Both the position numbers and the translations under genes were made by a program. This document shows positions 1-64,000 of a DNA stretch of 64,000 bases, in pieces. Source of the stretch: Coralliovum pocilloporae (GTDB lineage Bacteria > Pseudomonadota > Alphaproteobacteria > Rhizobiales > Cohaesibacteraceae); contig NZ_CP132542.1 of NCBI RefSeq assembly GCF_030845175.1, forward strand, positions 124,001 to 188,000, given 5' to 3'. Numbering within the stretch: position 1 is the first letter of the stretch; the number at the start of each line of letters is the position of its first letter. The notes under the pieces were generated by a model. The model ran no database searches, had not been told where the DNA came from, and was given only the letters and a program-made list of their open reading frames with translations.

Positions 1-86
1 CCATGATCTGACGCAGCTTCAGCAAGCGCCCGGCCAACACCACGTGCACCACCAGTCACCACGACGGTCTTGCCGGTCAGTTCCAT
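1..86 (-). CDS. SDR-family oxidoreductase, N-terminal fragment (cut by window edge)
   Basis: Only the first 28 or so codons lie in the window, reading leftward from an ATG at 86. The translation starts MELTGKTVVVTGGARGVG, which holds the TGxxxGxG nucleotide-binding motif of short-chain dehydrogenases/reductases (NAD(P)H-dependent alcohol, ketone or sugar oxidoreductases). Substrate cannot be judged from this fragment. It follows the mttB-like gene in the same direction after 125 bases and may be the last member of a kbl-tdh-mttB unit. Confidence 0.75.
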   Translation of the reverse strand, partial: MELTGKTVVVTGGARGVGRALAEAASDH

Positions 87-211
87 GGATGATCCTCCCC
101 TGTTCTCCCTCGGAGATTATAGGACCCGCATCTCTGACAGAATGCGAATCCGCATTTCCGCCATCATAAGCCGAGACAGGGAGAGGTCAAAAGGTGGAGT
201 ACCACAAAGAT

Positions 212-1777
212 CTAAAAATCGGTTGGCGCACCGCCCTCTTCTTTTCGTCTGGCGACAAAATCCTGAAGGGATTCAAGGACAGCAGGGTCAATCGGCGGCT
301 CTTCATATTCCGTCAGGAGCTGCTTGTAGACCGCATTGGCCTTGTCATAGGCTGTTGGCTGGCCCGCATCCGCCCAGCTCTCATAATTGCGCCAGTCAGA
401 AATCATCGGCTCATAGAAGGCACTGTCATAGCGGGCCAACGTGTGTGCACAGCCAAAGAAGTGCCCGCCCGGCCCCACTTCCCGCATGGCATCAAGGGCA
501 AGCTCATCCTCATTGACAGCCAGCGGAGACAAGAACTGCGACGCCATCTGCAGAAGATCCGCATCCAGAACCATCTTCTCAAACGAAGCGTGCAGGCCGC
601 CCTCCATCCAGCCGGCTCCATGCATCAACATATTGGTGTGGGCCATTGTTGCACCCCAGAGCGAAAACACGCTCTCATAGGCAGCTTGCGCATCCAGCGT
701 GTTGGCCGCATTGGTGTTGGACGCCCGGAACGGCACTTTATAGCGCCGCGCCAGCTGCCCGCTGAGCAAGGTCGTTTTCATATATTCCGGGGTACCGAAA
801 GCCGGAGCACCTGACCGCATATCCACATTGGATGTAAAACTGCCATAGACGAAGGGCGCGCCTTTGTTGACGGCCTGGGTCAGCACAAGCCCTGCCAGAG
901 CTTCCGCATTCTGCTGGGTGACCGCCCCCGCCAGGGTGACGGGAGCCATGGCACCGGCCAGCGTAAATGGCGTCAGAACAATCGGCTGATTGCGCTGCGC
1001 CATCTCAATGATGCCCTGCATCATCGGCGTGTCATGCCTGAGAGGTGAACTGGCATTGATCACGGTAATCACCGATGGCTCACGCATCAGCGTTTCATCG
1101 TCAATGTTGCGGGCGCGCTTGACCAGCTCAATCGCATCCAGATTCCGCTCCTTGCCAAGACTGTAGGCATGGATCGCCTTGTCTGACAGGGTCAGCATGT
1201 CATAGAGCGCATCCAGGTGACGGACTGATGCGTGAATATCAGCGGGCTCAACCGGATAACCGCCCCAGAGATGAACGGCATTGAGTACCTGCCCGAGCTT
1301 GAGGAACTTTCTGTAGTCCTCATGAGTGCCAGTCCTGCGACCACCATCCCGGTCCGCGGCATTCGGCGGGCTGGCAATCGAGCAAACGGCCATTTTGTTG
1401 CCGCCAAACTGCAGATTATGCGCCGGGTTCCGGGCATGAAGCGTGAAGGTCTCAGGCGCAAGCCCGATGAATTCCTCAACCAGAGCCGGATCAAACCGTA
1501 CCCGATCCCCGTCAGGCTGAACATCTGCCCCCGCAGCCTTCAGGATCTCCTTGGCTTCCTCATGGATGAAGTCGATACCGATGTCACTGAGAATGGTCAG
1601 CGACGCCTGATGAATCGATTCCAACTGATCATCCGAGACCGCTTTCAGGGCCGGGTAGATATGGGTAGGTTGTTCAAACGGCAATTGCCGGATCTTCTCG
1701 ACAGCCTTGGCTGTATCCTGTCGGCGGGACCGCCGCCTCCCCCGTGACCGTTCTGCCTGCGCGGATTGATCCGTCAT
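212..1777 (-). CDS. MttB-family (trimethylamine/betaine-type) methyltransferase, non-pyrrolysine
   Basis: A 521-residue cytoplasmic protein of the MttB superfamily, which moves a methyl group from a quaternary or tertiary amine to a corrinoid protein. The reading frame is uninterrupted by UAG, so it is of the pyrrolysine-free type; characterised relatives of that type use glycine betaine, proline betaine or carnitine. The N-terminus carries a basic tail (RSRGRRRSRR, about residues 10-19), followed by the family TIM-barrel. The ATG at 1777 has an AGGA box eight bases upstream. It lies 39 bases downstream of tdh in the same direction, suggesting cotranscription with kbl-tdh. No corrinoid (MtxC-like) or reactivation partner is in the window. 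A paralogue lies at 18483-20024. Substrate is unknown. Confidence 0.85.
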   Translation of the reverse strand: MTDQSAQAERSRGRRRSRRQDTAKAVEKIRQLPFEQPTHIYPALKAVSDDQLESIHQASLTILSDIGIDFIHEEAKEILKAAGADVQPDGDRVRFDPALVEEFIGLAPETFTLHARNPAHNLQFGGNKMAVCSIASPPNAADRDGGRRTGTHEDYRKFLKLGQVLNAVHLWGGYPVEPADIHASVRHLDALYDMLTLSDKAIHAYSLGKERNLDAIELVKRARNIDDETLMREPSVITVINASSPLRHDTPMMQGIIEMAQRNQPIVLTPFTLAGAMAPVTLAGAVTQQNAEALAGLVLTQAVNKGAPFVYGSFTSNVDMRSGAPAFGTPEYMKTTLLSGQLARRYKVPFRASNTNAANTLDAQAAYESVFSLWGATMAHTNMLMHGAGWMEGGLHASFEKMVLDADLLQMASQFLSPLAVNEDELALDAMREVGPGGHFFGCAHTLARYDSAFYEPMISDWRNYESWADAGQPTAYDKANAVYKQLLTEYEEPPIDPAVLESLQDFVARRKEEGGAPTDF

Positions 1778-1816
1778 ACCCGTTATCCTTATTCACTGCC
1801 TCATGTCATGATGAGG

Positions 1817-2845
1817 TCAGGCCTCCACATCCAGAATTACCTTGCAGGCTTGCCCTGCTCTCAATGCATCAAATCCATCCTGAAACCGCTCGAACGGCAG
1901 ACGATGGGTAATGACAGGGGAAACATCCAGTCCGCTCTGCAGCATTGAAACCATCTTGTACCAGGTGTCGAACATCTCCCGCCCGTAAATGCCCTTGATG
2001 ACCAGGCCCTTGAAGATCACCTGATTCCAGTCAATTGCAAAAGGCTCTAGCGGGATGCCGAGAAAACCGATCCGTCCACCATGGTTCATTGCGCCAAGCA
2101 TGTCCCGGAAAGCGTGGCTGTTGCCGGACATCTCAAGCCCCACATCAAAGCCTTCCCGCATACCAAGATCGGCCATCACATCCTGTAGATTCTCCCGATC
2201 AGCCCGAACGGCGCGATTGGCCCCCATCTGCTCAGCAAGTCGGAGGCGCTCGTCATTCATATCGGTCACGACCACATGGCGCGCGCCCACATGTCGGGCT
2301 ATGGCCGCAGACATCAGACCAATCGGACCAGCACCGGTGATGAGAACATCCTCTCCCACCAGATCAAAGGACAATGAGGTATGAACCGCATTCCCCAGCG
2401 GATCGAAAATGGCTGCAATCTCATCCGGAATTTCATCGGGGATCTGATAAAGATTATGCGCTGGCAGAACCACATAATCGGCAAACGCACCGGGGTGATT
2501 GACACCAACACCAAGCGTATTGCGGCAAAGATGCTCCCGCCCGGCCCGGCAGTTACGGCAGGTTCCACAGACGATGTGCCCCTCACCGACAACCCGTGCA
2601 CCCAGCTCGACAGACCGCACATTGGCACCCGTGGCAATCACCGTTCCCACATGCTCATGCCCTGTTACAAGCGGCACCGGAACCGTCTTCTGAGCCCAGT
2701 CATCCCAATTGTAGATGTGAACATCAGTCCCGCAAATAGCCACTTTGCGAACCTTGATCAGAACATCATCCGGCCCGGGGTCCGGCAAGGGAACCTCTTC
2801 CAGCCACAAGCCTTCCTCCGATTTGGCTTTTACAAGCGCCCGCAT
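1817..2845 (-). CDS. tdh: L-threonine 3-dehydrogenase
   Basis: Zinc- and NAD-dependent alcohol dehydrogenase oxidising L-threonine to 2-amino-3-ketobutyrate in the cytoplasm. Visible are [11 protein letters not shown] (catalytic zinc Cys and Tdh-typical sequence), GHEHVG, a four-Cys structural zinc loop ([15 protein letters not shown]) and the Rossmann motif GAGPIGLM. The chosen ATG at 2845 gives 342 residues, matching the usual 341-343, and is one base after the kbl stop with a GGGAGGG box in the kbl end; a longer in-frame extension to 2923 overlaps kbl and is rejected. The tight coupling with kbl marks the threonine-to-glycine pathway: Kbl cleaves the unstable product with CoA. Confidence 0.95.
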
Positions 2846-2846
2846 A

Positions 2847-4046
2847 TCATGCCCTCCCTTCAAGGATGCCAAGCGACCGCCCAACCCTGCCAAATGCATC
2901 AATGGCAAAGTCCAGATCGTCACGGGTCAATGAGGCTGACATCTGGGTACGAATACGAGCCAGGCCTTTCGGCACCACCGGATAGGAAAACGCGGTGACA
3001 TAGATGCCTTCATCCATCAGCCCCCGCGCCATGGCCTGCGCCTGAACCGCATCACCAATCATCACCGGAATGATCGGATGATCTCCTGGCACCAGGTCAA
3101 ATCCCTGATCTTCCAGACCTTTGCGGAACCAGGCAGCATGCGAGCGCAATGCTGCGCGCAAATCCTGTCCTTCCCGAACCAGATCCAGCGCCTCAAGGGT
3201 AGCTGCGGTAATCATCGGCGCAAGCGCATTGGAAAACAGATAGGGCCTGGCCCGCTGACGCAGCAGATCAATAATCGGCTTCGGTCCAGCAATATATCCG
3301 CCAGATGCCCCGCCAAGCGCCTTGCCAAAGGTACCGGATGTCAGGTGAACGCGACCCTCTACGCCTTTGTATTCCGGTGTGCCGCTTCCCCGCTCGCCCA
3401 TGAAGCCGACGGCATGGGAATCATCCACCATCACCAGTGCATCATGGTCTTCAGCCAGTTGGCAGACAGCCGGGAGATCAGCGACAATGCCATCCATGGA
3501 GAAAACGCCATCAGTGACAATCAACCGGTGGCGGGCATCTGAAGCCTCCTGAAGCCTTTCCCGGAGCTCATCCATATTGTTGTTGGCATATCGCAGACGC
3601 CGGGCCTTGCAGAGGCGAATGCCATCAATAATAGAGGCATGATTGAGCGCATCTGACAGAACCGCGTCTTCCGGCCCAAGCACCGTTTCGAAAATCGCCG
3701 CATTGGCGTCAAAGCAGGACGAGAACAGGATCGCATCCTCATAGCCAAGATAGTCGGCCAGGCTCGTTTCAAGCTCCCGATGCAAGTCCTGCGTACCGCA
3801 AATGAAACGGACAGACGCCACACCGAACCCATGGCTATCCAGCGTATCCTTAGCAGCATCAATCAGCCGTTGATTATCAGCCAGTCCAAGATAGTTGTTG
3901 GCACAGAGGTTCAGCAGTCTAGAGCCATCTGAGAGCTCAATATGCGCACTCTGCGGGGAACGGATCGGCCGTTCGGTCTTGTAGAGACCGTCCGCTTCTA
4001 TGGACGACAGCTGATTACGGGCAAAATCGACAAGGGATCTGGACAT
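2847..4046 (-). CDS. kbl: glycine C-acetyltransferase (2-amino-3-ketobutyrate CoA ligase)
   Basis: PLP-dependent alpha-oxoamine synthase-family enzyme of 399 residues (E. coli Kbl has 398). It converts 2-amino-3-ketobutyrate plus CoA into glycine and acetyl-CoA. The PLP-lysine motif [14 protein letters not shown] and the upstream [11 protein letters not shown] segment, which holds the cofactor-binding Asp and His, are both present. First gene of the kbl-tdh pair, probably continuing into the mttB-like gene. The 87-bp gap upstream to the XRE-cupin gene contains AT-rich half-palindromes that also occur in front of that regulator, so autoregulated control by the XRE protein is plausible but unproven. 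Confidence 0.95.
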
Positions 4047-4062
4047 GACATCCTCTGAATTT

Positions 4063-4092
4063 CACTATCCTGAACTATTTCAATATATAGAA
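4063..4092. promoter_or_regulatory. candidate XRE operator upstream of kbl
   Basis: CACTATCCTGAAC (4063-4075) and TTCAATATATAGAA (4079-4092) lie in the kbl upstream gap. Close versions of both occur upstream of the XRE-cupin gene (CACTATACCGAAC at 4756-4768 and TTCAATATCTTGAA at 4736-4749), in the opposite order. Sharing two motifs between the regulator promoter and the next operon suggests a common binding protein; the order and spacing differ, so confidence is low. Confidence 0.35.
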
Positions 4093-4133
4093 AATTCTGT
4101 CAAGCCTATTGCTGCCCAAACAGGCTGATTACC

Positions 4134-4724
4134 TCACAACGCTCCATATTGTGATGGCAACGCAATCATCAGCACGGCCCGCGCCGGACCATCACCCGCA
4201 TTTCGGATCACATGTGGCTGATCCGCATCATAACGCACTGTATCCCCCTCTCTCAATACAACGCGGGTTTCCTGGACCTCCACTTCCAGAAGGCCGGAGA
4301 GGCAACTCAGATGTTCATAGGTTCCACGGGCATGGGCATTGGATGCAAGGACACCGCCAGCGTCAGCCTGCAGATCATACCACTCCACCGGAAGAACTGT
4401 GCCGCGCGGCGGGCTGAGCATACGCAACAGAACACGGCCATCAGCGCTGGTTTTTGTCGGGGTGGAATAGGCCGCCTGAAAATCCACCATGGTTTGCGGC
4501 GCAGATGCTCCACCTGCCAGCTCGTTCATATCAAGTCCCAGAGCCTGCGTCAGATTCCAGACCACAGAGAAGGTCGGATTCACCAGTCCCCGCTCGATCT
4601 GAGACAGCATGGATTTCGATAACCGGGCCCGCGTTGCCACCTGATCAAGCGTCAGGGACAAATCCTTTCGCTTCTGTCGGAGGATAGCACCAAGGGCTGG
4701 CGGCGGCGCGAAGGCATCGGTCAT
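4134..4724 (-). CDS. XRE-family transcriptional regulator with C-terminal cupin domain
   Basis: A 196-residue DNA-binding protein. An XRE helix-turn-helix lies at about residues 20-65 (LDQVATRARLSKSMLSQIERG), and a small cupin at about 110-190 probably senses a ligand. This architecture (PuuR-like) typically controls amino-acid or polyamine uptake and catabolic genes. The ATG at 4724 sits directly beside an inverted repeat with perfect 13-base arms. It lies between the ABC operon terminator and kbl, all in the same direction, so it probably controls kbl-tdh, the ABC operon, or itself. The ligand is unknown. Confidence 0.85.
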   Translation of the reverse strand: MTDAFAPPPALGAILRQKRKDLSLTLDQVATRARLSKSMLSQIERGLVNPTFSVVWNLTQALGLDMNELAGGASAPQTMVDFQAAYSTPTKTSADGRVLLRMLSPPRGTVLPVEWYDLQADAGGVLASNAHARGTYEHLSCLSGLLEVEVQETRVVLREGDTVRYDADQPHVIRNAGDGPARAVLMIALPSQYGAL

Positions 4725-4725
4725 G

Positions 4726-4777
4726 CTGATCTCTGTTCAATATCTTGAATTTACTCACTATACCGAACAGAGATCAG
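4726..4777. promoter_or_regulatory. inverted repeat (13-base perfect arms) in front of the XRE-cupin gene
   Basis: CTGATCTCTGTTC at 4726-4738 is perfectly mirrored by GAACAGAGATCAG at 4765-4777, with a 26-base AT-rich centre. The proximal arm begins two bases upstream of the start codon, so the repeat covers the translation-initiation region. It could be an operator for autoregulation or an RNA hairpin that masks translation initiation. Confidence 0.6.
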
Positions 4778-4793
4778 AATGCGAGGCAAAAAG

Positions 4794-4817
4794 AAAGGGG
4801 CCTGGAAGAGCCCCTTT
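4794..4817 (-). terminator. Rho-independent terminator of the peptide-type ABC operon
   Basis: AAAGGGGC (4794-4801) pairs with GCCCCTTT (4810-4817) across an 8-base loop. On the minus strand the stem is followed by TTCTTTTTG. It lies 24 bases past the stop of the double ATPase gene, so it closes that leftward operon. Confidence 0.8.
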
Positions 4818-4840
4818 CCTCAACATGTTTCAGGCAGACC

Positions 4841-6919
4841 TTACTCGGCGGCCTGATTGTCATGGACCTTGATCACCGGCTCCATCTCCTTGAGCGTTTC
4901 TTCACTCAGATGACAGGCAATCCTGTGTCCTTCTCCCATATCCCGCAACGGTGCCTGCTCCACATCACACGTGCCCGGAATCATATAAGGACAACGGGTA
5001 GAGAACGGACAGCCGCTCGGTGGATTGGTGGGTGATGGAATTTCACCGGTCAGAACCACCTTACGCTTCTCAATGGATGTGTCGGCAATCGGCACCGCAG
5101 ACAGAAGCGCTTCCGTATACGGATGATAAGGCGGCGCGAAGATATCGTCTGTGCGCCCCTGCTCCATGATCTTGCCGAGATACATCACCACGATACGGTC
5201 AGACAGATAACGCACCACCGACAGGTCATGACTGATGAACAGCATGGTCGTCCGGTTGTCCCGCTGGATGTCCATCAGCAGCTCTGTCACCGCAGCCTGA
5301 ACCGACACATCAAGCGCTGAAACCGGTTCATCGGCAATCACAATGTCCGGATGGCCCGCAAAGGCACGGGCAATGCCGATTCTCTGCTTTTGCCCGCCTG
5401 ACAACTGCCGCGGCCTGCGTCTTGCGAAGTCTCTCGGCAGCTTGACGATATCCAAGAGTTCAAAGACACGGTCGCGCACCTTGTCTTCATCGGATTCAAT
5501 GCCAAACTTCCGGATCACCCGCGCAATCTGGGAGCCCACCGTATGGGAAGGATTGAGCGTGTCAAACGGGTTCTGGAACACCATTTGCAAACGTGAGATC
5601 GTTTTCGGATCACGCTTGTCAACTGGTAGCCCGCCAAGTTCCAGATCACCCATATAGACACCACCATCGGTGGATTCCTCAAGCCCCATCAGAACCCGGG
5701 CAAAGGTGGATTTGCCACAGCCGGATTCACCCACAATGGCAACGGTTTCGGCCTCACGCGCATTGAAGTTGAGATCCTGATTGGCTTTCACCGTCTTTGC
5801 CGGGCCTATGCCCAGAAGACCGCCAGCGGCGATCTCGTAATGCTTGGTCAGGTCCTCGACCTTCAGCACCACGTCGCCCGCCTCAACCACTTCGCGTTCA
5901 GTATGCTTGATTTCCTGGACGCCCCAGTCAATCTCCCGGAACCGGGCACACCGCGTATGATGGCGATCGCCAGAGCCCGTATCCTGCATGGAGATCAGGC
6001 CCTGCTCGCAGACGCTGGCATCGAAGTGGTCACAGCGCGGCCCGAAATAGCACCCGTTCGGCCGCTCATGCGGCAAGGGCAATTGACCGCGAATGGACTG
6101 CAACGGGCGCGCATTCTTATCCGCTCCAGGCACAGGAATGGAGCCGAACAGGCCACGGGTATAAGGGTGACGCATCTCATCAAATACGTCCTCCACCTGG
6201 CCCACTTCCACAGCCTCACCGGAATACATCACTGTAATCCGGTCACAGGTTTCGAGAATGAGGCCGAGGTTATGGGAAATATAGATCATGGATGTCCCGA
6301 ACTTCTTCGAGATATCCTTGATCAGATCCACAATACCCGCCTCAACGGTCACATCCAGTGCCGTGGTCGGTTCATCAAGCAGCAGAAGCTTCGGATTGGA
6401 CAGCAGTGCCATGGCAATCACCACGCGCTGCTGCTGGCCGCCCGAAATCTGGTGAGGATAGGAATCCATGATCCGCTGAGGGTCCGGCAGGCGCACACTG
6501 GCCAGCATCTCTTTCGAGCGTTCCCTGGCCTCTTCTTCTGATACGCCTTCATGATAAATCGGCACTTCAGCAAGCTGGTCGCCAATCTTCATGGACGGGT
6601 TCAGAGATGCCATGGGCTCCTGATACACCATGGCGATGTCAGAGCCGCGGATCTGCCGCAGCTCCTCCTGGCTCATGGTGCGCATATCACGACCATTAAA
6701 GAGGATTTCCCCTTCAACCACCCGACCGTTCTTGCCCATATGCTGCATGATGGCCAGAGCCACCGTCGACTTCCCGCAGCCGGATTCCCCAACGATACCA
6801 TGGGCTTCCCCTGGCATCAGTTTGAGGTTGAAGTCGACCACCGCCGGAATCTCGCCTGCTCTCACAAAATAGGAGATGGAGACATTACGGCATTCGAGAA
6901 TTGGGGTTTGTTCCGTCAT
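4841..6919 (-). CDS. double ATP-binding subunit of a peptide-type ABC importer (DppD-DppF fusion)
   Basis: A 692-residue cytoplasmic protein with two ABC ATPase domains in tandem (about residues 5-260 and 350-620). Each has a Walker A (GESGCGKST, twice), a signature (ISGGQQQR; LSGGQKQR) and a Walker B (LLLLDEPTTALD; IVIADEPVSALD). Each domain is followed by the Cys-containing oligopeptide/dipeptide C-terminal segment (GCYFGPRCD; GCPFSTRCP). It powers import through the two permeases encoded upstream. The ATG at 6919 has GGGAGAG six bases upstream; the longer frame begins at a TTG and is less likely. Two ATPases on one chain is a common variant of the DppDF pair. Confidence 0.93.
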   Translation of the reverse strand: MTEQTPILECRNVSISYFVRAGEIPAVVDFNLKLMPGEAHGIVGESGCGKSTVALAIMQHMGKNGRVVEGEILFNGRDMRTMSQEELRQIRGSDIAMVYQEPMASLNPSMKIGDQLAEVPIYHEGVSEEEARERSKEMLASVRLPDPQRIMDSYPHQISGGQQQRVVIAMALLSNPKLLLLDEPTTALDVTVEAGIVDLIKDISKKFGTSMIYISHNLGLILETCDRITVMYSGEAVEVGQVEDVFDEMRHPYTRGLFGSIPVPGADKNARPLQSIRGQLPLPHERPNGCYFGPRCDHFDASVCEQGLISMQDTGSGDRHHTRCARFREIDWGVQEIKHTEREVVEAGDVVLKVEDLTKHYEIAAGGLLGIGPAKTVKANQDLNFNAREAETVAIVGESGCGKSTFARVLMGLEESTDGGVYMGDLELGGLPVDKRDPKTISRLQMVFQNPFDTLNPSHTVGSQIARVIRKFGIESDEDKVRDRVFELLDIVKLPRDFARRRPRQLSGGQKQRIGIARAFAGHPDIVIADEPVSALDVSVQAAVTELLMDIQRDNRTTMLFISHDLSVVRYLSDRIVVMYLGKIMEQGRTDDIFAPPYHPYTEALLSAVPIADTSIEKRKVVLTGEIPSPTNPPSGCPFSTRCPYMIPGTCDVEQAPLRDMGEGHRIACHLSEETLKEMEPVIKVHDNQAAE

Positions 6920-6933
6920 ATCATCTCTCCCGA

Positions 6934-7971
6934 TCAATCTCTAAGGCTCATCTCACGCAGACCGTCAGCCATCAGATTGAAGCCGAGGATCAGCGTCATC
7001 ACCGACACAGCCGGAATGATCAGCATGTAAGAGAACTTGAACAGAAGAGCGACATTCTTCGCTTCACGGATCATCAGACCCCAGTCCGGATCAGGCGGCT
7101 GAAGACCAAGACCAAGGAAGGTCAGGGTCGTAATCGCAACCGTCGTGTAACCGAGACGCAGGCAGGCATCAACGATGATCGGGCCACGCACATTGGGCAG
7201 AAGCTCGACAATCATGATCCAGAGTGGATGTTCACCGCGCGTCTGCGCAGCAAACACATAGTCCCTGCTCTTGATATCAAGCGCCAGCCCCCGAACGATA
7301 CGCATCACGGCAGGCGCTGAAGCGAACGTCACCGCCACAACGATGTTGAACCCGCTTGGACCGAGATAGTTCAGGATGATGATAAACAGCACCATCACCG
7401 GGAAGGACAGGAAGATGTTCCCGATAAAGGAGATCACCTCATCCCACCAACCGGCAATGTAACCAGCAACCAGACCAAGGAATGATCCGATGACATAGGC
7501 AACAAGTGTTGCAGTTACGCCCCAGACAATCACACGCTGGCAGCCCCAGAGTGTTCTCGCCAGGATATCGCGACCCTTGTGGTCAGCACCCAGCATGAAA
7601 AACACATCTCGCTTCTCACTGAATGGCGTTGCAAAAGGCGCAATCGGCTTGTTGGGGTCAAGAATGATCCCGGTCGCCTGCAAGTAGGGTGCTGTTACGG
7701 CCATCAACAGCCAGAACATCACCAGAGTGAGGCCAATCCGGGCAATCGTCGATTCATGCCAGGCGGCCATCAATGTCACATAAAGCAGGATCGTTGCAGG
7801 CACCGCTGGTGCCAGCAGGATCATGCCTGCGGTCTGGCTGAGCGCAGAACCGGACATGACAAAGATCATCAGTGGAAACCACATCAGCGCGAGCATCAGC
7901 ATCATCGGCTTCGGCTCTTTCAATTGCTCCAGAAGAGGAATTGAATCGGTGGTCGTATCAGTCGTACTCAT
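6934..7971 (-). CDS. peptide-type ABC transporter permease (DppC-like)
   Basis: A 345-residue inner-membrane protein. Several hydrophobic segments surround the binding-protein-dependent transport domain, whose EAA-type loop is near GEHPLWIMIVELLPNVRGPI. The long N-terminal region before the transmembrane domain, the MLGADHKGRDILARTLWG segment and the C-terminal GLGLQPPDPDWGLMI segment are typical DppC/OppC features. A start at 7971 is preferred because GGGAGG lies five bases ahead of it; an adjacent ATG is at 7974. It sits 13 bases after the DppB-like gene, in one operon. Confidence 0.92.
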   Translation of the reverse strand: MSTTDTTTDSIPLLEQLKEPKPMMLMLALMWFPLMIFVMSGSALSQTAGMILLAPAVPATILLYVTLMAAWHESTIARIGLTLVMFWLLMAVTAPYLQATGIILDPNKPIAPFATPFSEKRDVFFMLGADHKGRDILARTLWGCQRVIVWGVTATLVAYVIGSFLGLVAGYIAGWWDEVISFIGNIFLSFPVMVLFIIILNYLGPSGFNIVVAVTFASAPAVMRIVRGLALDIKSRDYVFAAQTRGEHPLWIMIVELLPNVRGPIIVDACLRLGYTTVAITTLTFLGLGLQPPDPDWGLMIREAKNVALLFKFSYMLIIPAVSVMTLILGFNLMADGLREMSLRD

Positions 7972-7984
7972 CATAACCTCCCGA

Positions 7985-8935
7985 TCAACTGAAGCGAATG
8001 CGCGGATTGAGGAACGTATAGCCGATATCCGAAATAATCTGGGTGGATACGGCCACGAAGACGGCAACCAGCGTTGCTGCCTGGATCACATAGATATCTC
8101 CGAACAGGGCAGCTTCGAGGATCATCTTCCCGAATCCGTCATATTCAAAGAACACCTCAACAACCACGACACCGGACAACAGCCAGGTCATGTAGAGAAC
8201 AATCACCGTAAACGGCGCAATCAGGGCGTTACGTAACGCATGCTTCATGATGATGCGCTTGTAAGGCAGCCCCTTCAGGATAGCCGTACGGATATATTGT
8301 GACGTCATCACTTCAGCCATGGATGCACGGGTCATACGGGCGATATAGCCGGTACCATAAAGAACCAGCGTCGCCACCGGCAGAACCAGCTGCGCACCTT
8401 CAAAGCCGTTCAGCATGGCCGACTTGCCAGGCAACCAGCCAAGTCCAAGCGCAAAGACAACAGTCAGAATGATAGCTGTGGCAATTTCTGGGAATGACGT
8501 GGTCGCAACTGACAGGAACGAGATGGCCCTGTCCTGAAACGATCCCTCCTTCATTCCCGCCAGCACCCCTAGGGTTAGCGATAACGGTATGAGGATCGCA
8601 AAGACCCAGAAGGCCAGAATCCCCGTATTCGCCAATCGGTCAGCCAGCAGACCAGCAACAGGCCGGTTCTTTTCCCAGGATTGTCCGAAATCCCCTTGGA
8701 AAATATTGACCACCCAGGTGCCAAATCGCTCGTGAAATGGCACATTCAGACCTTTCTTCTCCAACCAGGCCTGATAATCAGCCTCGGTCAGGGAAGACAG
8801 TCCGAAATTGCCCAGTTCCTGCACAGCAATCTGCTGCTTGAACTTATCGGTGTCAAAAATGATAAACAGGATCAGTGAAATAACAGCCATAATCGCTGCC
8901 ATCTGCACCAGGCGGCGGAAGATCAGCTTTAGCAT
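7985..8935 (-). CDS. peptide-type ABC transporter permease (DppB-like)
   Basis: A 316-residue inner-membrane permease starting MLKLIFRRLVQMAAIM, the usual DppB/OppB N-terminal helix, with about six membrane segments. The periplasmic loop after helix 1 is longer than usual and includes FGLSSLTEADYQAWLEKKGL and the GDFGQSW motif. The ATG at 8935 is chosen because it places the first helix at the N-terminus. It partners the DppC-like permease and the double ATPase. The substrate could be a peptide or a small compatible solute; the binding protein gives no clear answer. Confidence 0.92.
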   Translation of the reverse strand: MLKLIFRRLVQMAAIMAVISLILFIIFDTDKFKQQIAVQELGNFGLSSLTEADYQAWLEKKGLNVPFHERFGTWVVNIFQGDFGQSWEKNRPVAGLLADRLANTGILAFWVFAILIPLSLTLGVLAGMKEGSFQDRAISFLSVATTSFPEIATAIILTVVFALGLGWLPGKSAMLNGFEGAQLVLPVATLVLYGTGYIARMTRASMAEVMTSQYIRTAILKGLPYKRIIMKHALRNALIAPFTVIVLYMTWLLSGVVVVEVFFEYDGFGKMILEAALFGDIYVIQAATLVAVFVAVSTQIISDIGYTFLNPRIRFS

Positions 8936-9034
8936 GAATGTCCCCGGCTTGCCGTACACGACGGAGCAAAGCGTATTGTTGCCGTTCTGCTACGCGAACG
9001 GTCGTTCTTGTTAATGCTTTGCCCGTTTACGAAT

Positions 9035-9063
9035 GAGCCCCGGAACACTCCGTTCCAGGGCTC
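9035..9063 (-). terminator. hairpin between binding-protein and permease genes (attenuator or mRNA stabiliser)
   Basis: A 12-position stem (GAGCCCCGGAAC with GTTCCAGGGCTC, one mismatch) with a five-base loop lies 20 bases past the stop of the binding-protein gene. There is no strong U-tract, so it more probably stabilises or partially terminates the transcript, favouring binding protein over permease, as is common in ABC operons. Confidence 0.65.
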
Positions 9064-9082
9064 CTGTTATCAGCAGTAGGCT

Positions 9083-10747
9083 TTAGCCAACCCAGACCTT
9101 GTTGAACTGGTGATACTGCGTCGGATGTGGAGGCCATCCGTGAACCTTCTTGGATGCAATGGTAAAGACCGGACGCCAGAACGGCTGCACCATGATTGCA
9201 TCGTCCTGAAGAATGCCTTCCACTTTTTCCATGAGTGCACGACGTTTCTCAACATCCACCTCAGCTTCAGCAGCATTAAGTGCCGCTTCCCACTCAGGAT
9301 TGTCATAGTGCGTCTCGTTCCACGGCACACCCGCACGATAGGCGAGTGACAGAACCATGGTACCAAGCGGACGGTGTGTCCAGGCGGTTGCACCAAAGGC
9401 CGTCTTGTCCCAGATTTCCCAGAACTTGGACGCTGGCAGCACATTGATGTTCAGCTTGATACCGGCTTCCGCGAGCTGATCCCTCAGGATCTCACAAACT
9501 GCCTGATGCCAAGGGCCATCCGTATTACCGGTATCAATGGTGATCTCCAGACCGTCTCCGTGACCGGCTTCAGCCAGAAGTGCCTTTGCCTTGGCAACAT
9601 CACGCTTCTGCTTGGGCAGAGCGTAATATTCCGGATGGATCGGTGCGACGTGATGATCTTCAGCTGGCGTCGCAAGACCCTGGAAGACAAGATCGTTGTA
9701 GACATCATGATCCACGGCAGCCTGGATAGCCTGACGGACTTTCTTGTTGTCAAACGGAGGCTTGTCGATCTGGAAACGCAGAATAAGCGTCTGGGCTGTC
9801 TTAGCAGCAATCACATCGCCCTCAAGAACCTTCGCAAGCTCAAGCTGCTCGATACCAAACTCGTAAATGCCATCCACGTCACCAGACGCAAATGCGGTCA
9901 GCTGGTTGTCGGCATCAAAGTTGTAGTAGTGAATTTCATCCACATAGACATCACCACCCCAATATTCACCATCACGGCGCTTGAGGATACACTTGTCTCC
10001 CACAACAAGCTCGGTCAGTTCATAAGGACCAGTACCGATCGGATTGTCGGAGAATGGCGGCTTGAAGCTCCGGTGCAGCATGGCTGTCGGGTAATTGTAA
10101 AAATTCTCCGGAATAGCCAGAGCAGCCTGCTTCAGATTAAGCCGGATGGTGTGATCGTCAATTTTCTCGACGCCCTTCTCCACCATACGCTTGGTGCCAT
10201 CTACTTCCTCGACCATTGCGCCGAAAAGGCCAATATTTGAGGAACCGATATCCGGATCGAACCAGCGGGTAATGGTAAAAACCACATCATCGGCGGTGAA
10301 ATCATCACCATTATTCCACTTCACACCCTTACGGAGTTTGAAGGTCCAGGTCTTAAGGTCATCAGATGCTTCCCAGCTTTCCGCCAGCATCGGACGGGTA
10401 ATATTGTTCGCATCTGTGAAGGTTAGGTACTCAAGAACATGACGGGACTGGTTTGCCATCTGCAGCCAAGAGTACGATGCAGGGTCTTCCATTTTCTGGA
10501 TCTGCATGGCCACCTTCAGAACGCCACCCTTTTTGGCATTCGGATCATCCGGAGCAAACGGCAGGTTATCCGCTGCCATGGCTGGCGCCGACAGTCCCGC
10601 CATCGAATAAGCCGCTGTTGCGCTGACACCCAGAAGGGCGGCAATCCGAACAAATTCACGGCGATCCATTTCGCCGGACTTCATAAGGCTCTCGGCCTCA
10701 CGAACCTTCGGATGCAAACGGCCAGTGTGGTTGTGATGAGAAGTCAT
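9083..10747 (-). CDS. peptide-type ABC transporter substrate-binding protein with Tat signal
   Basis: A 554-residue family-5 extracellular solute-binding protein. Its N-terminus has a twin-arginine motif (DRREFVRIA, about residues 28-36), a hydrophobic stretch and an AMA-AD cleavage-like site near 58. It is therefore probably exported folded by Tat, not Sec. The mature domain shows family hallmarks such as [24 protein letters not shown] and GTGPYELTE. It is the first gene of the importer operon, with a GGAGGAT box upstream of the ATG at 10747. The ligand is unknown; nearby methyltransferase, threonine and glycine-type genes make an amino-acid derivative or betaine possible. Confidence 0.92.
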
Positions 10748-11163
10748 ATTGGGATTTATCCTCCGCTTAACGGCAGTTAATCATGCCTTGTTCCTTCAGC
10801 GTTTTGCCGCGCTTGCCCCTCCTCCTGGTCAATAACGCGCAAAGCAAAGATCGCTTCGGCCAGAATTAAACACGCAGAAGCATTCAAAGATCAACAGTCT
10901 ATGGACAGTTTTTTTGATTTCTGTACACAATTGTCCTGATCTCGACAGACACCATCCCGTTCCCGGCAGCAACAGTTACCAGGGAAGTGCTTGCCTTTTA
11001 CAAAGCATCAAATCTACCAAACGAAATAAAGCATGAATTTCAGAATCTTATCAGATCCGCTTCGTCCATAGCAGCGCGTCACGGGTTTTTGACCGTTTCA
11101 CCAGACGCCAACCCGACCGGTCACGGCAAAAGCACTACCAGGAAAATAATCGATTCAAGCTGC
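10748..11163. other. intergenic region carrying the ABC operon promoter
   Basis: No gene is seen in these 416 bases. TTCTGTACACAATT near 10919-10932 resembles the TGTAnACA-like boxes bound by GntR/FCD regulators, and a TGTGGACAG element of similar type lies in the gap in front of the GntR gene (about 11915). This suggests, weakly, that the adjacent GntR protein controls the importer. Confidence 0.3.
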
Positions 11164-11847
11164 TCAGCGTCTAGACATCTTTGGAACATAGAGCTGGGAA
11201 TAGGCCCGACGGACGGCACTGGTTGCTTCTTCACTCCGCCGCTCGATATGACGCCTCATTGCATCAGCGGCCTGGTCCGGCGCACGTGTCTGGATCGATT
11301 CGACAATGGCACGATGATCGGTTGGTGTAACCGTTCTCCGATCTTCCATATCAATCCATCTTATATAACGAATGCGGGCGTTGATATTATCAAGCATCCT
11401 GACCAGTTCTTCATTGCCGGAAAGGCGCGCAAGCTTCAGATGGAAACACTCATCAATGCCCACCAGTTCCTTTGGCTCCAGATCGCCGGAATAATCCTTC
11501 TCCACACCATCCAGATAGGCTGACAGGTCAGCTATCGCTTCATCCGACGCCCGCTGACAGGCAAGACGTGCGGCTTCGCACTCAATCGCAGCCCTCACCT
11601 CATAGAGATCAAGGATTTCATCGGGATCGAGAGAACGACAGAAGAAGCCCTTACCGGTCTGGAATGTCAGAAACCCCTCTGCCACAAGCCGGTTCAACGC
11701 CTCACGGACCGGCGTACGACTGGCACCAAGCGTGCGCGCAAGAGCGCCCTCATTAATCCGCTCATCCGGTTTTATCTCGAACGACGCAGCCATCAGGCGC
11801 ACTTGCTCATAGATCCGGTCGACACTGCTCGGTTGTCTGGCTTCCAT
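11164..11847 (-). CDS. GntR-family regulator, FCD (FadR) subfamily
   Basis: A 227-residue regulator. The N-terminal winged helix-turn-helix (EGALARTLGASRTPVREALNRL, about residues 28-50) is typical GntR. The C-terminal all-helical FCD domain (about 95-215) shows metal/ligand-site residues in DECFHLKLARLSGN and TDHRAIVESI. FCD regulators usually sense organic acids or amino-acid-derived metabolites and repress nearby catabolic genes. It is divergent from the DadA-like oxidase (12116) and lies upstream of the peptide-type ABC operon, so either or both are likely targets. Confidence 0.9.
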   Translation of the reverse strand: MEARQPSSVDRIYEQVRLMAASFEIKPDERINEGALARTLGASRTPVREALNRLVAEGFLTFQTGKGFFCRSLDPDEILDLYEVRAAIECEAARLACQRASDEAIADLSAYLDGVEKDYSGDLEPKELVGIDECFHLKLARLSGNEELVRMLDNINARIRYIRWIDMEDRRTVTPTDHRAIVESIQTRAPDQAADAMRRHIERRSEEATSAVRRAYSQLYVPKMSRR

Positions 11848-12115
11848 TCATATTCTCTCTGTCAGCGATCAACAGTCTCAGACTACAGGCCGGACAATCA
11901 ACCGCAAAACCTATTGTGGACAGACTTGAATACGATACTTTCAACCCTGCATAACGCACAACACAGGCTTTCCTATAGCAGCAAATGCCGAACTTGCGCA
12001 GCAATTATCCAAAGCCTGCAAATTCCAATTGATCTGCAAGATGTTAAGGCGCACTCTGTCCTTGACGGCCCAGACATCAAACAGAGCGCCGAAAAGAGTA
12101 AACTGGAGTGTAGCC

Positions 12116-13369
12116 ATGTCCCGGAAACCGGCGGAGAATGTTGTCGTTATCGGTGCTGGTATCAATGGCATATCAACAGGTATCTGGCTGAGACGGGCGG
12201 GCAAAGCCGTTACAGTGATTGACAGGCTTGCCCCCGGCGAAGGTGCGTCTCATGGCAATGCCGGTATTCTGGCGGCTTGCGCGATTGTGCCTGTCACTGA
12301 ACCGGGCCTCATCACCAAAGCCCCGGGTATGGTGATCAGACCGTCTTCTCCATTGTTTCTCAAATGGCCCTATATACCGCGCATGATCCCGTGGCTGCTG
12401 CGTTATCTGTCGCACGCCAATACGGCAGATACCACCCGCATTACCAACCACCTGGCTCCTGTTGCCATGGACACAGTGGAGCAGCACAAGGCGCTGGCCG
12501 AAAATACAGAAGCGGAGCACTGGCTGCAGGAGTCAGACTATGTTTTTGCCTACGCCTCCGCCGAAGCCCATGAAAAGGACCGGTTTGGCTGGAGCTTGAG
12601 AGAACAGGCGGGCTTTCAGCCACAAATTCTCGATGGCGATGACGTCCGGGCCTATGATCCGAATTTCGGGCCCTCCGTCAATCGACTGGTCGTTATGGGG
12701 CAGCATGGCTATGTGCGCAGCCCAGGTCTTTATGTAAAAGCTCTGGCCAAACATTTTGAAGCACTGGGCGGCACACTCGTCAAAGCCGATGTGAAAGACT
12801 TCGACATCACAGATGGTACAGTCAAAGCGGCTCTCACCGATCAGGGACGCTTCCCCTGCGACGCTCTTGTCCTCGCCACCGGGGCCTGGTCAAAAGCCCT
12901 GACGCAGAAGTTGGGCCTGACTGTACCTCTTGAAAGTGAACGCGGCTATCATGTCATCCTCAAAAACGCCCGTGGCGGCCCCAAGGTCCCGAGCATGATT
13001 GCAGCATCAAAATTCGTTGCAACACCAATGGAAGATGGTCTTCGCTGTGCCGGGCTGGTGGAATTTGGCGGCCTCGAAGCCTCCCCGTCAACAGCTCCAA
13101 TCGAACTGCTTATGCGTGGTGTTCGCACGGCCTTCCCGCAAATTGACTATGACGAGACCGAAGAATGGCTTGGCCATCGCCCTGCTCCGACCGACAGCCT
13201 GCCACTGATAGGTGAGCTCAACAGCTGCAAGGGTGCCTATACCGCCTTCGGTCATCAGCATATCGGCCTGACCTGTGGCGCGAAGACCGGCAGACTGGTC
13301 GCCGACATGATTGCAGACAAAGGCATCAATCTGGACATGAAACCTTACGACCCGAACCGGTTCAGATAA
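12116..13369 (+). CDS. DadA/glycine-oxidase-like FAD-dependent oxidoreductase
   Basis: A 417-residue flavoenzyme of the DAO family. The N-terminal ADP-binding motif is VVVIGAGINGISTGIWL, followed by GASHGNAGILAAC, where DadA-type proteins bind flavin. A C-terminal HQHIGLTCGAKTGRLVADMI segment closes the FAD site. It probably oxidises the C-N bond of an amino acid or N-methyl amino acid (D-amino acid, sarcosine or glycine type). The start at 12116 has GGAG about nine bases upstream; the longer frame begins 87 bases earlier and lacks homology. It is divergent from the GntR/FCD regulator, which probably controls it. Confidence 0.88.
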   Translation: MSRKPAENVVVIGAGINGISTGIWLRRAGKAVTVIDRLAPGEGASHGNAGILAACAIVPVTEPGLITKAPGMVIRPSSPLFLKWPYIPRMIPWLLRYLSHANTADTTRITNHLAPVAMDTVEQHKALAENTEAEHWLQESDYVFAYASAEAHEKDRFGWSLREQAGFQPQILDGDDVRAYDPNFGPSVNRLVVMGQHGYVRSPGLYVKALAKHFEALGGTLVKADVKDFDITDGTVKAALTDQGRFPCDALVLATGAWSKALTQKLGLTVPLESERGYHVILKNARGGPKVPSMIAASKFVATPMEDGLRCAGLVEFGGLEASPSTAPIELLMRGVRTAFPQIDYDETEEWLGHRPAPTDSLPLIGELNSCKGAYTAFGHQHIGLTCGAKTGRLVADMIADKGINLDMKPYDPNRFR

Positions 13370-13375
13370 AAAGGC

Positions 13376-13543
13376 TTAGCTGAAAAAGGCAGGTTTCAGG
13401 GCAAGAAGAGCCACCACAATCAGCAATCCGCCAACGGCAAGCTTCCAGGCGTCCTGCCTGCGCTCAAGACCGGGCCAGCCGAGGGGTTTGATGATCTGAA
13501 TTGCAGCCATGGCCGCAAGCACCAGCATAACAACCTTGGTCAC
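13376..13543 (-). CDS. small two-helix membrane protein, unknown function
   Basis: A 55-residue frame read leftward from a GTG at 13543, with GGAGAG six bases upstream. It has two hydrophobic stretches (about residues 4-18 and 37-53) separated by a polar turn (GWPGLERRQDAW). It follows the acyl-CoA dehydrogenase gene by about 100 bases in the same direction. The ribosome binding site, clean two-helix layout and lack of frame conflict support it. Function is not recognisable. Confidence 0.6.
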   Translation of the reverse strand: MTKVVMLVLAAMAAIQIIKPLGWPGLERRQDAWKLAVGGLLIVVALLALKPAFFS

Positions 13544-13644
13544 AAGGCTCTCCGTCTGTTGAAGTGACTTGCGGAGTTATACACGTCCCTGTCGGATTCG
13601 TCCGTACGATTTTTCACCCAGGAGATTTCAGAGAACTGACGCCA

Positions 13645-14850
13645 CTACTCCGCAGCTTCCTGAATGAGGTAACCGTCTCGTGTCTGCGGCAGTTTCCGGT
13701 TCAGAATCCGACCTGCAATCAGATTACGCAACATCTCGGCAGTTCCCCCGCCAATCGTAAACATCCGGGCATCCCGCACCATACGCTCCATAGGCAGATT
13801 GCGGGAATAGCCCATGGCACCGTGCATCTGCAGGGCGTCATTCGTCACCTTGATAGCCATTTCAGACGCCATCAGCTTGGCCTGGGCCGCCAGCATCGGG
13901 TCCGGAAACCCTGACGGGTCTTGCTGAGCACTTGCAGCTGCATGCCACAACATCAGACGTGCTGCATCGATCCGGGTTTTCATATCGGCCAGAGACCACT
14001 GCAACCCCTGAAATTCACAGATGGGGCGACCGAATTGCTCCCGGTGCTGAGAATAGTCCAGCGCCTGATCAAAAGCGCCCTGCGCAAGACCCAGCGCAAC
14101 AGTACCCGCACCGACGCGCTGGCCGTTATAGGCCGTCATCAGACCGGCAAATCCATGACGAATACCTTCCGGGGGAAGAATAATCCTGTCCTCTGGCAAC
14201 CAGAGATCCTGACAATGTATCTCCGTCTCCGGAATACCGCGCAAGCCCATGGCAGGCTCACGACGTCCCACAATGAGGCCCTGATCCTGCCCCCGAACCG
14301 CAAGAAAACCGGCAATGCCATAATCCACATTGCCGTCTGACAATCGGGCGAAGATCAAATGCAGACGAGATACTCCACCGCCGGTGATCCAGTGCTTTGT
14401 TCCATTCAGAACATAACCATTGCCACGCTTTTCAGCAGTTGTGGTCATATCCGTAGCCGCACTGCCCGCGTCCGGCTCTGTTATGCAGATTGCCGGTTTA
14501 TCACCTGACAGCACCAGATCAGCAGCTAAGCGTTTCTGCGCTTCAGAGCCATAACGCATAATGGCGCCGATCGCCCCCATATTGGCTTCAACCGCAATTC
14601 GTGCCGTAACACCGCAGACGCGCGCCAGCTCTTCAACAACCAAGATAGCATCAAGATAGGAACGCCCCTGCCCGCCATAAGCAGCCGGAACCGTCATTCC
14701 CATGAAACCCGCATCCTTCAGGCAGGCCACATTGTCCCACGGGTAGGCCTCTGATGCATCAATCCCGGCAGCCCGGTCAGCAAAGACCTCACGCGCCAGA
14801 GATTGCGCCTTGTCTCGAAGCGCACATTGCGCTGGTGTCAGTTCAAACAT
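13645..14850 (-). CDS. acyl-CoA dehydrogenase family protein
   Basis: A 401-residue FAD-dependent alpha,beta-dehydrogenase of acyl-CoA thioesters. The N-terminal helical domain, the middle beta-domain (AICITEPDAGSAATDM, KHWITGGGVSRL) and the C-terminal four-helix domain (QREQ-type QHREQFGRPICEFQGLQWSLADM; LQMHGAMGYSRNLPMERMVRDARM) are all present. At the position where medium- and short-chain enzymes carry the catalytic Glu of YEGT, this protein reads IGGGTAEM, so that base is absent; catalysis must use a Glu elsewhere, as in isovaleryl-CoA-type enzymes, or the reaction differs. It sits alone with the small membrane gene, and no partner acyl-CoA genes are near. Confidence 0.88.
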   Translation of the reverse strand: MFELTPAQCALRDKAQSLAREVFADRAAGIDASEAYPWDNVACLKDAGFMGMTVPAAYGGQGRSYLDAILVVEELARVCGVTARIAVEANMGAIGAIMRYGSEAQKRLAADLVLSGDKPAICITEPDAGSAATDMTTTAEKRGNGYVLNGTKHWITGGGVSRLHLIFARLSDGNVDYGIAGFLAVRGQDQGLIVGRREPAMGLRGIPETEIHCQDLWLPEDRIILPPEGIRHGFAGLMTAYNGQRVGAGTVALGLAQGAFDQALDYSQHREQFGRPICEFQGLQWSLADMKTRIDAARLMLWHAAASAQQDPSGFPDPMLAAQAKLMASEMAIKVTNDALQMHGAMGYSRNLPMERMVRDARMFTIGGGTAEMLRNLIAGRILNRKLPQTRDGYLIQEAAE

Positions 14851-15021
14851 ACTTCCCCCAAAGTGTCGTTTGATCCGGTGTACCGGTGTTAAACAGAATT
14901 TCTGCTCCCAAACTCAGCCAAACCTTTGCCATCAAGAGAAACAGCAGGTCAGACAGCGCCAGGAGCACGCGACTGGTCGACTGTAACAAAGAGCGATTAT
15001 TGAGGAAAATTGATACATATA

Positions 15022-15044
15022 TTTATAATCTTCAGAATTATAAA
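15022..15044. repeat. AT-rich inverted repeat upstream of tupB
   Basis: TTTATAAT (15022-15029) is mirrored by ATTATAAA (15037-15044) around CTTCAGA. It lies in the 298-base gap between the acyl-CoA dehydrogenase and tup genes, about 105 bases before tupB. It may be a promoter or binding site; nothing else is seen in the gap except the operator-like element at 15110. Confidence 0.4.
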
Positions 15045-15109
15045 AGATAAATTCAAACTACCGCCCCATTACCCAATCTGAGAAATCTCTCTGGACGCAA
15101 ATCTGTAAA

Positions 15110-15129
15110 TTATGCATAGTATCGTAAAA
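15110..15129. promoter_or_regulatory. candidate operator for the tungstate regulator in front of tupB
   Basis: On the minus strand this element reads TTTTACGATACTATGCATAA, 14 of 20 positions identical to the perfect palindrome TTTTGCATGATTATGCAAAA at 18423-18442 beside the HTH-PBP regulator gene. It ends 19 bases before the tupB start codon. The likeness suggests one regulator binds both places. Confidence 0.55.
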
Positions 15130-15148
15130 TTTGCAGGATAATTCCAGA

Positions 15149-15856
15149 ATGCAGGATTTCAGCGCGGCATTTCTCTTGGCATTTCAGCTCGTCTGGCAGC
15201 TTGATTCGACTCTGGTCGAGATTGTCGGCCTGTCCCTGCATGTGAGCCTGTCCGCACTTGTTCTCGCCTGCCTGTTCGGCCTGCCTGCCGGAGCTGTTCT
15301 GGCAATTTTCCCCATACCGTTCCGAGGAACCATCATCGTGATGGTCAACGCCCTGATGGGACTGCCGCCGGTGGTCGTTGGCTTGCTGGTCTATCTGGCA
15401 CTGTCACGGGCGGGGCCGCTGGGTTGGCTGGCGCTGCTTTATTCCCCCACGGCAATGATTATCGCCCAGACCCTTTTGATCACGCCCATTATCGCGGCCC
15501 TGTCTCGTCAGGTTCTGGCAGATTTGCACGAAGAATATGACGAACTGCTGCGCTCCATGAATGTCCCGGCCTACAAGGCGATTGGAACATTGATCTGGGA
15601 CGGGCGCTTCAGCCTTTCAACAGTCGCCCTTGCCGGTTTTGGGCGCGCTATAGCAGAAGTCGGAGCTGTCATGATCGTCGGTGGCAACATCGACCACCTG
15701 ACCCGGGTCATGACAACGGCAATCGCACTTGAAACATCCAAGGGCGAACTGGCTCTGGCCCTCGCTCTGGGGCTTATCCTTGTGACCCTCGCAATGCTGA
15801 TCAACGGCCTTGTCTCGGTGCTGAATCAGGTGGGAGCACGCTATGCAAATGCCTGA
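15149..15856 (+). CDS. tupB: tungstate ABC transporter permease
   Basis: A 235-residue inner-membrane permease of the TupB type, with about five or six hydrophobic helices and the cytoplasmic EAA-like segment MNVPAYKAIGTLIWDGRFSLSTVALAGFG split by the usual conserved Gly. The ATG at 15149 is preferred over an upstream TTG because AGGA lies ten bases ahead. Its stop overlaps the ATPase start by 14 bases, so the three tup genes form one operon. Substrate assignment rests on the whole cassette: a TupA-type binding protein and a TupR-like regulator. Molybdate cannot be excluded. Confidence 0.88.
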   Translation: MQDFSAAFLLAFQLVWQLDSTLVEIVGLSLHVSLSALVLACLFGLPAGAVLAIFPIPFRGTIIVMVNALMGLPPVVVGLLVYLALSRAGPLGWLALLYSPTAMIIAQTLLITPIIAALSRQVLADLHEEYDELLRSMNVPAYKAIGTLIWDGRFSLSTVALAGFGRAIAEVGAVMIVGGNIDHLTRVMTTAIALETSKGELALALALGLILVTLAMLINGLVSVLNQVGARYANA

Positions 15857-16589
15857 AGCAAGCGTGAGAACATCTGACACAGGCAGCCTGCTGCCGCTCA
15901 CGCTGTCCGATATCTGTCTCAGGCTGAACGGAACCGTATTGCTGAAGTCAGTTTCACTCACGCTTGACCAGCCCTGCAAGACGGTCATCCTCGGCGCCAA
16001 TGGCGCGGGAAAAAGCCTTCTCCTGAGGGTCATGCATGGCTTGATCGCCCCCACATCCGGCACAATCCGGTGGAATGGCCAACAGGCTGATGAGACGATA
16101 CGCAAACGTCAGGCCATGCTGTTTCAGCGCCCTGTCCTGCTTCGTCGCAGTGTCGCGGCAAACATTGACTATGCGCTGTCTCTGGCAGACAACACAGACC
16201 CGCACCGACGCGACCAGCTTCTGGACGATGCGGGGCTTCTGCCCTTTGCAAAACAACCGGCCAGACGCCTCTCAGGCGGCGAACAACAAAGACTGGCACT
16301 GGCTCGTGCACTAGCAATCAACCCCGACATCCTGTTTCTTGATGAACCCACATCCAATCTTGATCCTGCATCAACAGCCCGTTTCGAACGCAGTCTCGAC
16401 AGAACCAACAAAGCCGGAACAACCGTTGTCCTTGTGACACACGACATCAATCAGGCCAAACGCCTCGCCGACCAGATCATCTTCCTGCATCAGGGGGAAA
16501 TCATCGAGCAGGCACCTGCACAGAGCTTCTTCCGTGCTCCTAAGTCGGATATTGCCCGCCGCTATATCTGCGGTGAACTTTTGACATAA
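15843..16589 (+). CDS. tupC: tungstate ABC transporter ATP-binding protein
   Basis: A 248-residue cytoplasmic ATPase with Walker A (GANGAGKS, about residues 51-58), signature LSGGEQQRLALARAL, Walker B (ILFLDEPTSNLD) and the H-loop (VLVTHD). It energises the TupB permease. Translation is coupled to tupB by a 14-base overlap, and GGGAG precedes the start by six bases. No C-terminal molybdate-binding TOBE domain is present, in contrast to ModC, which favours the Tup assignment. Confidence 0.9.
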   Translation: MQMPEASVRTSDTGSLLPLTLSDICLRLNGTVLLKSVSLTLDQPCKTVILGANGAGKSLLLRVMHGLIAPTSGTIRWNGQQADETIRKRQAMLFQRPVLLRRSVAANIDYALSLADNTDPHRRDQLLDDAGLLPFAKQPARRLSGGEQQRLALARALAINPDILFLDEPTSNLDPASTARFERSLDRTNKAGTTVVLVTHDINQAKRLADQIIFLHQGEIIEQAPAQSFFRAPKSDIARRYICGELLT

Positions 16590-16615
16590 CACTTCCGAAC
16601 CGGAGACACCAATCC

Positions 16616-17461
16616 ATGCATCTCGATCAATCACTCGCAACACTGTGCCGGTCAACGTTTGTCGCCTGTACCATTGCCGCGCTTTTACAGATGCCCCTTC
16701 TGCAGGAAGCAGAGGCAGGCGAGATCATTGTGCAGTCGACCACATCGACGGCCAATTCCGGCCTCTATGATCATCTTCTGCCGATCTTTGAAGCCAGGAC
16801 AGGCATAAAGGTTCGCGTCGTCGCTGTCGGCACCGGTCAGGCCATCAAGAATGCCCGTAATGGCGATGCGGATGTCCTGCTTGTCCATGCCAAAGATGCA
16901 GAAGAGCAATTTGTCAAAGATGGCTTCGGAACTGTCCGACATGATCTCATGTATAACGACTTTGTTCTTGTCGGTCCCGCTTCAGATCCCGCAGCTCTGG
17001 GTGGATTACCAAACCCGCACAACGCATTGTCAAAAATAGAAAAAACAAAATCAGTCTTCGCTTCCAGAGGCGACAATTCCGGAACACACAAAAAAGAGCT
17101 GAAACTGTGGGCCGCAGCGTCCCTTGATCCGTCTGCTGCAAGCGGCACGTGGTACAGGGAAACAGGGTCAGGCATGGGGGCAACGCTGAATGTGGCCATC
17201 GGCATGAACGCCTATACGCTGACTGACCGCGCAACCTGGATCAGCTTCGGCAACAAGGCCGACCACAGGATTCTTGTTGAAGGCGACCCGGCCCTGTTCA
17301 ATCAATATGGCATCATTCTGGTCAGCAAGGACCGTCACAGCCACGTCAACGAGGAGGATGGTACAGCATTCGTCAACTGGATGCTGTCAGAGGAAGGCCA
17401 GTCAGCAATCGCAGCCTACAGGCGCGACGGAAAACAGCTTTTCTTCCCGAATGCCAATTAG
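16616..17461 (+). CDS. tupA: tungstate-binding periplasmic protein
   Basis: A 281-residue substrate-binding protein of the TupA/PBP-like family. It has an N-terminal signal (hydrophobic about residues 14-30, ending near EAEAGE). The mature protein begins with the TupA-type binding motif TTSTANSGLYDHLLPIF, whose Thr/Ser residues bind the oxyanion, and continues with VRVVAVGTGQAIKNARNGDADVLLVH and SRGDNSGTHKKE. It is the third gene of tupBCA, with GGAG nine bases before the ATG, followed by a strong hairpin. The cell would use tungstate or molybdate for pterin enzymes; the island encodes one such enzyme. Confidence 0.92.
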   Translation: MHLDQSLATLCRSTFVACTIAALLQMPLLQEAEAGEIIVQSTTSTANSGLYDHLLPIFEARTGIKVRVVAVGTGQAIKNARNGDADVLLVHAKDAEEQFVKDGFGTVRHDLMYNDFVLVGPASDPAALGGLPNPHNALSKIEKTKSVFASRGDNSGTHKKELKLWAAASLDPSAASGTWYRETGSGMGATLNVAIGMNAYTLTDRATWISFGNKADHRILVEGDPALFNQYGIILVSKDRHSHVNEEDGTAFVNWMLSEEGQSAIAAYRRDGKQLFFPNAN

Positions 17462-17470
17462 GCCGTAGCC

Positions 17471-17492
17471 TGGGGCCCAAATCTGGGCCCCA
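17471..17492. terminator. hairpin between tupA and the convergent regulator gene
   Basis: TGGGGCCCA (17471-17479) pairs perfectly with TGGGCCCCA (17484-17492) around a four-base loop. It sits ten bases past tupA and 22 bases past the stop of the convergent regulator gene, so it can serve both directions. There is no long U-tract on either strand. Confidence 0.65.
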
Positions 17493-17513
17493 CAGTTGGA
17501 TCGATGACTCAAT

Positions 17514-18398
17514 TCATCCGTTCCAGTGAACCCGGCCAAAGTCTGACAGGTCATAACCCGTCAGGCTGTCAGCCCGGGCTTTGAACAGATCCGACTGGCA
17601 GTAAGACCAGAAGGTCTGGAAAGGCTCTTCAAACCAGTGCCGTCGGCTGATCAGAAGGTCAAACCGCTCTTCAACAATCGGAACGAAAGCCAGCCCCAAC
17701 TGGTTGGCCACACTTTTGAGCCCGAAGGTCACATCGACCTGCCCTTCCCGCAGGGCCAAGGCAGCATCAAACTCAGTATGTGCGATGATGGATGGTTTTG
17801 CTGCGGACTCTTCTATTCCATTGTCTCGCAAGAGATGACTGAGAAGAACCTGCGTGCCTGTCCCGTCCGCGCGTCCAGCGAGCCTAAGTCCGGTGATATC
17901 CGACAAAGATCTGATATGGTCTGCTTTGTCTGGATTGATCACAAGGCCGCGGCTGCGTTTGGCCCATTCCACAAGCACCACATCCTGACCGGCAAACCGG
18001 GCGCTGACAGATGCTACATTCCATGTCCGAGATACTGCATCAAACAGATGCAGAGCAGTTCCGCTTCCCTGATGCAGCGCAAAGCGCTCAAGTCCGTCTC
18101 CACTGCCGCTGAACCCCATAGCCAGGTTCGTACCAGACTCCCTCAGCGCCCACTCGAGCAGCGGGTCATGACTGCCCAGGAGAATCGGCGGCAGGTCTTC
18201 TGGAGACCTGCGCGCACTGGAGTGCTTTCCACCGGAGCTGTTCTCCTCAAGCCAGGTCTCCACAGCATCTTTCGGGAAAAGAAGCTTGCCCATGGCCCGT
18301 GTACACGGAACCACGCCAGAAGCAGCAAGATCATAGACCTTGCGTTCCTTGATCCTCAGGAACTCAGCCAATTCTTTAGTGGTGAAGAACTCGGACAT
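17514..18398 (-). CDS. helix-turn-helix regulator with periplasmic-binding-protein-like domain (TupR/ModE-type)
   Basis: A 294-residue cytoplasmic protein. Residues 1-55 form an excisionase/MerR-like helix-turn-helix (FFTTKELAEFLRIKERKVYDLAASGVVP gives the fold). Residues of about 70-290 form a molybdate/tungstate-binding-protein-like domain (PBP-like, related to COG1910), with MGFSGSGDGLERFALHQGSG and GRADGTGTQVLLSHLL. It presumably senses tungstate or molybdate and controls tupBCA, which it faces convergently. The ATG at 18398 begins the helix-turn-helix; a longer frame to 18458 would cross the palindrome at 18423-18442. Such fusions typically neighbour oxyanion transporters. Confidence 0.85.
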   Translation of the reverse strand: MSEFFTTKELAEFLRIKERKVYDLAASGVVPCTRAMGKLLFPKDAVETWLEENSSGGKHSSARRSPEDLPPILLGSHDPLLEWALRESGTNLAMGFSGSGDGLERFALHQGSGTALHLFDAVSRTWNVASVSARFAGQDVVLVEWAKRSRGLVINPDKADHIRSLSDITGLRLAGRADGTGTQVLLSHLLRDNGIEESAAKPSIIAHTEFDAALALREGQVDVTFGLKSVANQLGLAFVPIVEERFDLLISRRHWFEEPFQTFWSYCQSDLFKARADSLTGYDLSDFGRVHWNG

Positions 18399-18422
18399 AA
18401 ACTCGCTCGGCAAGAATGAACT

Positions 18423-18442
18423 TTTTGCATGATTATGCAAAA
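18423..18442. promoter_or_regulatory. perfect palindrome upstream of the HTH-PBP regulator (likely operator)
   Basis: TTTTGCATGATTATGCAAAA has eight-base perfect arms around GATT and lies 24 bases before the regulator start codon. A 14/20 match lies in front of tupB. Likely an autoregulatory operator. Confidence 0.65.
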
Positions 18443-18482
18443 CAGTGCAGTTTGCCAAGCCCTTCAGCAGAGTTCGCGGGGA

Positions 18483-20024
18483 TTACCCGTCCGGTTCAGC
18501 ACCGCCTTCTTCCTTCCGGCGTGCAACAAATGCATCCAGTGCAGTCCGTCTGTCAGCCGCAAGCGCCACAGGTTCAAAGGTATCAAGAATGGAGCGATAG
18601 ATCTCGTTGGCCCGCTCCGTTGCGGTCTTTTCGCCATTCTCTGACCATTGACCGAAATTGCTCCAATCCGAGAGAACCGGCGTATAGAAGGCCGTGTCAT
18701 ACCGTGCCAGAGTATGATCCTCACCAAAATAGTGGCCACCCGGTTCAACAGACGCAATTGCATCAAAGGCCAGATCTTCATCCGTCACCTTCTGAGGCTG
18801 AAACAGTTCCGCCATCTGCTGCAGCATTTCAACGTCAACAATCAGCTTCTCGAATGAAGCCGTGAGGCCTCCCTCAAGCCAGCCAGCCGCATGAAGCAAC
18901 AGATTGGCACCACCGAGCATCGCTCCCCAGAGCGCCATTTGCGTCTCATAAGCCGCCTGGGCATCCACACAATTGGACGTACAGGACCCTGAAGACCGCC
19001 ATGGAACACCGACCTTCCGCGCAAGCTGACCACTCCCCATAGCCGCTCTCACATATTCAGGCGTACCGAATGCCGGTGCGCCCGACCGCATGTCCACATT
19101 AGAGGTAAACGCCCCATAGACCACAGGCGCACCCGGCCTTACCAGCTGATGAATGGTGAGCGCGGCCAGAAACTCCGCATGTTGCTGCGACAGAGCGCCT
19201 GGAATTGTTACGGGAGCCATCGCTCCAGACAGCGTGAACGGGGTGATGACCATCATCTGCCCCCATTCGGCAAAGTCGATGAGCCCCTGCACCATCAGTG
19301 AATCCAGAACACGCGGCGAATTCGTGTTGATCACACCCCAGATATAAACCTTCTCGCGGAATTCCTCTTCAGACAGTCCGCGGGCAATCCGCACCATTTC
19401 AAAACCATCCATGACCTGACCATGCCCGCGACAGAAAACCCAGGGCAACTTGTCTGACAGGGTCAATTGGGCATGCATGGTCTCCAGATGCCTGAACCGG
19501 ATCGGAACATCCTGAGGCTCTGTCATCGCACTCTGTACGTGCAGCACATCAAAATGCTGCACCAGCTTGACGAAATTCGTGTAATCCTCAAGCGTTCCCG
19601 GCCGCTTGCCACCCTCAAGGTCTGAAGCATAAGGGGCTCCACCAACAGGAGCAAAAACCGCAGATCGCCCTCCAAAACGCACCGGTTCATGCTCTTCAGT
19701 CGTATATGCGTCAAATTCTGAAGGTGCCGAGGCCATTGCCTGCTCGACGAGCTCTCTGGGAAACCGCACCAGATGGTCATCAGCATCAACGGAAGCGCCA
19801 TGCTCCACCAGCATGGCACGGGCCTTGTCATGTAGAATCCTGATACCCGTTTCCTGCAGAATCCTCAGCGCATTGGCATGGATCGCATCGATATCAGTGT
19901 CAGAATAGAACGGCACTGGTGAAAAGCAGTTCATCAGCGTTGTGCGCGGCTCTGATGCAGAGGCTTCAGAATCCTCACGCGCTCTGCGTCTTCTTCCGCG
20001 ACGTCCATGCTGCACAGCTTCCAT
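18483..20024 (-). CDS. MttB-family methyltransferase, non-pyrrolysine (second paralogue)
   Basis: A 513-residue MttB-superfamily protein clearly paralogous to the one at 212-1777. Shared segments include FTSNVDMRSGAPAFGTPEY, LLxHxAGWxEGGL(H/T)ASFEK, VxPGGH(F/Y)FG and HTLARYD(S/T)AFY. The basic N-terminal tail (HGRRGRRRRARED) is also conserved. There is no in-frame UAG, so no pyrrolysine. The ATG at 20024 has GGGAGG six bases ahead and is preferred over the longer frame to 20066. The methyl donor is unknown; the pyrrolysine-free family uses quaternary amines. It stands alone, with no corrinoid protein gene beside it, convergent with tup only through the regulator gene. Confidence 0.85.
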   Translation of the reverse strand: MEAVQHGRRGRRRRAREDSEASASEPRTTLMNCFSPVPFYSDTDIDAIHANALRILQETGIRILHDKARAMLVEHGASVDADDHLVRFPRELVEQAMASAPSEFDAYTTEEHEPVRFGGRSAVFAPVGGAPYASDLEGGKRPGTLEDYTNFVKLVQHFDVLHVQSAMTEPQDVPIRFRHLETMHAQLTLSDKLPWVFCRGHGQVMDGFEMVRIARGLSEEEFREKVYIWGVINTNSPRVLDSLMVQGLIDFAEWGQMMVITPFTLSGAMAPVTIPGALSQQHAEFLAALTIHQLVRPGAPVVYGAFTSNVDMRSGAPAFGTPEYVRAAMGSGQLARKVGVPWRSSGSCTSNCVDAQAAYETQMALWGAMLGGANLLLHAAGWLEGGLTASFEKLIVDVEMLQQMAELFQPQKVTDEDLAFDAIASVEPGGHYFGEDHTLARYDTAFYTPVLSDWSNFGQWSENGEKTATERANEIYRSILDTFEPVALAADRRTALDAFVARRKEEGGAEPDG

Positions 20025-20185
20025 AGCACCCTCCCGCAATGACGAAACCTGTGGCGATGAAATCACGATAAGTCAGGTGCGGCAAAAAATCTAGACACTT
20101 ATGTACAGAGATTTTAGATGTGATGTCACAGAGCCATATCAGGAACGCCATTGCCTCACCGCTCATCGCTGGATAAACAGGAGCC

Positions 20186-20473
20186 ATGACCGTTTACGTT
20201 GACAGAGCCCGGCACCCCTTCAAGGGCATGATTATGTGCCACATGCTGGCTGACACAGAAGAAGAGCTGCATCAGATGGCCAGACGTCTGGGCATGAAAC
20301 GGGAATGGTTCCAACCGAAAAGCTCACCACACTACGATATTGATGAAAATCGCCGGGCAAAAGCCCTTGAGATGGGCGCACAGGAAATCAGCCGTCGCGA
20401 TCTTGTCGACCTGATACGCCGGATCAGGCGGGAGCCCCGAACGTTCTGGCTACCCGGCCACGAGCTCAAGTGA
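20186..20473 (+). CDS. DUF4031-family small protein
   Basis: A 95-residue cytoplasmic protein beginning MTVYVDRARHPFKGMIMCHM and containing HYDIDENRRAKALEMGAQEI, the conserved blocks of DUF4031. The family is widespread in proteobacteria and actinobacteria but has no known function; the conserved Asp/His/Arg residues hint at an enzyme or nucleotide-binding role. Its last 24 bases overlap the end of the convergent GGDEF gene. It is divergent from the second mttB-like gene. Confidence 0.8.
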   Translation: MTVYVDRARHPFKGMIMCHMLADTEEELHQMARRLGMKREWFQPKSSPHYDIDENRRAKALEMGAQEISRRDLVDLIRRIRREPRTFWLPGHELK

Positions 20474-21217
20474 CGGCCTGTCCATAACCACACGATTGCG
20501 GCCGTTCTGCTTGGCGCGATACATGTTTCTGTCCGCCTCATTGATCACGTCATGGACGGTCAGGGCATGATCTGTCCGGGCAGCGCCAATACTGATTGTC
20601 AGGGATTTTGCGTCGCCGTTATCAAGAGCAAATTCGCACTGTTCCACATGACCTCTGCACGATTCCGCCAGCTCTGATGCAGAACGCCCCTCCTTGTGAG
20701 GGATAAAGATGACAAACTCCTCGCCGCCCAGGCGACCGAATAGACAATCTTCATCCAGAAGACTTCTGACAGCTTCAACAAGCGCTTTCAGAGCCCGGTC
20801 TCCGACAGGATGACCAAAAGTGTCATTGATGGCCTTGAACCGGTCCGCGTCCAGAACCAGCAATGTTCCATGACGCCCCTCATCAAACCGGTTGGTCAAG
20901 GCAACCAGAAAGTATTCCCGGTTCATAATGCCTGTCAGCGCATCAAGCTTGGCTCTTGTAGAAAGCTCACCATACATATCGCGAAGTTTCTGATGGGCAA
21001 GCGCCAGCTCCTGCAATGCATCATTGGCACGATTGCGCTGAAACTCGACAAAATAACTGACGGGAAACGCAACAAAGAGAGGGACAAAAATAGCCACAAT
21101 GAACGCGACCCGGTTCATACTGCCGTGAACCAGATACATCAGGATTGTTGTAATCCCCAGTGATACCCCGACGGACAGAACTGTTACGAGAACAGCACGG
21201 GCAAAAACGCGTTTCAT
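20450..21217 (-). CDS. membrane GGDEF protein (putative diguanylate cyclase)
   Basis: A 255-residue protein. Two hydrophobic segments (about residues 6-27 and 34-56) anchor it in the membrane, a short coiled helix follows (about 58-92), and a C-terminal GGDEF domain makes cyclic-di-GMP from two GTP. The active-site motif is GGEEF (RLGGEEFVIFIP), an active variant; ALTGIMNREYF and DADRFKAINDTFGHPVGD are also intact. No RxxD inhibitory site is obvious before GGEEF. The ATG at 21217 is chosen over a TTG two codons upstream. No sensor domain larger than the membrane helices is present. Confidence 0.9.
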   Translation of the reverse strand: MKRVFARAVLVTVLSVGVSLGITTILMYLVHGSMNRVAFIVAIFVPLFVAFPVSYFVEFQRNRANDALQELALAHQKLRDMYGELSTRAKLDALTGIMNREYFLVALTNRFDEGRHGTLLVLDADRFKAINDTFGHPVGDRALKALVEAVRSLLDEDCLFGRLGGEEFVIFIPHKEGRSASELAESCRGHVEQCEFALDNGDAKSLTISIGAARTDHALTVHDVINEADRNMYRAKQNGRNRVVMDRPSLELVAG

Positions 21218-21435
21218 CAGCAACTATCCAATAACCTAGGCTGAAGCCTACACGCCACAACTGAACAGAATGATAAAACGACACTGACAGTTTTAGCAAT
21301 GCTGAGCGAAAGGCAAACAGCAAGAACTCTTACTGAGTACGCAAAATAAACACCGGGAGTCTACTGACCGCAGATGGACATGGCACACAAAAGCGTGCGT
21401 TTGTGTGATGACTCAAGGCTCCAGAGCATCCAGTC

Positions 21436-22848
21436 TCAGTTATTCAGGTCAGGCAAGAGGCGTTGGTGGCGGCGCATGGCACTGAGGACATCTCCGAATG
21501 TGTGGAGACCATGACTCTCCAGAACCGGGATGAGTTTCAACAGAACCGCCGCTGTGGCCTGGGCATCCCCCAATGCCGTGTGCCTCACCTCATCAGGGAG
21601 ACTGACCCCAAGGCGTTCAGCCAAAGCATCCAGCGTATGTTCTTCAAGCTCTCCATAGACCGCCGCTGACAGAAGCACCGTATCCATGATCGGATGATCA
21701 AACCGGATTCCCAGGCGCTCACCATAACGCCGCAGAAAAGCGATATCGAACGGCGCATTATGGGCGACGAGAACAGCATCACTTGCGAACCGCGAAAAGA
21801 TCGGGATAACCTCGTCAATGGGAGGTGCACCACGAACCATCTCATCAGTAATACCGTGAATTCTGGTTGAGGCTGGCGGAATGGGACGTCCCGGATTGAC
21901 CAGCATATCGCAAACCTCGCCATCAACCAGACGACCGTTGACCACACGCAAGGCTCCCATCTGCACCAGGTCATCCTTTTCTGTATCAAGGCCGGTGGTT
22001 TCGGTATCGAACACCACAAATGTCAGATCTTTCAGAGGCGTCTCATAAACCGTGGATGATACGCGGCGATCAAACAGTGAGAAATCAAACGTGACCGGTC
22101 TGCCCGAATAACTGACATGCTCAACATCGATCGCAAGAAGATACCCTTCCCCCTCACCCAGCATACGCATGGTCGCAGGATAGTTCTCCGAATGATCCGC
22201 AGACAGCAGTGATATGGACTGAGGTGTGGTCTGACTGCGTTCAACAAGCCTCTGATACGTCTCTGTCAGAATAGTCTTGTCAAACCAGTCAAAGGCCGTT
22301 CGCCCGAGCCCGATCGGATCACGATCTCCGAGTAATGCAGAGAACTGACCATCATACAGCGTCACATGATGGGTCGGGCTCATAACAGCAACCGCTAAGG
22401 GAATATCAGACAGGATCGCTGCCAGCCTGGATTTCTCCGCTTCCAGTTGCGCAGTTTTTCGGGCGATTTCCTCTGCAGCAGTATATTTGGCAGCACCCAG
22501 CATTTCGGTCATGCTGGCAGCAGCCGGCGCAAGGTCTCCCAGATAACGCGCGGCATCCGTGCGCAGTTCAGCCCCGACATCCGCATGAGCACGTGTGCGC
22601 AGATCCACAGCCAGTGTTTCAACGGCCTTGGCCACATGCTCGTCAAACAGCCGCCAGACAAACACCGTAAGACCGAAGATGCCAAAGCCTGCAAACAGGC
22701 TGCTCTGGATCAAGGCTGCACCGACCAGTTCACTGCCCTGGCGATGTGCAATGAACCAGGAAGCGGCCCCCAGAATCGTCAGCGCGCCAATACCAAGAAA
22801 CAGGAAAAACAGTAAGACACGCAGACGAAGGCTTAGATGATCAAGCAC
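21436..22848 (-). CDS. membrane-anchored DnaQ-like 3'-5' exonuclease
   Basis: A 470-residue protein. Two N-terminal membrane helices (about residues 8-30 and 40-62) are followed by a helical linker, a PAS-like region (about 140-240, ILSDIPLAVAVMSPTHHVTLYDG) and a C-terminal DEDDh exonuclease domain. The nuclease motifs are FDTETTGL (Exo I), HNAPFDIAFLRR (Exo II) and HTALGDAQAT (Exo III), all intact. The start is a GTG at 22848 with GGAGG seven bases ahead, one base after the upstream stop. It is downstream of the DUF294 and symporter genes. As I recall, the same set occurs in Pseudomonas acetate-uptake loci, where the nuclease role is unclear. Confidence 0.82.
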   Translation of the reverse strand: MLDHLSLRLRVLLFFLFLGIGALTILGAASWFIAHRQGSELVGAALIQSSLFAGFGIFGLTVFVWRLFDEHVAKAVETLAVDLRTRAHADVGAELRTDAARYLGDLAPAAASMTEMLGAAKYTAAEEIARKTAQLEAEKSRLAAILSDIPLAVAVMSPTHHVTLYDGQFSALLGDRDPIGLGRTAFDWFDKTILTETYQRLVERSQTTPQSISLLSADHSENYPATMRMLGEGEGYLLAIDVEHVSYSGRPVTFDFSLFDRRVSSTVYETPLKDLTFVVFDTETTGLDTEKDDLVQMGALRVVNGRLVDGEVCDMLVNPGRPIPPASTRIHGITDEMVRGAPPIDEVIPIFSRFASDAVLVAHNAPFDIAFLRRYGERLGIRFDHPIMDTVLLSAAVYGELEEHTLDALAERLGVSLPDEVRHTALGDAQATAAVLLKLIPVLESHGLHTFGDVLSAMRRHQRLLPDLNN

Positions 22849-22849
22849 C

Positions 22850-23374
22850 TCATATCCTCCCCCCACATGCAACAGCCGTCACGGGTTCATCCAGGCCTGT
22901 TTCATACCAGACCGCCCCGACCAGTGCCCCGTCTGCACCAAACTCAACTCCGTCGACCAGATCAGCACGCTTGCCGTCATTGCAGTCAAAAACCGCCCGC
23001 AGACGACGGGGTGGTGCCCAGCGTCCCATGACAAGCAGGTCAACAATACGCTGCCCGGGCAAGGCCTCATTGGTTCGGACCGAAGCTGTATCCACGGCAA
23101 TAAAGCGGCTGACAAACGGAATGACATAGCTCCAGGGGCGCCAGATCGCGCGATCTTCCACAGTTCTGGCTACAACGACCCCTTCAGGCAGGCTTGCCGA
23201 TGTCCGGCTGTACCAGCCATATTCATTGGCAACCGTTACCCCGATCATGGCAAGCCCGGCAGCGACAGGCACAAGCCAGCGCGGCAGCCTGCCGCCGGAC
23301 AGGTTGCGGAGCAGCATCAGAATACCAGCGCCAGCCAGACCACCAGCAAAAGCGGCAATCAACTCAAAGAACAT
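22850..23374 (-). CDS. hypothetical membrane protein
   Basis: A 174-residue protein. One or two N-terminal hydrophobic helices (MFFELIAAFAGGLAGAGILML; WLVPVAAGLAMIGVTVA) are followed by a soluble domain of about 115 residues with two cysteines, FDCNDGKRADL and the final AVACGG. The ATG at 23374 has AAGGAG six bases ahead. It sits between the DUF294 gene and the exonuclease gene, one base from the latter, so the three are probably cotranscribed. Family is not recognised. Confidence 0.7.
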   Translation of the reverse strand: MFFELIAAFAGGLAGAGILMLLRNLSGGRLPRWLVPVAAGLAMIGVTVANEYGWYSRTSASLPEGVVVARTVEDRAIWRPWSYVIPFVSRFIAVDTASVRTNEALPGQRIVDLLVMGRWAPPRRLRAVFDCNDGKRADLVDGVEFGADGALVGAVWYETGLDEPVTAVACGGRI

Positions 23375-23419
23375 TTCCGGCTCCTTCTGCTCCACATCAA
23401 CTGATGCGAAGTCTTACAC

Positions 23420-25249
23420 CTATCCCAACAGCCCGCGTCCGCCACCAGCGGCGGATTGCATCGTACGCACGACAACAAAGGCATCACGCAGGTGACTGCG
23501 TTCAAACTCGGACAAAACCGTCGGGCTCATGAAGTTGTCCGGCGTCTTGCCAGACCGGATCAGCCGCGCCTGATGGCTCAGGCGGGTTTCAGCAATCAGA
23601 TCATACGCATCAATCAGGTCTTGGCCGCCACTTGTGCTGATAATCCCCTTGGCCTGAGCCGCAACAAGCCGCGCACGGGTGTTCACAGCGGTGATCTCAC
23701 CTTTCAGAGCCGAGACACGACCAAGGTCCACAACCGGCACCACCCCGTTATGCTTCAGATCGATCTGGTTCTTGTGCTCGCCAGAGCGCAAAGTCGCAAA
23801 CCCGCGCAAAAGACCAAGTGGCGGCGCATGCTTGATTGAGTTGGAAACCATATGCGCCACAAAGATGCTGTTCCGGGATGCAAATTTCAGGGTCTCCGCC
23901 TGAACCTTATCGAACAGCCTCTCATCACCTCCAATCGGCCTCAGATCGAACATCACAGAGGCCAGCATCTGCGCCATCGGATCCGGCGTGTTGATCCAGC
24001 CCTTGAAATAACTGCGCCACACCGAAATCGTCTGACGCCATTTCGGGTTGGTCGCCATCATGTCACCAGGACAATAGACATACCCGCAGGCATCAAGACC
24101 ATCGCAGACAAATTCGGCCAGAGCCTTGAAATAGGCGTCATCGTCCTCTGTGGCAGCATCATCCAGCATCAGGCAATTGTCCTGATCGGAAACGCCTGCC
24201 TGCTCCTGCCGCCCCTGCGAGCCGCAGGCAAGCCAGAGATAAGGCACAGGCGGTGGTCCGAGTTTCTCTTCAGCCATGGCCAGAAGCCGCCGCGTGGTGC
24301 TGTCAGCTATATCGGTTATCAGCCGGGTGACCACTTCATGGCGGTTTCCAGCACCCACAAGATGCACCAGCAATTGCGGGATGCGAGCCGTAGTCGCAGC
24401 CATTTGCTCGATCGTCTGAGCCTGGGCGATGTCCCTGACCAGAAGAGCAGAATTCTCGGCCTGAACACGGGTCAGATTGGTCTGGGTGACAATTCCCACC
24501 ACCTGATCACCATTCGCAATCGGAACATGCCCGATCCCGCGCTCCATCATCAGATGCAGAACATCTGAGCCGATTGCAGTCGGTGGCAGAGTATAAGGGT
24601 CGGGCGACATCACATCAGCAACTCTGGTGTCGTGCCCCAGACCAGCAGCAACAACCCTGTTGGTGATATCCCGCAAGGTCAACAGACCGACAAGCCGCCC
24701 CTCTTCAGTCACCACCAGCGACGATATTCGATGATCGCGCAAGATCCTGGCAGCTTCACCCACACTCGCCTCCGGCGAGCAGCCAATCGGTGACGATGCC
24801 ATAAGCTGTTCCACTCGCATATTGGCAAGGGTATTCTGTCGCGGTGTCGGAAGGCTGGATCGATTGCGCGTGAAAAACAGATTGAAAGGCGGATGCCCTT
24901 CCATCAGGGCCTGAAAGTCAAAGGCAGGCAGAAGCAGAACCGTCACGTCATCAAGAGCGCGCGCTGATGTGACTGCATATCCCTCGCGCAGCAGGCCGCG
25001 CTCGCCAAATGTATTCTTGGCTCTCAGAGAGGAGACGATTTCACCGTCGGGTCCCTCAACCTGAACCTGACCGTCATAAATCACATAGAGCCCGTCAAGC
25101 CTGGCCCCGAGCTGATAGATAATTTCGCCTTTGGGAATTGTCAGAGATCGGAAGCACCCCGCGACCTGAGTCAATTCATCAGTCGCGAATGTATCATAGG
25201 GGTGGATTGCCGACAGGAAATCCCGGATCACTGATGCACTGACAGACAA
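23420..25249 (-). CDS. cNMP-binding / CBS / DUF294 nucleotidyltransferase-like signalling protein
   Basis: A 609-residue cytoplasmic protein with ordered domains: cyclic-nucleotide-binding-like (about residues 20-130), two CBS repeats (about 150-265), a DUF294 nucleotidyltransferase-like domain (about 325-440, LACGSQGRQEQAGVSDQDNC with the GS and D residues of the fold) and a DUF294 C-terminal substrate-binding-like domain (about 470-600). The start is a TTG at 25249 with GGAG seven bases ahead. It follows the symporter gene. Homologues next to ActP-like symporters are thought to regulate carboxylate uptake in response to adenine nucleotides; this is inference here. Confidence 0.87.
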   Translation of the reverse strand: MSVSASVIRDFLSAIHPYDTFATDELTQVAGCFRSLTIPKGEIIYQLGARLDGLYVIYDGQVQVEGPDGEIVSSLRAKNTFGERGLLREGYAVTSARALDDVTVLLLPAFDFQALMEGHPPFNLFFTRNRSSLPTPRQNTLANMRVEQLMASSPIGCSPEASVGEAARILRDHRISSLVVTEEGRLVGLLTLRDITNRVVAAGLGHDTRVADVMSPDPYTLPPTAIGSDVLHLMMERGIGHVPIANGDQVVGIVTQTNLTRVQAENSALLVRDIAQAQTIEQMAATTARIPQLLVHLVGAGNRHEVVTRLITDIADSTTRRLLAMAEEKLGPPPVPYLWLACGSQGRQEQAGVSDQDNCLMLDDAATEDDDAYFKALAEFVCDGLDACGYVYCPGDMMATNPKWRQTISVWRSYFKGWINTPDPMAQMLASVMFDLRPIGGDERLFDKVQAETLKFASRNSIFVAHMVSNSIKHAPPLGLLRGFATLRSGEHKNQIDLKHNGVVPVVDLGRVSALKGEITAVNTRARLVAAQAKGIISTSGGQDLIDAYDLIAETRLSHQARLIRSGKTPDNFMSPTVLSEFERSHLRDAFVVVRTMQSAAGGGRGLLG

Positions 25250-25327
25250 ATCAGATCTCCTTCAAACAGATAGGCTCACCGTAACAGTTATCGGCGAGCA
25301 CTTAGGGTCAGGACCCAAAACGAGTAT

Positions 25328-25353
25328 GAGAGCGGAGAGAAACTCCCCGCTCC
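25328..25353 (-). terminator. hairpin after the symporter gene
   Basis: GAGCGGAGAG pairs with CTCCCCGCTC (one mismatch) around a short A-rich loop, 9 bases past the symporter stop. It can reduce read-through from the symporter genes into the DUF294 gene. Confidence 0.55.
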
Positions 25354-25361
25354 CGAATAGC

Positions 25362-27140
25362 TTAGTGATCCGTAGCTGCACCGGCGCCACGCGGGACGCG
25401 GACACTGCGAACAAGCTCTTTGATTTCCTGCGGAGTATCTTCCGTCGCATTGGACACCATGAAGGCCACTGCGAAGTTCAGAAGAGCGCCGATGGAACCA
25501 ATCGCCGTTGACTGGATACCCAGCAGGGAGCCGGAAATCGTGTCAGCAAACTGGTTGGTGCCTGGAATGAAGAACCAGCCTTTGTGCATGAAGATGTAGA
25601 TCAGCGTGAACAGCAGACCTGTCAGCATCCCCGCAACCGCACCACGGTTGTTCACCCGCATGGAGAAGATACCCATCATCAGCGCCGGGAAGATCGATGC
25701 CGCAGCAAGACCGAAGGCCAGAGCCACCGTCTGAGCCGCAAAGCCCGGAGGATTGAGCCCCAGATAGGTCGCCACACCAATGGCAACCGCCATTGATACA
25801 CGAGCCGCCATCAACTCGCCCCGCTCACTGATATTCGGGTTGATCTGCCCCTTGATCAAATCGTGGCTCACCGCCGACGAAATCGCCAGAAGCAGACCCG
25901 CAGCCGTAGACAGGGCCGCAGCCAGACCACCGGCAGCCACCAGAGCAATCACCCAGCCAGGAAGCCGTGCAATCTCAGGATTGGCCAGAACAAGGATGTC
26001 GCGGTTCACCGTCAATTCAGAACCCTGCCAGCCACGCGCTTCAGCGGTTGCTGCAAAGGCCTCAGACTTGTCGTTGTACCACTGGATACGACCGTCATTG
26101 TTCTTGTCTTCGAACTTCAGAAGGCCTGTAACTTCCCAGTTCTTCATCCAGTCCGGACGTGCCTGATATTCAATCGGCTGCTCGGAAACACCATTCGGGA
26201 ACACCGTATCGATCAGGTTCAGACGCGCCATGGCACCAACAGCCGGAGCTGTCAGGTAAAGAAGCGCAATGAACACCAGCGCCCAGCCCGCAGACCAGCG
26301 CGCATCAGCCACTTTCGGAACCGTGAAGAAGCGGATGATCACGTGCGGCAGACCAGCTGTACCGATCATCAGCGAGAAGGTGAACAGAACCATGTTGATC
26401 ACCTGGGATGGCGTGCCATCCTGGAAGGTGTACTCACGGAAACCGAGATCGGTCACCACCTGATCAAGCCGTGTCAGCAGCGCAACACCGGATTCAGCAT
26501 GCTCACCGAACAGGCCAAGCGGCGGCAACGGGTTACCCGTCAGCTGCAGTGAGATGAAGATCGCCGGGATTGTGTAGGCGGTGATCAGCACGCAATACTG
26601 AGCCACCTGCGTGTAGGTCACGCCCTTCATGCCGCCAAGAACCGCATAGAAGAACACAACAGCCGCACCGATCAGAAGACCAGCGGTGTTGGAGACTTCC
26701 AGGAAGCGGGAGAACGCCACACCAACGCCGGTCATCTGACCGATAACATAGGTCACAGACGCAACGATCAGGCAGAGCACCGCAACGATACGGGCTGTCG
26801 GGCTGTAAAACCGATCGCCGATAAACTCGGGAACCGTAAACTTGCCGAACTTGCGGAGATAAGGCGCAAGCAGCAGAGCCAGAAGCACGTAGCCACCGGT
26901 CCAGCCCATCAGGAACGAACTGTTCTGGTAACCGCCAAAGGCAATCAGGCCGGCCATGGAGATGAAGGAGGCCGCTGACATCCAGTCAGCTGCTGTCGCC
27001 ATACCATTGGTGACCGGATGAACGCCCCGGCCCGCCGCATAAAACTCGGATGTGGACCCGGCACGGGCCCAGATCGCGATGCCGATATAGAGCGCAAATG
27101 TACCGCCCACAAACAGCAGATTGAGAGTATATTGATCCAT
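25362..27140 (-). CDS. sodium:solute symporter, acetate-type (VC_2705 subfamily)
   Basis: A 592-residue inner-membrane transporter of the SSS family, with about 13 hydrophobic helices, beginning YTLNLLFVGGTFALYIGIAIW and containing AADWMSAASFISMAGLI, the sodium-binding region of helix 1. A loop of about 90 residues (PDWMKNWEVTGLLKFEDKNNDGR, roughly 325-400) is characteristic of the VC_2705 subfamily. It most likely imports acetate or another short carboxylate with Na+. The ATG at 27140 follows the DUF4212 stop by five bases. It partners the small DUF4212 protein and precedes the DUF294 sensor. Confidence 0.88.
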   Translation of the reverse strand: MDQYTLNLLFVGGTFALYIGIAIWARAGSTSEFYAAGRGVHPVTNGMATAADWMSAASFISMAGLIAFGGYQNSSFLMGWTGGYVLLALLLAPYLRKFGKFTVPEFIGDRFYSPTARIVAVLCLIVASVTYVIGQMTGVGVAFSRFLEVSNTAGLLIGAAVVFFYAVLGGMKGVTYTQVAQYCVLITAYTIPAIFISLQLTGNPLPPLGLFGEHAESGVALLTRLDQVVTDLGFREYTFQDGTPSQVINMVLFTFSLMIGTAGLPHVIIRFFTVPKVADARWSAGWALVFIALLYLTAPAVGAMARLNLIDTVFPNGVSEQPIEYQARPDWMKNWEVTGLLKFEDKNNDGRIQWYNDKSEAFAATAEARGWQGSELTVNRDILVLANPEIARLPGWVIALVAAGGLAAALSTAAGLLLAISSAVSHDLIKGQINPNISERGELMAARVSMAVAIGVATYLGLNPPGFAAQTVALAFGLAAASIFPALMMGIFSMRVNNRGAVAGMLTGLLFTLIYIFMHKGWFFIPGTNQFADTISGSLLGIQSTAIGSIGALLNFAVAFMVSNATEDTPQEIKELVRSVRVPRGAGAATDH

Positions 27141-27145
27141 GGCCC

Positions 27146-27430
27146 CTATTCCTCATCCACGCCGTGTTCACGGTCGAGCTTGTTCATGCGCCATGCATAG
27201 AAAAAGATCAGCGCCAGGAACACGAGGATTGATCCCTGCTGCGCGAACCAGAAACCAAGATCTGTTCCGCCTACCGTGATGCCGGAAAGCAGTGGACGCA
27301 GCAGAATGCCGAACCCAAAGGACACCACACCCCAGATGACAAGGCTGACCACAATGATGCGCAGGTTTGCGGACCAGTAGGCCTTGTCGGATTCACTCGA
27401 CTGAGAGTTTTGATCTGTCTGATCAGACAT
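27146..27430 (-). CDS. DUF4212 small subunit of sodium:solute symporter
   Basis: A 94-residue membrane protein with two helices (about residues 23-45 and 60-82, WGVVSFGFGILL and GSILVFLALIFFYAW) and a polar Ser/Gln-rich N-terminus, as in the DUF4212/YjcH-like small subunits coded just before SSS transporters. GGAGGAG precedes the ATG at 27430. It is the first gene of the symporter operon. Confidence 0.88.
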   Translation of the reverse strand: MSDQTDQNSQSSESDKAYWSANLRIIVVSLVIWGVVSFGFGILLRPLLSGITVGGTDLGFWFAQQGSILVFLALIFFYAWRMNKLDREHGVDEE

Positions 27431-27939
27431 TAGAACTCCTCCGTTACAATGATCGACGATTCATATCGCCGAATGCGTCTGCCCCCTCTCCCCTTTGAAA
27501 GGACCAGCACCCCCAGGCATGGCATCAGGTGTTCTCGCTAACCGGCAAACATCTGATCTGAAGCCCATAACTGTTTCTGGGACCGCTTCTGGCCGCCTCC
27601 GCCCGCTTCCGGCGGAAACGGCGAGAAAGGTTGTGAACGCTTCTTTAACGAAGTCAGTAACTTGTCAATTCCAGCCCCTTGCTACTTATTTCCAATAAGG
27701 ATTCCGGAAAGCGCAGTTTTCTGCCAATTCACAAAAGCGGTCTTCGACCATTGGACGAGCCCCAAAACAGTTGTTATCCCGAGACAACGAGGTCATCAGG
27801 TAACCTGTTCCACGCCGCAATCAGAGATCCAACAAGGCGAACGAAGGCTGCAGGCAGCCAGGCAGACATACGCGCTCAGCCTGTAGTTCGCCCCTCACGG
27901 TACACCTTGGGGAAAACTGACAAGACCTGCAAAAAGCCC
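27431..27939. other. intergenic region between symporter operon and tRNA-Ser
   Basis: About 510 bases without a supported gene. It should hold the leftward symporter-operon promoter. Possible frames are short and lack ribosome binding sites. A GC-rich CCGCC/GGCGG hairpin lies near 27600-27620. Confidence 0.5.
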
Positions 27940-27966
27940 TTGATTCAGGCCCTTCCCGCCTATAAA
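27940..27966 (+). promoter_or_regulatory. promoter of tRNA-Ser
   Basis: TTGATT (27940-27945) and TATAAA (27961-27966) are 15 bases apart and end ten bases before the tRNA. This is a plausible sigma-70-type promoter, with short spacing. Confidence 0.5.
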
Positions 27967-27975
27967 CACGTCTGC

Positions 27976-28065
27976 GGAGAGGTGGCCGAGTGGTCGAAGG
28001 CGCTCCCCTGCTAAGGGAGTAGGCGGGAAACCGTCTCGAGGGTTCGAATCCCTTCTTCTCCGCCA
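27976..28065 (+). tRNA. tRNA-Ser (anticodon GCU)
   Basis: A 90-base tRNA. The acceptor stem GGAGAGG pairs with CTTCTCC, followed by discriminator G and an encoded CCA (ends 28065). The anticodon arm is CTCCC-CTGCTAA-GGGAG, giving GCU, which reads AGC and AGU. A long variable arm (about 28020-28037) and the T loop GGTTCGAATCC confirm the serine class. A T-run lies just downstream. A decayed site-specific recombinase begins 18 bases beyond the 3' end, consistent with an integration site. Confidence 0.95.
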
Positions 28066-28082
28066 TTTCATTTTTTTCCCTT

Positions 28083-29240
28083 CTAATTCCCTCTAATACC
28101 TTGAACGGCAAGATAGTTTTTGGGGTTCGAAGTCTTTTTTCGGCAATATGTAGGACGCTCCGAAAACACCATTCTGAGCACCATTTTTCTGTACATCAAA
28201 TCACCGAAAATGTAGATATTACAAGGGTTTGCTAAAAACATTGTAGCGAGTTCGAACAGTTCATCAAACGATCCTGTTTTTGACGGCTTTTCTTCCATTT
28301 TTTCTGCTAAGATCAGCTTTTCACGTTCCAACTCATCAAGCTTCTTTGCGCAAGCTGAAACGACACGATCCGATGACGCATCGACCAAACGCTCAACCAA
28401 AGCATCGATTTTCTTATCGATCTCTTTTATCTGCGATTTGAAATCGAGCATCACAGCGGCCAATTGGTCTGACTGTTGTTTCCAGGCATGTTTGAACATG
28501 ATGGTGGCAATAGCAATGAAGTCATTGCCCGGTTGCAGCGCTCTGAGAACGTCATCGAACTCGCCTTCCAGCTGATCGCGCCGGATTGATTTGCGGTAGC
28601 TTTCACAGCCTTTGGTGAAGCACATATAGTAAAGATGCTTCTTGCCTGCCTTACTCTTCGACCAGTTCCCTGTCAGCGGATTGCCGCAATCAGCGCAGGT
28701 CGCAAACCCGCACAAGGGAAAATCAGCACTGATATCTTTACGGGCCGGAGCACGTGCCCCTTCTATAGTTCGGCTTTGTATCTTCTCGAAATCCGCAAAC
28801 GAGATCGGCCCTTCATAATGGCCTTTGCGTTAGGAAATCCCCCAATCGGGAATTTCGATATATCCGGCATAATGAACACGGTGGAACAGACGAATGACTT
28901 CTTCATAGCGCACTTCCTCGGTGCGGCGATCCTTTGGAAAGTCCGACTAGCTTTCCAGATATCGTTTTACTTCGCTTTGGGTTTCAAAGCGCCCCGAGGC
29001 AAAGCCCTGTAAGGCTTCCTGAATAATGGAGACCATCGGTTCATCGCGCACCATGACCCGGCCCTCATGCCCCGCCACCTTGACGTATTTATGACCGGGC
29101 GGCGCATGCCCCCCCAATAGTCATTACGTGCCCGCCCTTCCATTCTGCTGCGGGTCTGCTTGGCATTATCAAGTCGTTGATGCTCGGCAAAGACAGCTTG
29201 AATATTACCCATCATGATCCTGAGGGTGTTTTCTCTCAAT
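28083..29240 (-). pseudogene. large serine recombinase remnant
   Basis: The C-terminal half is a clean frame (28083-28715) with a recombinase zinc ribbon, CGFATCADCGNPLTG and YYMCFTKGC, then a coiled-coil helix (about 28300-28480). Upstream, homology continues in shifting frames: QAVFAEHQRLDNAKQTRSRM (about 29140-29200) is the end of the catalytic-domain helix. A frame change near 29100 leads to KVAGHEGRVMVRDEPMVSI-like and ASGRFETQSEVKRYLES. In-frame stops occur near 28946 and 28832 before the zinc ribbon. The catalytic Ser domain is missing. So this is a truncated, frame-shifted and nonsense-bearing recombinase, once the integrase of the island. Confidence 0.8.
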
Positions 29241-29272
29241 ACTGTTGCATACGCATGCGGTGGCTGATCTAT

Positions 29273-30016
29273 TCAGTGCGTTAGAACCTGTTCTAGGAAA
29301 TTCCGTGTCCGTTCACTTTTGGGACTGTCAAAGAAGCTTTCCGGATCATCTTCTTCTATGATCTCACCGGTATCCATGAAGATCACCCGATCCGCCACTT
29401 TACGGGCAAACCCCATCTCATGGGTTACGCAAATCATTGTCATGCCTTCTTCAGCAAGCGTCACCATCACGTCCAGAACCTCACCGATCATCTCAGGATC
29501 AAGGGCCGAGGTCGGCTCGTCGAACAGCAGAATATCGGGCTTCATGCACAACGCCCGTGCGATGGCAACACGCTGTTGCTGACCGCCCGAAAGCTGACCG
29601 GGGTATTTCGATGCCTGATTGGCGATCTGCACCTTTTCCAGATACGTCATCGCGGTCTCTTCCGCTTCAGCCTGAGAGATTTTGCGCGCCAGCATCGGGG
29701 CCAGTGTGCAGTTCTCAAGGATCGTCATATGGGGAAATAGATTGAAGTGCTGAAACACCATGCCAACATCCTGCCGCAGCTTGTCGATATTTGGATCGTC
29801 TGCGCTGATGGCGTGGCCATTGATCTCAATCAGGCCGGACTGATGTTCCTCGAGCTGGTTGATCGTGCGGATCATGGTCGATTTGCCGGAGCCTGAAGGA
29901 CCGCAGACAACGATCTTTTCACCCTTGCTTACGGTTAGATTGACGTTCTTGAGAGCGTGAAAACTGCCGTAGTACTTTTCGACATGGCTGAGTCTGACGG
30001 CCGGAACTTCGGACAT
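29273..30016 (-). CDS. amino-acid ABC transporter ATP-binding protein (AapP/GlnQ type)
   Basis: A 247-residue cytoplasmic ATPase with Walker [10 protein letters not shown] (about residues 39-47), Q-loop [15 protein letters not shown], signature [15 protein letters not shown], Walker [13 protein letters not shown] and H-loop VTHE. Its family partners polar amino-acid permeases. No permease or binding protein lies beside it; the matching AapJ/AapQ/AapM genes lie at 44550-47856 without an ATPase, so I infer it serves them. It is the last gene of the rightmost-promoter operon 38021 to 29273, 14 bases after ridA, with GGGGAG ahead of the start. Confidence 0.93.
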
Positions 30017-30030
30017 GGGCGATCTCCCCT

Positions 30031-30375
30031 TCAGGTTTTTATGGCGGCAGTAACGATGATCTCGACTTTCAGTACATCCCGCGCCAACCGGGCTTCGCCA
30101 CAGGCGCGGGCAGGCGCGTGATTTTCGGGTACCCAGGCATCCCAGACGGCGTTCATTTCGGCGAAATCCGCCATATCGCGCAGCCAGACAATGGCTTGCA
30201 AAATATGCTCACGGTCAGAGCCCGCCTCGGTCAGCAGGGCATCAATGCGCGACAGACAGTCTTGCGTCTGCTCGGTGACGCTGTCACCGGCTCCGACCTG
30301 ACCACACAGGTAAGCAACGCCATTGTGTTTGACGATCTTCGACATCCTTGCGCCGGTATGCAGGCGTTCTATCAT
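30031..30375 (-). CDS. RidA-family enamine/imine deaminase
   Basis: A 114-residue small cytoplasmic protein of the YjgF/YER057c/UK114 family. RidA proteins hydrolyse reactive enamines/imines made by PLP enzymes. The conserved Arg is in the block [15 protein letters not shown]. Translation is coupled to the acyl-CoA synthetase by the four-base overlap ATGA. In this cluster it would protect against 2-aminoacrylate-like products of the C-S lyase (41754-42929). Confidence 0.88.
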
Positions 30376-32273
30376 GACAGTAACCCCCTGGCCTTCAGCG
30401 CATCGGATATCTCGTCCAAAATGGCCGGATCGTCGATGGCAGCGGGCGTCTTGAATTCGGCGCGATCGGCAATCTTCTGCATCGTGCCGCGTAGCACCTT
30501 GCCCGAGCGTGTCTTGGGCAGGCGTTTGACCGGGATGGCTGTTTTGAAAGCGGCGACGGCACCGATTTGCTCTCGCATCAGCGCGACCAGCTCTTTCTCC
30601 AGCTCACCCGTATCCCGATCAGCGCCGTCATTGGTTACATAGAAACCCAGCGGCATTTGACCTTTCAACGCATCCGCCGCGCCGATCACGGCACATTCCG
30701 CGATGTCGGGATGCGCCCCGATCACTTCCTCCATCGCGCCGGTGGACAGGCGATGACCGGCCACGTTGATTATGTCATCCGTGCGGGCCATGATGAAGAC
30801 ATAGCCGTCCTCATCAATGATCCCCGCATCCGATGTGGCGTAGTAGCCAGGAAATTCGTTCATATACGAGGTCAGGAACCGCTCCGGCGCGTTCCATAGC
30901 GTCGGGAAACCCGAGGGTGGTAGCGGAAGCTTGCAAACGATATTGCCCAGCGTGCCGGGTTCAACCTCGTGCCCTTCGTCGTCCAAAACGCGGATGTCGA
31001 ATCCCGGCATCGGTTTGCCCGGCGAGCCGTATTTGACCGGGATCTGTCCAAGCCCTACAGGGTTGCCGGACATGGCCCATCCGGTTTCTGTCTGCCACCA
31101 GTGGTCAATCACTGGACGCTGCAGCTTTTCTTCTGCCCATTGGATCGTTGCCGGGTCCGAGCGTTCGCCGGCCAGAAACAGCGTGCGGAATTTGGACAGG
31201 TCATACTGTTCGATCAACTGGCCTTTGGGGTCTTCTTTCTTAATCGCGCGAAACGCCGTGGGGGCCGTAAAAAGCGCCGCGACCTGATGATCCTGAATAA
31301 CCCGCCAGAAAGCGCCCGCATCTGGGGTGCCCACCGGTTTCCCCTCGTAAACCACGGTGGCGCAGCCATGCAGCAGCGGCCCGTAACAGATGTAGGAATG
31401 CCCGACGACCCAGCCTACATCGGACGCGGCCCAGAACACCTCACCAGGCTGGATCCCATAGTGGTATTCCATCGTCCATTTCAGCGCCACCATGTGCCCG
31501 CCATTGTCGCGCACAACGCCTTTCGGCTGGCCGGTGGTGCCAGAGGTGTAGAGGATATAGAGCGGATCGGTCGCCGCAACCGGCACGCATTCTGTTGTCT
31601 CTCCTGCCGCCTTTGCTGCACCGATCAGTTCGGCATAGTCCAGATCGCGCCCCGGGATCAGTTCGGCCACTTCCATGTCGCGTTGCAGGATCAAGCAATG
31701 CTCGGGCTTGGACGTGGCTTCCTCAATGGCCGCTTCCAGTAGCGGTTTGTAATGTATGATCCGACCCGGTTCGATCCCGCAGGAGGCTGAGATGATCATC
31801 CTAGGTTCGGCATCATTGATCCGCGTGGCAAGTTCATGTGGCGCAAAACCGCCAAACACAACCGAATGGATCGCCCCCAAACGAGCGCAAGCCAACATTG
31901 CGAACACAGCCTGCGGCACCATTGGCATGTAGATGACAACGCGGTCGCCCTTGCCAACGCCATGCGCGCGCATGACGAATGCAAGCGCGCCGACTTCCGC
32001 CTGTAACTCCGCAAAGCTGAAAGTCTGGGCCGTGTCAGTGACCGGACTGTCATAGATCAGCGCGGTGCGGTCGCCATGCCCAGCCTCGACATGACGGTCG
32101 ACGCAGTTCCAGCAGGTGTTGCATGTAGCACCCGCGAACCAGCGGCCATAAACGCCCATCTCAGGGTCCAACACCTTATCGGCTGGTTTGAACCAGTCTA
32201 TCTGTTCAGCGGCTTTGGCCCAGAACGCCTCTGGGTCCACTTGCCAGCTTCCATATGCGTCCGCGTAGCTCAT
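30372..32273 (-). CDS. acyl-CoA synthetase, propionate-CoA ligase type
   Basis: A 633-residue ANL-superfamily enzyme that adenylates a short carboxylate and transfers it to CoA. Core motif [21 protein letters not shown] and the C-terminal catalytic-Lys segment [11 protein letters not shown] are intact, and length fits PrpE/AcsA (about 630-650). [15 protein letters not shown] and the N-terminal ACS-type domain favour the propionyl-CoA/acetyl-CoA synthetase branch. The ATG at 32273 overlaps the SDR stop by four bases (ATGA); the longer frame is rejected. It would activate an acid end-product, perhaps propionate or acetate. The precise acid is not known. Confidence 0.9.
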
Positions 32274-33016
32274 GACATTACGTAGTTCAGGCCAAGGCGG
32301 CCGCCATCGACATAGATCGTTTCGCCGGTGACATAGCTGGCCTTTTTCGAGCATAGGAACGCCACCACATCCCCGATCTCGCGGGCCGTGCCAGCGCGAC
32401 CCAGCGGAGTACGTGACATCGCAATTTTGAACGCTTCAGGGTTGGCGTTCACGCCAGCCATCATCTCGGTATCGATCGAGCCGGGACCCACGGCATTCAC
32501 GCGGATGTTGTTCTTGGCCAGTGCCAAGGCTGCGACCTTGGTCAACTGCATGACACCGCCTTTGGACGCGCAATAAGCCGGGATGGCCGGGATCGCGACC
32601 TGCGCGTTGATTGACGACATGTTTACAATCACACCTTCAATCCCCTTTTCAACCATCGTCGCTGCAGCCCGTTGCATCGCCACAAAAACACCGCGCAGAT
32701 TGATATTCATCACGCGGTCAAAAGCATCCAGATCGTAGTCCAGAAAATTGCCTGGCATCGCGATACCCGCGTTGTTCACCAGGGCCGAGACCGGGCCATA
32801 CTCTGCTTCGATCGTGTCGAACAAGGCGCCGATGGAGTCCACGTCCCCCATATCGCAAATCATTCCAACACCACCCAGATCGGCGGCAACCTTGTGAACG
32901 CTGTCCTGAATATCGACCAAGATGACCTTAAAACCATCTTCGTTCAGCGCCTCGACACAGGCCAGTCCGATGCCTTGCGCAGCACCTGTTACAACTGCAA
33001 TTGGAGTGTCAGCCAT
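32270..33016 (-). CDS. SDR-family NAD(P)-dependent oxidoreductase
   Basis: A 248-residue classical short-chain dehydrogenase: TGAAQGIG (nucleotide binding), NNAG, and the catalytic YCASK with its upstream Ser in NMSSIN. The C-terminal VTGETIYVDGGRLG is typical. The ATG at 33016 lies two codons after an alternative ATG at 33022 and has AAGGA further upstream. It overlaps the acyl-CoA synthetase start by four bases and follows hyuB by six. Substrate unknown; a hydroxy or keto acid intermediate is plausible. Confidence 0.9.
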   Translation of the reverse strand: MADTPIAVVTGAAQGIGLACVEALNEDGFKVILVDIQDSVHKVAADLGGVGMICDMGDVDSIGALFDTIEAEYGPVSALVNNAGIAMPGNFLDYDLDAFDRVMNINLRGVFVAMQRAAATMVEKGIEGVIVNMSSINAQVAIPAIPAYCASKGGVMQLTKVAALALAKNNIRVNAVGPGSIDTEMMAGVNANPEAFKIAMSRTPLGRAGTAREIGDVVAFLCSKKASYVTGETIYVDGGRLGLNYVMS

Positions 33017-33022
33017 CTGCAT

Positions 33023-34669
33023 CTATCCTTCAAATCCATAGTCATTCTTTGCCTGTTCGGCGGTAATGAACCCGGCGGCTAGATCTTGAGCCACCGCATT
33101 ACGATCCCTTTTCTCCGGCGCGCCATAACCGCCGCCGCCCGGCAGGCTCAGCTTCAGTCGCTGGCCGTTCTTGATCATTTGGCGCCCCTTAGACCGCAGC
33201 GCCGATCCGTCGGTCAGTTCCACCGCACCGGCACCACCCGCAAGTCCACCATTGCGTCCACGCGCCGGGTTTTTCACCCGATCGAACATGGCGTTGAAGT
33301 AAAAATCATACCCTGCACGCGGCTCAATCTCGATCGTCTGACCCAAGCCGCCGCGCAGCATCCCAGCACCGCCAGACCCTTCACGCAGATCTTTTCGCCA
33401 AACTGTGATCGGGCCGACATGCTCGGTCGCCTCAACACTCATCGTCGAAACACCGGAGGGGAATGCTGTTGCGCTCAACCCATCGAATGCCGGCCGTGCA
33501 CCGGTGCCGCCGGAGTTGAACATCAGCACTTCTCGGTTCGGCAGTCCGCTTTCGGGATCGGAGGCACGGGCAGAAATCTGAATATTCCAAAGCGCGCTTG
33601 CGCCTTCCGCCGGAACTGTGTCGGGCATCGCCTTGTGCAATGCGCCCAGAACCACATCGGGCACCAGATGCCCCATGACATGCCGCACGGACACGGGCGC
33701 GGGCCGTCTCGCTGCAAGGATACAACCCTCGGGTGCCGTGATCTGGAATGGCTCGAGCGAGCCGGTATTGTTCGGAACTTCGGGCGCGATTGCGCATTTC
33801 AGCGCGTAGCAGGCATAGGCGCGGGTATAAACCTCGGGGCAGTTTACGCCAAAGCGGCTCATACCCGAGGTGCCCTCAAAATCCGCAACAAGCTGATCGC
33901 CATCAACGCTCAGCGTCACTTCCATATGCACGGGCGCGTCATAGCCATCGACTTGCATCGTCTCGTGATAGACACCCGAGGGCACTTTCGCGATGGCCTC
34001 CAGCGTTGCATTGCGGCTGGTTTCGATAACGAAATCTGACAGGGATTGCAGGTCATCAATCCCGAACTCGTCCATCATCGCCTGCAAACGACGCCCCCCC
34101 GCCTCGTTACAGGCTGCCAGCGAGTACATATCACCCACGGTCTGATCAGGCGTGCGCACATTTGCGCGGATCATCTCGATCAACAGGGGCTGAACTTGAC
34201 CACGCTCGGCAAACTTGGTGATCGGGATCAGCAGGCCCTCTTCAAACACCTCGTTACCGTCAGGTCCAAAGCCGCGCCCGCCGATATCGACCACATGCGC
34301 GGTACAGGCGAAGTAACCGATATGCACGCCCTCGCGGAAAACCGGTGTGACAACAGTAATGTCATGCAGATGCCCAGTGCCCAGCCACGGGTCATTGGTG
34401 ATGAACACATCACCTTCAAACGTGTTCTGTGGGCCGATCCGGGCGGCAAAATGCGTGACACTTTCGGCCATCGCATTGACGTGGCCTGGCGTCCCGGTCA
34501 CCGCCTGTGCGATCATGCGGCCCTCGCGGTCAAAGAGGCCCGCCGACAGGTCGCCCGCCTCGCGGACCGAAGTTGAAAATGCTGTACGGATCAGCGTGGT
34601 GGCTTGTTCCTCCACAACCGCGATCAGGCGGCTCCACATGATCTGATGATCGATATCTGACACGCCCAT
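33023..34669 (-). CDS. hydantoinase/oxoprolinase subunit B (HyuB type)
   Basis: A 548-residue protein of the N-methylhydantoinase B/5-oxoprolinase family. With the HyuA partner it opens hydantoin, oxoproline or related five-membered lactam rings at the expense of ATP. The N-terminal WSRLIAVVEEQATTLIRTAFS, GHVNAMAESVTHF, NDPWLGTGHLHDITVVTPVF and the C-terminal LSLPGGGGYGAPEKRD are hallmark blocks. It begins three bases after the hyuA stop, with GGAGG ahead of the ATG at 34669. Function in a sulfur-amino-acid context: 5-oxoprolinase is known to act on 2-oxothiazolidine-4-carboxylate, but that is inference for this protein. Confidence 0.9.
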   Translation of the reverse strand: MGVSDIDHQIMWSRLIAVVEEQATTLIRTAFSTSVREAGDLSAGLFDREGRMIAQAVTGTPGHVNAMAESVTHFAARIGPQNTFEGDVFITNDPWLGTGHLHDITVVTPVFREGVHIGYFACTAHVVDIGGRGFGPDGNEVFEEGLLIPITKFAERGQVQPLLIEMIRANVRTPDQTVGDMYSLAACNEAGGRRLQAMMDEFGIDDLQSLSDFVIETSRNATLEAIAKVPSGVYHETMQVDGYDAPVHMEVTLSVDGDQLVADFEGTSGMSRFGVNCPEVYTRAYACYALKCAIAPEVPNNTGSLEPFQITAPEGCILAARRPAPVSVRHVMGHLVPDVVLGALHKAMPDTVPAEGASALWNIQISARASDPESGLPNREVLMFNSGGTGARPAFDGLSATAFPSGVSTMSVEATEHVGPITVWRKDLREGSGGAGMLRGGLGQTIEIEPRAGYDFYFNAMFDRVKNPARGRNGGLAGGAGAVELTDGSALRSKGRQMIKNGQRLKLSLPGGGGYGAPEKRDRNAVAQDLAAGFITAEQAKNDYGFEG

Positions 34670-34672
34670 GCC

Positions 34673-36739
34673 TTAAGCCTCCTTCGCCAGCAACAGCAGA
34701 CTTCCATCGCCCTGCCCCACCGCGCGATAGCCTGATGTGACAATCGTTGATGTCTCGGATTCCACGATGATTGCGGGGCCTTCGACGGCCATGCCGGGCG
34801 TCATGTGCACCCGTTCAACCTCACGCGCTTCGACCGATTTGCGTAATGCAGCGTCAAAAAATTCACGTGTGCGGGCGGCTTCTGCGGAAGACCCACTCTG
34901 ATGGCCAACAACAGCTTCAGCGTCAGGCAGGACCGTTGATACGGTCAACAGCCAGTTCGTAATCTCAACCGCCAACCCATCAATCACCCGGCCAAATAGC
35001 GTGCGATAGGCATCTTCGAAAGCTGCAAGGATCAACGATACATCGCTGTCTTCAAACTGTTTATGTGGCAGTACAACCGGAATTTCCCAGCCCTGCCCGG
35101 AATAGCGCATCTGCGCTGTCAGGCGGATCTCGGTGGCTTCGCCTTTAGCTCCTTCGTTCACAAACGCGCGCGCCTCAGCCTCCATCTCGATCAAGGCCGC
35201 ATTCACAGCACTGGCGTCAAATTCATCCATGCGCTGGAACATGCCGCGTGTCGCTTCAAAACTGAATGGCGCTTTCAGAAACCCGATAGCCGAGCCCACA
35301 CCCGCACCCGGCGGTATGATCAGCGCCTTGATCCCAAGCTTTTCACATTGGCGGCAGGCATGCAGCGGAGCGCCGCCGCCGAATGCGATCATGGTGAAAT
35401 GCTCAATGTCGCGCCCATTCTCGACCGTGTGAACCCGCGCCGCGTTGGCCATGTTTTCATCTACCAGTTCGGTGATACCAAAGGCGGCATCACCTGCGGA
35501 GAGGTTCAATTTGGCCGCGGCCTTCTCGGATTCCGCCACGTTTAGCGGTATCGCACCACCCGCAAAATTATCCGGGTCCAATCGGCCCAACAGCAGGTTG
35601 GCATCAGTCACCGTGGGTTCCGTCCCGCCGCGCCCATAACAGGCAGGTCCAGGTTCAGAGGCGGCAGAACGCGGTCCCACCTGCAGCCGCCCCATGCTAT
35701 CGACAGAAGCGATCGAACCACCACCGGCACCGATCTCAACCATTTCGACCACGGGTGTCGACACGGTCATGCCGGACCCTTTCTTAAAGCGATAGGTTCG
35801 GGCAACCTCAAAGGTGTTTGCCGTTTTGGGCGCACCGTCTTCGATCAGACAAATCTTGGCGGTTGTCCCGCCCATATCGAAGCTGAGCACTTTGTCCAGC
35901 CCATGTGCCCGCGCGAAATCGGCGGCAAAAATCGCCCCCCCCGCCGGGCCGGATTCCAGCAGACGCACCGGCTGCTCTGCAGCAGTTTCGACCGAAATCA
36001 AACCTCCACCGGAATGCAGCATGAAGACCGGCGCCATCACGCCGGTATCGCGCAGCCGCGATACCAGCCGCCCGAGATAATCAGCAACTTGCGGCTGCAC
36101 ATAGGCATTTGCAATCACAGTGTTGAAACGCGGCAGCTCTCGCATCTGCGGGGAGATCACAGAGGACAGAGAGATCGACAACTCCGGCATCGCTGCGCGC
36201 AACGCCTTACCCATCGCGACTTCATGCGCGTCATTGGCATAAGCATGCATCAAACCAACCGCAACGGCCTCGAACCCGCCTGCACGGATGGTTTCAACCA
36301 TCTCTTCGACTTCGACTGGATCAAGCGTCAGCAGAACTTCTCCGTCCGGGCCCATCCGTTCGTTCAGAGTGAAGCGATGCTGGCGCGGGACCAGAGGCTT
36401 GGGCAGGTTCAGATTCAGATCATACTGCTCGAACCGGTTTTCCGAGCGCATCTCAATCACGTCGCGGAAACCCTCAGTGGTTATGAACGCAGTCTTTGCC
36501 CCGCGCCGCTCGATCAGCGAATTTGTGACCAGCGTTGTGCCATGTATGACCTGAGCAATCTCACCCAACGCAAGACCCACCTGACCGGCCGCTTTGACGA
36601 TCCCGTCCAGAATAGCCTGTTCCGGCTGACTGTAATTGGTCAGCACTTTGCAGGTAGACAGACCACCCGAATGCACAAGCGCTACATCTGTGAAGGTTCC
36701 GCCGATATCGACGCCGACGCGTATTTCTGAATTGCTCAT
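34673..36739 (-). CDS. hydantoinase/oxoprolinase subunit A (HyuA type)
   Basis: A 688-residue ATP-binding subunit with the ASKHA fold: N-terminal VGVDIGGTFTDVALV (phosphate 1), DMGGTTAKICLIEDG (phosphate 2), SGPAGGAIFAADFA and GGGAPLHACRQCEKLGI. It phosphorylates or activates the ring amide for hydrolysis with HyuB. The ATG at 36739 lies seven bases after the FAD oxidoreductase gene; hyuB follows three bases later, so the two are translated together. It acts in the cytoplasm. Confidence 0.92.
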   Translation of the reverse strand: MSNSEIRVGVDIGGTFTDVALVHSGGLSTCKVLTNYSQPEQAILDGIVKAAGQVGLALGEIAQVIHGTTLVTNSLIERRGAKTAFITTEGFRDVIEMRSENRFEQYDLNLNLPKPLVPRQHRFTLNERMGPDGEVLLTLDPVEVEEMVETIRAGGFEAVAVGLMHAYANDAHEVAMGKALRAAMPELSISLSSVISPQMRELPRFNTVIANAYVQPQVADYLGRLVSRLRDTGVMAPVFMLHSGGGLISVETAAEQPVRLLESGPAGGAIFAADFARAHGLDKVLSFDMGGTTAKICLIEDGAPKTANTFEVARTYRFKKGSGMTVSTPVVEMVEIGAGGGSIASVDSMGRLQVGPRSAASEPGPACYGRGGTEPTVTDANLLLGRLDPDNFAGGAIPLNVAESEKAAAKLNLSAGDAAFGITELVDENMANAARVHTVENGRDIEHFTMIAFGGGAPLHACRQCEKLGIKALIIPPGAGVGSAIGFLKAPFSFEATRGMFQRMDEFDASAVNAALIEMEAEARAFVNEGAKGEATEIRLTAQMRYSGQGWEIPVVLPHKQFEDSDVSLILAAFEDAYRTLFGRVIDGLAVEITNWLLTVSTVLPDAEAVVGHQSGSSAEAARTREFFDAALRKSVEAREVERVHMTPGMAVEGPAIIVESETSTIVTSGYRAVGQGDGSLLLLAKEA

Positions 36740-36746
36740 GGGTCTC

Positions 36747-38021
36747 TTAAAGGCTCTTGAGGACTTGGTTGGCCGTGAATGCCACCCGATACACGCGCGA
36801 CATGATTGATGCCGCTGGTACAGGCGAAAACTCGGCCATTGGTAGTGGCAGCACGGCAGGGTCCATTCCCGATATCAGCTTAGCCATACACTCACCAAAG
36901 ATTGTACCCGTGGTGATACCTCGTCCATTGTATCCGATTGATGTCAAAAGATTGGGTGCCAGCTGGTAAATTCGTGGTAGGTGATCCGGAGTCATGGCTA
37001 TTTTCCCATCCCAAGCCTCCTCGAATTCGATAGGCCCAAGCTCCGGAAAAAGACGTAAGAGTTGTTTTCTGGCCCAGCGATGTGACAATCCACGACCGAC
37101 CGATCCAACGACCGAACCCATCGAACCGATCACGAGGCGGTCATACGCATCCCGGCGGAGGCTAAACATAATTTGCCCGGTATCCCAGATGCCTTGCCGT
37201 CCTGGAATTATGTGTGACATTCCGGTGCTCAAAGGTGTCGTGGCAAACTGAAAGTAAGGGATCATGGTGAATACACGATTCAGACTTGGCCACAGCTCAT
37301 CACTATAGGCGTTTGTACCCAACACCACATTTTTTGCACGAACCAAGCCTTTGTTGGTTTCAACGATCCATATTTGACCATCTCGTCGAAGACCGGTTGC
37401 TCGGACATTTGTACTGATTTCCGCACCTGCGCTCCTAGCCGCACGGGCCAATCCACGGCAATATCCCATCGGGTTGATTGTACCAGCACGGTGATCCAGC
37501 AAGCCGCCATAGAACGCACTTGTTCCGGTCATCTCGACCATCTCTTCTGCCGAGAGTAAATCAACCGGCTCTCCCAAGCGTTCCCATTCAGCGTGTCGGG
37601 CTTGTAAATCTCTGACGCCTGACTTCGCATGGGCGGCGTGTATGGTTCCTGTTTTTGAGACCTCACAGCGGATCTGGTGCTTTTCAATCAGATTGAAAAC
37701 CTGAGCAGGGCCAGCTCCAAATCGTTTTATAAACTTTGGTCCATATGTATTCCCAAGCTTTTTTCGAACCGCTGCAGGGGGATGCCACACGCCAGCGTTT
37801 ACGAGACCTACGTTCCGACCTGAACCGCCATATCCAATAAAATTGGCTTCAAGTACGTGTGCACTTAACCCCATTTCTGCACAGTGAAGCGCAGTGGATA
37901 GTCCTGTAAATCCGCCACCAACAATTGCGACATCTGTCTCCGCGTCACCCGTCATTGGGTTACGGTAATCTGGTTCTTCGGCAGATAAGTCCCAAAGAGA
38001 AATCGGGCTGTCTGAATTCAT
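36747..38021 (-). CDS. FAD-dependent amine oxidase (PuuB/DadA type)
   Basis: A 424-residue flavoenzyme: dinucleotide motif DVAIVGGGFTGLSTAL, then YGGSGRNVGLVNAGVW, the flavin-contact block of gamma-glutamylputrescine-oxidase-like and DadA-like proteins, and a C-terminal YNGRGITTGTIFGECMA. It oxidises an amine or amino acid C-N bond. It is the first gene of the long operon ending at the AapP-type ATPase. Its promoter lies in the 125-base divergent gap with the rhodanese gene, which carries the 39-base conserved motif, ending in TTGACA placed as a possible -35 for this gene. Base usage seems lower in GC than neighbouring genes. Confidence 0.88.
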   Translation of the reverse strand: MNSDSPISLWDLSAEEPDYRNPMTGDAETDVAIVGGGFTGLSTALHCAEMGLSAHVLEANFIGYGGSGRNVGLVNAGVWHPPAAVRKKLGNTYGPKFIKRFGAGPAQVFNLIEKHQIRCEVSKTGTIHAAHAKSGVRDLQARHAEWERLGEPVDLLSAEEMVEMTGTSAFYGGLLDHRAGTINPMGYCRGLARAARSAGAEISTNVRATGLRRDGQIWIVETNKGLVRAKNVVLGTNAYSDELWPSLNRVFTMIPYFQFATTPLSTGMSHIIPGRQGIWDTGQIMFSLRRDAYDRLVIGSMGSVVGSVGRGLSHRWARKQLLRLFPELGPIEFEEAWDGKIAMTPDHLPRIYQLAPNLLTSIGYNGRGITTGTIFGECMAKLISGMDPAVLPLPMAEFSPVPAASIMSRVYRVAFTANQVLKSL

Positions 38022-38100
38022 GCGCTGGGGCCCTTTTTTGGTATAGACATGCCGCGTGTTCAGCGGTTCCTGTCAGCTTACGTTGCAATGATTTTCTTGA

Positions 38101-38140
38101 TGTGTCAATATATGGAATTAGTGTTTTATATAACGGAACA
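38101..38140. promoter_or_regulatory. shared regulatory motif A (likely IclR site) between the flavin-oxidase operon and rhodanese gene
   Basis: Read on the minus strand, this block runs from GTTCCGTTATATAAAACAC to ATATATTGACACA. It matches the block at 41668-41706 at 33 of 39 positions with no gaps, and both point toward a catabolic operon. TTGACA at its end may be a -35 for the leftward operon. The IclR-family gene of the same cluster is the best candidate regulator. Confidence 0.7.
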
Positions 38141-38146
38141 ATCGAA

Positions 38147-38542
38147 ATGTTTCAACTCAAGAAAACGGCTGCCCAGATGGTTCAAGAGGCGCGTGACCGT
38201 ATAGAAGAAATAGAAACACCAAATCTGATCGGGATGGTCGATGACCCAAATGTGGTCATCGTCGATATCCGAGACGTGCGCGAACGTCAGCGCACCGGGT
38301 TCATCCCGGGCAGCTTCCATGCGCCGCGGGGCATGGTCGAATTCTGGGTCGATCCTGATAGCCCGTATCACAAGGATATTTTTGCGCAGGAAGGCAAGAA
38401 GTATGTCTTTCACTGTGCGTCGGGCTGGCGGTCGGCCCTGACGGTCGCAACCCTGCAAGACATGGGCTTTGAAGCAGCACACCTTAAGGAAGGATTCGGT
38501 TCCTGGGAAAAATCCGGCGGCCCTGTCGAGAAATCCGATTGA
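38147..38542 (+). CDS. rhodanese-like sulfurtransferase
   Basis: A 131-residue single-domain rhodanese. The active loop is FHCASGWRSAL with the catalytic Cys; NVVIVDIRDVRERQRTGFIPGSFHAPRG is the family N-terminal block. Rhodaneses carry sulfane sulfur as a Cys-persulfide and pass it to a thiophilic acceptor. The ATG at 38147 is chosen from where homology starts; frame continues upstream without a sensible start. It has its own promoter region, divergent from the flavin oxidase, with motif A only six bases upstream. It probably works with the ETHE1-like hydrolase in handling sulfur released by the C-S lyase. Confidence 0.9.
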   Translation: MFQLKKTAAQMVQEARDRIEEIETPNLIGMVDDPNVVIVDIRDVRERQRTGFIPGSFHAPRGMVEFWVDPDSPYHKDIFAQEGKKYVFHCASGWRSALTVATLQDMGFEAAHLKEGFGSWEKSGGPVEKSD

Positions 38543-38562
38543 ATCCAACCGGAAGCTGCGCC

Positions 38563-39330
38563 TCAGAGCTGGCGCAGTTTCTGGGTCACGCCTTCTGCAG
38601 CATGATGCACCAACATCCCCAACCGGTCCTCGCCGCCGTCGCTCATGTTGATATCAGGCAGTGAGATGCCAAGCGCGGCGATGGCCTCGCCGTCGGGCAA
38701 CAGGATAGGGGCTCCGAAGCTCAGGATACGGTCGCGGAACTCTCCGCGGTCAAACGCATAACCACGTTTTAGCGTTTCCTGCATGTCCTCGGCGACTTGC
38801 TCCAGTGTCGTCAGGGTTTTGTCTGTATACCGCGCCAACCGGCCCTCGAGCTTGTCGCGCAATTGATCAAAATTTCTCGACAGAATGGCCTTGCCCGTTC
38901 CTACGCAATGAATTGGGGCGCTGCCACCAACGGGATTCCAGGACCTGATTGGCTTCAGGCTTTCAACCTTGTCTATATAGATGACATTCAATCCCTCTAG
39001 CACAGCCAGATAAATGGCCTCACCGGTTTCCTGACTCAGATAGGCCATTTCAGGCGCTGCGGCAGCTCGCAGGTTGAGGTTTTCGACCGAACTGCGCCCC
39101 ACCTGCCATGTCTTCAGCGTGGCGGCATAAGTCTTGTCATCGAGGTGTTTCACATACCCCAGCGTGATCAAGGTCTGCAACAGCCGAAACGTATTCGATT
39201 TTGTCAGTTCCAGTTCGCGCGACAGCTCGGTCACTCCTTTGCTGCCTTGATGCGCCGCGAGGTTCTCCAGAATGGCAAGCCCTTTGGATAAGGTCGAGTC
39301 CACCTTTGGGGCTTTGGGTGCGTCACTCAC
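38563..39330 (-). CDS. IclR-family transcriptional regulator
   Basis: A 255-residue regulator: N-terminal winged helix-turn-helix (KGVTELSRELELTKSNTFRLLQTLITLGYV) at about residues 30-65 and a C-terminal GAF-like effector domain (about 85-250, with GTGKAILSRNFD and FGAPILLPDGEAIAALGISLP). The start is GTG at 39330, overlapping the stop of the molybdopterin oxidoreductase by one base, so the two are cotranscribed. It is the only transcription regulator in the island and so the best candidate for the motif shared by 38101-38140 and 41668-41706. The inducer is probably the catabolic substrate. Confidence 0.92.
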   Translation of the reverse strand: MSDAPKAPKVDSTLSKGLAILENLAAHQGSKGVTELSRELELTKSNTFRLLQTLITLGYVKHLDDKTYAATLKTWQVGRSSVENLNLRAAAAPEMAYLSQETGEAIYLAVLEGLNVIYIDKVESLKPIRSWNPVGGSAPIHCVGTGKAILSRNFDQLRDKLEGRLARYTDKTLTTLEQVAEDMQETLKRGYAFDRGEFRDRILSFGAPILLPDGEAIAALGISLPDINMSDGGEDRLGMLVHHAAEGVTQKLRQL

Positions 39331-41660
39331 TATTCGTCCTTTCTGCGCAGTTTGCTCTGTATAGCAGAACGGGAACGAGCTTCAAATGATGGTTGATCAT
39401 GAACCGTCAGATCAGGCACTTCGCCTTCAAAACGGCGTATGTCCACCATGGTCGAATGAGACGCCGGGCTTTGGGTCAGGCTCGATGTGCGCAGATCATG
39501 AGTTAGGGCATTGGGATTGCCGTGCCTGTCCCGTTCCTGGGGGGCGTCATAGTCAGGATCGTACCAGGCACCGGTCCAGAGAAAGACACAACCTTTCAAA
39601 ATGTCCGGCGTAACGCGGGCACCGGCCAAACACCGGCCACGATCATTGAAAAGTTCAACAACATCGCCATCTGCGATTCCCCTGTCGGCCGCATCTTCCG
39701 GGTGAATCAATACCGGCTCGCGCCCCTGCACCTTCATGGCAAGGCTGTAGTGGCCATTGTCCAGTTGCGAATGCAGCCGTGTGCCCGGCTGACCCGACAA
39801 CAGAAAAAGAGAATGCGTACCGGCGGAATAATCTCGGGGCACGAACCAGGTCGGATGTCCATGACAGTCGTCCAGTCCAAACCCTGCAATCTGCTCTGAG
39901 AATATTTCGATTCGACCGCTTGGCGTCGGCAAAGGGTTCGCATCTGGATCCCGTCGAAAATCGGCCAAAAAGACTTGCTGCGGAGATGGGTCCTGCAGTT
40001 CCACAACATCCCCTTTGATGAATGTCTCCCAATCCGGCAAGCGCTCACCGCTCGACTGCGCCACCTCTTGCGTTTGGGCCCAAATGCGGCGCAGCCAGTT
40101 GTCACGGTCCAACCCATCGGTGAACTGGTCCGCATTTCCCATGCGCCGGGCGAGATTGGCATAGATGTCAAACTCGATCCGCGCTTCACCGCGGGGGGCT
40201 GCATTTGCGGGCATGGGCACCAGTGCGTTGTCTGACTTGCCGCCACCGAAATCCGTGCGCTCTTGCGGTGCGGCCACTGGCAGAACGATATCCGCGTGGC
40301 GCGCCGTTGAGGTCCAATTCAACTCGTTCACAATCACGGTTTCGGGACGTTGAAACGCTTGGTGAAGGCGCCGCAGGTCCTGATGGTGGTGAAAGGGGTT
40401 ACCGCCAGCCCACCAGACCATCCGAATATCAGGAAAAACGCGGTCCTCGCCATTGTATTGATACTCACCGCCCGGGTTCAAAAGCATGTCCGATATCATC
40501 GCTACCGGGATGAAATCAGAAACTGGGTTCTTGCCCTGCGGCAATGTCCCCCAGCGGAACGGGCGTTCAATGTTGCCGATATTTGCATTTACACCATAGC
40601 CAACCGTATACCCGCCGCCCGGCAGTCCGATCTGCCCCAGCATCGCCGCCAGCGTGACTGTCATCCACAGCGGCTGTTCACCATAGTCCGCCCGCTGAAG
40701 CGCGGCGGCGCAGGTGATCATCGTCCGACGTGCGGCCATTTCCCGCGCCAACGAGGTAATCCGCTCGGCGGGGACGCCTGAGATTGATGCAGCCCAATCG
40801 GCGGACTTTGCAATCCCATCGGTTTCTCCCTGCAAGTAGCTCGCGAATTTGTGAAATCCGACGGTGTAGCGATCTAGAAATTGGATATCATGCAACCCTT
40901 CTGCAAGCAGAGTATGCGCCAATCCCATCATGACTGCGGTATCCGTACCGGGCTTTGGCGGCACCCATTCCGCCCCGATCTCGTCAGCGGCATCGGTTCT
41001 CAGGGGGCTGAAATTCACGAATCTCACACCAGCCTCTGTGCAGGCTTTCAGGTTGTCCATCATCCTGTGACGCGCCACGCCACCATCGCTGACCTGTGTG
41101 TTCCGCATCGCCATGCCCCCAAACATGACTACCAGTTCACTATGCTTGGCGACAACGGGCCAACGGGTCGCCTGCGCCACATGAGTTCTAAACGGGCCGA
41201 CGATATGCGGCATCAGCACCAGTGCGGCATTATAGCTGTAATTACCCTCTGAACGCACAAACCCGCCTTGCCCGTTTAAAAAACGTTTGAGCTGGCTTTG
41301 CGCATGATGAAAACGCCCGGCGCTGGACCAGCCGTATGACCCTGCATAAATCGCAGTGTTGCCGTAGGATCCGCGTACGCGCGTCAACTCCGAAGCAATA
41401 AAGTCCAGTGCATCATCCCAACTGACTTCGACAAAACTGTCGCGCCCGCGCGTACCGTCACCCTCCAACCAACCGCGTCGTATGGCGGGACGCAGAACGC
41501 GCGCGCGACCGTTCAAGCTGGACGCGATGTTGCGGTTGATTTCAGACGGGTTTGGATCATTCGGATGCGGATGCACCGCTACAAGTTTGCCGTTTCTGGT
41601 TTCAGAAATACCAGCGCCCCAGTGATTTCCTGTCAGGGTCCGGGAGGTTTCTGCGGTCAC
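39330..41660 (-). CDS. molybdopterin-dependent sulfoxide reductase (BisC/DMSO-reductase family)
   Basis: A 776-residue molybdo-bis(MGD) enzyme. It resembles biotin sulfoxide/TMAO/DMSO reductases: GNHWGAGISETRNGKLVAV at the N-terminus, SYGWSSAGRFH around residue 108-117, and NYSYNAALVLMPHIVG with Ser142 in the position of the serine Mo ligand. There is no Cys cluster for Fe-S and no Tat signal, so it is cytoplasmic, like BisC. Expected reaction: reduction of an S-oxide or N-oxide, e.g. methionine or cysteine sulfoxide. Start is GTG at 41660. It is cotranscribed with IclR. Needs molybdate or tungstate. Confidence 0.88.
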   Translation of the reverse strand: MTAETSRTLTGNHWGAGISETRNGKLVAVHPHPNDPNPSEINRNIASSLNGRARVLRPAIRRGWLEGDGTRGRDSFVEVSWDDALDFIASELTRVRGSYGNTAIYAGSYGWSSAGRFHHAQSQLKRFLNGQGGFVRSEGNYSYNAALVLMPHIVGPFRTHVAQATRWPVVAKHSELVVMFGGMAMRNTQVSDGGVARHRMMDNLKACTEAGVRFVNFSPLRTDAADEIGAEWVPPKPGTDTAVMMGLAHTLLAEGLHDIQFLDRYTVGFHKFASYLQGETDGIAKSADWAASISGVPAERITSLAREMAARRTMITCAAALQRADYGEQPLWMTVTLAAMLGQIGLPGGGYTVGYGVNANIGNIERPFRWGTLPQGKNPVSDFIPVAMISDMLLNPGGEYQYNGEDRVFPDIRMVWWAGGNPFHHHQDLRRLHQAFQRPETVIVNELNWTSTARHADIVLPVAAPQERTDFGGGKSDNALVPMPANAAPRGEARIEFDIYANLARRMGNADQFTDGLDRDNWLRRIWAQTQEVAQSSGERLPDWETFIKGDVVELQDPSPQQVFLADFRRDPDANPLPTPSGRIEIFSEQIAGFGLDDCHGHPTWFVPRDYSAGTHSLFLLSGQPGTRLHSQLDNGHYSLAMKVQGREPVLIHPEDAADRGIADGDVVELFNDRGRCLAGARVTPDILKGCVFLWTGAWYDPDYDAPQERDRHGNPNALTHDLRTSSLTQSPASHSTMVDIRRFEGEVPDLTVHDQPSFEARSRSAIQSKLRRKDE

Positions 41661-41667
41661 ATTTTTT

Positions 41668-41706
41668 GTTCCGTTATAAAAAACTCACTTTCCAAATATT
41701 GACACA
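41668..41706. promoter_or_regulatory. shared regulatory motif B (likely IclR site) between molybdo-reductase and C-S lyase operons
   Basis: On the plus strand this block starts GTTCCGTTATAAAAAACTC and ends AAATATTGACACA. It is the 33/39 match to the element at 38101-38140. TTGACA near its right end could be a -35 for the C-S lyase operon. It sits between two divergent operons of the cluster. Confidence 0.7.
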
Positions 41707-41753
41707 ACATTGACTGGCTGTCATCATGCCTGTCAACATTAAAGGGCACAAAA

Positions 41754-42929
41754 GTGCAAAACACTCCAATTAATTTATCGGACTGTCTGGTGCAGGATGG
41801 ACGACCAGATCGTATCGAAGGGCGGCACGTCAATATGCCGATCGAGCTCGGCTCGACGATGGTGTTTGACACCTTGTCCGAGTTCGAGGCCGCGCGCGAT
41901 GCGCGATACAAAAGCGGCACGCATTATTATGGGCGATACGGCAACGCCGCGACGCATAAGCTGGAACAGATGCTCGCAAAGCTCGAAGGTGCCGATGCGA
42001 TCACACTGACCTCCTCTGGCGTGGCCGCGATTACCACCACGTTGATGGCCCTGACCCGACCTGGCAGTCATCTTCTGGTCGCCGACAATGTGTATGGCAA
42101 TACGCGGGCCTTTTGTGACGGTCTTTTGACTCAGCAAGGAGTTCAGGTCGAATATTTCGACCCTATGATCGGCAGCGCAATAGGGCATCTGATACGCGAA
42201 GACACCGCTGCCATCATGTTCGAAAGTCCCGGGTCGGGAACCTTTGAGATGCCCGATATTCGGGCCATCGCCACAGCGGGAAAATCGGCAAACGTGCCGA
42301 CCATTCTGGACAATACCTGGGGCACACCCGTGTTCAGCCAGCCCATTGCCCTAGGCGTCGATATCGTCGTCTATTCCGGCAGCAAATACATCTCGGGCCA
42401 TTCCGATTGCATGTTGGGGGTCACCGCAAGTAATGCGACCTATGCAAAGGTCATTCGCAAAGCGGTGATGCAGATCGGCGACAAAACAGGGGGGCAGGAA
42501 ATACTGCTGGCACTGCGCGGCCTCAGAACGCTAAAGCTGCGGATGGAACATATCGACGCCGCTGGTCGTGAGATGGCGCTTTGGTTTGCGGATCAGCCGC
42601 AAGTGAAAACCGTTTTGCATCCCGCTCTGCCCTCCTGCCCCGGTCAAGAGAACTGGGCGCGTGACTTTACCGGGGCTGCGGGCCTGTTTGGCGTTGTATT
42701 TCATACAAGCAGCGAACGTTCGGTACGGGCATTTGTTGATGCGCTGCATCATTTCGGGATCGGCGTGAGTTGGGGCGGGTATGAAAGTCTTGTCCTGCCC
42801 GTCACGCCCGTCCGTACGGCAACAAACTGGTCGGAGACCGGCCAGCTTGTCCGCTTCAACATCGGATTGGAGAATGTTGAGAGCCTGAAATCAGACCTCG
42901 CAAATGCACTCCCCCTGCTTGACCAATAA
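41754..42929 (+). CDS. PLP-dependent C-S lyase, cystathionine beta-lyase type
   Basis: A 391-residue Cys/Met-metabolism PLP enzyme. The PLP-lysine motif is SGSKYISGHSDCMLG, and the N-terminal YYGRYGNAATHKLEQMLAKLEGA plus DNTWGTPVFSQP are family blocks; SWGGYESLVLP is the C-terminal substrate-binding block of cystathionine beta-lyase-type members. It would split a cysteine thioether to thiol, ammonia and pyruvate. The gene starts with GTG at 41754 after an AAGGG box. It heads the operon with VOC and metallo-hydrolase genes, driven from the motif B promoter. A biosynthetic MetC role is possible, but the catabolic context favours degradation. Confidence 0.9.
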   Translation: MQNTPINLSDCLVQDGRPDRIEGRHVNMPIELGSTMVFDTLSEFEAARDARYKSGTHYYGRYGNAATHKLEQMLAKLEGADAITLTSSGVAAITTTLMALTRPGSHLLVADNVYGNTRAFCDGLLTQQGVQVEYFDPMIGSAIGHLIREDTAAIMFESPGSGTFEMPDIRAIATAGKSANVPTILDNTWGTPVFSQPIALGVDIVVYSGSKYISGHSDCMLGVTASNATYAKVIRKAVMQIGDKTGGQEILLALRGLRTLKLRMEHIDAAGREMALWFADQPQVKTVLHPALPSCPGQENWARDFTGAAGLFGVVFHTSSERSVRAFVDALHHFGIGVSWGGYESLVLPVTPVRTATNWSETGQLVRFNIGLENVESLKSDLANALPLLDQ

Positions 42930-42938
42930 GGACTCAGA

Positions 42939-43574
42939 ATGCGCAACAAGATCGACCACTTTGCCGTCGGTGCCGATACCTTGGCACAGGGCGTATCCGC
43001 GATGAAAGACGCGCTGGGTGTCGACATTCCTCAAGGATCAAAGCACGATGCGATGAGCACGCATAACTGCGTGATGCAGGCCGGAAACGAGAGCTTCTTC
43101 GAGCTTATCGCAATCGACCCCGACGCGCCCGAACCGGCGCGCGCGCGCTGGTTCTCGCTTGACGATAATACCACACAAGCGCGCCTGAAAGAACGCCCGC
43201 GCGCCTTATGCTGGGTGGTCAACACCGACGATCTGGATGCTGTGATCGCGTCCAGCCCTATTGATCTGGGTGAAGTTGTGAATTTCCAGCGAGGCGACCG
43301 CACTTGGCGTCTGACCGTCCCCAAAGATGGTCATTTGCCTGAAAATGGCCTGTTGCCCGCGTTCATAGAATGGTCGCCCGGCCCGCACCCTTCAACTGGA
43401 CAACAGAACCTTGGTGTGACTTTGTCCAAAGTGCAAATCCAAACACCGGATCCTGCGCACCTGAAAGAGATATTCGAGACATTGCAGATTTCGCACTTGG
43501 CCGAGATCGCTGAGGGTCCAACCGCGCTTTCTTTTGTACTGGACAGCCCGAAAGGGTCGGTGACTATCGAATAA
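42939..43574 (+). CDS. glyoxalase-like (VOC-fold) protein
   Basis: A 211-residue protein of the vicinal-oxygen-chelate fold (glyoxalase-like domain), beginning RNKIDHFAVGADTLAQG and containing FFELIAIDPDAP and LPAFIEWS. Metal-binding His7 and Glu residues (about 47, 131) can be seen. Reaction unknown: members of the fold include lyases, isomerases and dioxygenases. It lies nine bases after the C-S lyase gene with an AAGGA box and 14 bases before the metallo-hydrolase gene. It may process an aldehyde or thioester intermediate of the pathway. Confidence 0.8.
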   Translation: MRNKIDHFAVGADTLAQGVSAMKDALGVDIPQGSKHDAMSTHNCVMQAGNESFFELIAIDPDAPEPARARWFSLDDNTTQARLKERPRALCWVVNTDDLDAVIASSPIDLGEVVNFQRGDRTWRLTVPKDGHLPENGLLPAFIEWSPGPHPSTGQQNLGVTLSKVQIQTPDPAHLKEIFETLQISHLAEIAEGPTALSFVLDSPKGSVTIE

Positions 43575-43588
43575 CGAAGGGGTGTTTC

Positions 43589-44473
43589 ATGTCGATCCCA
43601 ACCGTGGATCTAACGCAAAGGCCTGACATAACGGGTTTTTTCGACCCGGGATCGAACACGATCACTTATGTTGTGCGCGACCCGGCCTCAACAGCCTGCG
43701 CCATAGTTGATCCGGTTATGGAGTTTGATCTGGCGGCTGCCCGTCTGACGTTCGACAGCGCCGATCAGATCATCGCCCACATTCGCGATAACAAGCTGAC
43801 GCTTAAATGGATAATCGAAACGCATGTGCATGCCGATCACCTCTCGGCCGCACCTTATCTGCAACAGAAACTGGGCGGCAAAATCGGTATTGGCGAACAT
43901 GTTCAGACCGTTCAGGACACGTTTGGTAAAATCTTCAACGAAGGAACCGAGTTTCAACGGGACGGGTCCCAATTTGATGTTTTGTTTTCGGATGGCGCGA
44001 CCTACCAACTGGGCGGCCTCTCGTGCTTTGCATTGCATACACCGGGACACACACCCGCTTGCATGGTGCACGTCATCGGTGATGCGGTTTTCGTAGGTGA
44101 TACTCTTTTCATGCCGGACGGCGGGTCTGCACGCGCTGACTTTCCGGGCGGAGACGCCGGTCAGCTGTATGATTCAATCCAGCGGGTCCTTTCAATGCCG
44201 GACGAGATGAGGCTGTTTATCTGCCATGATTACGGCCCCGGTGGTCGGGCAATCGCATGGGAAACCACGATTGGCGAGCAAAAGGCCAAAAACATCCATG
44301 TCGGCGAGGGAAAGACGCGAGACGAGTTCATCAAGTTCCGCACGGAACGGGACGCTCAACTGGCGGTTCCAAAGCTCATTTTGCCATCGCTTCAGGTCAA
44401 CATGCGCGCAGGCGAAGTGCCTGAGGACCCGGACGGCAACATGATGCTTAAGACCCCAATCAATAAACTCTGA
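43589..44473 (+). CDS. MBL-fold metallo-hydrolase, ETHE1/Blh-type (persulfide dioxygenase-like)
   Basis: A 294-residue metallo-beta-lactamase-fold protein. The metal motif is THVHADHLSAA, HTPGHTPACM supplies the next His, FVGDTLF the Asp and FICHDYGPGGR the last His. The sequence matches the Blh/ETHE1 branch, whose members oxidise glutathione persulfide to sulfite with a single Fe. Rhodanese and C-S lyase neighbours support this. Sulfur of the substrate would thus be detoxified. It is the third gene of the C-S lyase operon; a weak CCCATC/GGTGGG hairpin near 44490 may end it. It converges on the aap genes. Confidence 0.87.
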   Translation: MSIPTVDLTQRPDITGFFDPGSNTITYVVRDPASTACAIVDPVMEFDLAAARLTFDSADQIIAHIRDNKLTLKWIIETHVHADHLSAAPYLQQKLGGKIGIGEHVQTVQDTFGKIFNEGTEFQRDGSQFDVLFSDGATYQLGGLSCFALHTPGHTPACMVHVIGDAVFVGDTLFMPDGGSARADFPGGDAGQLYDSIQRVLSMPDEMRLFICHDYGPGGRAIAWETTIGEQKAKNIHVGEGKTRDEFIKFRTERDAQLAVPKLILPSLQVNMRAGEVPEDPDGNMMLKTPINKL

Positions 44474-44549
44474 CCATCACGAAAATTACCCATCCGGTTT
44501 TAGGTGGGCGTTGCTTGTGCAGAAGCGGAGAAGGGAGGCCGAGGAGAGA

Positions 44550-45617
44550 TTACCGCTCTGCAACGTTCATGCGCCGCTTCAGGTATTCGCCGTATTGACC
44601 AAGGCCAAACAGGAAGATCCAGTAGATAGCAGCCACAAAGGCAAGCACTTCGATGTAATAAGGTGCCCATGCGCCGGTGCCGAAAGCGGCATTGGCCGAA
44701 GCGAGGATATCGAAGAACCCGATGATGATTACAATCGCGGTTTCCTTGAAGGTCACGACCACGTTGTTGACCGTTGCCGGCAGCGCGTGGCGGAATACCT
44801 GTGGTAGCACAATGCGCCCAAGGATTTGCCAATAGGTCAAACCCAGCGCTTTGCCCGCTTCGAACTGGCCTTTTGGGATGGCCTGAAATCCGCCTCGTAA
44901 AACTTCGGCCTGGTAGCAGGCAAAGAACAAGCCAAAAGCGATGATCACACGCCAAATTTTGTCGCCCTCCAGCCAGCTGGGCAACAGGATCGGGATCACA
45001 ACCGCAGCTGTGAACAAAGTTGTCAGCAGCGGCAAAGATCGGATCAGGTCAATCACCAGCGAGGCAAACCCGCGCACCACGGGCATCTCAGACCGTCGCA
45101 TCAGCGCCAGCCCAAGCCCCATCGGCATCCCGATCAGCACGACGCTTGAGAACAGAAACAGAGTTAGGGCAAGTCCACCCCACTGGTCCGTTGTCACCTG
45201 GGGCAAGCCCAACAGGCTGCCTTCCATGAGCAGGTAATAGATCGCAAAACCCGCAATCCATATCGTCGACAGACGCTTGGTAGTCCATGTCCACGGGAAA
45301 CAGGAAATCACCACAGTAGCGATGATCGACAGGCAGGCCAGAGTGGACCGCCAATGCTCTTCATATGGATAAAGACCGAACAGGATCAGCCGGTGCCGCG
45401 CGTCGATGACCGACCAGCAAGCACCACCATGGCCGCATTGCTCTACATCATCGGCGCTCCAAACCGCGTTGAGGATGCCCCAGTTCAACGCCTGCCAGAC
45501 CAACCACGCAAGACCAGAAAAGACGATAACGGTGATGACCGTGTCCATCGGCGAGGCAAAAGAACGGCGGCGGAACAGCTGCCAATCGAACTTCTTGGAA
45601 ACTACAGCGTCAGCCAT
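44550..45617 (-). CDS. aapM: general L-amino-acid ABC transporter permease (AapM type)
   Basis: A 355-residue inner-membrane protein of the HisM/AapM family, with about eight hydrophobic stretches. The conserved EAA block is EAGKALGLTYWQILGRIVLPQVFRHALPA (residues about 245-270). The length is the AapM size, above the short HisQ/M type. It pairs with AapQ, whose stop is one base upstream. No AapP follows; the nearest candidate is at 29273. Family substrate range: broad L-amino acids. Confidence 0.9.
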   Translation of the reverse strand: MADAVVSKKFDWQLFRRRSFASPMDTVITVIVFSGLAWLVWQALNWGILNAVWSADDVEQCGHGGACWSVIDARHRLILFGLYPYEEHWRSTLACLSIIATVVISCFPWTWTTKRLSTIWIAGFAIYYLLMEGSLLGLPQVTTDQWGGLALTLFLFSSVVLIGMPMGLGLALMRRSEMPVVRGFASLVIDLIRSLPLLTTLFTAAVVIPILLPSWLEGDKIWRVIIAFGLFFACYQAEVLRGGFQAIPKGQFEAGKALGLTYWQILGRIVLPQVFRHALPATVNNVVVTFKETAIVIIIGFFDILASANAAFGTGAWAPYYIEVLAFVAAIYWIFLFGLGQYGEYLKRRMNVAER

Positions 45618-45618
45618 A

Positions 45619-46752
45619 TCAATGCGCCTTGAGTTTGAGACTTTCGTTCAGCCAATTTATGAACTGCGCAATCGTGAAGTTCACCAGCAGGAACGCGCCC
45701 ATTAGGATGGCAATCAGTTCCAGAGTCTGACCGGACTGCGTGATTGACGTCGAGACGATGTAGAACAGGTCAGAAAAGCCGATGGCGACCCCGATGGTTG
45801 TCGCTTTCATGATGAAAATCCACTGATTGCCCAGCGGCGGGATGATGGTGCGCAGCGCCATCGGCATCTTGATCCGCGCCCAGATCACACGTTGTGTCAG
45901 CCCCAGCGCCTCGCCCGCCTCGATCAAGCCCTTGGGGACTTCAACCAGACCGCCGCGAACCACCTCGGCGATATAGGCCGAACCATAGAGCGTGATCGCA
46001 ATGATCATCACCAGCAGCTCCGGTGAGATGGTCAATCCACCAACGAAGCGCAGCCCTTTGAGTTCGGGCCAAGAAATCGCGCCCTCACCCGCTGGTACTG
46101 TCAGACCAGTCGCGATCAACACCATGAAGAAGCACAAACCAATCATGGCCAACACGATCTTGATAACGCTGACTTTCATCCGCGCCATGAAAAATGCGGC
46201 TACGATCAAAACAAGGACCATCACCAGCGCAACGGTCAGTGATACGTTCAACAGCGGGATCATCAACCCGCGGTTAGACAAGAAGATCGCATCGCCGAGA
46301 CTCATCGCCTGTCGCGGGCCCGGCAGGTGGATCACGATGGCGTACCAGAAAATCCCCTGAAGGATCAGCGGAATGTTTCGGAAGGTCTGGATATAGACGG
46401 TAGCTGCAGTCTTAAGCGCCGGGTTTCGCGCATCACGGAAAGTGCCGATGAGGAAGCCGAAGATCGTGGACAATACGATTGTCAGCAGACCCAGAAAAAC
46501 CGTGTTCAAAAACCCGATGGTCAGGGTTCGGGCATAGCTGTCGTTGATATCCCGCTCGATCAGCGAGAAGGAGTACGACCAGCCGGTGGACCGTTCGAGA
46601 AATCCAAAACCACTGGCAAGCCCCAAAGCATTGAGATTGACCTGAGCACTCCGAATAGCGCTGATAATGATAAGCGCCGAAAAAACGATCAACGCGCTTT
46701 GTATGATCAGCTTACGCCGATTGGCGCGCGCCTTGAGTGCGGATGCGTCCAT
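45619..46752 (-). CDS. aapQ: general L-amino-acid ABC transporter permease (AapQ type)
   Basis: A 377-residue inner-membrane permease. It has the long periplasmic/cytoplasmic insert typical of AapQ, and the EAA block EAGEALGLTQRVIWARIKMPMALRTIIPPLGNQ. The hairpin at 46784-46806 separates it from aapJ, so this transcript may be reduced relative to that of the binding protein. Together with AapM it forms the membrane channel. Confidence 0.9.
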   Translation of the reverse strand: MDASALKARANRRKLIIQSALIVFSALIIISAIRSAQVNLNALGLASGFGFLERSTGWSYSFSLIERDINDSYARTLTIGFLNTVFLGLLTIVLSTIFGFLIGTFRDARNPALKTAATVYIQTFRNIPLILQGIFWYAIVIHLPGPRQAMSLGDAIFLSNRGLMIPLLNVSLTVALVMVLVLIVAAFFMARMKVSVIKIVLAMIGLCFFMVLIATGLTVPAGEGAISWPELKGLRFVGGLTISPELLVMIIAITLYGSAYIAEVVRGGLVEVPKGLIEAGEALGLTQRVIWARIKMPMALRTIIPPLGNQWIFIMKATTIGVAIGFSDLFYIVSTSITQSGQTLELIAILMGAFLLVNFTIAQFINWLNESLKLKAH

Positions 46753-46783
46753 GGATCAGATCTTTTGCTTTGAAGGACGTTTC

Positions 46784-46806
46784 GGGGCCGCAGAACCTGC
46801 AGCCCC
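46784..46806 (-). terminator. attenuator hairpin between aapJ and aapQ
   Basis: GGGGCCGCAG pairs with CTGCAGCCCC (10 bp including one G-U) around a three-base loop, 15 bases past the aapJ stop. It lacks a long U-tract. It likely sets a high binding-protein to permease ratio. Confidence 0.6.
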
Positions 46807-46821
46807 GGGCTAAGTCAAAAC

Positions 46822-47856
46822 TTAGTCGAGCTGCGGGGCGTAAAGCACGCCACCATGGCTCCAGAGGTTGTTGAGACCGCGCTCCAGTTTGTACGGGCTG
46901 TTTTCACCCAGATTGCGGTGGTAGATTTCGCCATAATTACCCATTGCGGCAATCATTTCTTTGGCCCAAGTGTCGCGCAATCCAAGACGCTCGCCCATAC
47001 CGGGCTCAGCACCCAGCAGACGTGCGATTTTCGGGTTCGGCGGGTTTGCGGCCATTTCTTCAACGTTTTCCGAGGTGATACCTTCTTCCTCGGCAATGAG
47101 CAGCGCGGCCAACATCCAGTTGGTGAAATCGACGAAGTCTTCATCACCCTGCCGCATTGCGGCCGAGATTGGCTCGTTCGACAACTGGTCATTCAGGATC
47201 ACATGCGCATCGGGGTTTTCAAGTTCCGTGGCGCGCAGAACGGCCAGGAACGGACCCCAAGCCACAAAGCTGTCGCACCGGTTGGCCAGATAAGCAGCCC
47301 GCAATTCGGACGCCTTTTCATAGCTGACCATGGTGTGTTCGACAGCAAGGCTTTGCAGATAATTCGCGGCGATGCGTTCGATGGTGGTTCCGGCCTCGAC
47401 ACAAATCGTACCGCCTTCCAGATCCTTGGCATCGGTGATCCCAAGATCGCCATGCGCCATGAACTGCGCACCGCCAAAAAAGTAAGGAATCGAGAACTGC
47501 AGACCCAGCTCGGTATCGCGGCCCATTGTCCAACCTGTCGCTTTGATGATCACGTCCACGTCACCAGATTGTAGCGCCGGAAAGCGCTGCGCCCAGCTGA
47601 GCGGAACAATCTGCGCCTTTTCCGGATCACCCAGCAGAGCCGTGGTCATTGCGCGGCAAAGGTCAATGTCGAGACCTTTCCACTCGTTCCGGTCGTTTAC
47701 CTCGACGAATCCGAAATAGGACCCGTTGTGGCCCGAGCACAGTAAGGTGCCACGTTCCTGGATTGCTTTTATTGTCGGACTTTCGGCCTTGGCAATACCG
47801 GGTAATACCAAGGCCCCAGCTACTGCCAATCCCAAGGCTAGATGTTTAACTAGCAT
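46822..47856 (-). CDS. aapJ: general L-amino-acid-binding periplasmic protein (AapJ type)
   Basis: A 344-residue substrate-binding protein with a Sec signal (hydrophobic residues 5-20, cleavage near AKA-ES). Mature blocks such as RGTLLCSGHNGSYFGFVE, WKGLDIDLCRAMTTALLGD and GTTIERIAANYLQS are typical of AapJ. First gene of the aapJQM operon, GGAG box before ATG 47856. Upstream lies a 12-base-arm palindrome at 47876-47911. The substrate is presumably the amino acid derivative degraded by the other island genes. Confidence 0.92.
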   Translation of the reverse strand: MLVKHLALGLAVAGALVLPGIAKAESPTIKAIQERGTLLCSGHNGSYFGFVEVNDRNEWKGLDIDLCRAMTTALLGDPEKAQIVPLSWAQRFPALQSGDVDVIIKATGWTMGRDTELGLQFSIPYFFGGAQFMAHGDLGITDAKDLEGGTICVEAGTTIERIAANYLQSLAVEHTMVSYEKASELRAAYLANRCDSFVAWGPFLAVLRATELENPDAHVILNDQLSNEPISAAMRQGDEDFVDFTNWMLAALLIAEEEGITSENVEEMAANPPNPKIARLLGAEPGMGERLGLRDTWAKEMIAAMGNYGEIYHRNLGENSPYKLERGLNNLWSHGGVLYAPQLD

Positions 47857-47875
47857 TTTTCTCGCTCCACTGTTG

Positions 47876-47911
47876 TTCTATATATCAATACATTAGTACT
47901 GATATATAGAA
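47876..47911. promoter_or_regulatory. perfect palindrome upstream of aapJ
   Basis: TTCTATATATCA (47876-47887) is perfectly mirrored by TGATATATAGAA (47900-47911) around a 12-base centre. It begins 19 bases upstream of the start codon. It shares GTTC, TATAT and TATTGA elements with motifs A and B, so the same regulator may bind, though the alignment needs a gap. Confidence 0.55.
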
Positions 47912-47964
47912 TGAATAACTTGTGTGAGCAAGTCAACAGTTTCGACTCAACAGACTGCGCGTTC

Positions 47965-48208
47965 CGGGGGTAGCGCGGACAAGGATTCCAATCTGACGCG
48001 GACACCCATTCCGATTTAGCGCGGACAGGATTCCGGGGCCTGCGGACAAGACCGCAGAGTTCCTTGTCGGGGTGCTGAGCAATCACGTGGCGAGTAGCCT
48101 TTCGCTCTTTTGAAGAAAGGGAAGGACCCAATGGCGAGATTGCCTATGAGGAAGATCAGAGAAGCTTTGAGGTTGCGTGCAAGCGGCCTGACGAACCGGG
48201 AGGCGGGT
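47965..48208 (+). mobile_element. IS21-family end fragment with truncated istA
   Basis: Three repeated elements of an IS21-type left end are present: TAGCGCGGACAAGGATTCC (47971-47989), TGACGCGGACACCCATTCC (47994-48012) and TAGCGCGGACAGGATTCC (48017-48034). An istA-like start at 48131 (MARLPMRKIREALRLRASGL) follows, but homology stops at about codon 25 (48208), where the frame diverges. The rest of istA, istB and the right end are absent. It marks the right edge of the island. Confidence 0.75.
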
Positions 48209-48439
48209 GACGCAACAATATGTTGCTTTGACCGCGTTGCGACTGTTAGAGCCATCGCAAATCTACATTCGAAACAAATGGCAGGTTTTGGGAAGATACG
48301 TTGCCAAATCGACGACTAGCAAAATGTCGGCTTTGAGCCGAGAGTGTAAGTAAAAAAAACCCTGCGTGACGTCTCAGTTGTTTCGTGGAAATTCATCTAC
48401 TCTGAGCTGCCTTGCGCATCCAACTTCACCTATTACATT
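48209..48439. other. unrecognised junk between IS21 fragment and HlyD fragment
   Basis: No gene, stable repeat or RNA is seen in this 231-base stretch. Short frames here lack ribosome sites. Confidence 0.4.
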
Positions 48440-48590
48440 GCAAGTCCCCTCTTGGCACGATGACCATGACAGCTTCAGCCGGGCTGATGACACCACCAAT
48501 GGTTTGGACAGCAAGATTGTTCACAAAGCCTGAGCGAGGGGCACGGATCTCAACCCGGGTCAGCTGATCTTCTGCAGTTTCCCGTGAAGG
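48440..48590 (-). pseudogene. HlyD-family (type I secretion adaptor) gene fragment
   Basis: A minus-strand frame of about 47 codons reads ETAEDQLTRVEIRAPRSGFV, then VISPAEAVMVIVP, matching the beta-barrel/lipoyl junction of periplasmic adaptors such as HlyD/PrtE. No start, no complete domain. It stops at a TGA near 48440 and the right end abuts the presumed last spacer/repeat of the CRISPR array. Foreign debris left at the island-CRISPR junction. Confidence 0.65.
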
Positions 48591-48609
48591 ATATTTCGAC
48601 CATTTTGGG

Positions 48610-48645
48610 GTTGCGGTTGGACCGTATTTTCTGATCTGCTACAGT
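48610..48645 (+). CRISPR. single type II-C CRISPR repeat (36 bp)
   Basis: GTTGCGGTTGGACCGTATTT (first 20 bases), then TCTGATCTGCTACAGT, is 36 bases long. The 15 bases CGTATTTTCTGATCT (48623-48637) are exactly complementary to AGATCAGAAAATACG in the tracrRNA (53800-53814), and the remaining 5' half pairs with the next tracrRNA bases with only two one-base bulges. The 3' end TGCTACAGT resembles the extended -10 that drives transcription from type II-C repeats. Only one copy was found; 48580-48609 (30 bases) could be its spacer. Confidence 0.8.
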
Positions 48646-48653
48646 AGATAATC

Positions 48654-48686
48654 GGTTAATTCCTTGAAATAAAAAGGGAATTGACC
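48654..48686. repeat. inverted repeat between cas2 and the CRISPR repeat
   Basis: GGTTAATTCC (48654-48663) pairs with GGAATTGACC (48677-48686), with one G-U, around a 13-base A-rich loop. It may end the cas transcript; there is no clear U-tract. Confidence 0.4.
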
Positions 48687-48717
48687 GCTTCTACTGGAGC
48701 TAAAATGAGACATTTCC

Positions 48718-49083
48718 TCAAAAAAGAGCCAATTGTTTGGGATTTTTTCGGCGTTTTTTGCGCGCCTGATCCGAGAATCGGACAATATTTTCATACTGCC
48801 TGTCGGTAAACTGGAAGATGTAGATATCGCCCCATTCCGGCAAGGCTTGCTCGATCTGGCGGACATAACTTTCAAACTGCTCCTTGCCGTTACAATAGCG
48901 CAGATAATTGGAAAGCTGACTCATTTCGAAGCCGATATCCAGCAGAAATTCGCGAAATTTTGTTGCGGCCTTGCGCTGTTTCTTTGTCTCGACCGGCAGG
49001 TCAAATGTCACCAGCATCCACATGATCTGATATCCGCTTAAATGAGTGGCACCATTATTCGCCTTGTTTTCAAATGCCGTCAT
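48718..49083 (-). CDS. cas2: CRISPR-associated endonuclease Cas2
   Basis: A 121-residue protein with an N-terminal extension of about 20 residues before the ferredoxin-like core. WMLVTFDLPVETKKQRKAATKFREFLLDIGF contains the conserved first-strand Asp (TFDLP); NYLRYCNGKEQFESYVRQIE and WGDIYIFQFTDRQYENI complete the core. It forms the Cas1-Cas2 spacer-integration complex. Its ATG overlaps the cas1 stop by four bases (ATGA). Confidence 0.95.
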   Translation of the reverse strand: MTAFENKANNGATHLSGYQIMWMLVTFDLPVETKKQRKAATKFREFLLDIGFEMSQLSNYLRYCNGKEQFESYVRQIEQALPEWGDIYIFQFTDRQYENIVRFSDQARKKRRKNPKQLALF

Positions 49084-50015
49084 GGTGCGTCGTCCTCCTC
49101 GACCAGCCTGCCAAGGCTTGACAGCTCCAGAGGGGATGGCAGAGCTGGCAATTCGAGAGTGGCTTTGCCTGTCTCAAAACTGGTAACAACAGAATGAACC
49201 AGTCGGGACACCTGGACAGAAAGAGGTGACAGTCCCGGCCCGCTTTCCAGATCAAACGTCGCGATACTGGTCAGGGCGTGCTTGGCCTCAGGTGTTACCT
49301 CATCAACACCGCCTGCCAGAAGGTTGAGGACAAGCTGGTCGACAAGAGGTCGATAGATTTCCATCAGGTCATCAGCCAATGCAAAGGTGTTGGCTCTATT
49401 GGAATGAAAAATGCCCATGGTCGGATGCAGGCCCGCCGCACAAACGGCCCGGGACACAATGGCACGCAAAACCGTATAACCATAGTTCAGCAGTGCATTG
49501 ACGCCGCCGGCATCCTGATCACGGGCAAAATCCGGACCAAACAACTGCTTCCAATATCGTCGTGCCGCCTGGGCTTCGATGTTGTCAGGATCACCGGACC
49601 GGACCTTGCGTGCCAGTGTCCAGAAGCCACCACCCTCCTTGCCATTGGCATGAAGGACTTTCCCCTGAAGTCGGATCTTCGCAACAATCACCTTCTGCCA
49701 GATTCTCTTCTGCAGAATTTTGGAAGCCGCAAGCTGGGCCCTCAACCGCGCTCCCTGAATATGATGCCCCTCAAGAGGCCAGACGACAGAGACCGGCGCG
49801 TGATTAGGCGCACATAAAACCACCGGAACATTTCGTTCAGCCAGTCGAACAAACACCTGATTGGACCACGTCACGCCATGGGCATGAACGATAAGTCCTC
49901 CTATATCGTCCAGTGCAATGCGACCAAGCTCACCATCCTCGCTGGAAATGACAAGAAAGCCGCGATAGACGGACAGATACAGGCCGTCGGTTGATATATC
50001 GACAATCCGATCCAT
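49080..50015 (-). CDS. cas1: CRISPR-associated endonuclease Cas1 (type II)
   Basis: A 311-residue integrase. The helical domain carries the catalytic Glu in DPDNIEAQAARRYWKQLFG and the His/Asp/Glu block in LHPTMGIFHSNRANTFALADDLMEIYRP. It works with Cas2 to insert new spacers. It is placed 54 bases after cas9 and coupled to cas2; the cas9 stop lies in a weak AACAAGA/TCTTGTT stem. Its active site looks intact, so the adaptation machinery may still work although the array is nearly gone. Confidence 0.95.
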   Translation of the reverse strand: MDRIVDISTDGLYLSVYRGFLVISSEDGELGRIALDDIGGLIVHAHGVTWSNQVFVRLAERNVPVVLCAPNHAPVSVVWPLEGHHIQGARLRAQLAASKILQKRIWQKVIVAKIRLQGKVLHANGKEGGGFWTLARKVRSGDPDNIEAQAARRYWKQLFGPDFARDQDAGGVNALLNYGYTVLRAIVSRAVCAAGLHPTMGIFHSNRANTFALADDLMEIYRPLVDQLVLNLLAGGVDEVTPEAKHALTSIATFDLESGPGLSPLSVQVSRLVHSVVTSFETGKATLELPALPSPLELSSLGRLVEEDDAP

Positions 50016-50069
50016 GATGGCATTATGCTATCATGGTTTGAATAAATGCAATTTAAACAAGAAAAAAGC

Positions 50070-53000
50070 TTATTTTATCTTGTTTTTCCGCGCTTCCCTG
50101 TCTTGCGGCCCTGGGTCAAACACACGACCGGCTTCGTCTATACGCACCTGACGGCATTGGATTTTTTTCAGGCCGGATGCACTTTTGCTCATATATTTGA
50201 AGGGATCCTGCTTATCCGCGTCACGGGATTTCAGACTACCCGCTTCCTTGTGATTGGCCAGGGCGATCTGCCCGCTTACGCGAAATTTCACCACCCGGGC
50301 GATGGTATAGCCATCATCGGGATGCTCATAGGCCACCATATCATTCTGCTGCAGACGCAAGACCCGGCGAGCCGTTGGATTGTCCCTGTGAAATGCCGAT
50401 TGCCAGTCTGACTGGTGGGCATCAAACATGGAAATCACTTCAGAATGCCATTTGCCGTCCAGTGTCTCCCAGACATCATAACGGTAATTGGCATCGCCCT
50501 TGTAGCCTTTATAGGCCCTGCCTTCCTTGTCACGAATCGGAATGACCTTGAGCGCCTCAGCGATCCGGACACGCCGGATTCCTCTGAACCTGGGATGCGT
50601 TTCGCGGAACTTTTGAAGTGCCTCCTGCAAGGCTTTCTTATCGGTGATGCCATCCAGCGCCGTAAACAGCTCAGCCCGCAAATCTTCATCCCGAATAGTG
50701 GGAAGGTCCTTCAGCTGCAGCCCGGAGAACGGCACCCGATGAACCGCGACCGGGCGGCCATCCGGGTCATGACCCAGCCCATAGGCCGTATCATTGTGCA
50801 GTTTGCCAGCGGTCTGCCCCTTGCCCTCGGCATAGCCCTTGCGAGACACAGTGCCATGATCCGGTTTGTGGCTGACGGTAATCCTGTTGACAGCCTCGCG
50901 AAGATCAGAGCGGAAAGTCTCCCAGGGCAGAATCTCGCCCACAGTCTTGTTGACGTAATTCTCCAGATCCAGACTGTCCATCCGCCCGGCCGCCTTGGAA
51001 ATACGGTTGAGCAGGCTGCGTGTGGTGACACCGACGACAGCCGCATCAATCGCATGGTGACGATGATCCTTGCGGTTCTTGGCCTGTGCCATCCCGCCGA
51101 GATTGCTGTCCGGCAGCAGGGAATTGAGCCCCCAGTTTCGCCGCAGCATCTCTGTCAGCCGCCCGGGCGATACCAGAACATGGTTGCGCCTTTTCAACTC
51201 ACCATGCTCGTCTGCTTCTTCATAGGGATACAGACATTCGAGATATTCCCGCGCCATGCGTGACAGATACTGAGTATCCGTCAATTGCCGAGCCAGGAAT
51301 CCGCCATCCTTTTCAACTTTCTCCATCGCATCGGCAGAAAACCGCCAGCGCTTGTTTTTCGGCAGGCGGGCAGCCCGAGCCAGAATCTCATCATAGCGAG
51401 ACTGCCATTCTGTCACGTCAACCGGAGCCCGATTGCCTTTCTGCCGGTTGGCGGATTTCAGGCACAGAATCTTGTTCGTCGGACTGTCATCCAGTGTCTG
51501 CGACCAGGGCAGGATGTGATCAACATCCACCTCACCGGAAAACAGCATCTTGATACCAATCCGTTTTCCTGAATAGATGCAGACTCGGTCTTCCGGCTTA
51601 TCCACGTTCAGCTCTTCCCAGAGTTTCAGCAGCAGCCGGTTATAGCCATTGTTCTGCTGGCTCAGCTTTTCAAGCTTTTTCCCGCGCGCCTCCGCAGCGC
51701 GGGTGTTTTTGGTAATCGTCTGCTTGACCTTCCTCTTCTGCTCATCAGAAAGCTGCAGGTCGCGAGCCAGTTCCACAGCCATAAAGCGCGGCTTGCCATG
51801 CACCCGGATCAAGGCATTTACCAAACGCTTGAGCTGATTGAGCCCGATGTGAACGGTCGGATTGGTGATCCGACCCTTGTAGATGTGATAAATATCGTCC
51901 GGATTACCGCTGCCCGGCGGAATATGCAGTGCCAGCACCTCCTGATACGGCGGCAGGAATGCCTCGCCCTCATCCTCAGCGCTGCGTTCGGAGTGTTTAT
52001 ACCCACAGTTCTGAGCAGCTATTGCCTCGGGAATGACAAAACCATCCGCAACCGTGTTCTTCAACTCATCAAGTATGGACGAAAGAGCCGTTTCTCCTAT
52101 ACGTCCATGGCCATCCGGCAGCGGGCAGTTGGCAATCGCTTCAGCCTGCTCCCCCGCTATTCCGTAACGCTCCTGCAGCCATTCAAACACACGGTCCGGG
52201 TCTTCTTCCTCTTTCAGAGTCTGGATAATCTGCCACTGCTCTTGACGGTCAAACCCTGCCCATTTCGGGCCAAAGCGAGTCTTGTCAGACAGGGCCGCAT
52301 AGACTTCATCTCCCTTCAGCTTCTGGCGATTTTCAGATTCCTTGTTGAACGAAAAATCCGGGGTCAGCTTCAGGGTCTTCCGCAGCGCCTTGAAGGTCAC
52401 CTCCTTTTTGCTGCGCAGATGGTGGATCAGGGCATCACGCTGATCAGGCGTCAGTTTTCGTTCCTGGAGGTCCGGCTGAACCAATGCCAGCTCATTGACC
52501 TCCTTATAGAGGCGAAATTCCTGAAACAGCGGGTGAGCTTTGGACAGGCGTTCTTCCAGCGGATTGTAAGCACACTTCCCCACCTGCGGCTTTTTCAATG
52601 GCCGCTGATAGAACATCACCCTGAACAGATAAGCACGGCGCTCTTCAGTCAGAAGGTCCGGATAATGCGACTGCTGCGCATCCCAGATCGCATGGAACTC
52701 AGCCTCAAGCAGCGATCGCTCAGGATAAAACGCGTAACCGGTCTCATCAAAGGCATCAGAGCCGGCACGGAGACGGACCACATCCCCCGCCTCACGTCGC
52801 ATCGACAGCCATTCTCCGTAAGTCCGCGCGCGCGTATCATGCATCCGGCCCTTTAGGTCAGCAATGCCCAGCGCGATCTTGCCCTGATCGTTCTCCTTGC
52901 GATCTGTCTTGCGGTTTGATTTGAAACCCCGCCGCTGTGACAGATGGAACAGAGCCCGACCGATATAAGCTGGCGGCAGAACCTCATCCAGAGCTTTGGC

Positions 53001-53366
53001 CCGCAGCGCGTAAGGGTTGGCACTGTCTTCACCGGTTTCCGCCTTGCGATCTCCGGTTTCCAGCAGAAGCGCCTTCTGGGCTATTTTATCCGCAGGCATC
53101 AGACCAAATTCAATCAGGGTCCGTAACGCCGCCTTACGTCGCCGCTTGTAGCGATCCCGCATCCGCGAAGCTGCCCGTCCCTCCCGCCGTGCAACCGCAA
53201 GAGAAGCATTCGACTTCGGCTCTCTCCCGTCTGAATAAATGCGCGTCCCGATATCAAGAATACGGTCCGGCTCTCCATTGGAATCCAACCCAAACACGCA
53301 CCAGCCAATTGAGTTGGTGCCGATGTCGAAAGAGAACAGACGATTCGTGAAAAAGAGGTTAGCCAT
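50070..53366 (-). CDS. cas9: type II-C Cas9 RNA-guided endonuclease
   Basis: A 1,098-residue effector, the compact size of II-C. RuvC-I SFDIGTNSIGW has Asp14; an Arg-rich bridge helix (RDRYKRRRKAALR, about 71-83) follows; RuvC-II FMAVELARDLQ has Glu532; HNH GEVDVDHILPWSQ has His617; RuvC-III HRHHAIDAAVVG has His771 and Asp774. All nuclease residues are intact. The C-terminal region (about 830-1098) is the WED/PAM-interacting part. No csn2 or cas4 is near, and order cas9-cas1-cas2 with tracrRNA upstream defines II-C. The cas9 frame shows no decay. Confidence 0.97.
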   Translation of the reverse strand: MANLFFTNRLFSFDIGTNSIGWCVFGLDSNGEPDRILDIGTRIYSDGREPKSNASLAVARREGRAASRMRDRYKRRRKAALRTLIEFGLMPADKIAQKALLLETGDRKAETGEDSANPYALRAKALDEVLPPAYIGRALFHLSQRRGFKSNRKTDRKENDQGKIALGIADLKGRMHDTRARTYGEWLSMRREAGDVVRLRAGSDAFDETGYAFYPERSLLEAEFHAIWDAQQSHYPDLLTEERRAYLFRVMFYQRPLKKPQVGKCAYNPLEERLSKAHPLFQEFRLYKEVNELALVQPDLQERKLTPDQRDALIHHLRSKKEVTFKALRKTLKLTPDFSFNKESENRQKLKGDEVYAALSDKTRFGPKWAGFDRQEQWQIIQTLKEEEDPDRVFEWLQERYGIAGEQAEAIANCPLPDGHGRIGETALSSILDELKNTVADGFVIPEAIAAQNCGYKHSERSAEDEGEAFLPPYQEVLALHIPPGSGNPDDIYHIYKGRITNPTVHIGLNQLKRLVNALIRVHGKPRFMAVELARDLQLSDEQKRKVKQTITKNTRAAEARGKKLEKLSQQNNGYNRLLLKLWEELNVDKPEDRVCIYSGKRIGIKMLFSGEVDVDHILPWSQTLDDSPTNKILCLKSANRQKGNRAPVDVTEWQSRYDEILARAARLPKNKRWRFSADAMEKVEKDGGFLARQLTDTQYLSRMAREYLECLYPYEEADEHGELKRRNHVLVSPGRLTEMLRRNWGLNSLLPDSNLGGMAQAKNRKDHRHHAIDAAVVGVTTRSLLNRISKAAGRMDSLDLENYVNKTVGEILPWETFRSDLREAVNRITVSHKPDHGTVSRKGYAEGKGQTAGKLHNDTAYGLGHDPDGRPVAVHRVPFSGLQLKDLPTIRDEDLRAELFTALDGITDKKALQEALQKFRETHPRFRGIRRVRIAEALKVIPIRDKEGRAYKGYKGDANYRYDVWETLDGKWHSEVISMFDAHQSDWQSAFHRDNPTARRVLRLQQNDMVAYEHPDDGYTIARVVKFRVSGQIALANHKEAGSLKSRDADKQDPFKYMSKSASGLKKIQCRQVRIDEAGRVFDPGPQDREARKNKIK

Positions 53367-53517
53367 ACAGAACCCACAACCTTTGACCGATAAGACGAAT
53401 ATAAACTCACCAAGCTGTATTCACAATATGATACAATAAAACAACGACTTAGCAATATTTATATAAATTACTGGTAAGGGACTATTTTTCTACACACATC
53501 TCTGCTATCTTAAACAA

Positions 53518-53560
53518 AGGCTCATGATGCCTAATTTCGAGCCTAGAACATCATGAGCCT
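53518..53560. repeat. inverted repeat upstream of cas9
   Basis: AGGCTCATGATG (53518-53529) is mirrored by CATCATGAGCCT (53549-53560) with a 19-base centre. It lies 152 bases before the cas9 start. Role unknown: a cas9 operator or an RNA hairpin. Confidence 0.5.
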
Positions 53561-53651
53561 CAGCAACAAATCACGGAACCATAGGCCGTGCAGTCGTAGG
53601 ACACTGGTCCGTTGCGGGAGGTGGTCCATGAGAAGATTATAGGCAATAATT

Positions 53652-53678
53652 TGGGCAGCGGCAATTATCTGCTGCCCA
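53652..53678. repeat. inverted repeat between cas9 and tracrRNA
   Basis: TGGGCAGC (53652-53659) pairs with GCTGCCCA (53671-53678) around 11 bases. It may be a terminator or sRNA stem. The rest of 53367-53790 holds no supported gene. Confidence 0.4.
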
Positions 53679-53796
53679 TTCTGCAGATTACTGGAATTTT
53701 TCTTGTCAAAATTTTTGCTTTTGCAAGACAAATTACTGGTAGTTGCGGCCAGGCAGACTTGACGTATGCTCTGGAATATATCAATCTGAGATTGAT

Positions 53797-53877
53797 TATA
53801 GATCAGAAAATACGCGTCTGGCCGTTAACAAGCTAAGACGGCACCAGATAAGGCCGCTCCTCCGGGGGCGGTTTTTC
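53797..53877 (+). ncRNA. tracrRNA of the type II-C system
   Basis: The anti-repeat AGATCAGAAAATACG (53800-53814) is exactly complementary to the repeat at 48623-48637. It continues with GTCTGG, CCGT and AAC pairing to the repeat 5' end (bulges at C53815 and one T). Then comes a stem GCCGT/ACGGC (53821-53825, 53838-53842), and a terminator CCGCTCC/GGGGCGG (53854-53860, 53865-53871) followed by TTTTTCTG. Transcribed rightward, opposite to cas9. The 5' end is inferred; TTGACG at 53759-53764 is a possible -35. Confidence 0.85.
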
Positions 53878-54169
53878 TGTTTGCATATGGTGTTGGACAC
53901 CACGCTGATCGCCCCGCTGGAAGCTGATCTGTTGTCTACCAGACGAGTGCCACTCGCCATCTGGTTGCTATCACGGATACTGGTGATATAGTACGGCCTC
54001 AGAAGGGGATGTGCTGCCTTGGGGGGGGTGCCAAGCCATCGCGGATAAACGCGATTTCCCCGATATGCCCCATAAGAGCAAGTATAAAAATCCCGACAAA
54101 CGGGAAAGAAGCGGCTCCATAGATAGATTGTATAATCCTCCGTTGCGGAACGGAGCCTTGGGGGCATTT
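53878..54169. other. intergenic region between tracrRNA and small hypothetical gene
   Basis: No gene. A hairpin ATCGCG/CGCGAT (54038-54055) and a run of eight G (54021-54028) occur. TATAAT at 54131-54136 is a likely -10 for the gene at 54170. Confidence 0.45.
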
Positions 54170-54427
54170 ATGCTTATCGATGATATTATGGAAATCCTGC
54201 AACATGCCCGGGCTGCAACGCCACAGGAACAGCTTGAGCGGTTGAACGCCAATATTGAACGGCATGACCTCCAGGCTCTGGCCGGTCTCATTCTGATGGA
54301 TCGCTTCAACACGCTTGACCCGGCCCTGCTGGCTGACGAACAAAAGCTGGAATACATTCGGGTCATGAGTGATATATTGCGGACACAGACAGCCTTTGCC
54401 CGAACACATGATACACACGCGCATTGA
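54170..54427 (+). CDS. small hypothetical protein
   Basis: An 85-residue, Leu-rich, helical protein starting MLIDDIMEILQHARAATPQE. Its ATG lies 33 bases past a TATAAT box, which supports this start over the longer frame from 54011. The last 13 residues (TAFARTHDTHAH) are His-rich. It precedes the next gene by nine bases. No family is recognised. Confidence 0.6.
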   Translation: MLIDDIMEILQHARAATPQEQLERLNANIERHDLQALAGLILMDRFNTLDPALLADEQKLEYIRVMSDILRTQTAFARTHDTHAH

Positions 54428-54436
54428 GGTATCGCG

Positions 54437-54904
54437 ATGAACCGTTTCAGTTCCCTCCCCGTTTCATGGCTGCAGTCGGGCCACGCTTCAGAGCGGCTCG
54501 GGCAGTTCTACGATGCCGTGATGAGTGCGGGATCCGTTCTGACCCAGGAACACAATGCGGTCTTTTCCGACCTTTCCATCTGTGCGATGGACGCCAGGCT
54601 TGGGCAATCCCCCACCATTCTTTTTGTTGGCAGCCAATCCAGTCAGCGCTCTGTCTTCGGCGATGACTGGGCAGACGACCCCAGTCATCGAGGCAGAACC
54701 ACTGATAACAGGCTGGAAGAGGACGCCAGTGCTGGCTATGTGCTTGCCCAGACAGGCAGTCCCGTCTATCAGATCGCGGAAACACGTGTACACGGAACTC
54801 ATATGACCTATGAACGGCTGATCCTGCCGATCAGGCTTGATCACCGGAAGCCGCCGAGCCTGCTTGCGTATATGGGTTATGTTCTGCACCGTAGCGATCA
54901 ATGA
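54437..54904 (+). CDS. PAS-like domain hypothetical protein
   Basis: A 155-residue cytoplasmic protein. The segment from about 60 to 155 (SPTILFVGSQSSQRSVFGDDW ... YERLILPIRL) has the strand-and-final-helix pattern of small alphaproteobacterial PAS-like proteins, whose C-termini often read YERLLLPL. Ligand and partner are unknown. GAGG precedes the ATG at 54437. It overlaps the next, convergent gene by 74 bases. Confidence 0.55.
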   Translation: MNRFSSLPVSWLQSGHASERLGQFYDAVMSAGSVLTQEHNAVFSDLSICAMDARLGQSPTILFVGSQSSQRSVFGDDWADDPSHRGRTTDNRLEEDASAGYVLAQTGSPVYQIAETRVHGTHMTYERLILPIRLDHRKPPSLLAYMGYVLHRSDQ

Positions 54905-55562
54905 TCTCGGCCAGATAATACATGTTGGCCTTGTCCATCCAGACAAGCCAGTCTTCCGATGAAATCCCCTCTGGTTCAAGTTCCCAGTCGGTTCCATGCG
55001 GCACAGCATGTGTATAGCCGACACGAGAGTGAAACCCCACGTGAACGCCCTTGGTCGCCATCAGGCCATAGAGGTAGTCACAATCAAAATTAATGAGCGC
55101 CATGAGATAGCCAAGCTGCGCGATCTGCACGCTCACCGAACCGCCTCTTATGGAGCGGTCAATCCAGTAGTCACCATGATAAACAACCCGCCCTGTTATC
55201 TGGTCTGCGGCGATAGCGTGACGTTTGCCTATCCGGCCGCCATAAAGGCGCGGTTGCTGCTCATTCCAGTATTCCGACAGTGTCTTTCGTCCCAGGCAGT
55301 CCAGGCGCGCGGCCTGCACGCTGACACACTTCCCTTCCCCATCAAACGCGCCAATCCAAAACCCGTTGTCAGATGTAAAATCAAAAAACTTGTTATCCGC
55401 CTGCTGTGTCACCCGCTTTTCCGGCATGCACGACACAATGCGCTTCATATCCGCAAAAGAGTCTGACTCAACCAATGTTACCCCAGCAGATTCAATCGCG
55501 CTGTTCAGCTTCCCGATCGCCTTGGTCACAACAAGGCGGTTCTGTCTGTTGTCTGTACCCAT
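54831..55562 (-). CDS. hypothetical protein
   Basis: A 243-residue soluble protein of unknown family, with GFWIGAFDGEGKCVSVQAARLD and DYWIDRSIRGGSVSVQIAQLG as possible motifs. The ATG at 55562 has GGAGGG five bases ahead; the longer frame upstream is unsupported. Its 3' end overlaps the preceding rightward gene. No function inferred. Confidence 0.6.
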   Translation of the reverse strand: MGTDNRQNRLVVTKAIGKLNSAIESAGVTLVESDSFADMKRIVSCMPEKRVTQQADNKFFDFTSDNGFWIGAFDGEGKCVSVQAARLDCLGRKTLSEYWNEQQPRLYGGRIGKRHAIAADQITGRVVYHGDYWIDRSIRGGSVSVQIAQLGYLMALINFDCDYLYGLMATKGVHVGFHSRVGYTHAVPHGTDWELEPEGISSEDWLVWMDKANMYYLAEIIDRYGAEHNPYTQAGSAASGDQA

Positions 55563-55761
55563 GCTGCCCTCCAGATTGCGCAAACAATCTTGGACATACC
55601 ATTGATAAGTATGGGTTGAGAAACAGTATCGCTCTACCGTGCATTTTCTTATTGCAACCAAATACACGCGAAAGAGACCGGGTCGACTATTGAGTAACAC
55701 CCAGATCCTGAATCAGGCTCGACAAACAGCGCCAGCAACAGGAAGGCGAGAATAGAGCCGT

Positions 55762-56400
55762 TCAATATTCCGGATTGGATATCCAGGGTTCATAGACAAG
55801 CTGGACACTGGGTCTTTGCATCACAGCGTCCGCAATCCGTTTGACATTTGGAAAATCGGAAACAGGTGGATGGCCCTTTGAAGACCGCAACCATGTTGTC
55901 AGCATGAACAGATAGATATCAGCAGCACTGAACCGATCGCCCAGCAGCCATCGATTATCGCTGATCTGCTCATCAATAACCCGCCATGTCTCCGCAAGCC
56001 GCCGGTTACCACGCCTCTCGGCGCTCGGTTCATACTCTACCGCATCAGCAAAGCGATCCGGATAGTAGGTGAGCTGAAAGGCATTCTGAATCGAGTTCGA
56101 GAAATAGACCAGTGTCTGCAGATAAAGCGCACGCGCCGGGTCATTTATAGCCGGAGCAAGGCCCTTCTCCCCATGCCGGTCGCAGAGGAAAACGATTATG
56201 GCCGCCGCTTCATACATTGCGCCGTTCTCCCACTGAAGAACAGGCACCCATCCATTGGGATTGACGGCCAGTTGCGCTTCTGGACGGGGCTCACCCGGCT
56301 CGACGCTCGTCTGGAGCAGTTCATACGGCAGGTCCAGCTCTTCCAGTATCACCCGGATGCCCATGGAAGCACTTTTTTCCGCATAAAACAGCCTGTACAT
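55762..56400 (-). CDS. glutathione S-transferase family protein
   Basis: A 212-residue protein: thioredoxin-like N-terminal domain (YRLFYAEKSASMGIRVILEELDLPYEL; cis-Pro in NGWVPVL) and an all-helical C-terminal domain (LLGDRFSAADIYLFMLTTWL). A Ser after the first strand may be the GSH-activating residue. It detoxifies or reduces small electrophiles. It follows the desaturase gene by 11 bases and probably shares its mRNA. Confidence 0.9.
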   Translation of the reverse strand: MYRLFYAEKSASMGIRVILEELDLPYELLQTSVEPGEPRPEAQLAVNPNGWVPVLQWENGAMYEAAAIIVFLCDRHGEKGLAPAINDPARALYLQTLVYFSNSIQNAFQLTYYPDRFADAVEYEPSAERRGNRRLAETWRVIDEQISDNRWLLGDRFSAADIYLFMLTTWLRSSKGHPPVSDFPNVKRIADAVMQRPSVQLVYEPWISNPEY

Positions 56401-56411
56401 GCGTGCCTCGG

Positions 56412-57446
56412 CTACCGAACCAGAGCACGTGCCTGAGCAAAAGACAGAAGACGCTTGCCTTCTTCATCCCAGAGGTGAAGTCGGGCAGCAGAAATGCTTT
56501 CCCGAATTGTCAGCCTGTTTTCATTGGCGAGAACCGCATGGTCACGCAGGACTTCCGGCAAACGATAGAACGGTATGCGGCTGTAAAGATGGTGCACATG
56601 GTGAATGCCGATATTCGCACTAAGCCACTGCAGCACCGGGGGCAGCACATAGTGAGAACTGCCCTTGAGCGCCGCATCATGAAGCTGCCATTCTTCTTCT
56701 TCGTCCCAATGCGTGGTCTCGAACTGATGCTGCACATAGAACAGCCACACCCCTGCAGTGGCAGCCAGAAGCGTTGACGGCAGGAAAATCAGCAGGATTG
56801 GCATCAGACCACCGAAATAGAGAATAAGCCCCACAGCAACAAAAATAGCTGCATTGGTGCACATCGCACTGGTCCAGTATCTGGCACTGTCCATCAGGCC
56901 GAGCGGCAACCGGTTCTGAAAATAGAACAGATAACCAGGCCCCAGGCCAAACAGAACAATCGGATTCCGGTACAGCCGGTAAACCAGACGGTTGAACGGT
57001 GTCAGTTCACGATATTCAGCCACCGTCAGCGTATGGATGTCTCCCATACCGCGTCGACCAAGATTGCCGGAAGAGGAGTGATGGATCGCATGGGTACACC
57101 GCCAGACATCATAGGGTGTCAGCGTCAGCACTCCAATCACCCGGCCAAGCCAGTCGCTGACAGTGCGGTTCTGGAAGAACGCCCCATGTCCGCAATCATG
57201 CTGGATACAGAAAAGGCGCAAAAGAAAGGCCGCATTGACAACAGAAATCCCGAATGTCAGCCAGTAACTGACCGACAGCGACCACCAGGCAAGCCCCCAA
57301 AGAAGAAGAAACGGTCCCAGAGTAACAGCAAGCTCGAATGAACTGCGCCAGGTGCTCGCTTCCCGATATTCGGAAAGAACCTTGACCCACTCTCTTCCAG
57401 TGCGCGTTTCAGGCAGCTGCCCGGAAGCTTCGGATTGTTCGACCAT
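56412..57446 (-). CDS. fatty acid desaturase
   Basis: A 344-residue membrane diiron desaturase. The three His boxes are HDCGHGAFF, HAIHHSSSG and HHVHHLYS, all intact, with two pairs of membrane helices (about 37-75 and 190-230). Resembles DesA-like delta-9/delta-12 enzymes and would introduce a double bond in membrane acyl chains. ATG at 57446 with AAGGG ahead. Partner GST downstream. Confidence 0.92.
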   Translation of the reverse strand: MVEQSEASGQLPETRTGREWVKVLSEYREASTWRSSFELAVTLGPFLLLWGLAWWSLSVSYWLTFGISVVNAAFLLRLFCIQHDCGHGAFFQNRTVSDWLGRVIGVLTLTPYDVWRCTHAIHHSSSGNLGRRGMGDIHTLTVAEYRELTPFNRLVYRLYRNPIVLFGLGPGYLFYFQNRLPLGLMDSARYWTSAMCTNAAIFVAVGLILYFGGLMPILLIFLPSTLLAATAGVWLFYVQHQFETTHWDEEEEWQLHDAALKGSSHYVLPPVLQWLSANIGIHHVHHLYSRIPFYRLPEVLRDHAVLANENRLTIRESISAARLHLWDEEGKRLLSFAQARALVR

Positions 57447-57925
57447 GCAAATGCCCTTTTCTGAGTTCGTGGACAGGGTTCTTATATGATTGCCGGTCTG
57501 TTGGAAAGATAAGTTCTTTAAAGCAATCGTGATACTGTTTTATCGGCGGATTCGTAACGGATTACCAGCACCTGATTGCGGAACTCCATGTAAGCGGTCT
57601 TCACGGAAACAGGTCATTCACCGCTACACCTCCACGAACACAACACGATGTCAAGGCATGGCTTCCCCGACATCATGCCAACCTCTTTCCATCGCCTGCT
57701 GAGAGGATGACGAATACACGGCGAGCCACCTCTCTATAAGAGTCCTGCTGTCATCGCTGGAAAGATAGACGCAGGGCCAATTCTGGACCATAGGCTCCGA
57801 ATTGGGATGTCATCGGTCAGACAGGATCAGAAGATCGACACAAAACGGGATACTGCCCTGCTCAAGCCGGGCTGGAAAACAGCCCCGCCCTTCGGGTCTG
57901 CGGGAGTAATCTATGGGTCTGAATC
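57447..57925. other. intergenic region before the autotransporter
   Basis: About 480 bases without a supported gene. A weak hairpin GGGCTG/CAGCCC at 57869-57885 lies 41 bases past the autotransporter stop; it may help termination of that leftward gene. Confidence 0.4.
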
Positions 57926-60900
57926 CTAGAACGGCACGTTGACACTCAGAGACCCGCCATAGGCCTCAAAGTCACGAACACCGATACCATCATAGAAGCC
58001 CTCTCCCGTAACTCTGATGTTATTGGTTGAGAACAAAACAGCCGCCCCGGCTTCAATTCGAGCCCGTACGGAATCTGAAGATGATGTCAAGGAAGCGGTC
58101 GTCGCTGTGTCATCGCGTAATTCGTTAAAGTCATAGATACCTGACAACGACATGAAGAGAGACATGATGTAATCATCTTCTCCCTGAATGTCATAGGACA
58201 CCCTGGGGCCGAACTCCAGACGACCAAGGTCAAAGTCCTGACTGGGGATCAAATTCCCCAGCGTATCGGTATAGGATTCCTGTTCTTCCCAGAAATAGGT
58301 GACCTTCAGGAATGGATTGACGTTCAACGGCCCCATATCAAAGTCGCCTGTCAGGCCGCCCTGAATCAGAACCCGCTGTGTATCGAAGTCATCCGAGAAC
58401 AACCCCAGAGCATTGACCTGATTGTAGGATTGCCCATAGGTCGCACGGCCATCCAGATAGAGATTGTCATGCAGTCGTACAACTGCATATGGCCCGACCA
58501 TCCAACCAATGCCATCGGCAGAGGTATTGGCCACAGTATTCTCTTCATCAGAAATATCGAGCTGCCCCATAAGCCCGATCAAGGCATCATCCCGGAACCG
58601 GTAATCAACACCGGCAAAGAAAATCCCGTTCTCGCTCTCGCTGCTGCCATTCTCAACCGCTGCATAAGTGCCCTTGGCCCAGAAGTCGAAACCGGACTGA
58701 ACCGCCCCACCCTGTTTTCCGTCAACCTGCCCCTCATCAAAGGCAAGCGTTGCAAAGGTCTCTTCCAGGTCGCGTGTTTCCTGCGAGAAGGCAGAATGTC
58801 TGCGAGCAGCGTCTTTCGCCTCCAGCTCATCAAAAGCCGAAAAGCGGTCAACGAGCTGGCTTGTCCCTTCTGGAGCGTTTTCACTCCGCTCCCCAAGAGA
58901 GGATATCTTGTTGACGAAGGCCCTGTAGCTGAACTCAAAACTGGCTGATTTGTTCTGTGAACTGATATCAAAGGCAAAACTGTTGAAATTGTTCTGGCGC
59001 CCGAAAGCTCCACCCTTGAGCCGGTCAACCAAGTCAGGTTGCTCTGAGACAATCCTGTCCGCTCTGTTGGTGACAAAAGACGCAATCACTTCCTGGGTTT
59101 TGGTGATATCTGCCGATGAATCGCGCGTATTGGTCAGAGAGAATGTGACATCAGTCACTCCTGCGGCTTGCGCTGTGACCATATAGGGTTCAAACGCACT
59201 TCCTCCGAGAAAGTTCGACACAACAGAGTTGGCTGTCATAATCGAGCTTGTCGCCTCACCATTGGCATCTGTGGTTACGGTCTCGGTATTGGTCCCTGTC
59301 GATGCAAATGTCAGCGAGGCTCCACTGGCAGGCGCTGTAAACGTGACCGCCTCGTTGGCAACACCATTGCCGCTGGCATCCGTCAATGTGGCCACCAGAC
59401 GGCTGCCAAAGGCTGTATTGATTTCGGTAATCTGCCCAGACCCGGAGGTTGCTGCCAGCGCTGCCGGAACGCCCAATGCCGCCCCGGAGGCCGTGATGTT
59501 ATACGGGTTCTCATCAGCATCACTGTTAGCGAAGTTAAACGCGAAGCTGAACGCCCCTGCAGCAGTCGGCGTATAGTTCACAACGAGCGTTGTTGTACCG
59601 CCACCCGGCGTTACGCTGACAGCGCCGAGGGTCATGCTATTCACGGTCACATTCGATGTGGACGTCACATTGCCACCCACAGTGGGAGGCGTAACACTGA
59701 GCGCAGACGTCCCGGTATTTGTGATTGTGTAGGTAACAGTCGACGCAGAGCCAGCCGCCGGTGTCGAGGTGAAGGTGTCCGTTCCACCATCGGCCACAGC
59801 GCCACCCTCAGAAGACGACACCTCTATCTCAGGTGTACCACTCGCATTGCCACTTGCAGTAATGTTGAACGGATTCTCATCAGCATCACCATTGGCAAAG
59901 TCAAACGCGAAGCTGAACGCCCCTGAATTGGTCGGCGTATAATTCACAACAAGTGTCGTGGTCCCACCACCAGGAGCGACACTTGTCGAACCGAGTGTCA
60001 GGCTGTTCACGACAACATTGGTTGTCGCGGAGACGTTGCTGCCAACGGTAGGCGCGGTCACAGAGAGAGCGGACGTGCCGGAATTGGTAATCGTGTAGGT
60101 GACTGTACCTGCCACACCGGCAACAGGGGTAGACGTGAAGGCATCCGTCCCACCATCTGCAACAGCACCACCCTCAGAAGACGAAACCTCTATCTCCGGA
60201 GCACCTGTCGCTATACCGCTGGCCGTGATGTTATACGGGTTCTCGTCACCATCACCATTGGCAAAATTAAACGCGAAGCTGAACGCGCCAGCAGCGGTTG
60301 GCGTGTAGTTCACAACAAGCGTTGTCGTACCGCCACCTGGCGCTACGCTGACAGCGCCGAGTGTCATGGCATTCACGGTCACATTCGATGTGGACGTTAC
60401 ATTGCCACCCACAGTGGGAGGCGTAACACTGAGCGCAGACGTCCCGGTATTCGTGATTGTGTAGGTCACAATCGCCGGGGAGCCAGCCGCAGGTGTCGAA
60501 GTGAAGGTGTCCGTTCCACCATCAGCGACAGCACCACCCTCAGAAGACGAAACCTCTATCTCTGGAGTACCTGTCGCGGTGCCGCTGGCTGTGATGTTGT
60601 ACGGATTCTCGTCACCATCACCATTGGCGAAATTGAAATCAAAACTGAATGCGCCAGCAGCCGTTGGCGTATAGTTCACAACAAGCGTTGTCGTGCCGCC
60701 ACCAGGAGCCACGCTGACAGCGCCGAGTGTCATGGCATTCACGGTCACATTGGATGTGGAGGTCACATTGCCCCCAACAGTCGGTGGCGTAACACTGAGC
60801 GCAGACGTCCCGGTATTCGTGATTGTGTAAGTCACAATCGCCGGGGAGCCCGCTGCAGGTGTCGAGGTGAAAGTATCCGTTCCACCATCAGCAACCGCAC

Positions 60901-63244
60901 CGCCCTCGGAAGACGATACTTCAATCTCAGGCGGGCCGACTGCCGTACCACTGGCTGTGATATTATACGGGTTCTCATCACCATCACCATTGGCGAAGTT
61001 GAACGCGAAGCTGAAAGCGCCTGCAGCAGTCGGGGTATAGTTCACAACGAGTGTTGTCGTCCCCCCTGCCGGAGCAACGCTCACGGCACCCAACGTCATG
61101 GCATTAACCGTCACATTCGACGTCGACGTCACATTGCCCCCAACAGTCGGTGGCGTGATGGACAAGGCGGACGTCCCGGTATTTGTGATTGTGTAGGTAA
61201 CGATTGCTGGAGAGCCAGAGACAGGTGACGACGTAAAAGTGTCTGTCCCACCATCCGCAACAGCACCACCCTCAGAAGACAAAACCGCAATCTCCGGAGT
61301 GCCCGTCGCAGTACCACTCGCTGTGATGTTGTACGGGTTCTCGTCACTATCACCATTGGCGAAGTTGAAATCGAAGCTGAACGCGCCTGCAACAGTCGGC
61401 GTATAATTCACAACGAGCGTGGTCGTTCCACCGCCGGGTGCAACACTCACGGCACCCAACGTCATACTATTCACTGTCACATTCGACGTTGATGTCACAT
61501 TGCCCCCAACAGTTGGAGGCGTAACACTGAGCGCAGACGTCCCTGTATTTGTGATTGTGTAGGTCACAATCGCCGGGGAACCTGCTGCAGGTGTCGAGGT
61601 GAAGGTATCTGTTCCACCATCGGCGACAGCACCACCACTTTCTGACGAGGAAACCGCAATCTCCGGGGTGCCCGTCGCAGTACCGCTTGCCGTGATATTG
61701 TACGGGTTCTCATCACTATCACCATTGGCGAAGTTAAACGCGAAGCTGAATGCCCCGGCAACGGTCGGCGTGTAGTTGACGACGAGTGTGGTCGTTCCTC
61801 CCGGGGCAACACTCACGGCACCCAACGTCATACTGTTCACCGTCACATTCGACGTCGACGTCACATTACCCCCAACAGTCGGAGGCGTAACAGACAGAGC
61901 AGATGCGCCCGTATTCGAAATCGTATAGGTCACAATCGCCGGGGAGCCAGCCGCCGGGGTTGATGTGAAGGTGTCCGTTCCACCATCCGCAACAGCACCA
62001 CCCTCAGAAGAGGAAACCGCAATCTCCGGCGGACCGACTGCCGTACCGCTGGCGGTGATATTGTAAGGGTTCTCGTCCGCATCACCATTGGCGAAGTTAA
62101 ACGCGAAGCTGAACGCCCCTGCAGCAGTCGGCGTATAATTGACGACAAGTGTTGTCGTGCCACCCGGGGCGACACTGACAGCACCCAACGTCATGGCATT
62201 AACAGTAACGTTTGACGTCGATGTCACATTGCTTCCCACAGTGGGAGGCGTAACAGACAGTGCAAACGTCCCGGTATTCTCAATTGTATAGGTTACAATT
62301 GCGGGGGAACCCGCAACGGGAGACGATGCAAAACTGTCCGTTCCCCCGTCCGCAACAGCACCGCCGCTTTCAGAGGACGACACGGCAATTTCAGGCGCAA
62401 CACCAGTACCGGATACCAGAATATCGTAAGGATTCTCATCTGAATCATCATTCGTGATGTCCAGCTCAAATGAGAAGGCACCCGTGGCTGTCGGCGTATA
62501 GGTCACATCAAAGGTCTGGGGTCCGCCACCCGATGCAATACTAAAACTCGTCGAGGAAATCGTCGGACTGCCCGTGATGTTCGACAGATTGCTCGCGACA
62601 ATATTGGTCACATTCAGCGTCGCTGAACCGGAATTGGTGACCGTGTAGGTTACCGTCTTGGCCGTACTGATGGGCTCATCACCCTGGGCATCGGTTCCAC
62701 CATCCAGAACAACACCACCGCTTTCGGAAGATGACACTTCAATCTCGGGAGCCAGGACACCAACCGCGCCCTGGCCGGTGCCTGTATTAAACGTGTAAGT
62801 AAAACTGAATGGCGTACCGCCATGGGTACCGGAAACCGTACATCCACCACTACAGTCGATCGTTGTACCATCACCATTGTTATCAATAGAGCTACCACCA
62901 TTCACCTGATAGACAAGATCGCGGGCATCGGCTGGCCCCTCTTGAATTTCAAAGGTGGTTGAACCTGTTCCATCAGCAGGCTGTATTAAAATAAAGTCGT
63001 TATTCTGCTGCGAAACAGGTAAGGAATTCGTGTCGGTACAATTGTCGGCCGTCAGATCAAGCCCGGCCTGAATAGGGAATGGTGTGACATCCAAAGCCGG
63101 GCACATCGTAAAGGATGCTTCCGCCTGATTTGGCATGGCCGTCCAGAACAGAACACTCAGCATTGACCCAAAGACAAGTTGAAAAACGGCAAGAGACCGA
63201 ATGGTCCATCGCCATCCTGCTGATCGATCAGATCCGATAATCAT
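57926..63244 (-). CDS. choice-of-anchor-D repeat autotransporter
   Basis: A 1,772-residue surface protein. It begins with an extended signal region (hydrophobic residues about 15-33), then a short domain. Nine tandem choice-of-anchor-D repeats of about 121 residues follow; eight are nearly identical, each starting PEI(A/E)VSSSE and ending ENPYNITASGTA. Next are a Big_1-like Ig domain (LVATLTDASGNGVANEAVTFTAP), a linker, and an autotransporter beta-barrel (about the last 260 residues, ending LSVNVPF with a terminal Phe). So the passenger is exported to the surface. The ATG at 63244 has GGGGTGG ahead. Role: adhesin or stalk; not proven. Confidence 0.85.
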   Translation of the reverse strand: MIIGSDRSAGWRWTIRSLAVFQLVFGSMLSVLFWTAMPNQAEASFTMCPALDVTPFPIQAGLDLTADNCTDTNSLPVSQQNNDFILIQPADGTGSTTFEIQEGPADARDLVYQVNGGSSIDNNGDGTTIDCSGGCTVSGTHGGTPFSFTYTFNTGTGQGAVGVLAPEIEVSSSESGGVVLDGGTDAQGDEPISTAKTVTYTVTNSGSATLNVTNIVASNLSNITGSPTISSTSFSIASGGGPQTFDVTYTPTATGAFSFELDITNDDSDENPYDILVSGTGVAPEIAVSSSESGGAVADGGTDSFASSPVAGSPAIVTYTIENTGTFALSVTPPTVGSNVTSTSNVTVNAMTLGAVSVAPGGTTTLVVNYTPTAAGAFSFAFNFANGDADENPYNITASGTAVGPPEIAVSSSEGGAVADGGTDTFTSTPAAGSPAIVTYTISNTGASALSVTPPTVGGNVTSTSNVTVNSMTLGAVSVAPGGTTTLVVNYTPTVAGAFSFAFNFANGDSDENPYNITASGTATGTPEIAVSSSESGGAVADGGTDTFTSTPAAGSPAIVTYTITNTGTSALSVTPPTVGGNVTSTSNVTVNSMTLGAVSVAPGGGTTTLVVNYTPTVAGAFSFDFNFANGDSDENPYNITASGTATGTPEIAVLSSEGGAVADGGTDTFTSSPVSGSPAIVTYTITNTGTSALSITPPTVGGNVTSTSNVTVNAMTLGAVSVAPAGGTTTLVVNYTPTAAGAFSFAFNFANGDGDENPYNITASGTAVGPPEIEVSSSEGGAVADGGTDTFTSTPAAGSPAIVTYTITNTGTSALSVTPPTVGGNVTSTSNVTVNAMTLGAVSVAPGGGTTTLVVNYTPTAAGAFSFDFNFANGDGDENPYNITASGTATGTPEIEVSSSEGGAVADGGTDTFTSTPAAGSPAIVTYTITNTGTSALSVTPPTVGGNVTSTSNVTVNAMTLGAVSVAPGGGTTTLVVNYTPTAAGAFSFAFNFANGDGDENPYNITASGIATGAPEIEVSSSEGGAVADGGTDAFTSTPVAGVAGTVTYTITNSGTSALSVTAPTVGSNVSATTNVVVNSLTLGSTSVAPGGGTTTLVVNYTPTNSGAFSFAFDFANGDADENPFNITASGNASGTPEIEVSSSEGGAVADGGTDTFTSTPAAGSASTVTYTITNTGTSALSVTPPTVGGNVTSTSNVTVNSMTLGAVSVTPGGGTTTLVVNYTPTAAGAFSFAFNFANSDADENPYNITASGAALGVPAALAATSGSGQITEINTAFGSRLVATLTDASGNGVANEAVTFTAPASGASLTFASTGTNTETVTTDANGEATSSIMTANSVVSNFLGGSAFEPYMVTAQAAGVTDVTFSLTNTRDSSADITKTQEVIASFVTNRADRIVSEQPDLVDRLKGGAFGRQNNFNSFAFDISSQNKSASFEFSYRAFVNKISSLGERSENAPEGTSQLVDRFSAFDELEAKDAARRHSAFSQETRDLEETFATLAFDEGQVDGKQGGAVQSGFDFWAKGTYAAVENGSSESENGIFFAGVDYRFRDDALIGLMGQLDISDEENTVANTSADGIGWMVGPYAVVRLHDNLYLDGRATYGQSYNQVNALGLFSDDFDTQRVLIQGGLTGDFDMGPLNVNPFLKVTYFWEEQESYTDTLGNLIPSQDFDLGRLEFGPRVSYDIQGEDDYIMSLFMSLSGIYDFNELRDDTATTASLTSSSDSVRARIEAGAAVLFSTNNIRVTGEGFYDGIGVRDFEAYGGSLSVNVPF
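59466..62780. repeat. tandem DNA repeats of about 363 bp in the autotransporter gene
   Basis: Nine in-frame repeats, eight highly alike, spaced about 363 bases (for example, related starts near 59822, 60190, 60552 and 60921). They encode the choice-of-anchor-D units. Such near-identity invites recombination, so the copy number may vary between strains and short-read assemblies may collapse it. Confidence 0.85.
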
Positions 63245-63836
63245 GTATGCCACCCCTGTGGGTGCAATCGTGTCGTCGCACCTCATAAGTTTGCTTCTGC
63301 CGATCGTTCTAAGAACCCTTTCAAATCAACCGAAACGAGAAACAACTAATACGAGCGAAGCAATTGACGCAACCTAATTGATTACCACCTTGTTAATTTT
63401 TTCAGGGAGTCCATCGAAAAAGTGGCATTTGTGCAACACAACTCTAAGATTCATTTTCGCCAGAGAGAACTCATAGCTCAAAATACCCGTTATAGACAGA
63501 TTGCAAGCTTTTCCAGATAAGAATCGCCTAACGATTAAAAATCACCACAAAAATCAATCAAACAAAAATCAATCAAAAATTGAAATTTTTCTATAAAAAA
63601 CAATAAGAGAAACTGATCTCCTGCCATCATTGAGCTCACCTAAAAAGCGATCACTCAAATCATACGACACCTTTAAATCGATTTTTTAGGTTGCACACCA
63701 TAATTATACCGTGCAAAAATTACCCTCAATTGGTGAAAAATTACATTCATCACCCAGGAATTGACGATGTATAGATGCTGGTTTCCAGATATTCCGCCAG
63801 CTGTGTAAGCCTGACTTCAGAGCATCGGAGATTTTA
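63245..63836. other. AT-rich intergenic region
   Basis: No supported gene. It contains a perfect tandem repeat of CAAAAATCAATCAAA (63548-63562, 63563-63577) and then an AAAATT/AAATTTT palindrome (about 63575-63590). Promoters for both flanking genes should lie here. Confidence 0.5.
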
Positions 63837-64000
63837 ATGTCAGAGCCGTTTCTTGCCGAAATACGAATGGTCGGGTTCAACTTCGCACCGCGAGGATGGG
63901 CATTCCTTGATGGCCAAATCCTTCCAATCAACCAGAACCAATCGCTCTATTCCCTACTTGGAACCAATTACGGAGGCGATGGCAGAACGAGTTTCGCTCT
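63837..64000 (+). CDS. phage-tail-collar (MdpB-like) protein, N-terminal part (cut by window edge)
   Basis: A frame from ATG 63837 to the window edge with GGAG six bases ahead. MSEPFLAEIRMVGFNFAPRG begins the typical tail-collar/microcystin-dependent-protein family, followed by GWAFLDGQILPINQNQSLYS and LGTNYGGDGRT, the conserved motifs. The family is found in phage tail fibres and in chromosomal copies of unclear role, often in small arrays of paralogues. Confidence 0.85.
   Translation, partial: MSEPFLAEIRMVGFNFAPRGWAFLDGQILPINQNQSLYSLLGTNYGGDGRTSFA

Follow-up and report, generated by a model that had tools for sequence, protein, structure and literature searches.

A type II-C CRISPR-Cas system of Coralliovum pocilloporae keeps a single repeat beside its cas genes, and the evidence gathered here makes it likely that this system, its cas-side array truncated, works in trans with an array elsewhere on the chromosome (the trans array), and that its lone repeats are still acquisition sites. 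The immune system looks rewired, not dead, because a spacer-bearing array and a second one-repeat site exist far from the cas genes. The window, by which we mean the whole stretch of 64,000 nucleotides that was analysed, corresponds to C1:124001-188000 in a genome of one contig of 3,918,007 bases, the sole member of its genus among the genomes compared. Features of the locus are listed in Table 1.

Table 1. Features of the CRISPR-Cas locus and its flanks, in window positions.
Feature	Position	Strand	Basis or remark
IS21 family fragment, start of istA (strand by eye)	47954..48211	+	89.5% to IS21 of a Ruegeria plasmid
HlyD (membrane-fusion protein) fragment	48441..48577	-	DNA homology of 48444-48577 to an intact paralogue in the genome
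Junction zone, end of HlyD DNA homology	48564..48578	+	13/15 identity to the repeat 3' tail
Probable residual spacer, 31 nt	48579..48609	+	at least 22 nt outside the longest HlyD alignment
Single CRISPR repeat, 36 bp	48610..48645	+	crRNA orientation (guide 5', repeat 3')
Segment copied into the trans units	48610..48774	-	cas2 tail, leader and one repeat
Acquisition leader with inverted repeat (arms 48653-48663 and 48676-48687, by eye)	48646..48690	-	adjoins the repeat
cas2, 121 aa	48718..49083	-	TIGR01573, PF09827
cas1, 311 aa	49080..50015	-	TIGR03639, PF01867
cas9, 1098 aa	50070..53366	-	type II model match, open frame
tracrRNA, predicted: anti-repeat, then terminator-like stem (53850-53875)	53801..53875	+	sequence

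The repeat, GTTGCGGTTGGACCGTATTTTCTGATCTGCTACAGT, is a perfect copy at 48610-48645, and the window contains no second copy even with 8 mismatches allowed, in line with the sequence-only reading that a sole 36-bp repeat adjoins cas2. That reading also took cas9, cas1 and cas2 to be intact, which open frames and family models confirm for all three genes and alignment confirms additionally for Cas9. Both cas9 and cas1 match type II models, while cas2 matches general cas2 models, and the models cover residues 12-1080 of cas9, 3-276 of cas1 and 21-111 of cas2. Six Cas9 residues that we take to be those of the active site (D14, E532, H617, N640, H771 and D774) are invariant in all six aligned Cas9 proteins, five of which are homologues. 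The gene set is that of type II-C, comprising cas9, cas1 and cas2 with neither csn2 nor cas4 (three upstream neighbours tested); none of these three neighbours upstream of cas9 had a Pfam match at an E-value of 0.001, and an Rfam search of 47000-55500 returned nothing up to an E-value of 1. A second cas9 locus serving the trans array is ruled out by the single cas9 match in the genome. Three relatives at 75-79% in Cas9 keep the repeat and leader next to their cas genes; the repeats in this position number 35 in G011 and 14 in G014, and in G006 a contig end interrupts the array.

The predicted tracrRNA lies upstream of cas9 and divergent to it, its anti-repeat is predicted to pair with the CRISPR repeat, and closely similar sequences are found upstream of cas9 in G011, G014 and G006. 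Since the strand of the tracrRNA determines that of the crRNA, the repeat is oriented forward, its guide would lie on its left, and the acquisition end would be the one facing cas2. Oriented in this way by the anti-repeat, the array runs opposite to the cas genes; in the trans array, the degenerate repeat is at the far end and the leader at the cas2-derived end. As judged from sequence, this orientation agrees with the known type II-C arrangement, in which arrays are read against the cas genes (PMC3936727) with the acquisition end beside cas2 (PMC3936727, PMC12080349 and PMC13187072, in their available portions); the last two sources, in the same portions, describe spacers joining at the last repeat, promoters within repeats and ageing of the first repeat. 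The system thus shares with the Neisseria/Campylobacter kind of type II-C its three cas genes, tracrRNA and 36-bp repeats, but differs in that its cas-side array has one repeat and its other spacers are in trans.

Seven exact copies of the repeat occur in the genome, at three places: the window, the trans array and a second lone repeat at C1:2702079-2702114. The whole-genome search thereby bore out what the sequence-only reading had offered as an alternative, an array elsewhere, which was found at C1:2803788-2804152 and consists of 6 repeats and 5 spacers of 29-30 nt, the far repeat being degenerate with 5 changes. On a circular contig, the distance between it and the cas locus would come to about 1.29 Mb by arithmetic. 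Its repeat fits the tracrRNA, whereas the cas locus itself has one repeat. The DNA helicase gene of Roseobacter phage RDJL Phi 1 contains a match to spacer 2 of the trans array, with 28 of 29 bases identical (E = 7e-4 in the phage collection), and the same gene of RDJL Phi 2 agrees with this spacer at 25 of 29. The other four spacers gave chance-level matches only in the phage and plasmid collections, which counts against our best reading. No exact match in viral contigs was obtained with 19-20-nt seeds from all five trans spacers, from the probable residual spacer of the window or from 30 nt adjoining the second lone repeat; a plasmid search with the trans array gave two matches, at an E-value of 1 or worse, and the 34-spacer array of G011 had no phage match at an E-value of 0.1, so no PAM was derived. 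Since a tracrRNA is present, Cas9 need not be short of guides, and with five spacers available the earlier idea that a Cas9 without spacers acts through an alternative RNA is not needed, though it may still apply. The single cas9-cas1-cas2-tracrRNA locus would then work in trans, with crRNAs supplied by the 5-spacer chromosomal array, whose expression and loading into Cas9 we infer.

The cas-side array looks truncated, and the likely site of the truncation can be placed from its left flank. The HlyD fragment is identical to the intact paralogue at 107 of 134 positions (80%), and this DNA homology ends at 48577; at the protein level the best alignment, which is with the paralogue, extends as far back as 48587 and the following ones to 48584-48578, the paralogue alignment having one matching residue only past 48578. 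The 13/15 match to the repeat 3' tail at the end of this homology is reached by 2 of the 127,970 15-mers of the window, the repeat itself included, and it ends 31 nt before the repeat, which is one spacer length (29-31 nt in the trans array of this genome and in the relatives' arrays compared). The junction therefore probably falls within a repeat tail, to judge by these letters, and the simplest account would be a rearrangement between an HlyD gene and a repeat at a short similarity, leaving about one spacer; the tail match, lying inside the HlyD homology, could be a coincidence. No similar tail match is found to the left of the second lone repeat, and none at spacer distance. The 31 nt left of the window repeat are unique in the genome at up to 3 mismatches and have phage matches at chance level only. 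They probably are a residual spacer, as had been proposed, although the proposed borders of 48580-48609 are better drawn one nucleotide wider. The earlier reading had also seen both the HlyD and the IS21 fragments left of the repeat, and both are real, but its suggestion that the array was deleted at the IS21 junction did not hold: the junction is with the HlyD fragment, and the IS21 fragment, rejected as the breakpoint, ends about 350 bp to the left.

We thus favour a course of events in which a rearrangement joined the HlyD fragment to a repeat tail and truncated the cas-side array, which would have left one spacer-length segment, one perfect repeat and an intact leader. What the sequence-only reading called an array worn down to a single repeat holds up as far as truncation goes; wear is another matter, as the repeat is exact, the leader is conserved and a second lone repeat exists. 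It appears unlikely that the window locus is a dead remnant and the trans array an old leftover. Truncated HlyD and IS21 fragments do adjoin the repeat, and decay of this kind does occur in the family, as a relic repeat in G003, a genome with no cas9 match, shows; but cas9, cas1, cas2 and the tracrRNA are intact here, the repeat is identical at three places, and the leader is more conserved than the dead cas2 tail that adjoins it. Collapse of a longer array into a single repeat during assembly is hardly credible, given that the trans array with its identical repeats was assembled with five spacers, that the HlyD junction flanks the window repeat, and that this genome has two lone units with different flanks, further lone units being present in G694 and G513.

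The preferred reading, in which the truncated locus remains in service, further holds that the lone repeat with its leader would be a substrate of Cas1-Cas2, and so a dormant acquisition site and not a relic, because the leader, the repeat, cas1 and cas2 are all intact. In E. coli, according to the available part of PMC10011333, cas1, cas2 and a single repeat suffice for integration, and leader elements are essential. The leader is common to all three repeat places of the genome and contains an inverted repeat, which we evaluated across alphaproteobacterial type II-C loci. Named genomes yielded 548 loci with a related Cas9, of which the best 80 were used. An array lies within 2.6 kb 3' of cas9 in 63 of these, the flank is too short in 13, and four show no array; of the four, L083 and L133 have N runs at the site and were set aside, L093 by eye has no cas1 or cas2 after cas9, and one, also by eye, has a single spacer. 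Seven of the 63 were left out for uncertain repeat borders and five more for register (L078, L082, L088, L103 and L128), and the remaining 51, together with five rows from the window genome (three), G011 and G014, make up the alignment A2. Two side observations on this sample concern the region behind cas9: L093, from a Parvularculaceae MAG, has two degenerate repeats directly after cas9 (11207-11400), and in L058 and L059 the array begins at the expected end of cas1, about 1 kb after cas9, so that cas2 may be missing or displaced.

An inverted repeat beside the acquisition repeat was found at p 0.01 against the leader's own shuffles in 46 of the 56 leaders of A2, the other ten falling short of this level. 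Its sequence differs between alphaproteobacterial type II-C leaders, with several pair types at most paired positions, and its axis is nearly fixed. Because this axis shifts by 1-3 nt between alignment rows and RNAalifold on A2 returned no consensus structure, the inverted repeat was tested by script with shuffles. A covariance model built from the 56 leaders and their repeats, the three of the window genome included, scored the three full leader-repeat units of this genome at 79-82 bits, compared with 25-43 bits for its other repeats. No account of this element turned up in the parts of the open-access literature that were available: the hairpins of PMC12080349 are on the other side of the array, and the leader motifs of PMC8092290 belong to other II-C species, as far as the accessible text of each goes. 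The leader-repeat hairpins of II-A and Cas13 systems likewise place a structured leader next to the repeat, but there the leader pairs with the repeat (PMC13187072, accessible text), whereas here it pairs with itself. Work on insertion-site choice in type II-C systems gains a concrete target in this covarying inverted repeat.

Lone leader-repeat units are rare but recurrent. The model matched in 19 of the 397 genomes of the order, with 25 full-length units (at least 74 nt), three of them in the window genome, and in 9 of 385 genomes of the class, the 8 besides the window genome having one unit each; such wide scans can miss weaker units, because stricter filters were used and 11-12 candidates were scored per genome. 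Of the total of 33 units, the lone count excludes that of G006, which a contig end truncates, and five of the other 32 have no second repeat within 9 mismatches in the stretch inspected: two in the window genome and one each in G694, G513 and G274. The unit of G274 (L090) was rejected as lone, since by eye it has a degenerate second repeat 30-31 nt on, missed by the ungapped search; no further leader-repeat unit was found in that genome. Four of 32 resolvable units are therefore lone, two of them outside the window genome. The lone unit of G694 lies beside cas2, with cas1 and cas2 frames present, and about 60-115 nt beyond its repeat (L182) a long near-perfect inverted repeat followed by T's is visible by eye, similar to terminators reported upstream of type II-C arrays in the available text of PMC12080349. 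The 420 nt upstream of the lone unit of G513 showed no cas2 tail; upstream of the same unit (L185, around 1440-1545), a short unit CGCGGCTTGGTGAAAA occurs in tandem. To the left of the relic repeat of G003 (L046:8599-8634), at a distance of about 30 nt, a second and more degenerate repeat is visible by eye.

A comparison with the cas1-cas2-leader-repeat segment of the window as the query bears on where the distant units came from. Homology extends over 141 columns at C1:2803683-2803823 and over 166 columns at C1:2701951-2702114 and then stops, so that each trans unit carries the last 11-19 codons of cas2 with the stop, the leader and one repeat. The two trans units differ from each other at 22 of 60 positions of the dead cas2 tail, at 5 of 55 leader positions and at 0 of 36 repeat positions (Fisher p = 1.6e-6 for the tail against leader and repeat), and we infer from this lower divergence that the leader-repeat part has been kept by selection or gene conversion. 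A genome of another family, G116, is similar in make-up: one of its units follows the cas2 frame, and the other, a filled copy, comes with a decayed version of that cas2 tail (166 columns; the score was reached by 0 of 500 shuffles). These observations raise the possibility, which we put forward tentatively and as somewhat less probable than its opposite, that alphaproteobacterial trans arrays are born without spacers, as copies of about 140-170 bp, placed at a new chromosomal site and consisting of cas2 tail, leader and one repeat, and are later filled in trans by Cas1-Cas2. The lone units of G694, beside cas2, and G513, away from it, could then be separate stages, and the window genome might conceivably show three stages together, with the window unit as a reset parent, C1:2702079 as an unfilled seed and C1:2803788 as a filled one. 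Against this, a lone repeat could equally be an array stripped of its spacers, and the genomes compared include no parent-daughter pair of strains. The second arrays of G007 and G008 have no recognisable cas2 tail, and as copies of such a tail they are unsupported by shuffles, 164 and 350 of 500 of which reached the score; copying of the cas2 tail is therefore not the sole route. An origin by copying would add to the preferred reading of a system working in trans, and both can hold together.

A further alternative, which we regard as improbable, is that the lone repeat acts through an RNA, either with a built-in promoter from which a leader hairpin RNA, antisense to the end of cas2, is transcribed, or as an extraneous crRNA, read from upstream, that occupies Cas9 in the manner of phage RNA anti-CRISPR repeats. 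By eye, the repeat holds TTGGAC-17-TACAGT with a TG before the second hexamer, promoters are known in type II-C repeats (PMC12080349 and PMC13187072, available portions), and the leader inverted repeat is conserved. A consensus promoter scan of 48200-48800 gave no site at its threshold, however, and no prophage genes were recognised by eye around the second lone repeat, whose neighbours look chromosomal (LysR regulators and a TPR protein); moreover, ordinary arrays carry the same leader, so that no special function need be assumed for the lone form. The RNA anti-CRISPRs (Racr) are solitary repeat units too, although the window repeat has the 13/15 tail match 31 nt upstream of it; as described in the accessible text of PMC10651486, they reside in viruses and plasmids away from cas genes, whereas the window unit abuts cas2 and has a leader. 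Neither it nor the C1:2702079 unit, the latter judged by eye, is borne by a virus, prophage or plasmid at a distance from cas genes.

Distant, shorter II-C arrays and lone repeats in viruses are thus known already, and the lone repeats described here differ in their place. According to the part of PMC12814883 available, distance from the cas genes goes with shorter II-C arrays, the medians being 5 for far and 12 for near arrays when all repeats are pooled. The window genome departs from other systems in which distant arrays share one cas locus, since here the near array is empty and the distant one has the spacers, and since an unfilled leader-repeat unit is present as well. Our literature search, within the texts accessible to it, returned no description of spacer-less arrays beside cas genes or of arrays born by duplication. 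If lone leader-repeat units are live acquisition sites, a single strain would allow the birth of an array to be followed, and counting arrays would require searches that start from the leader, like the one used here. Array finders that require two repeats would not list an unfilled leader-repeat unit. To our knowledge, how genomes gain second or third arrays per cas locus is little understood. Elsewhere in the window, the reverse strand of 57926-63286 encodes a 1786-aa protein that, by eye, consists mostly of near-identical repeats of about 100 aa and has an autotransporter-like end.
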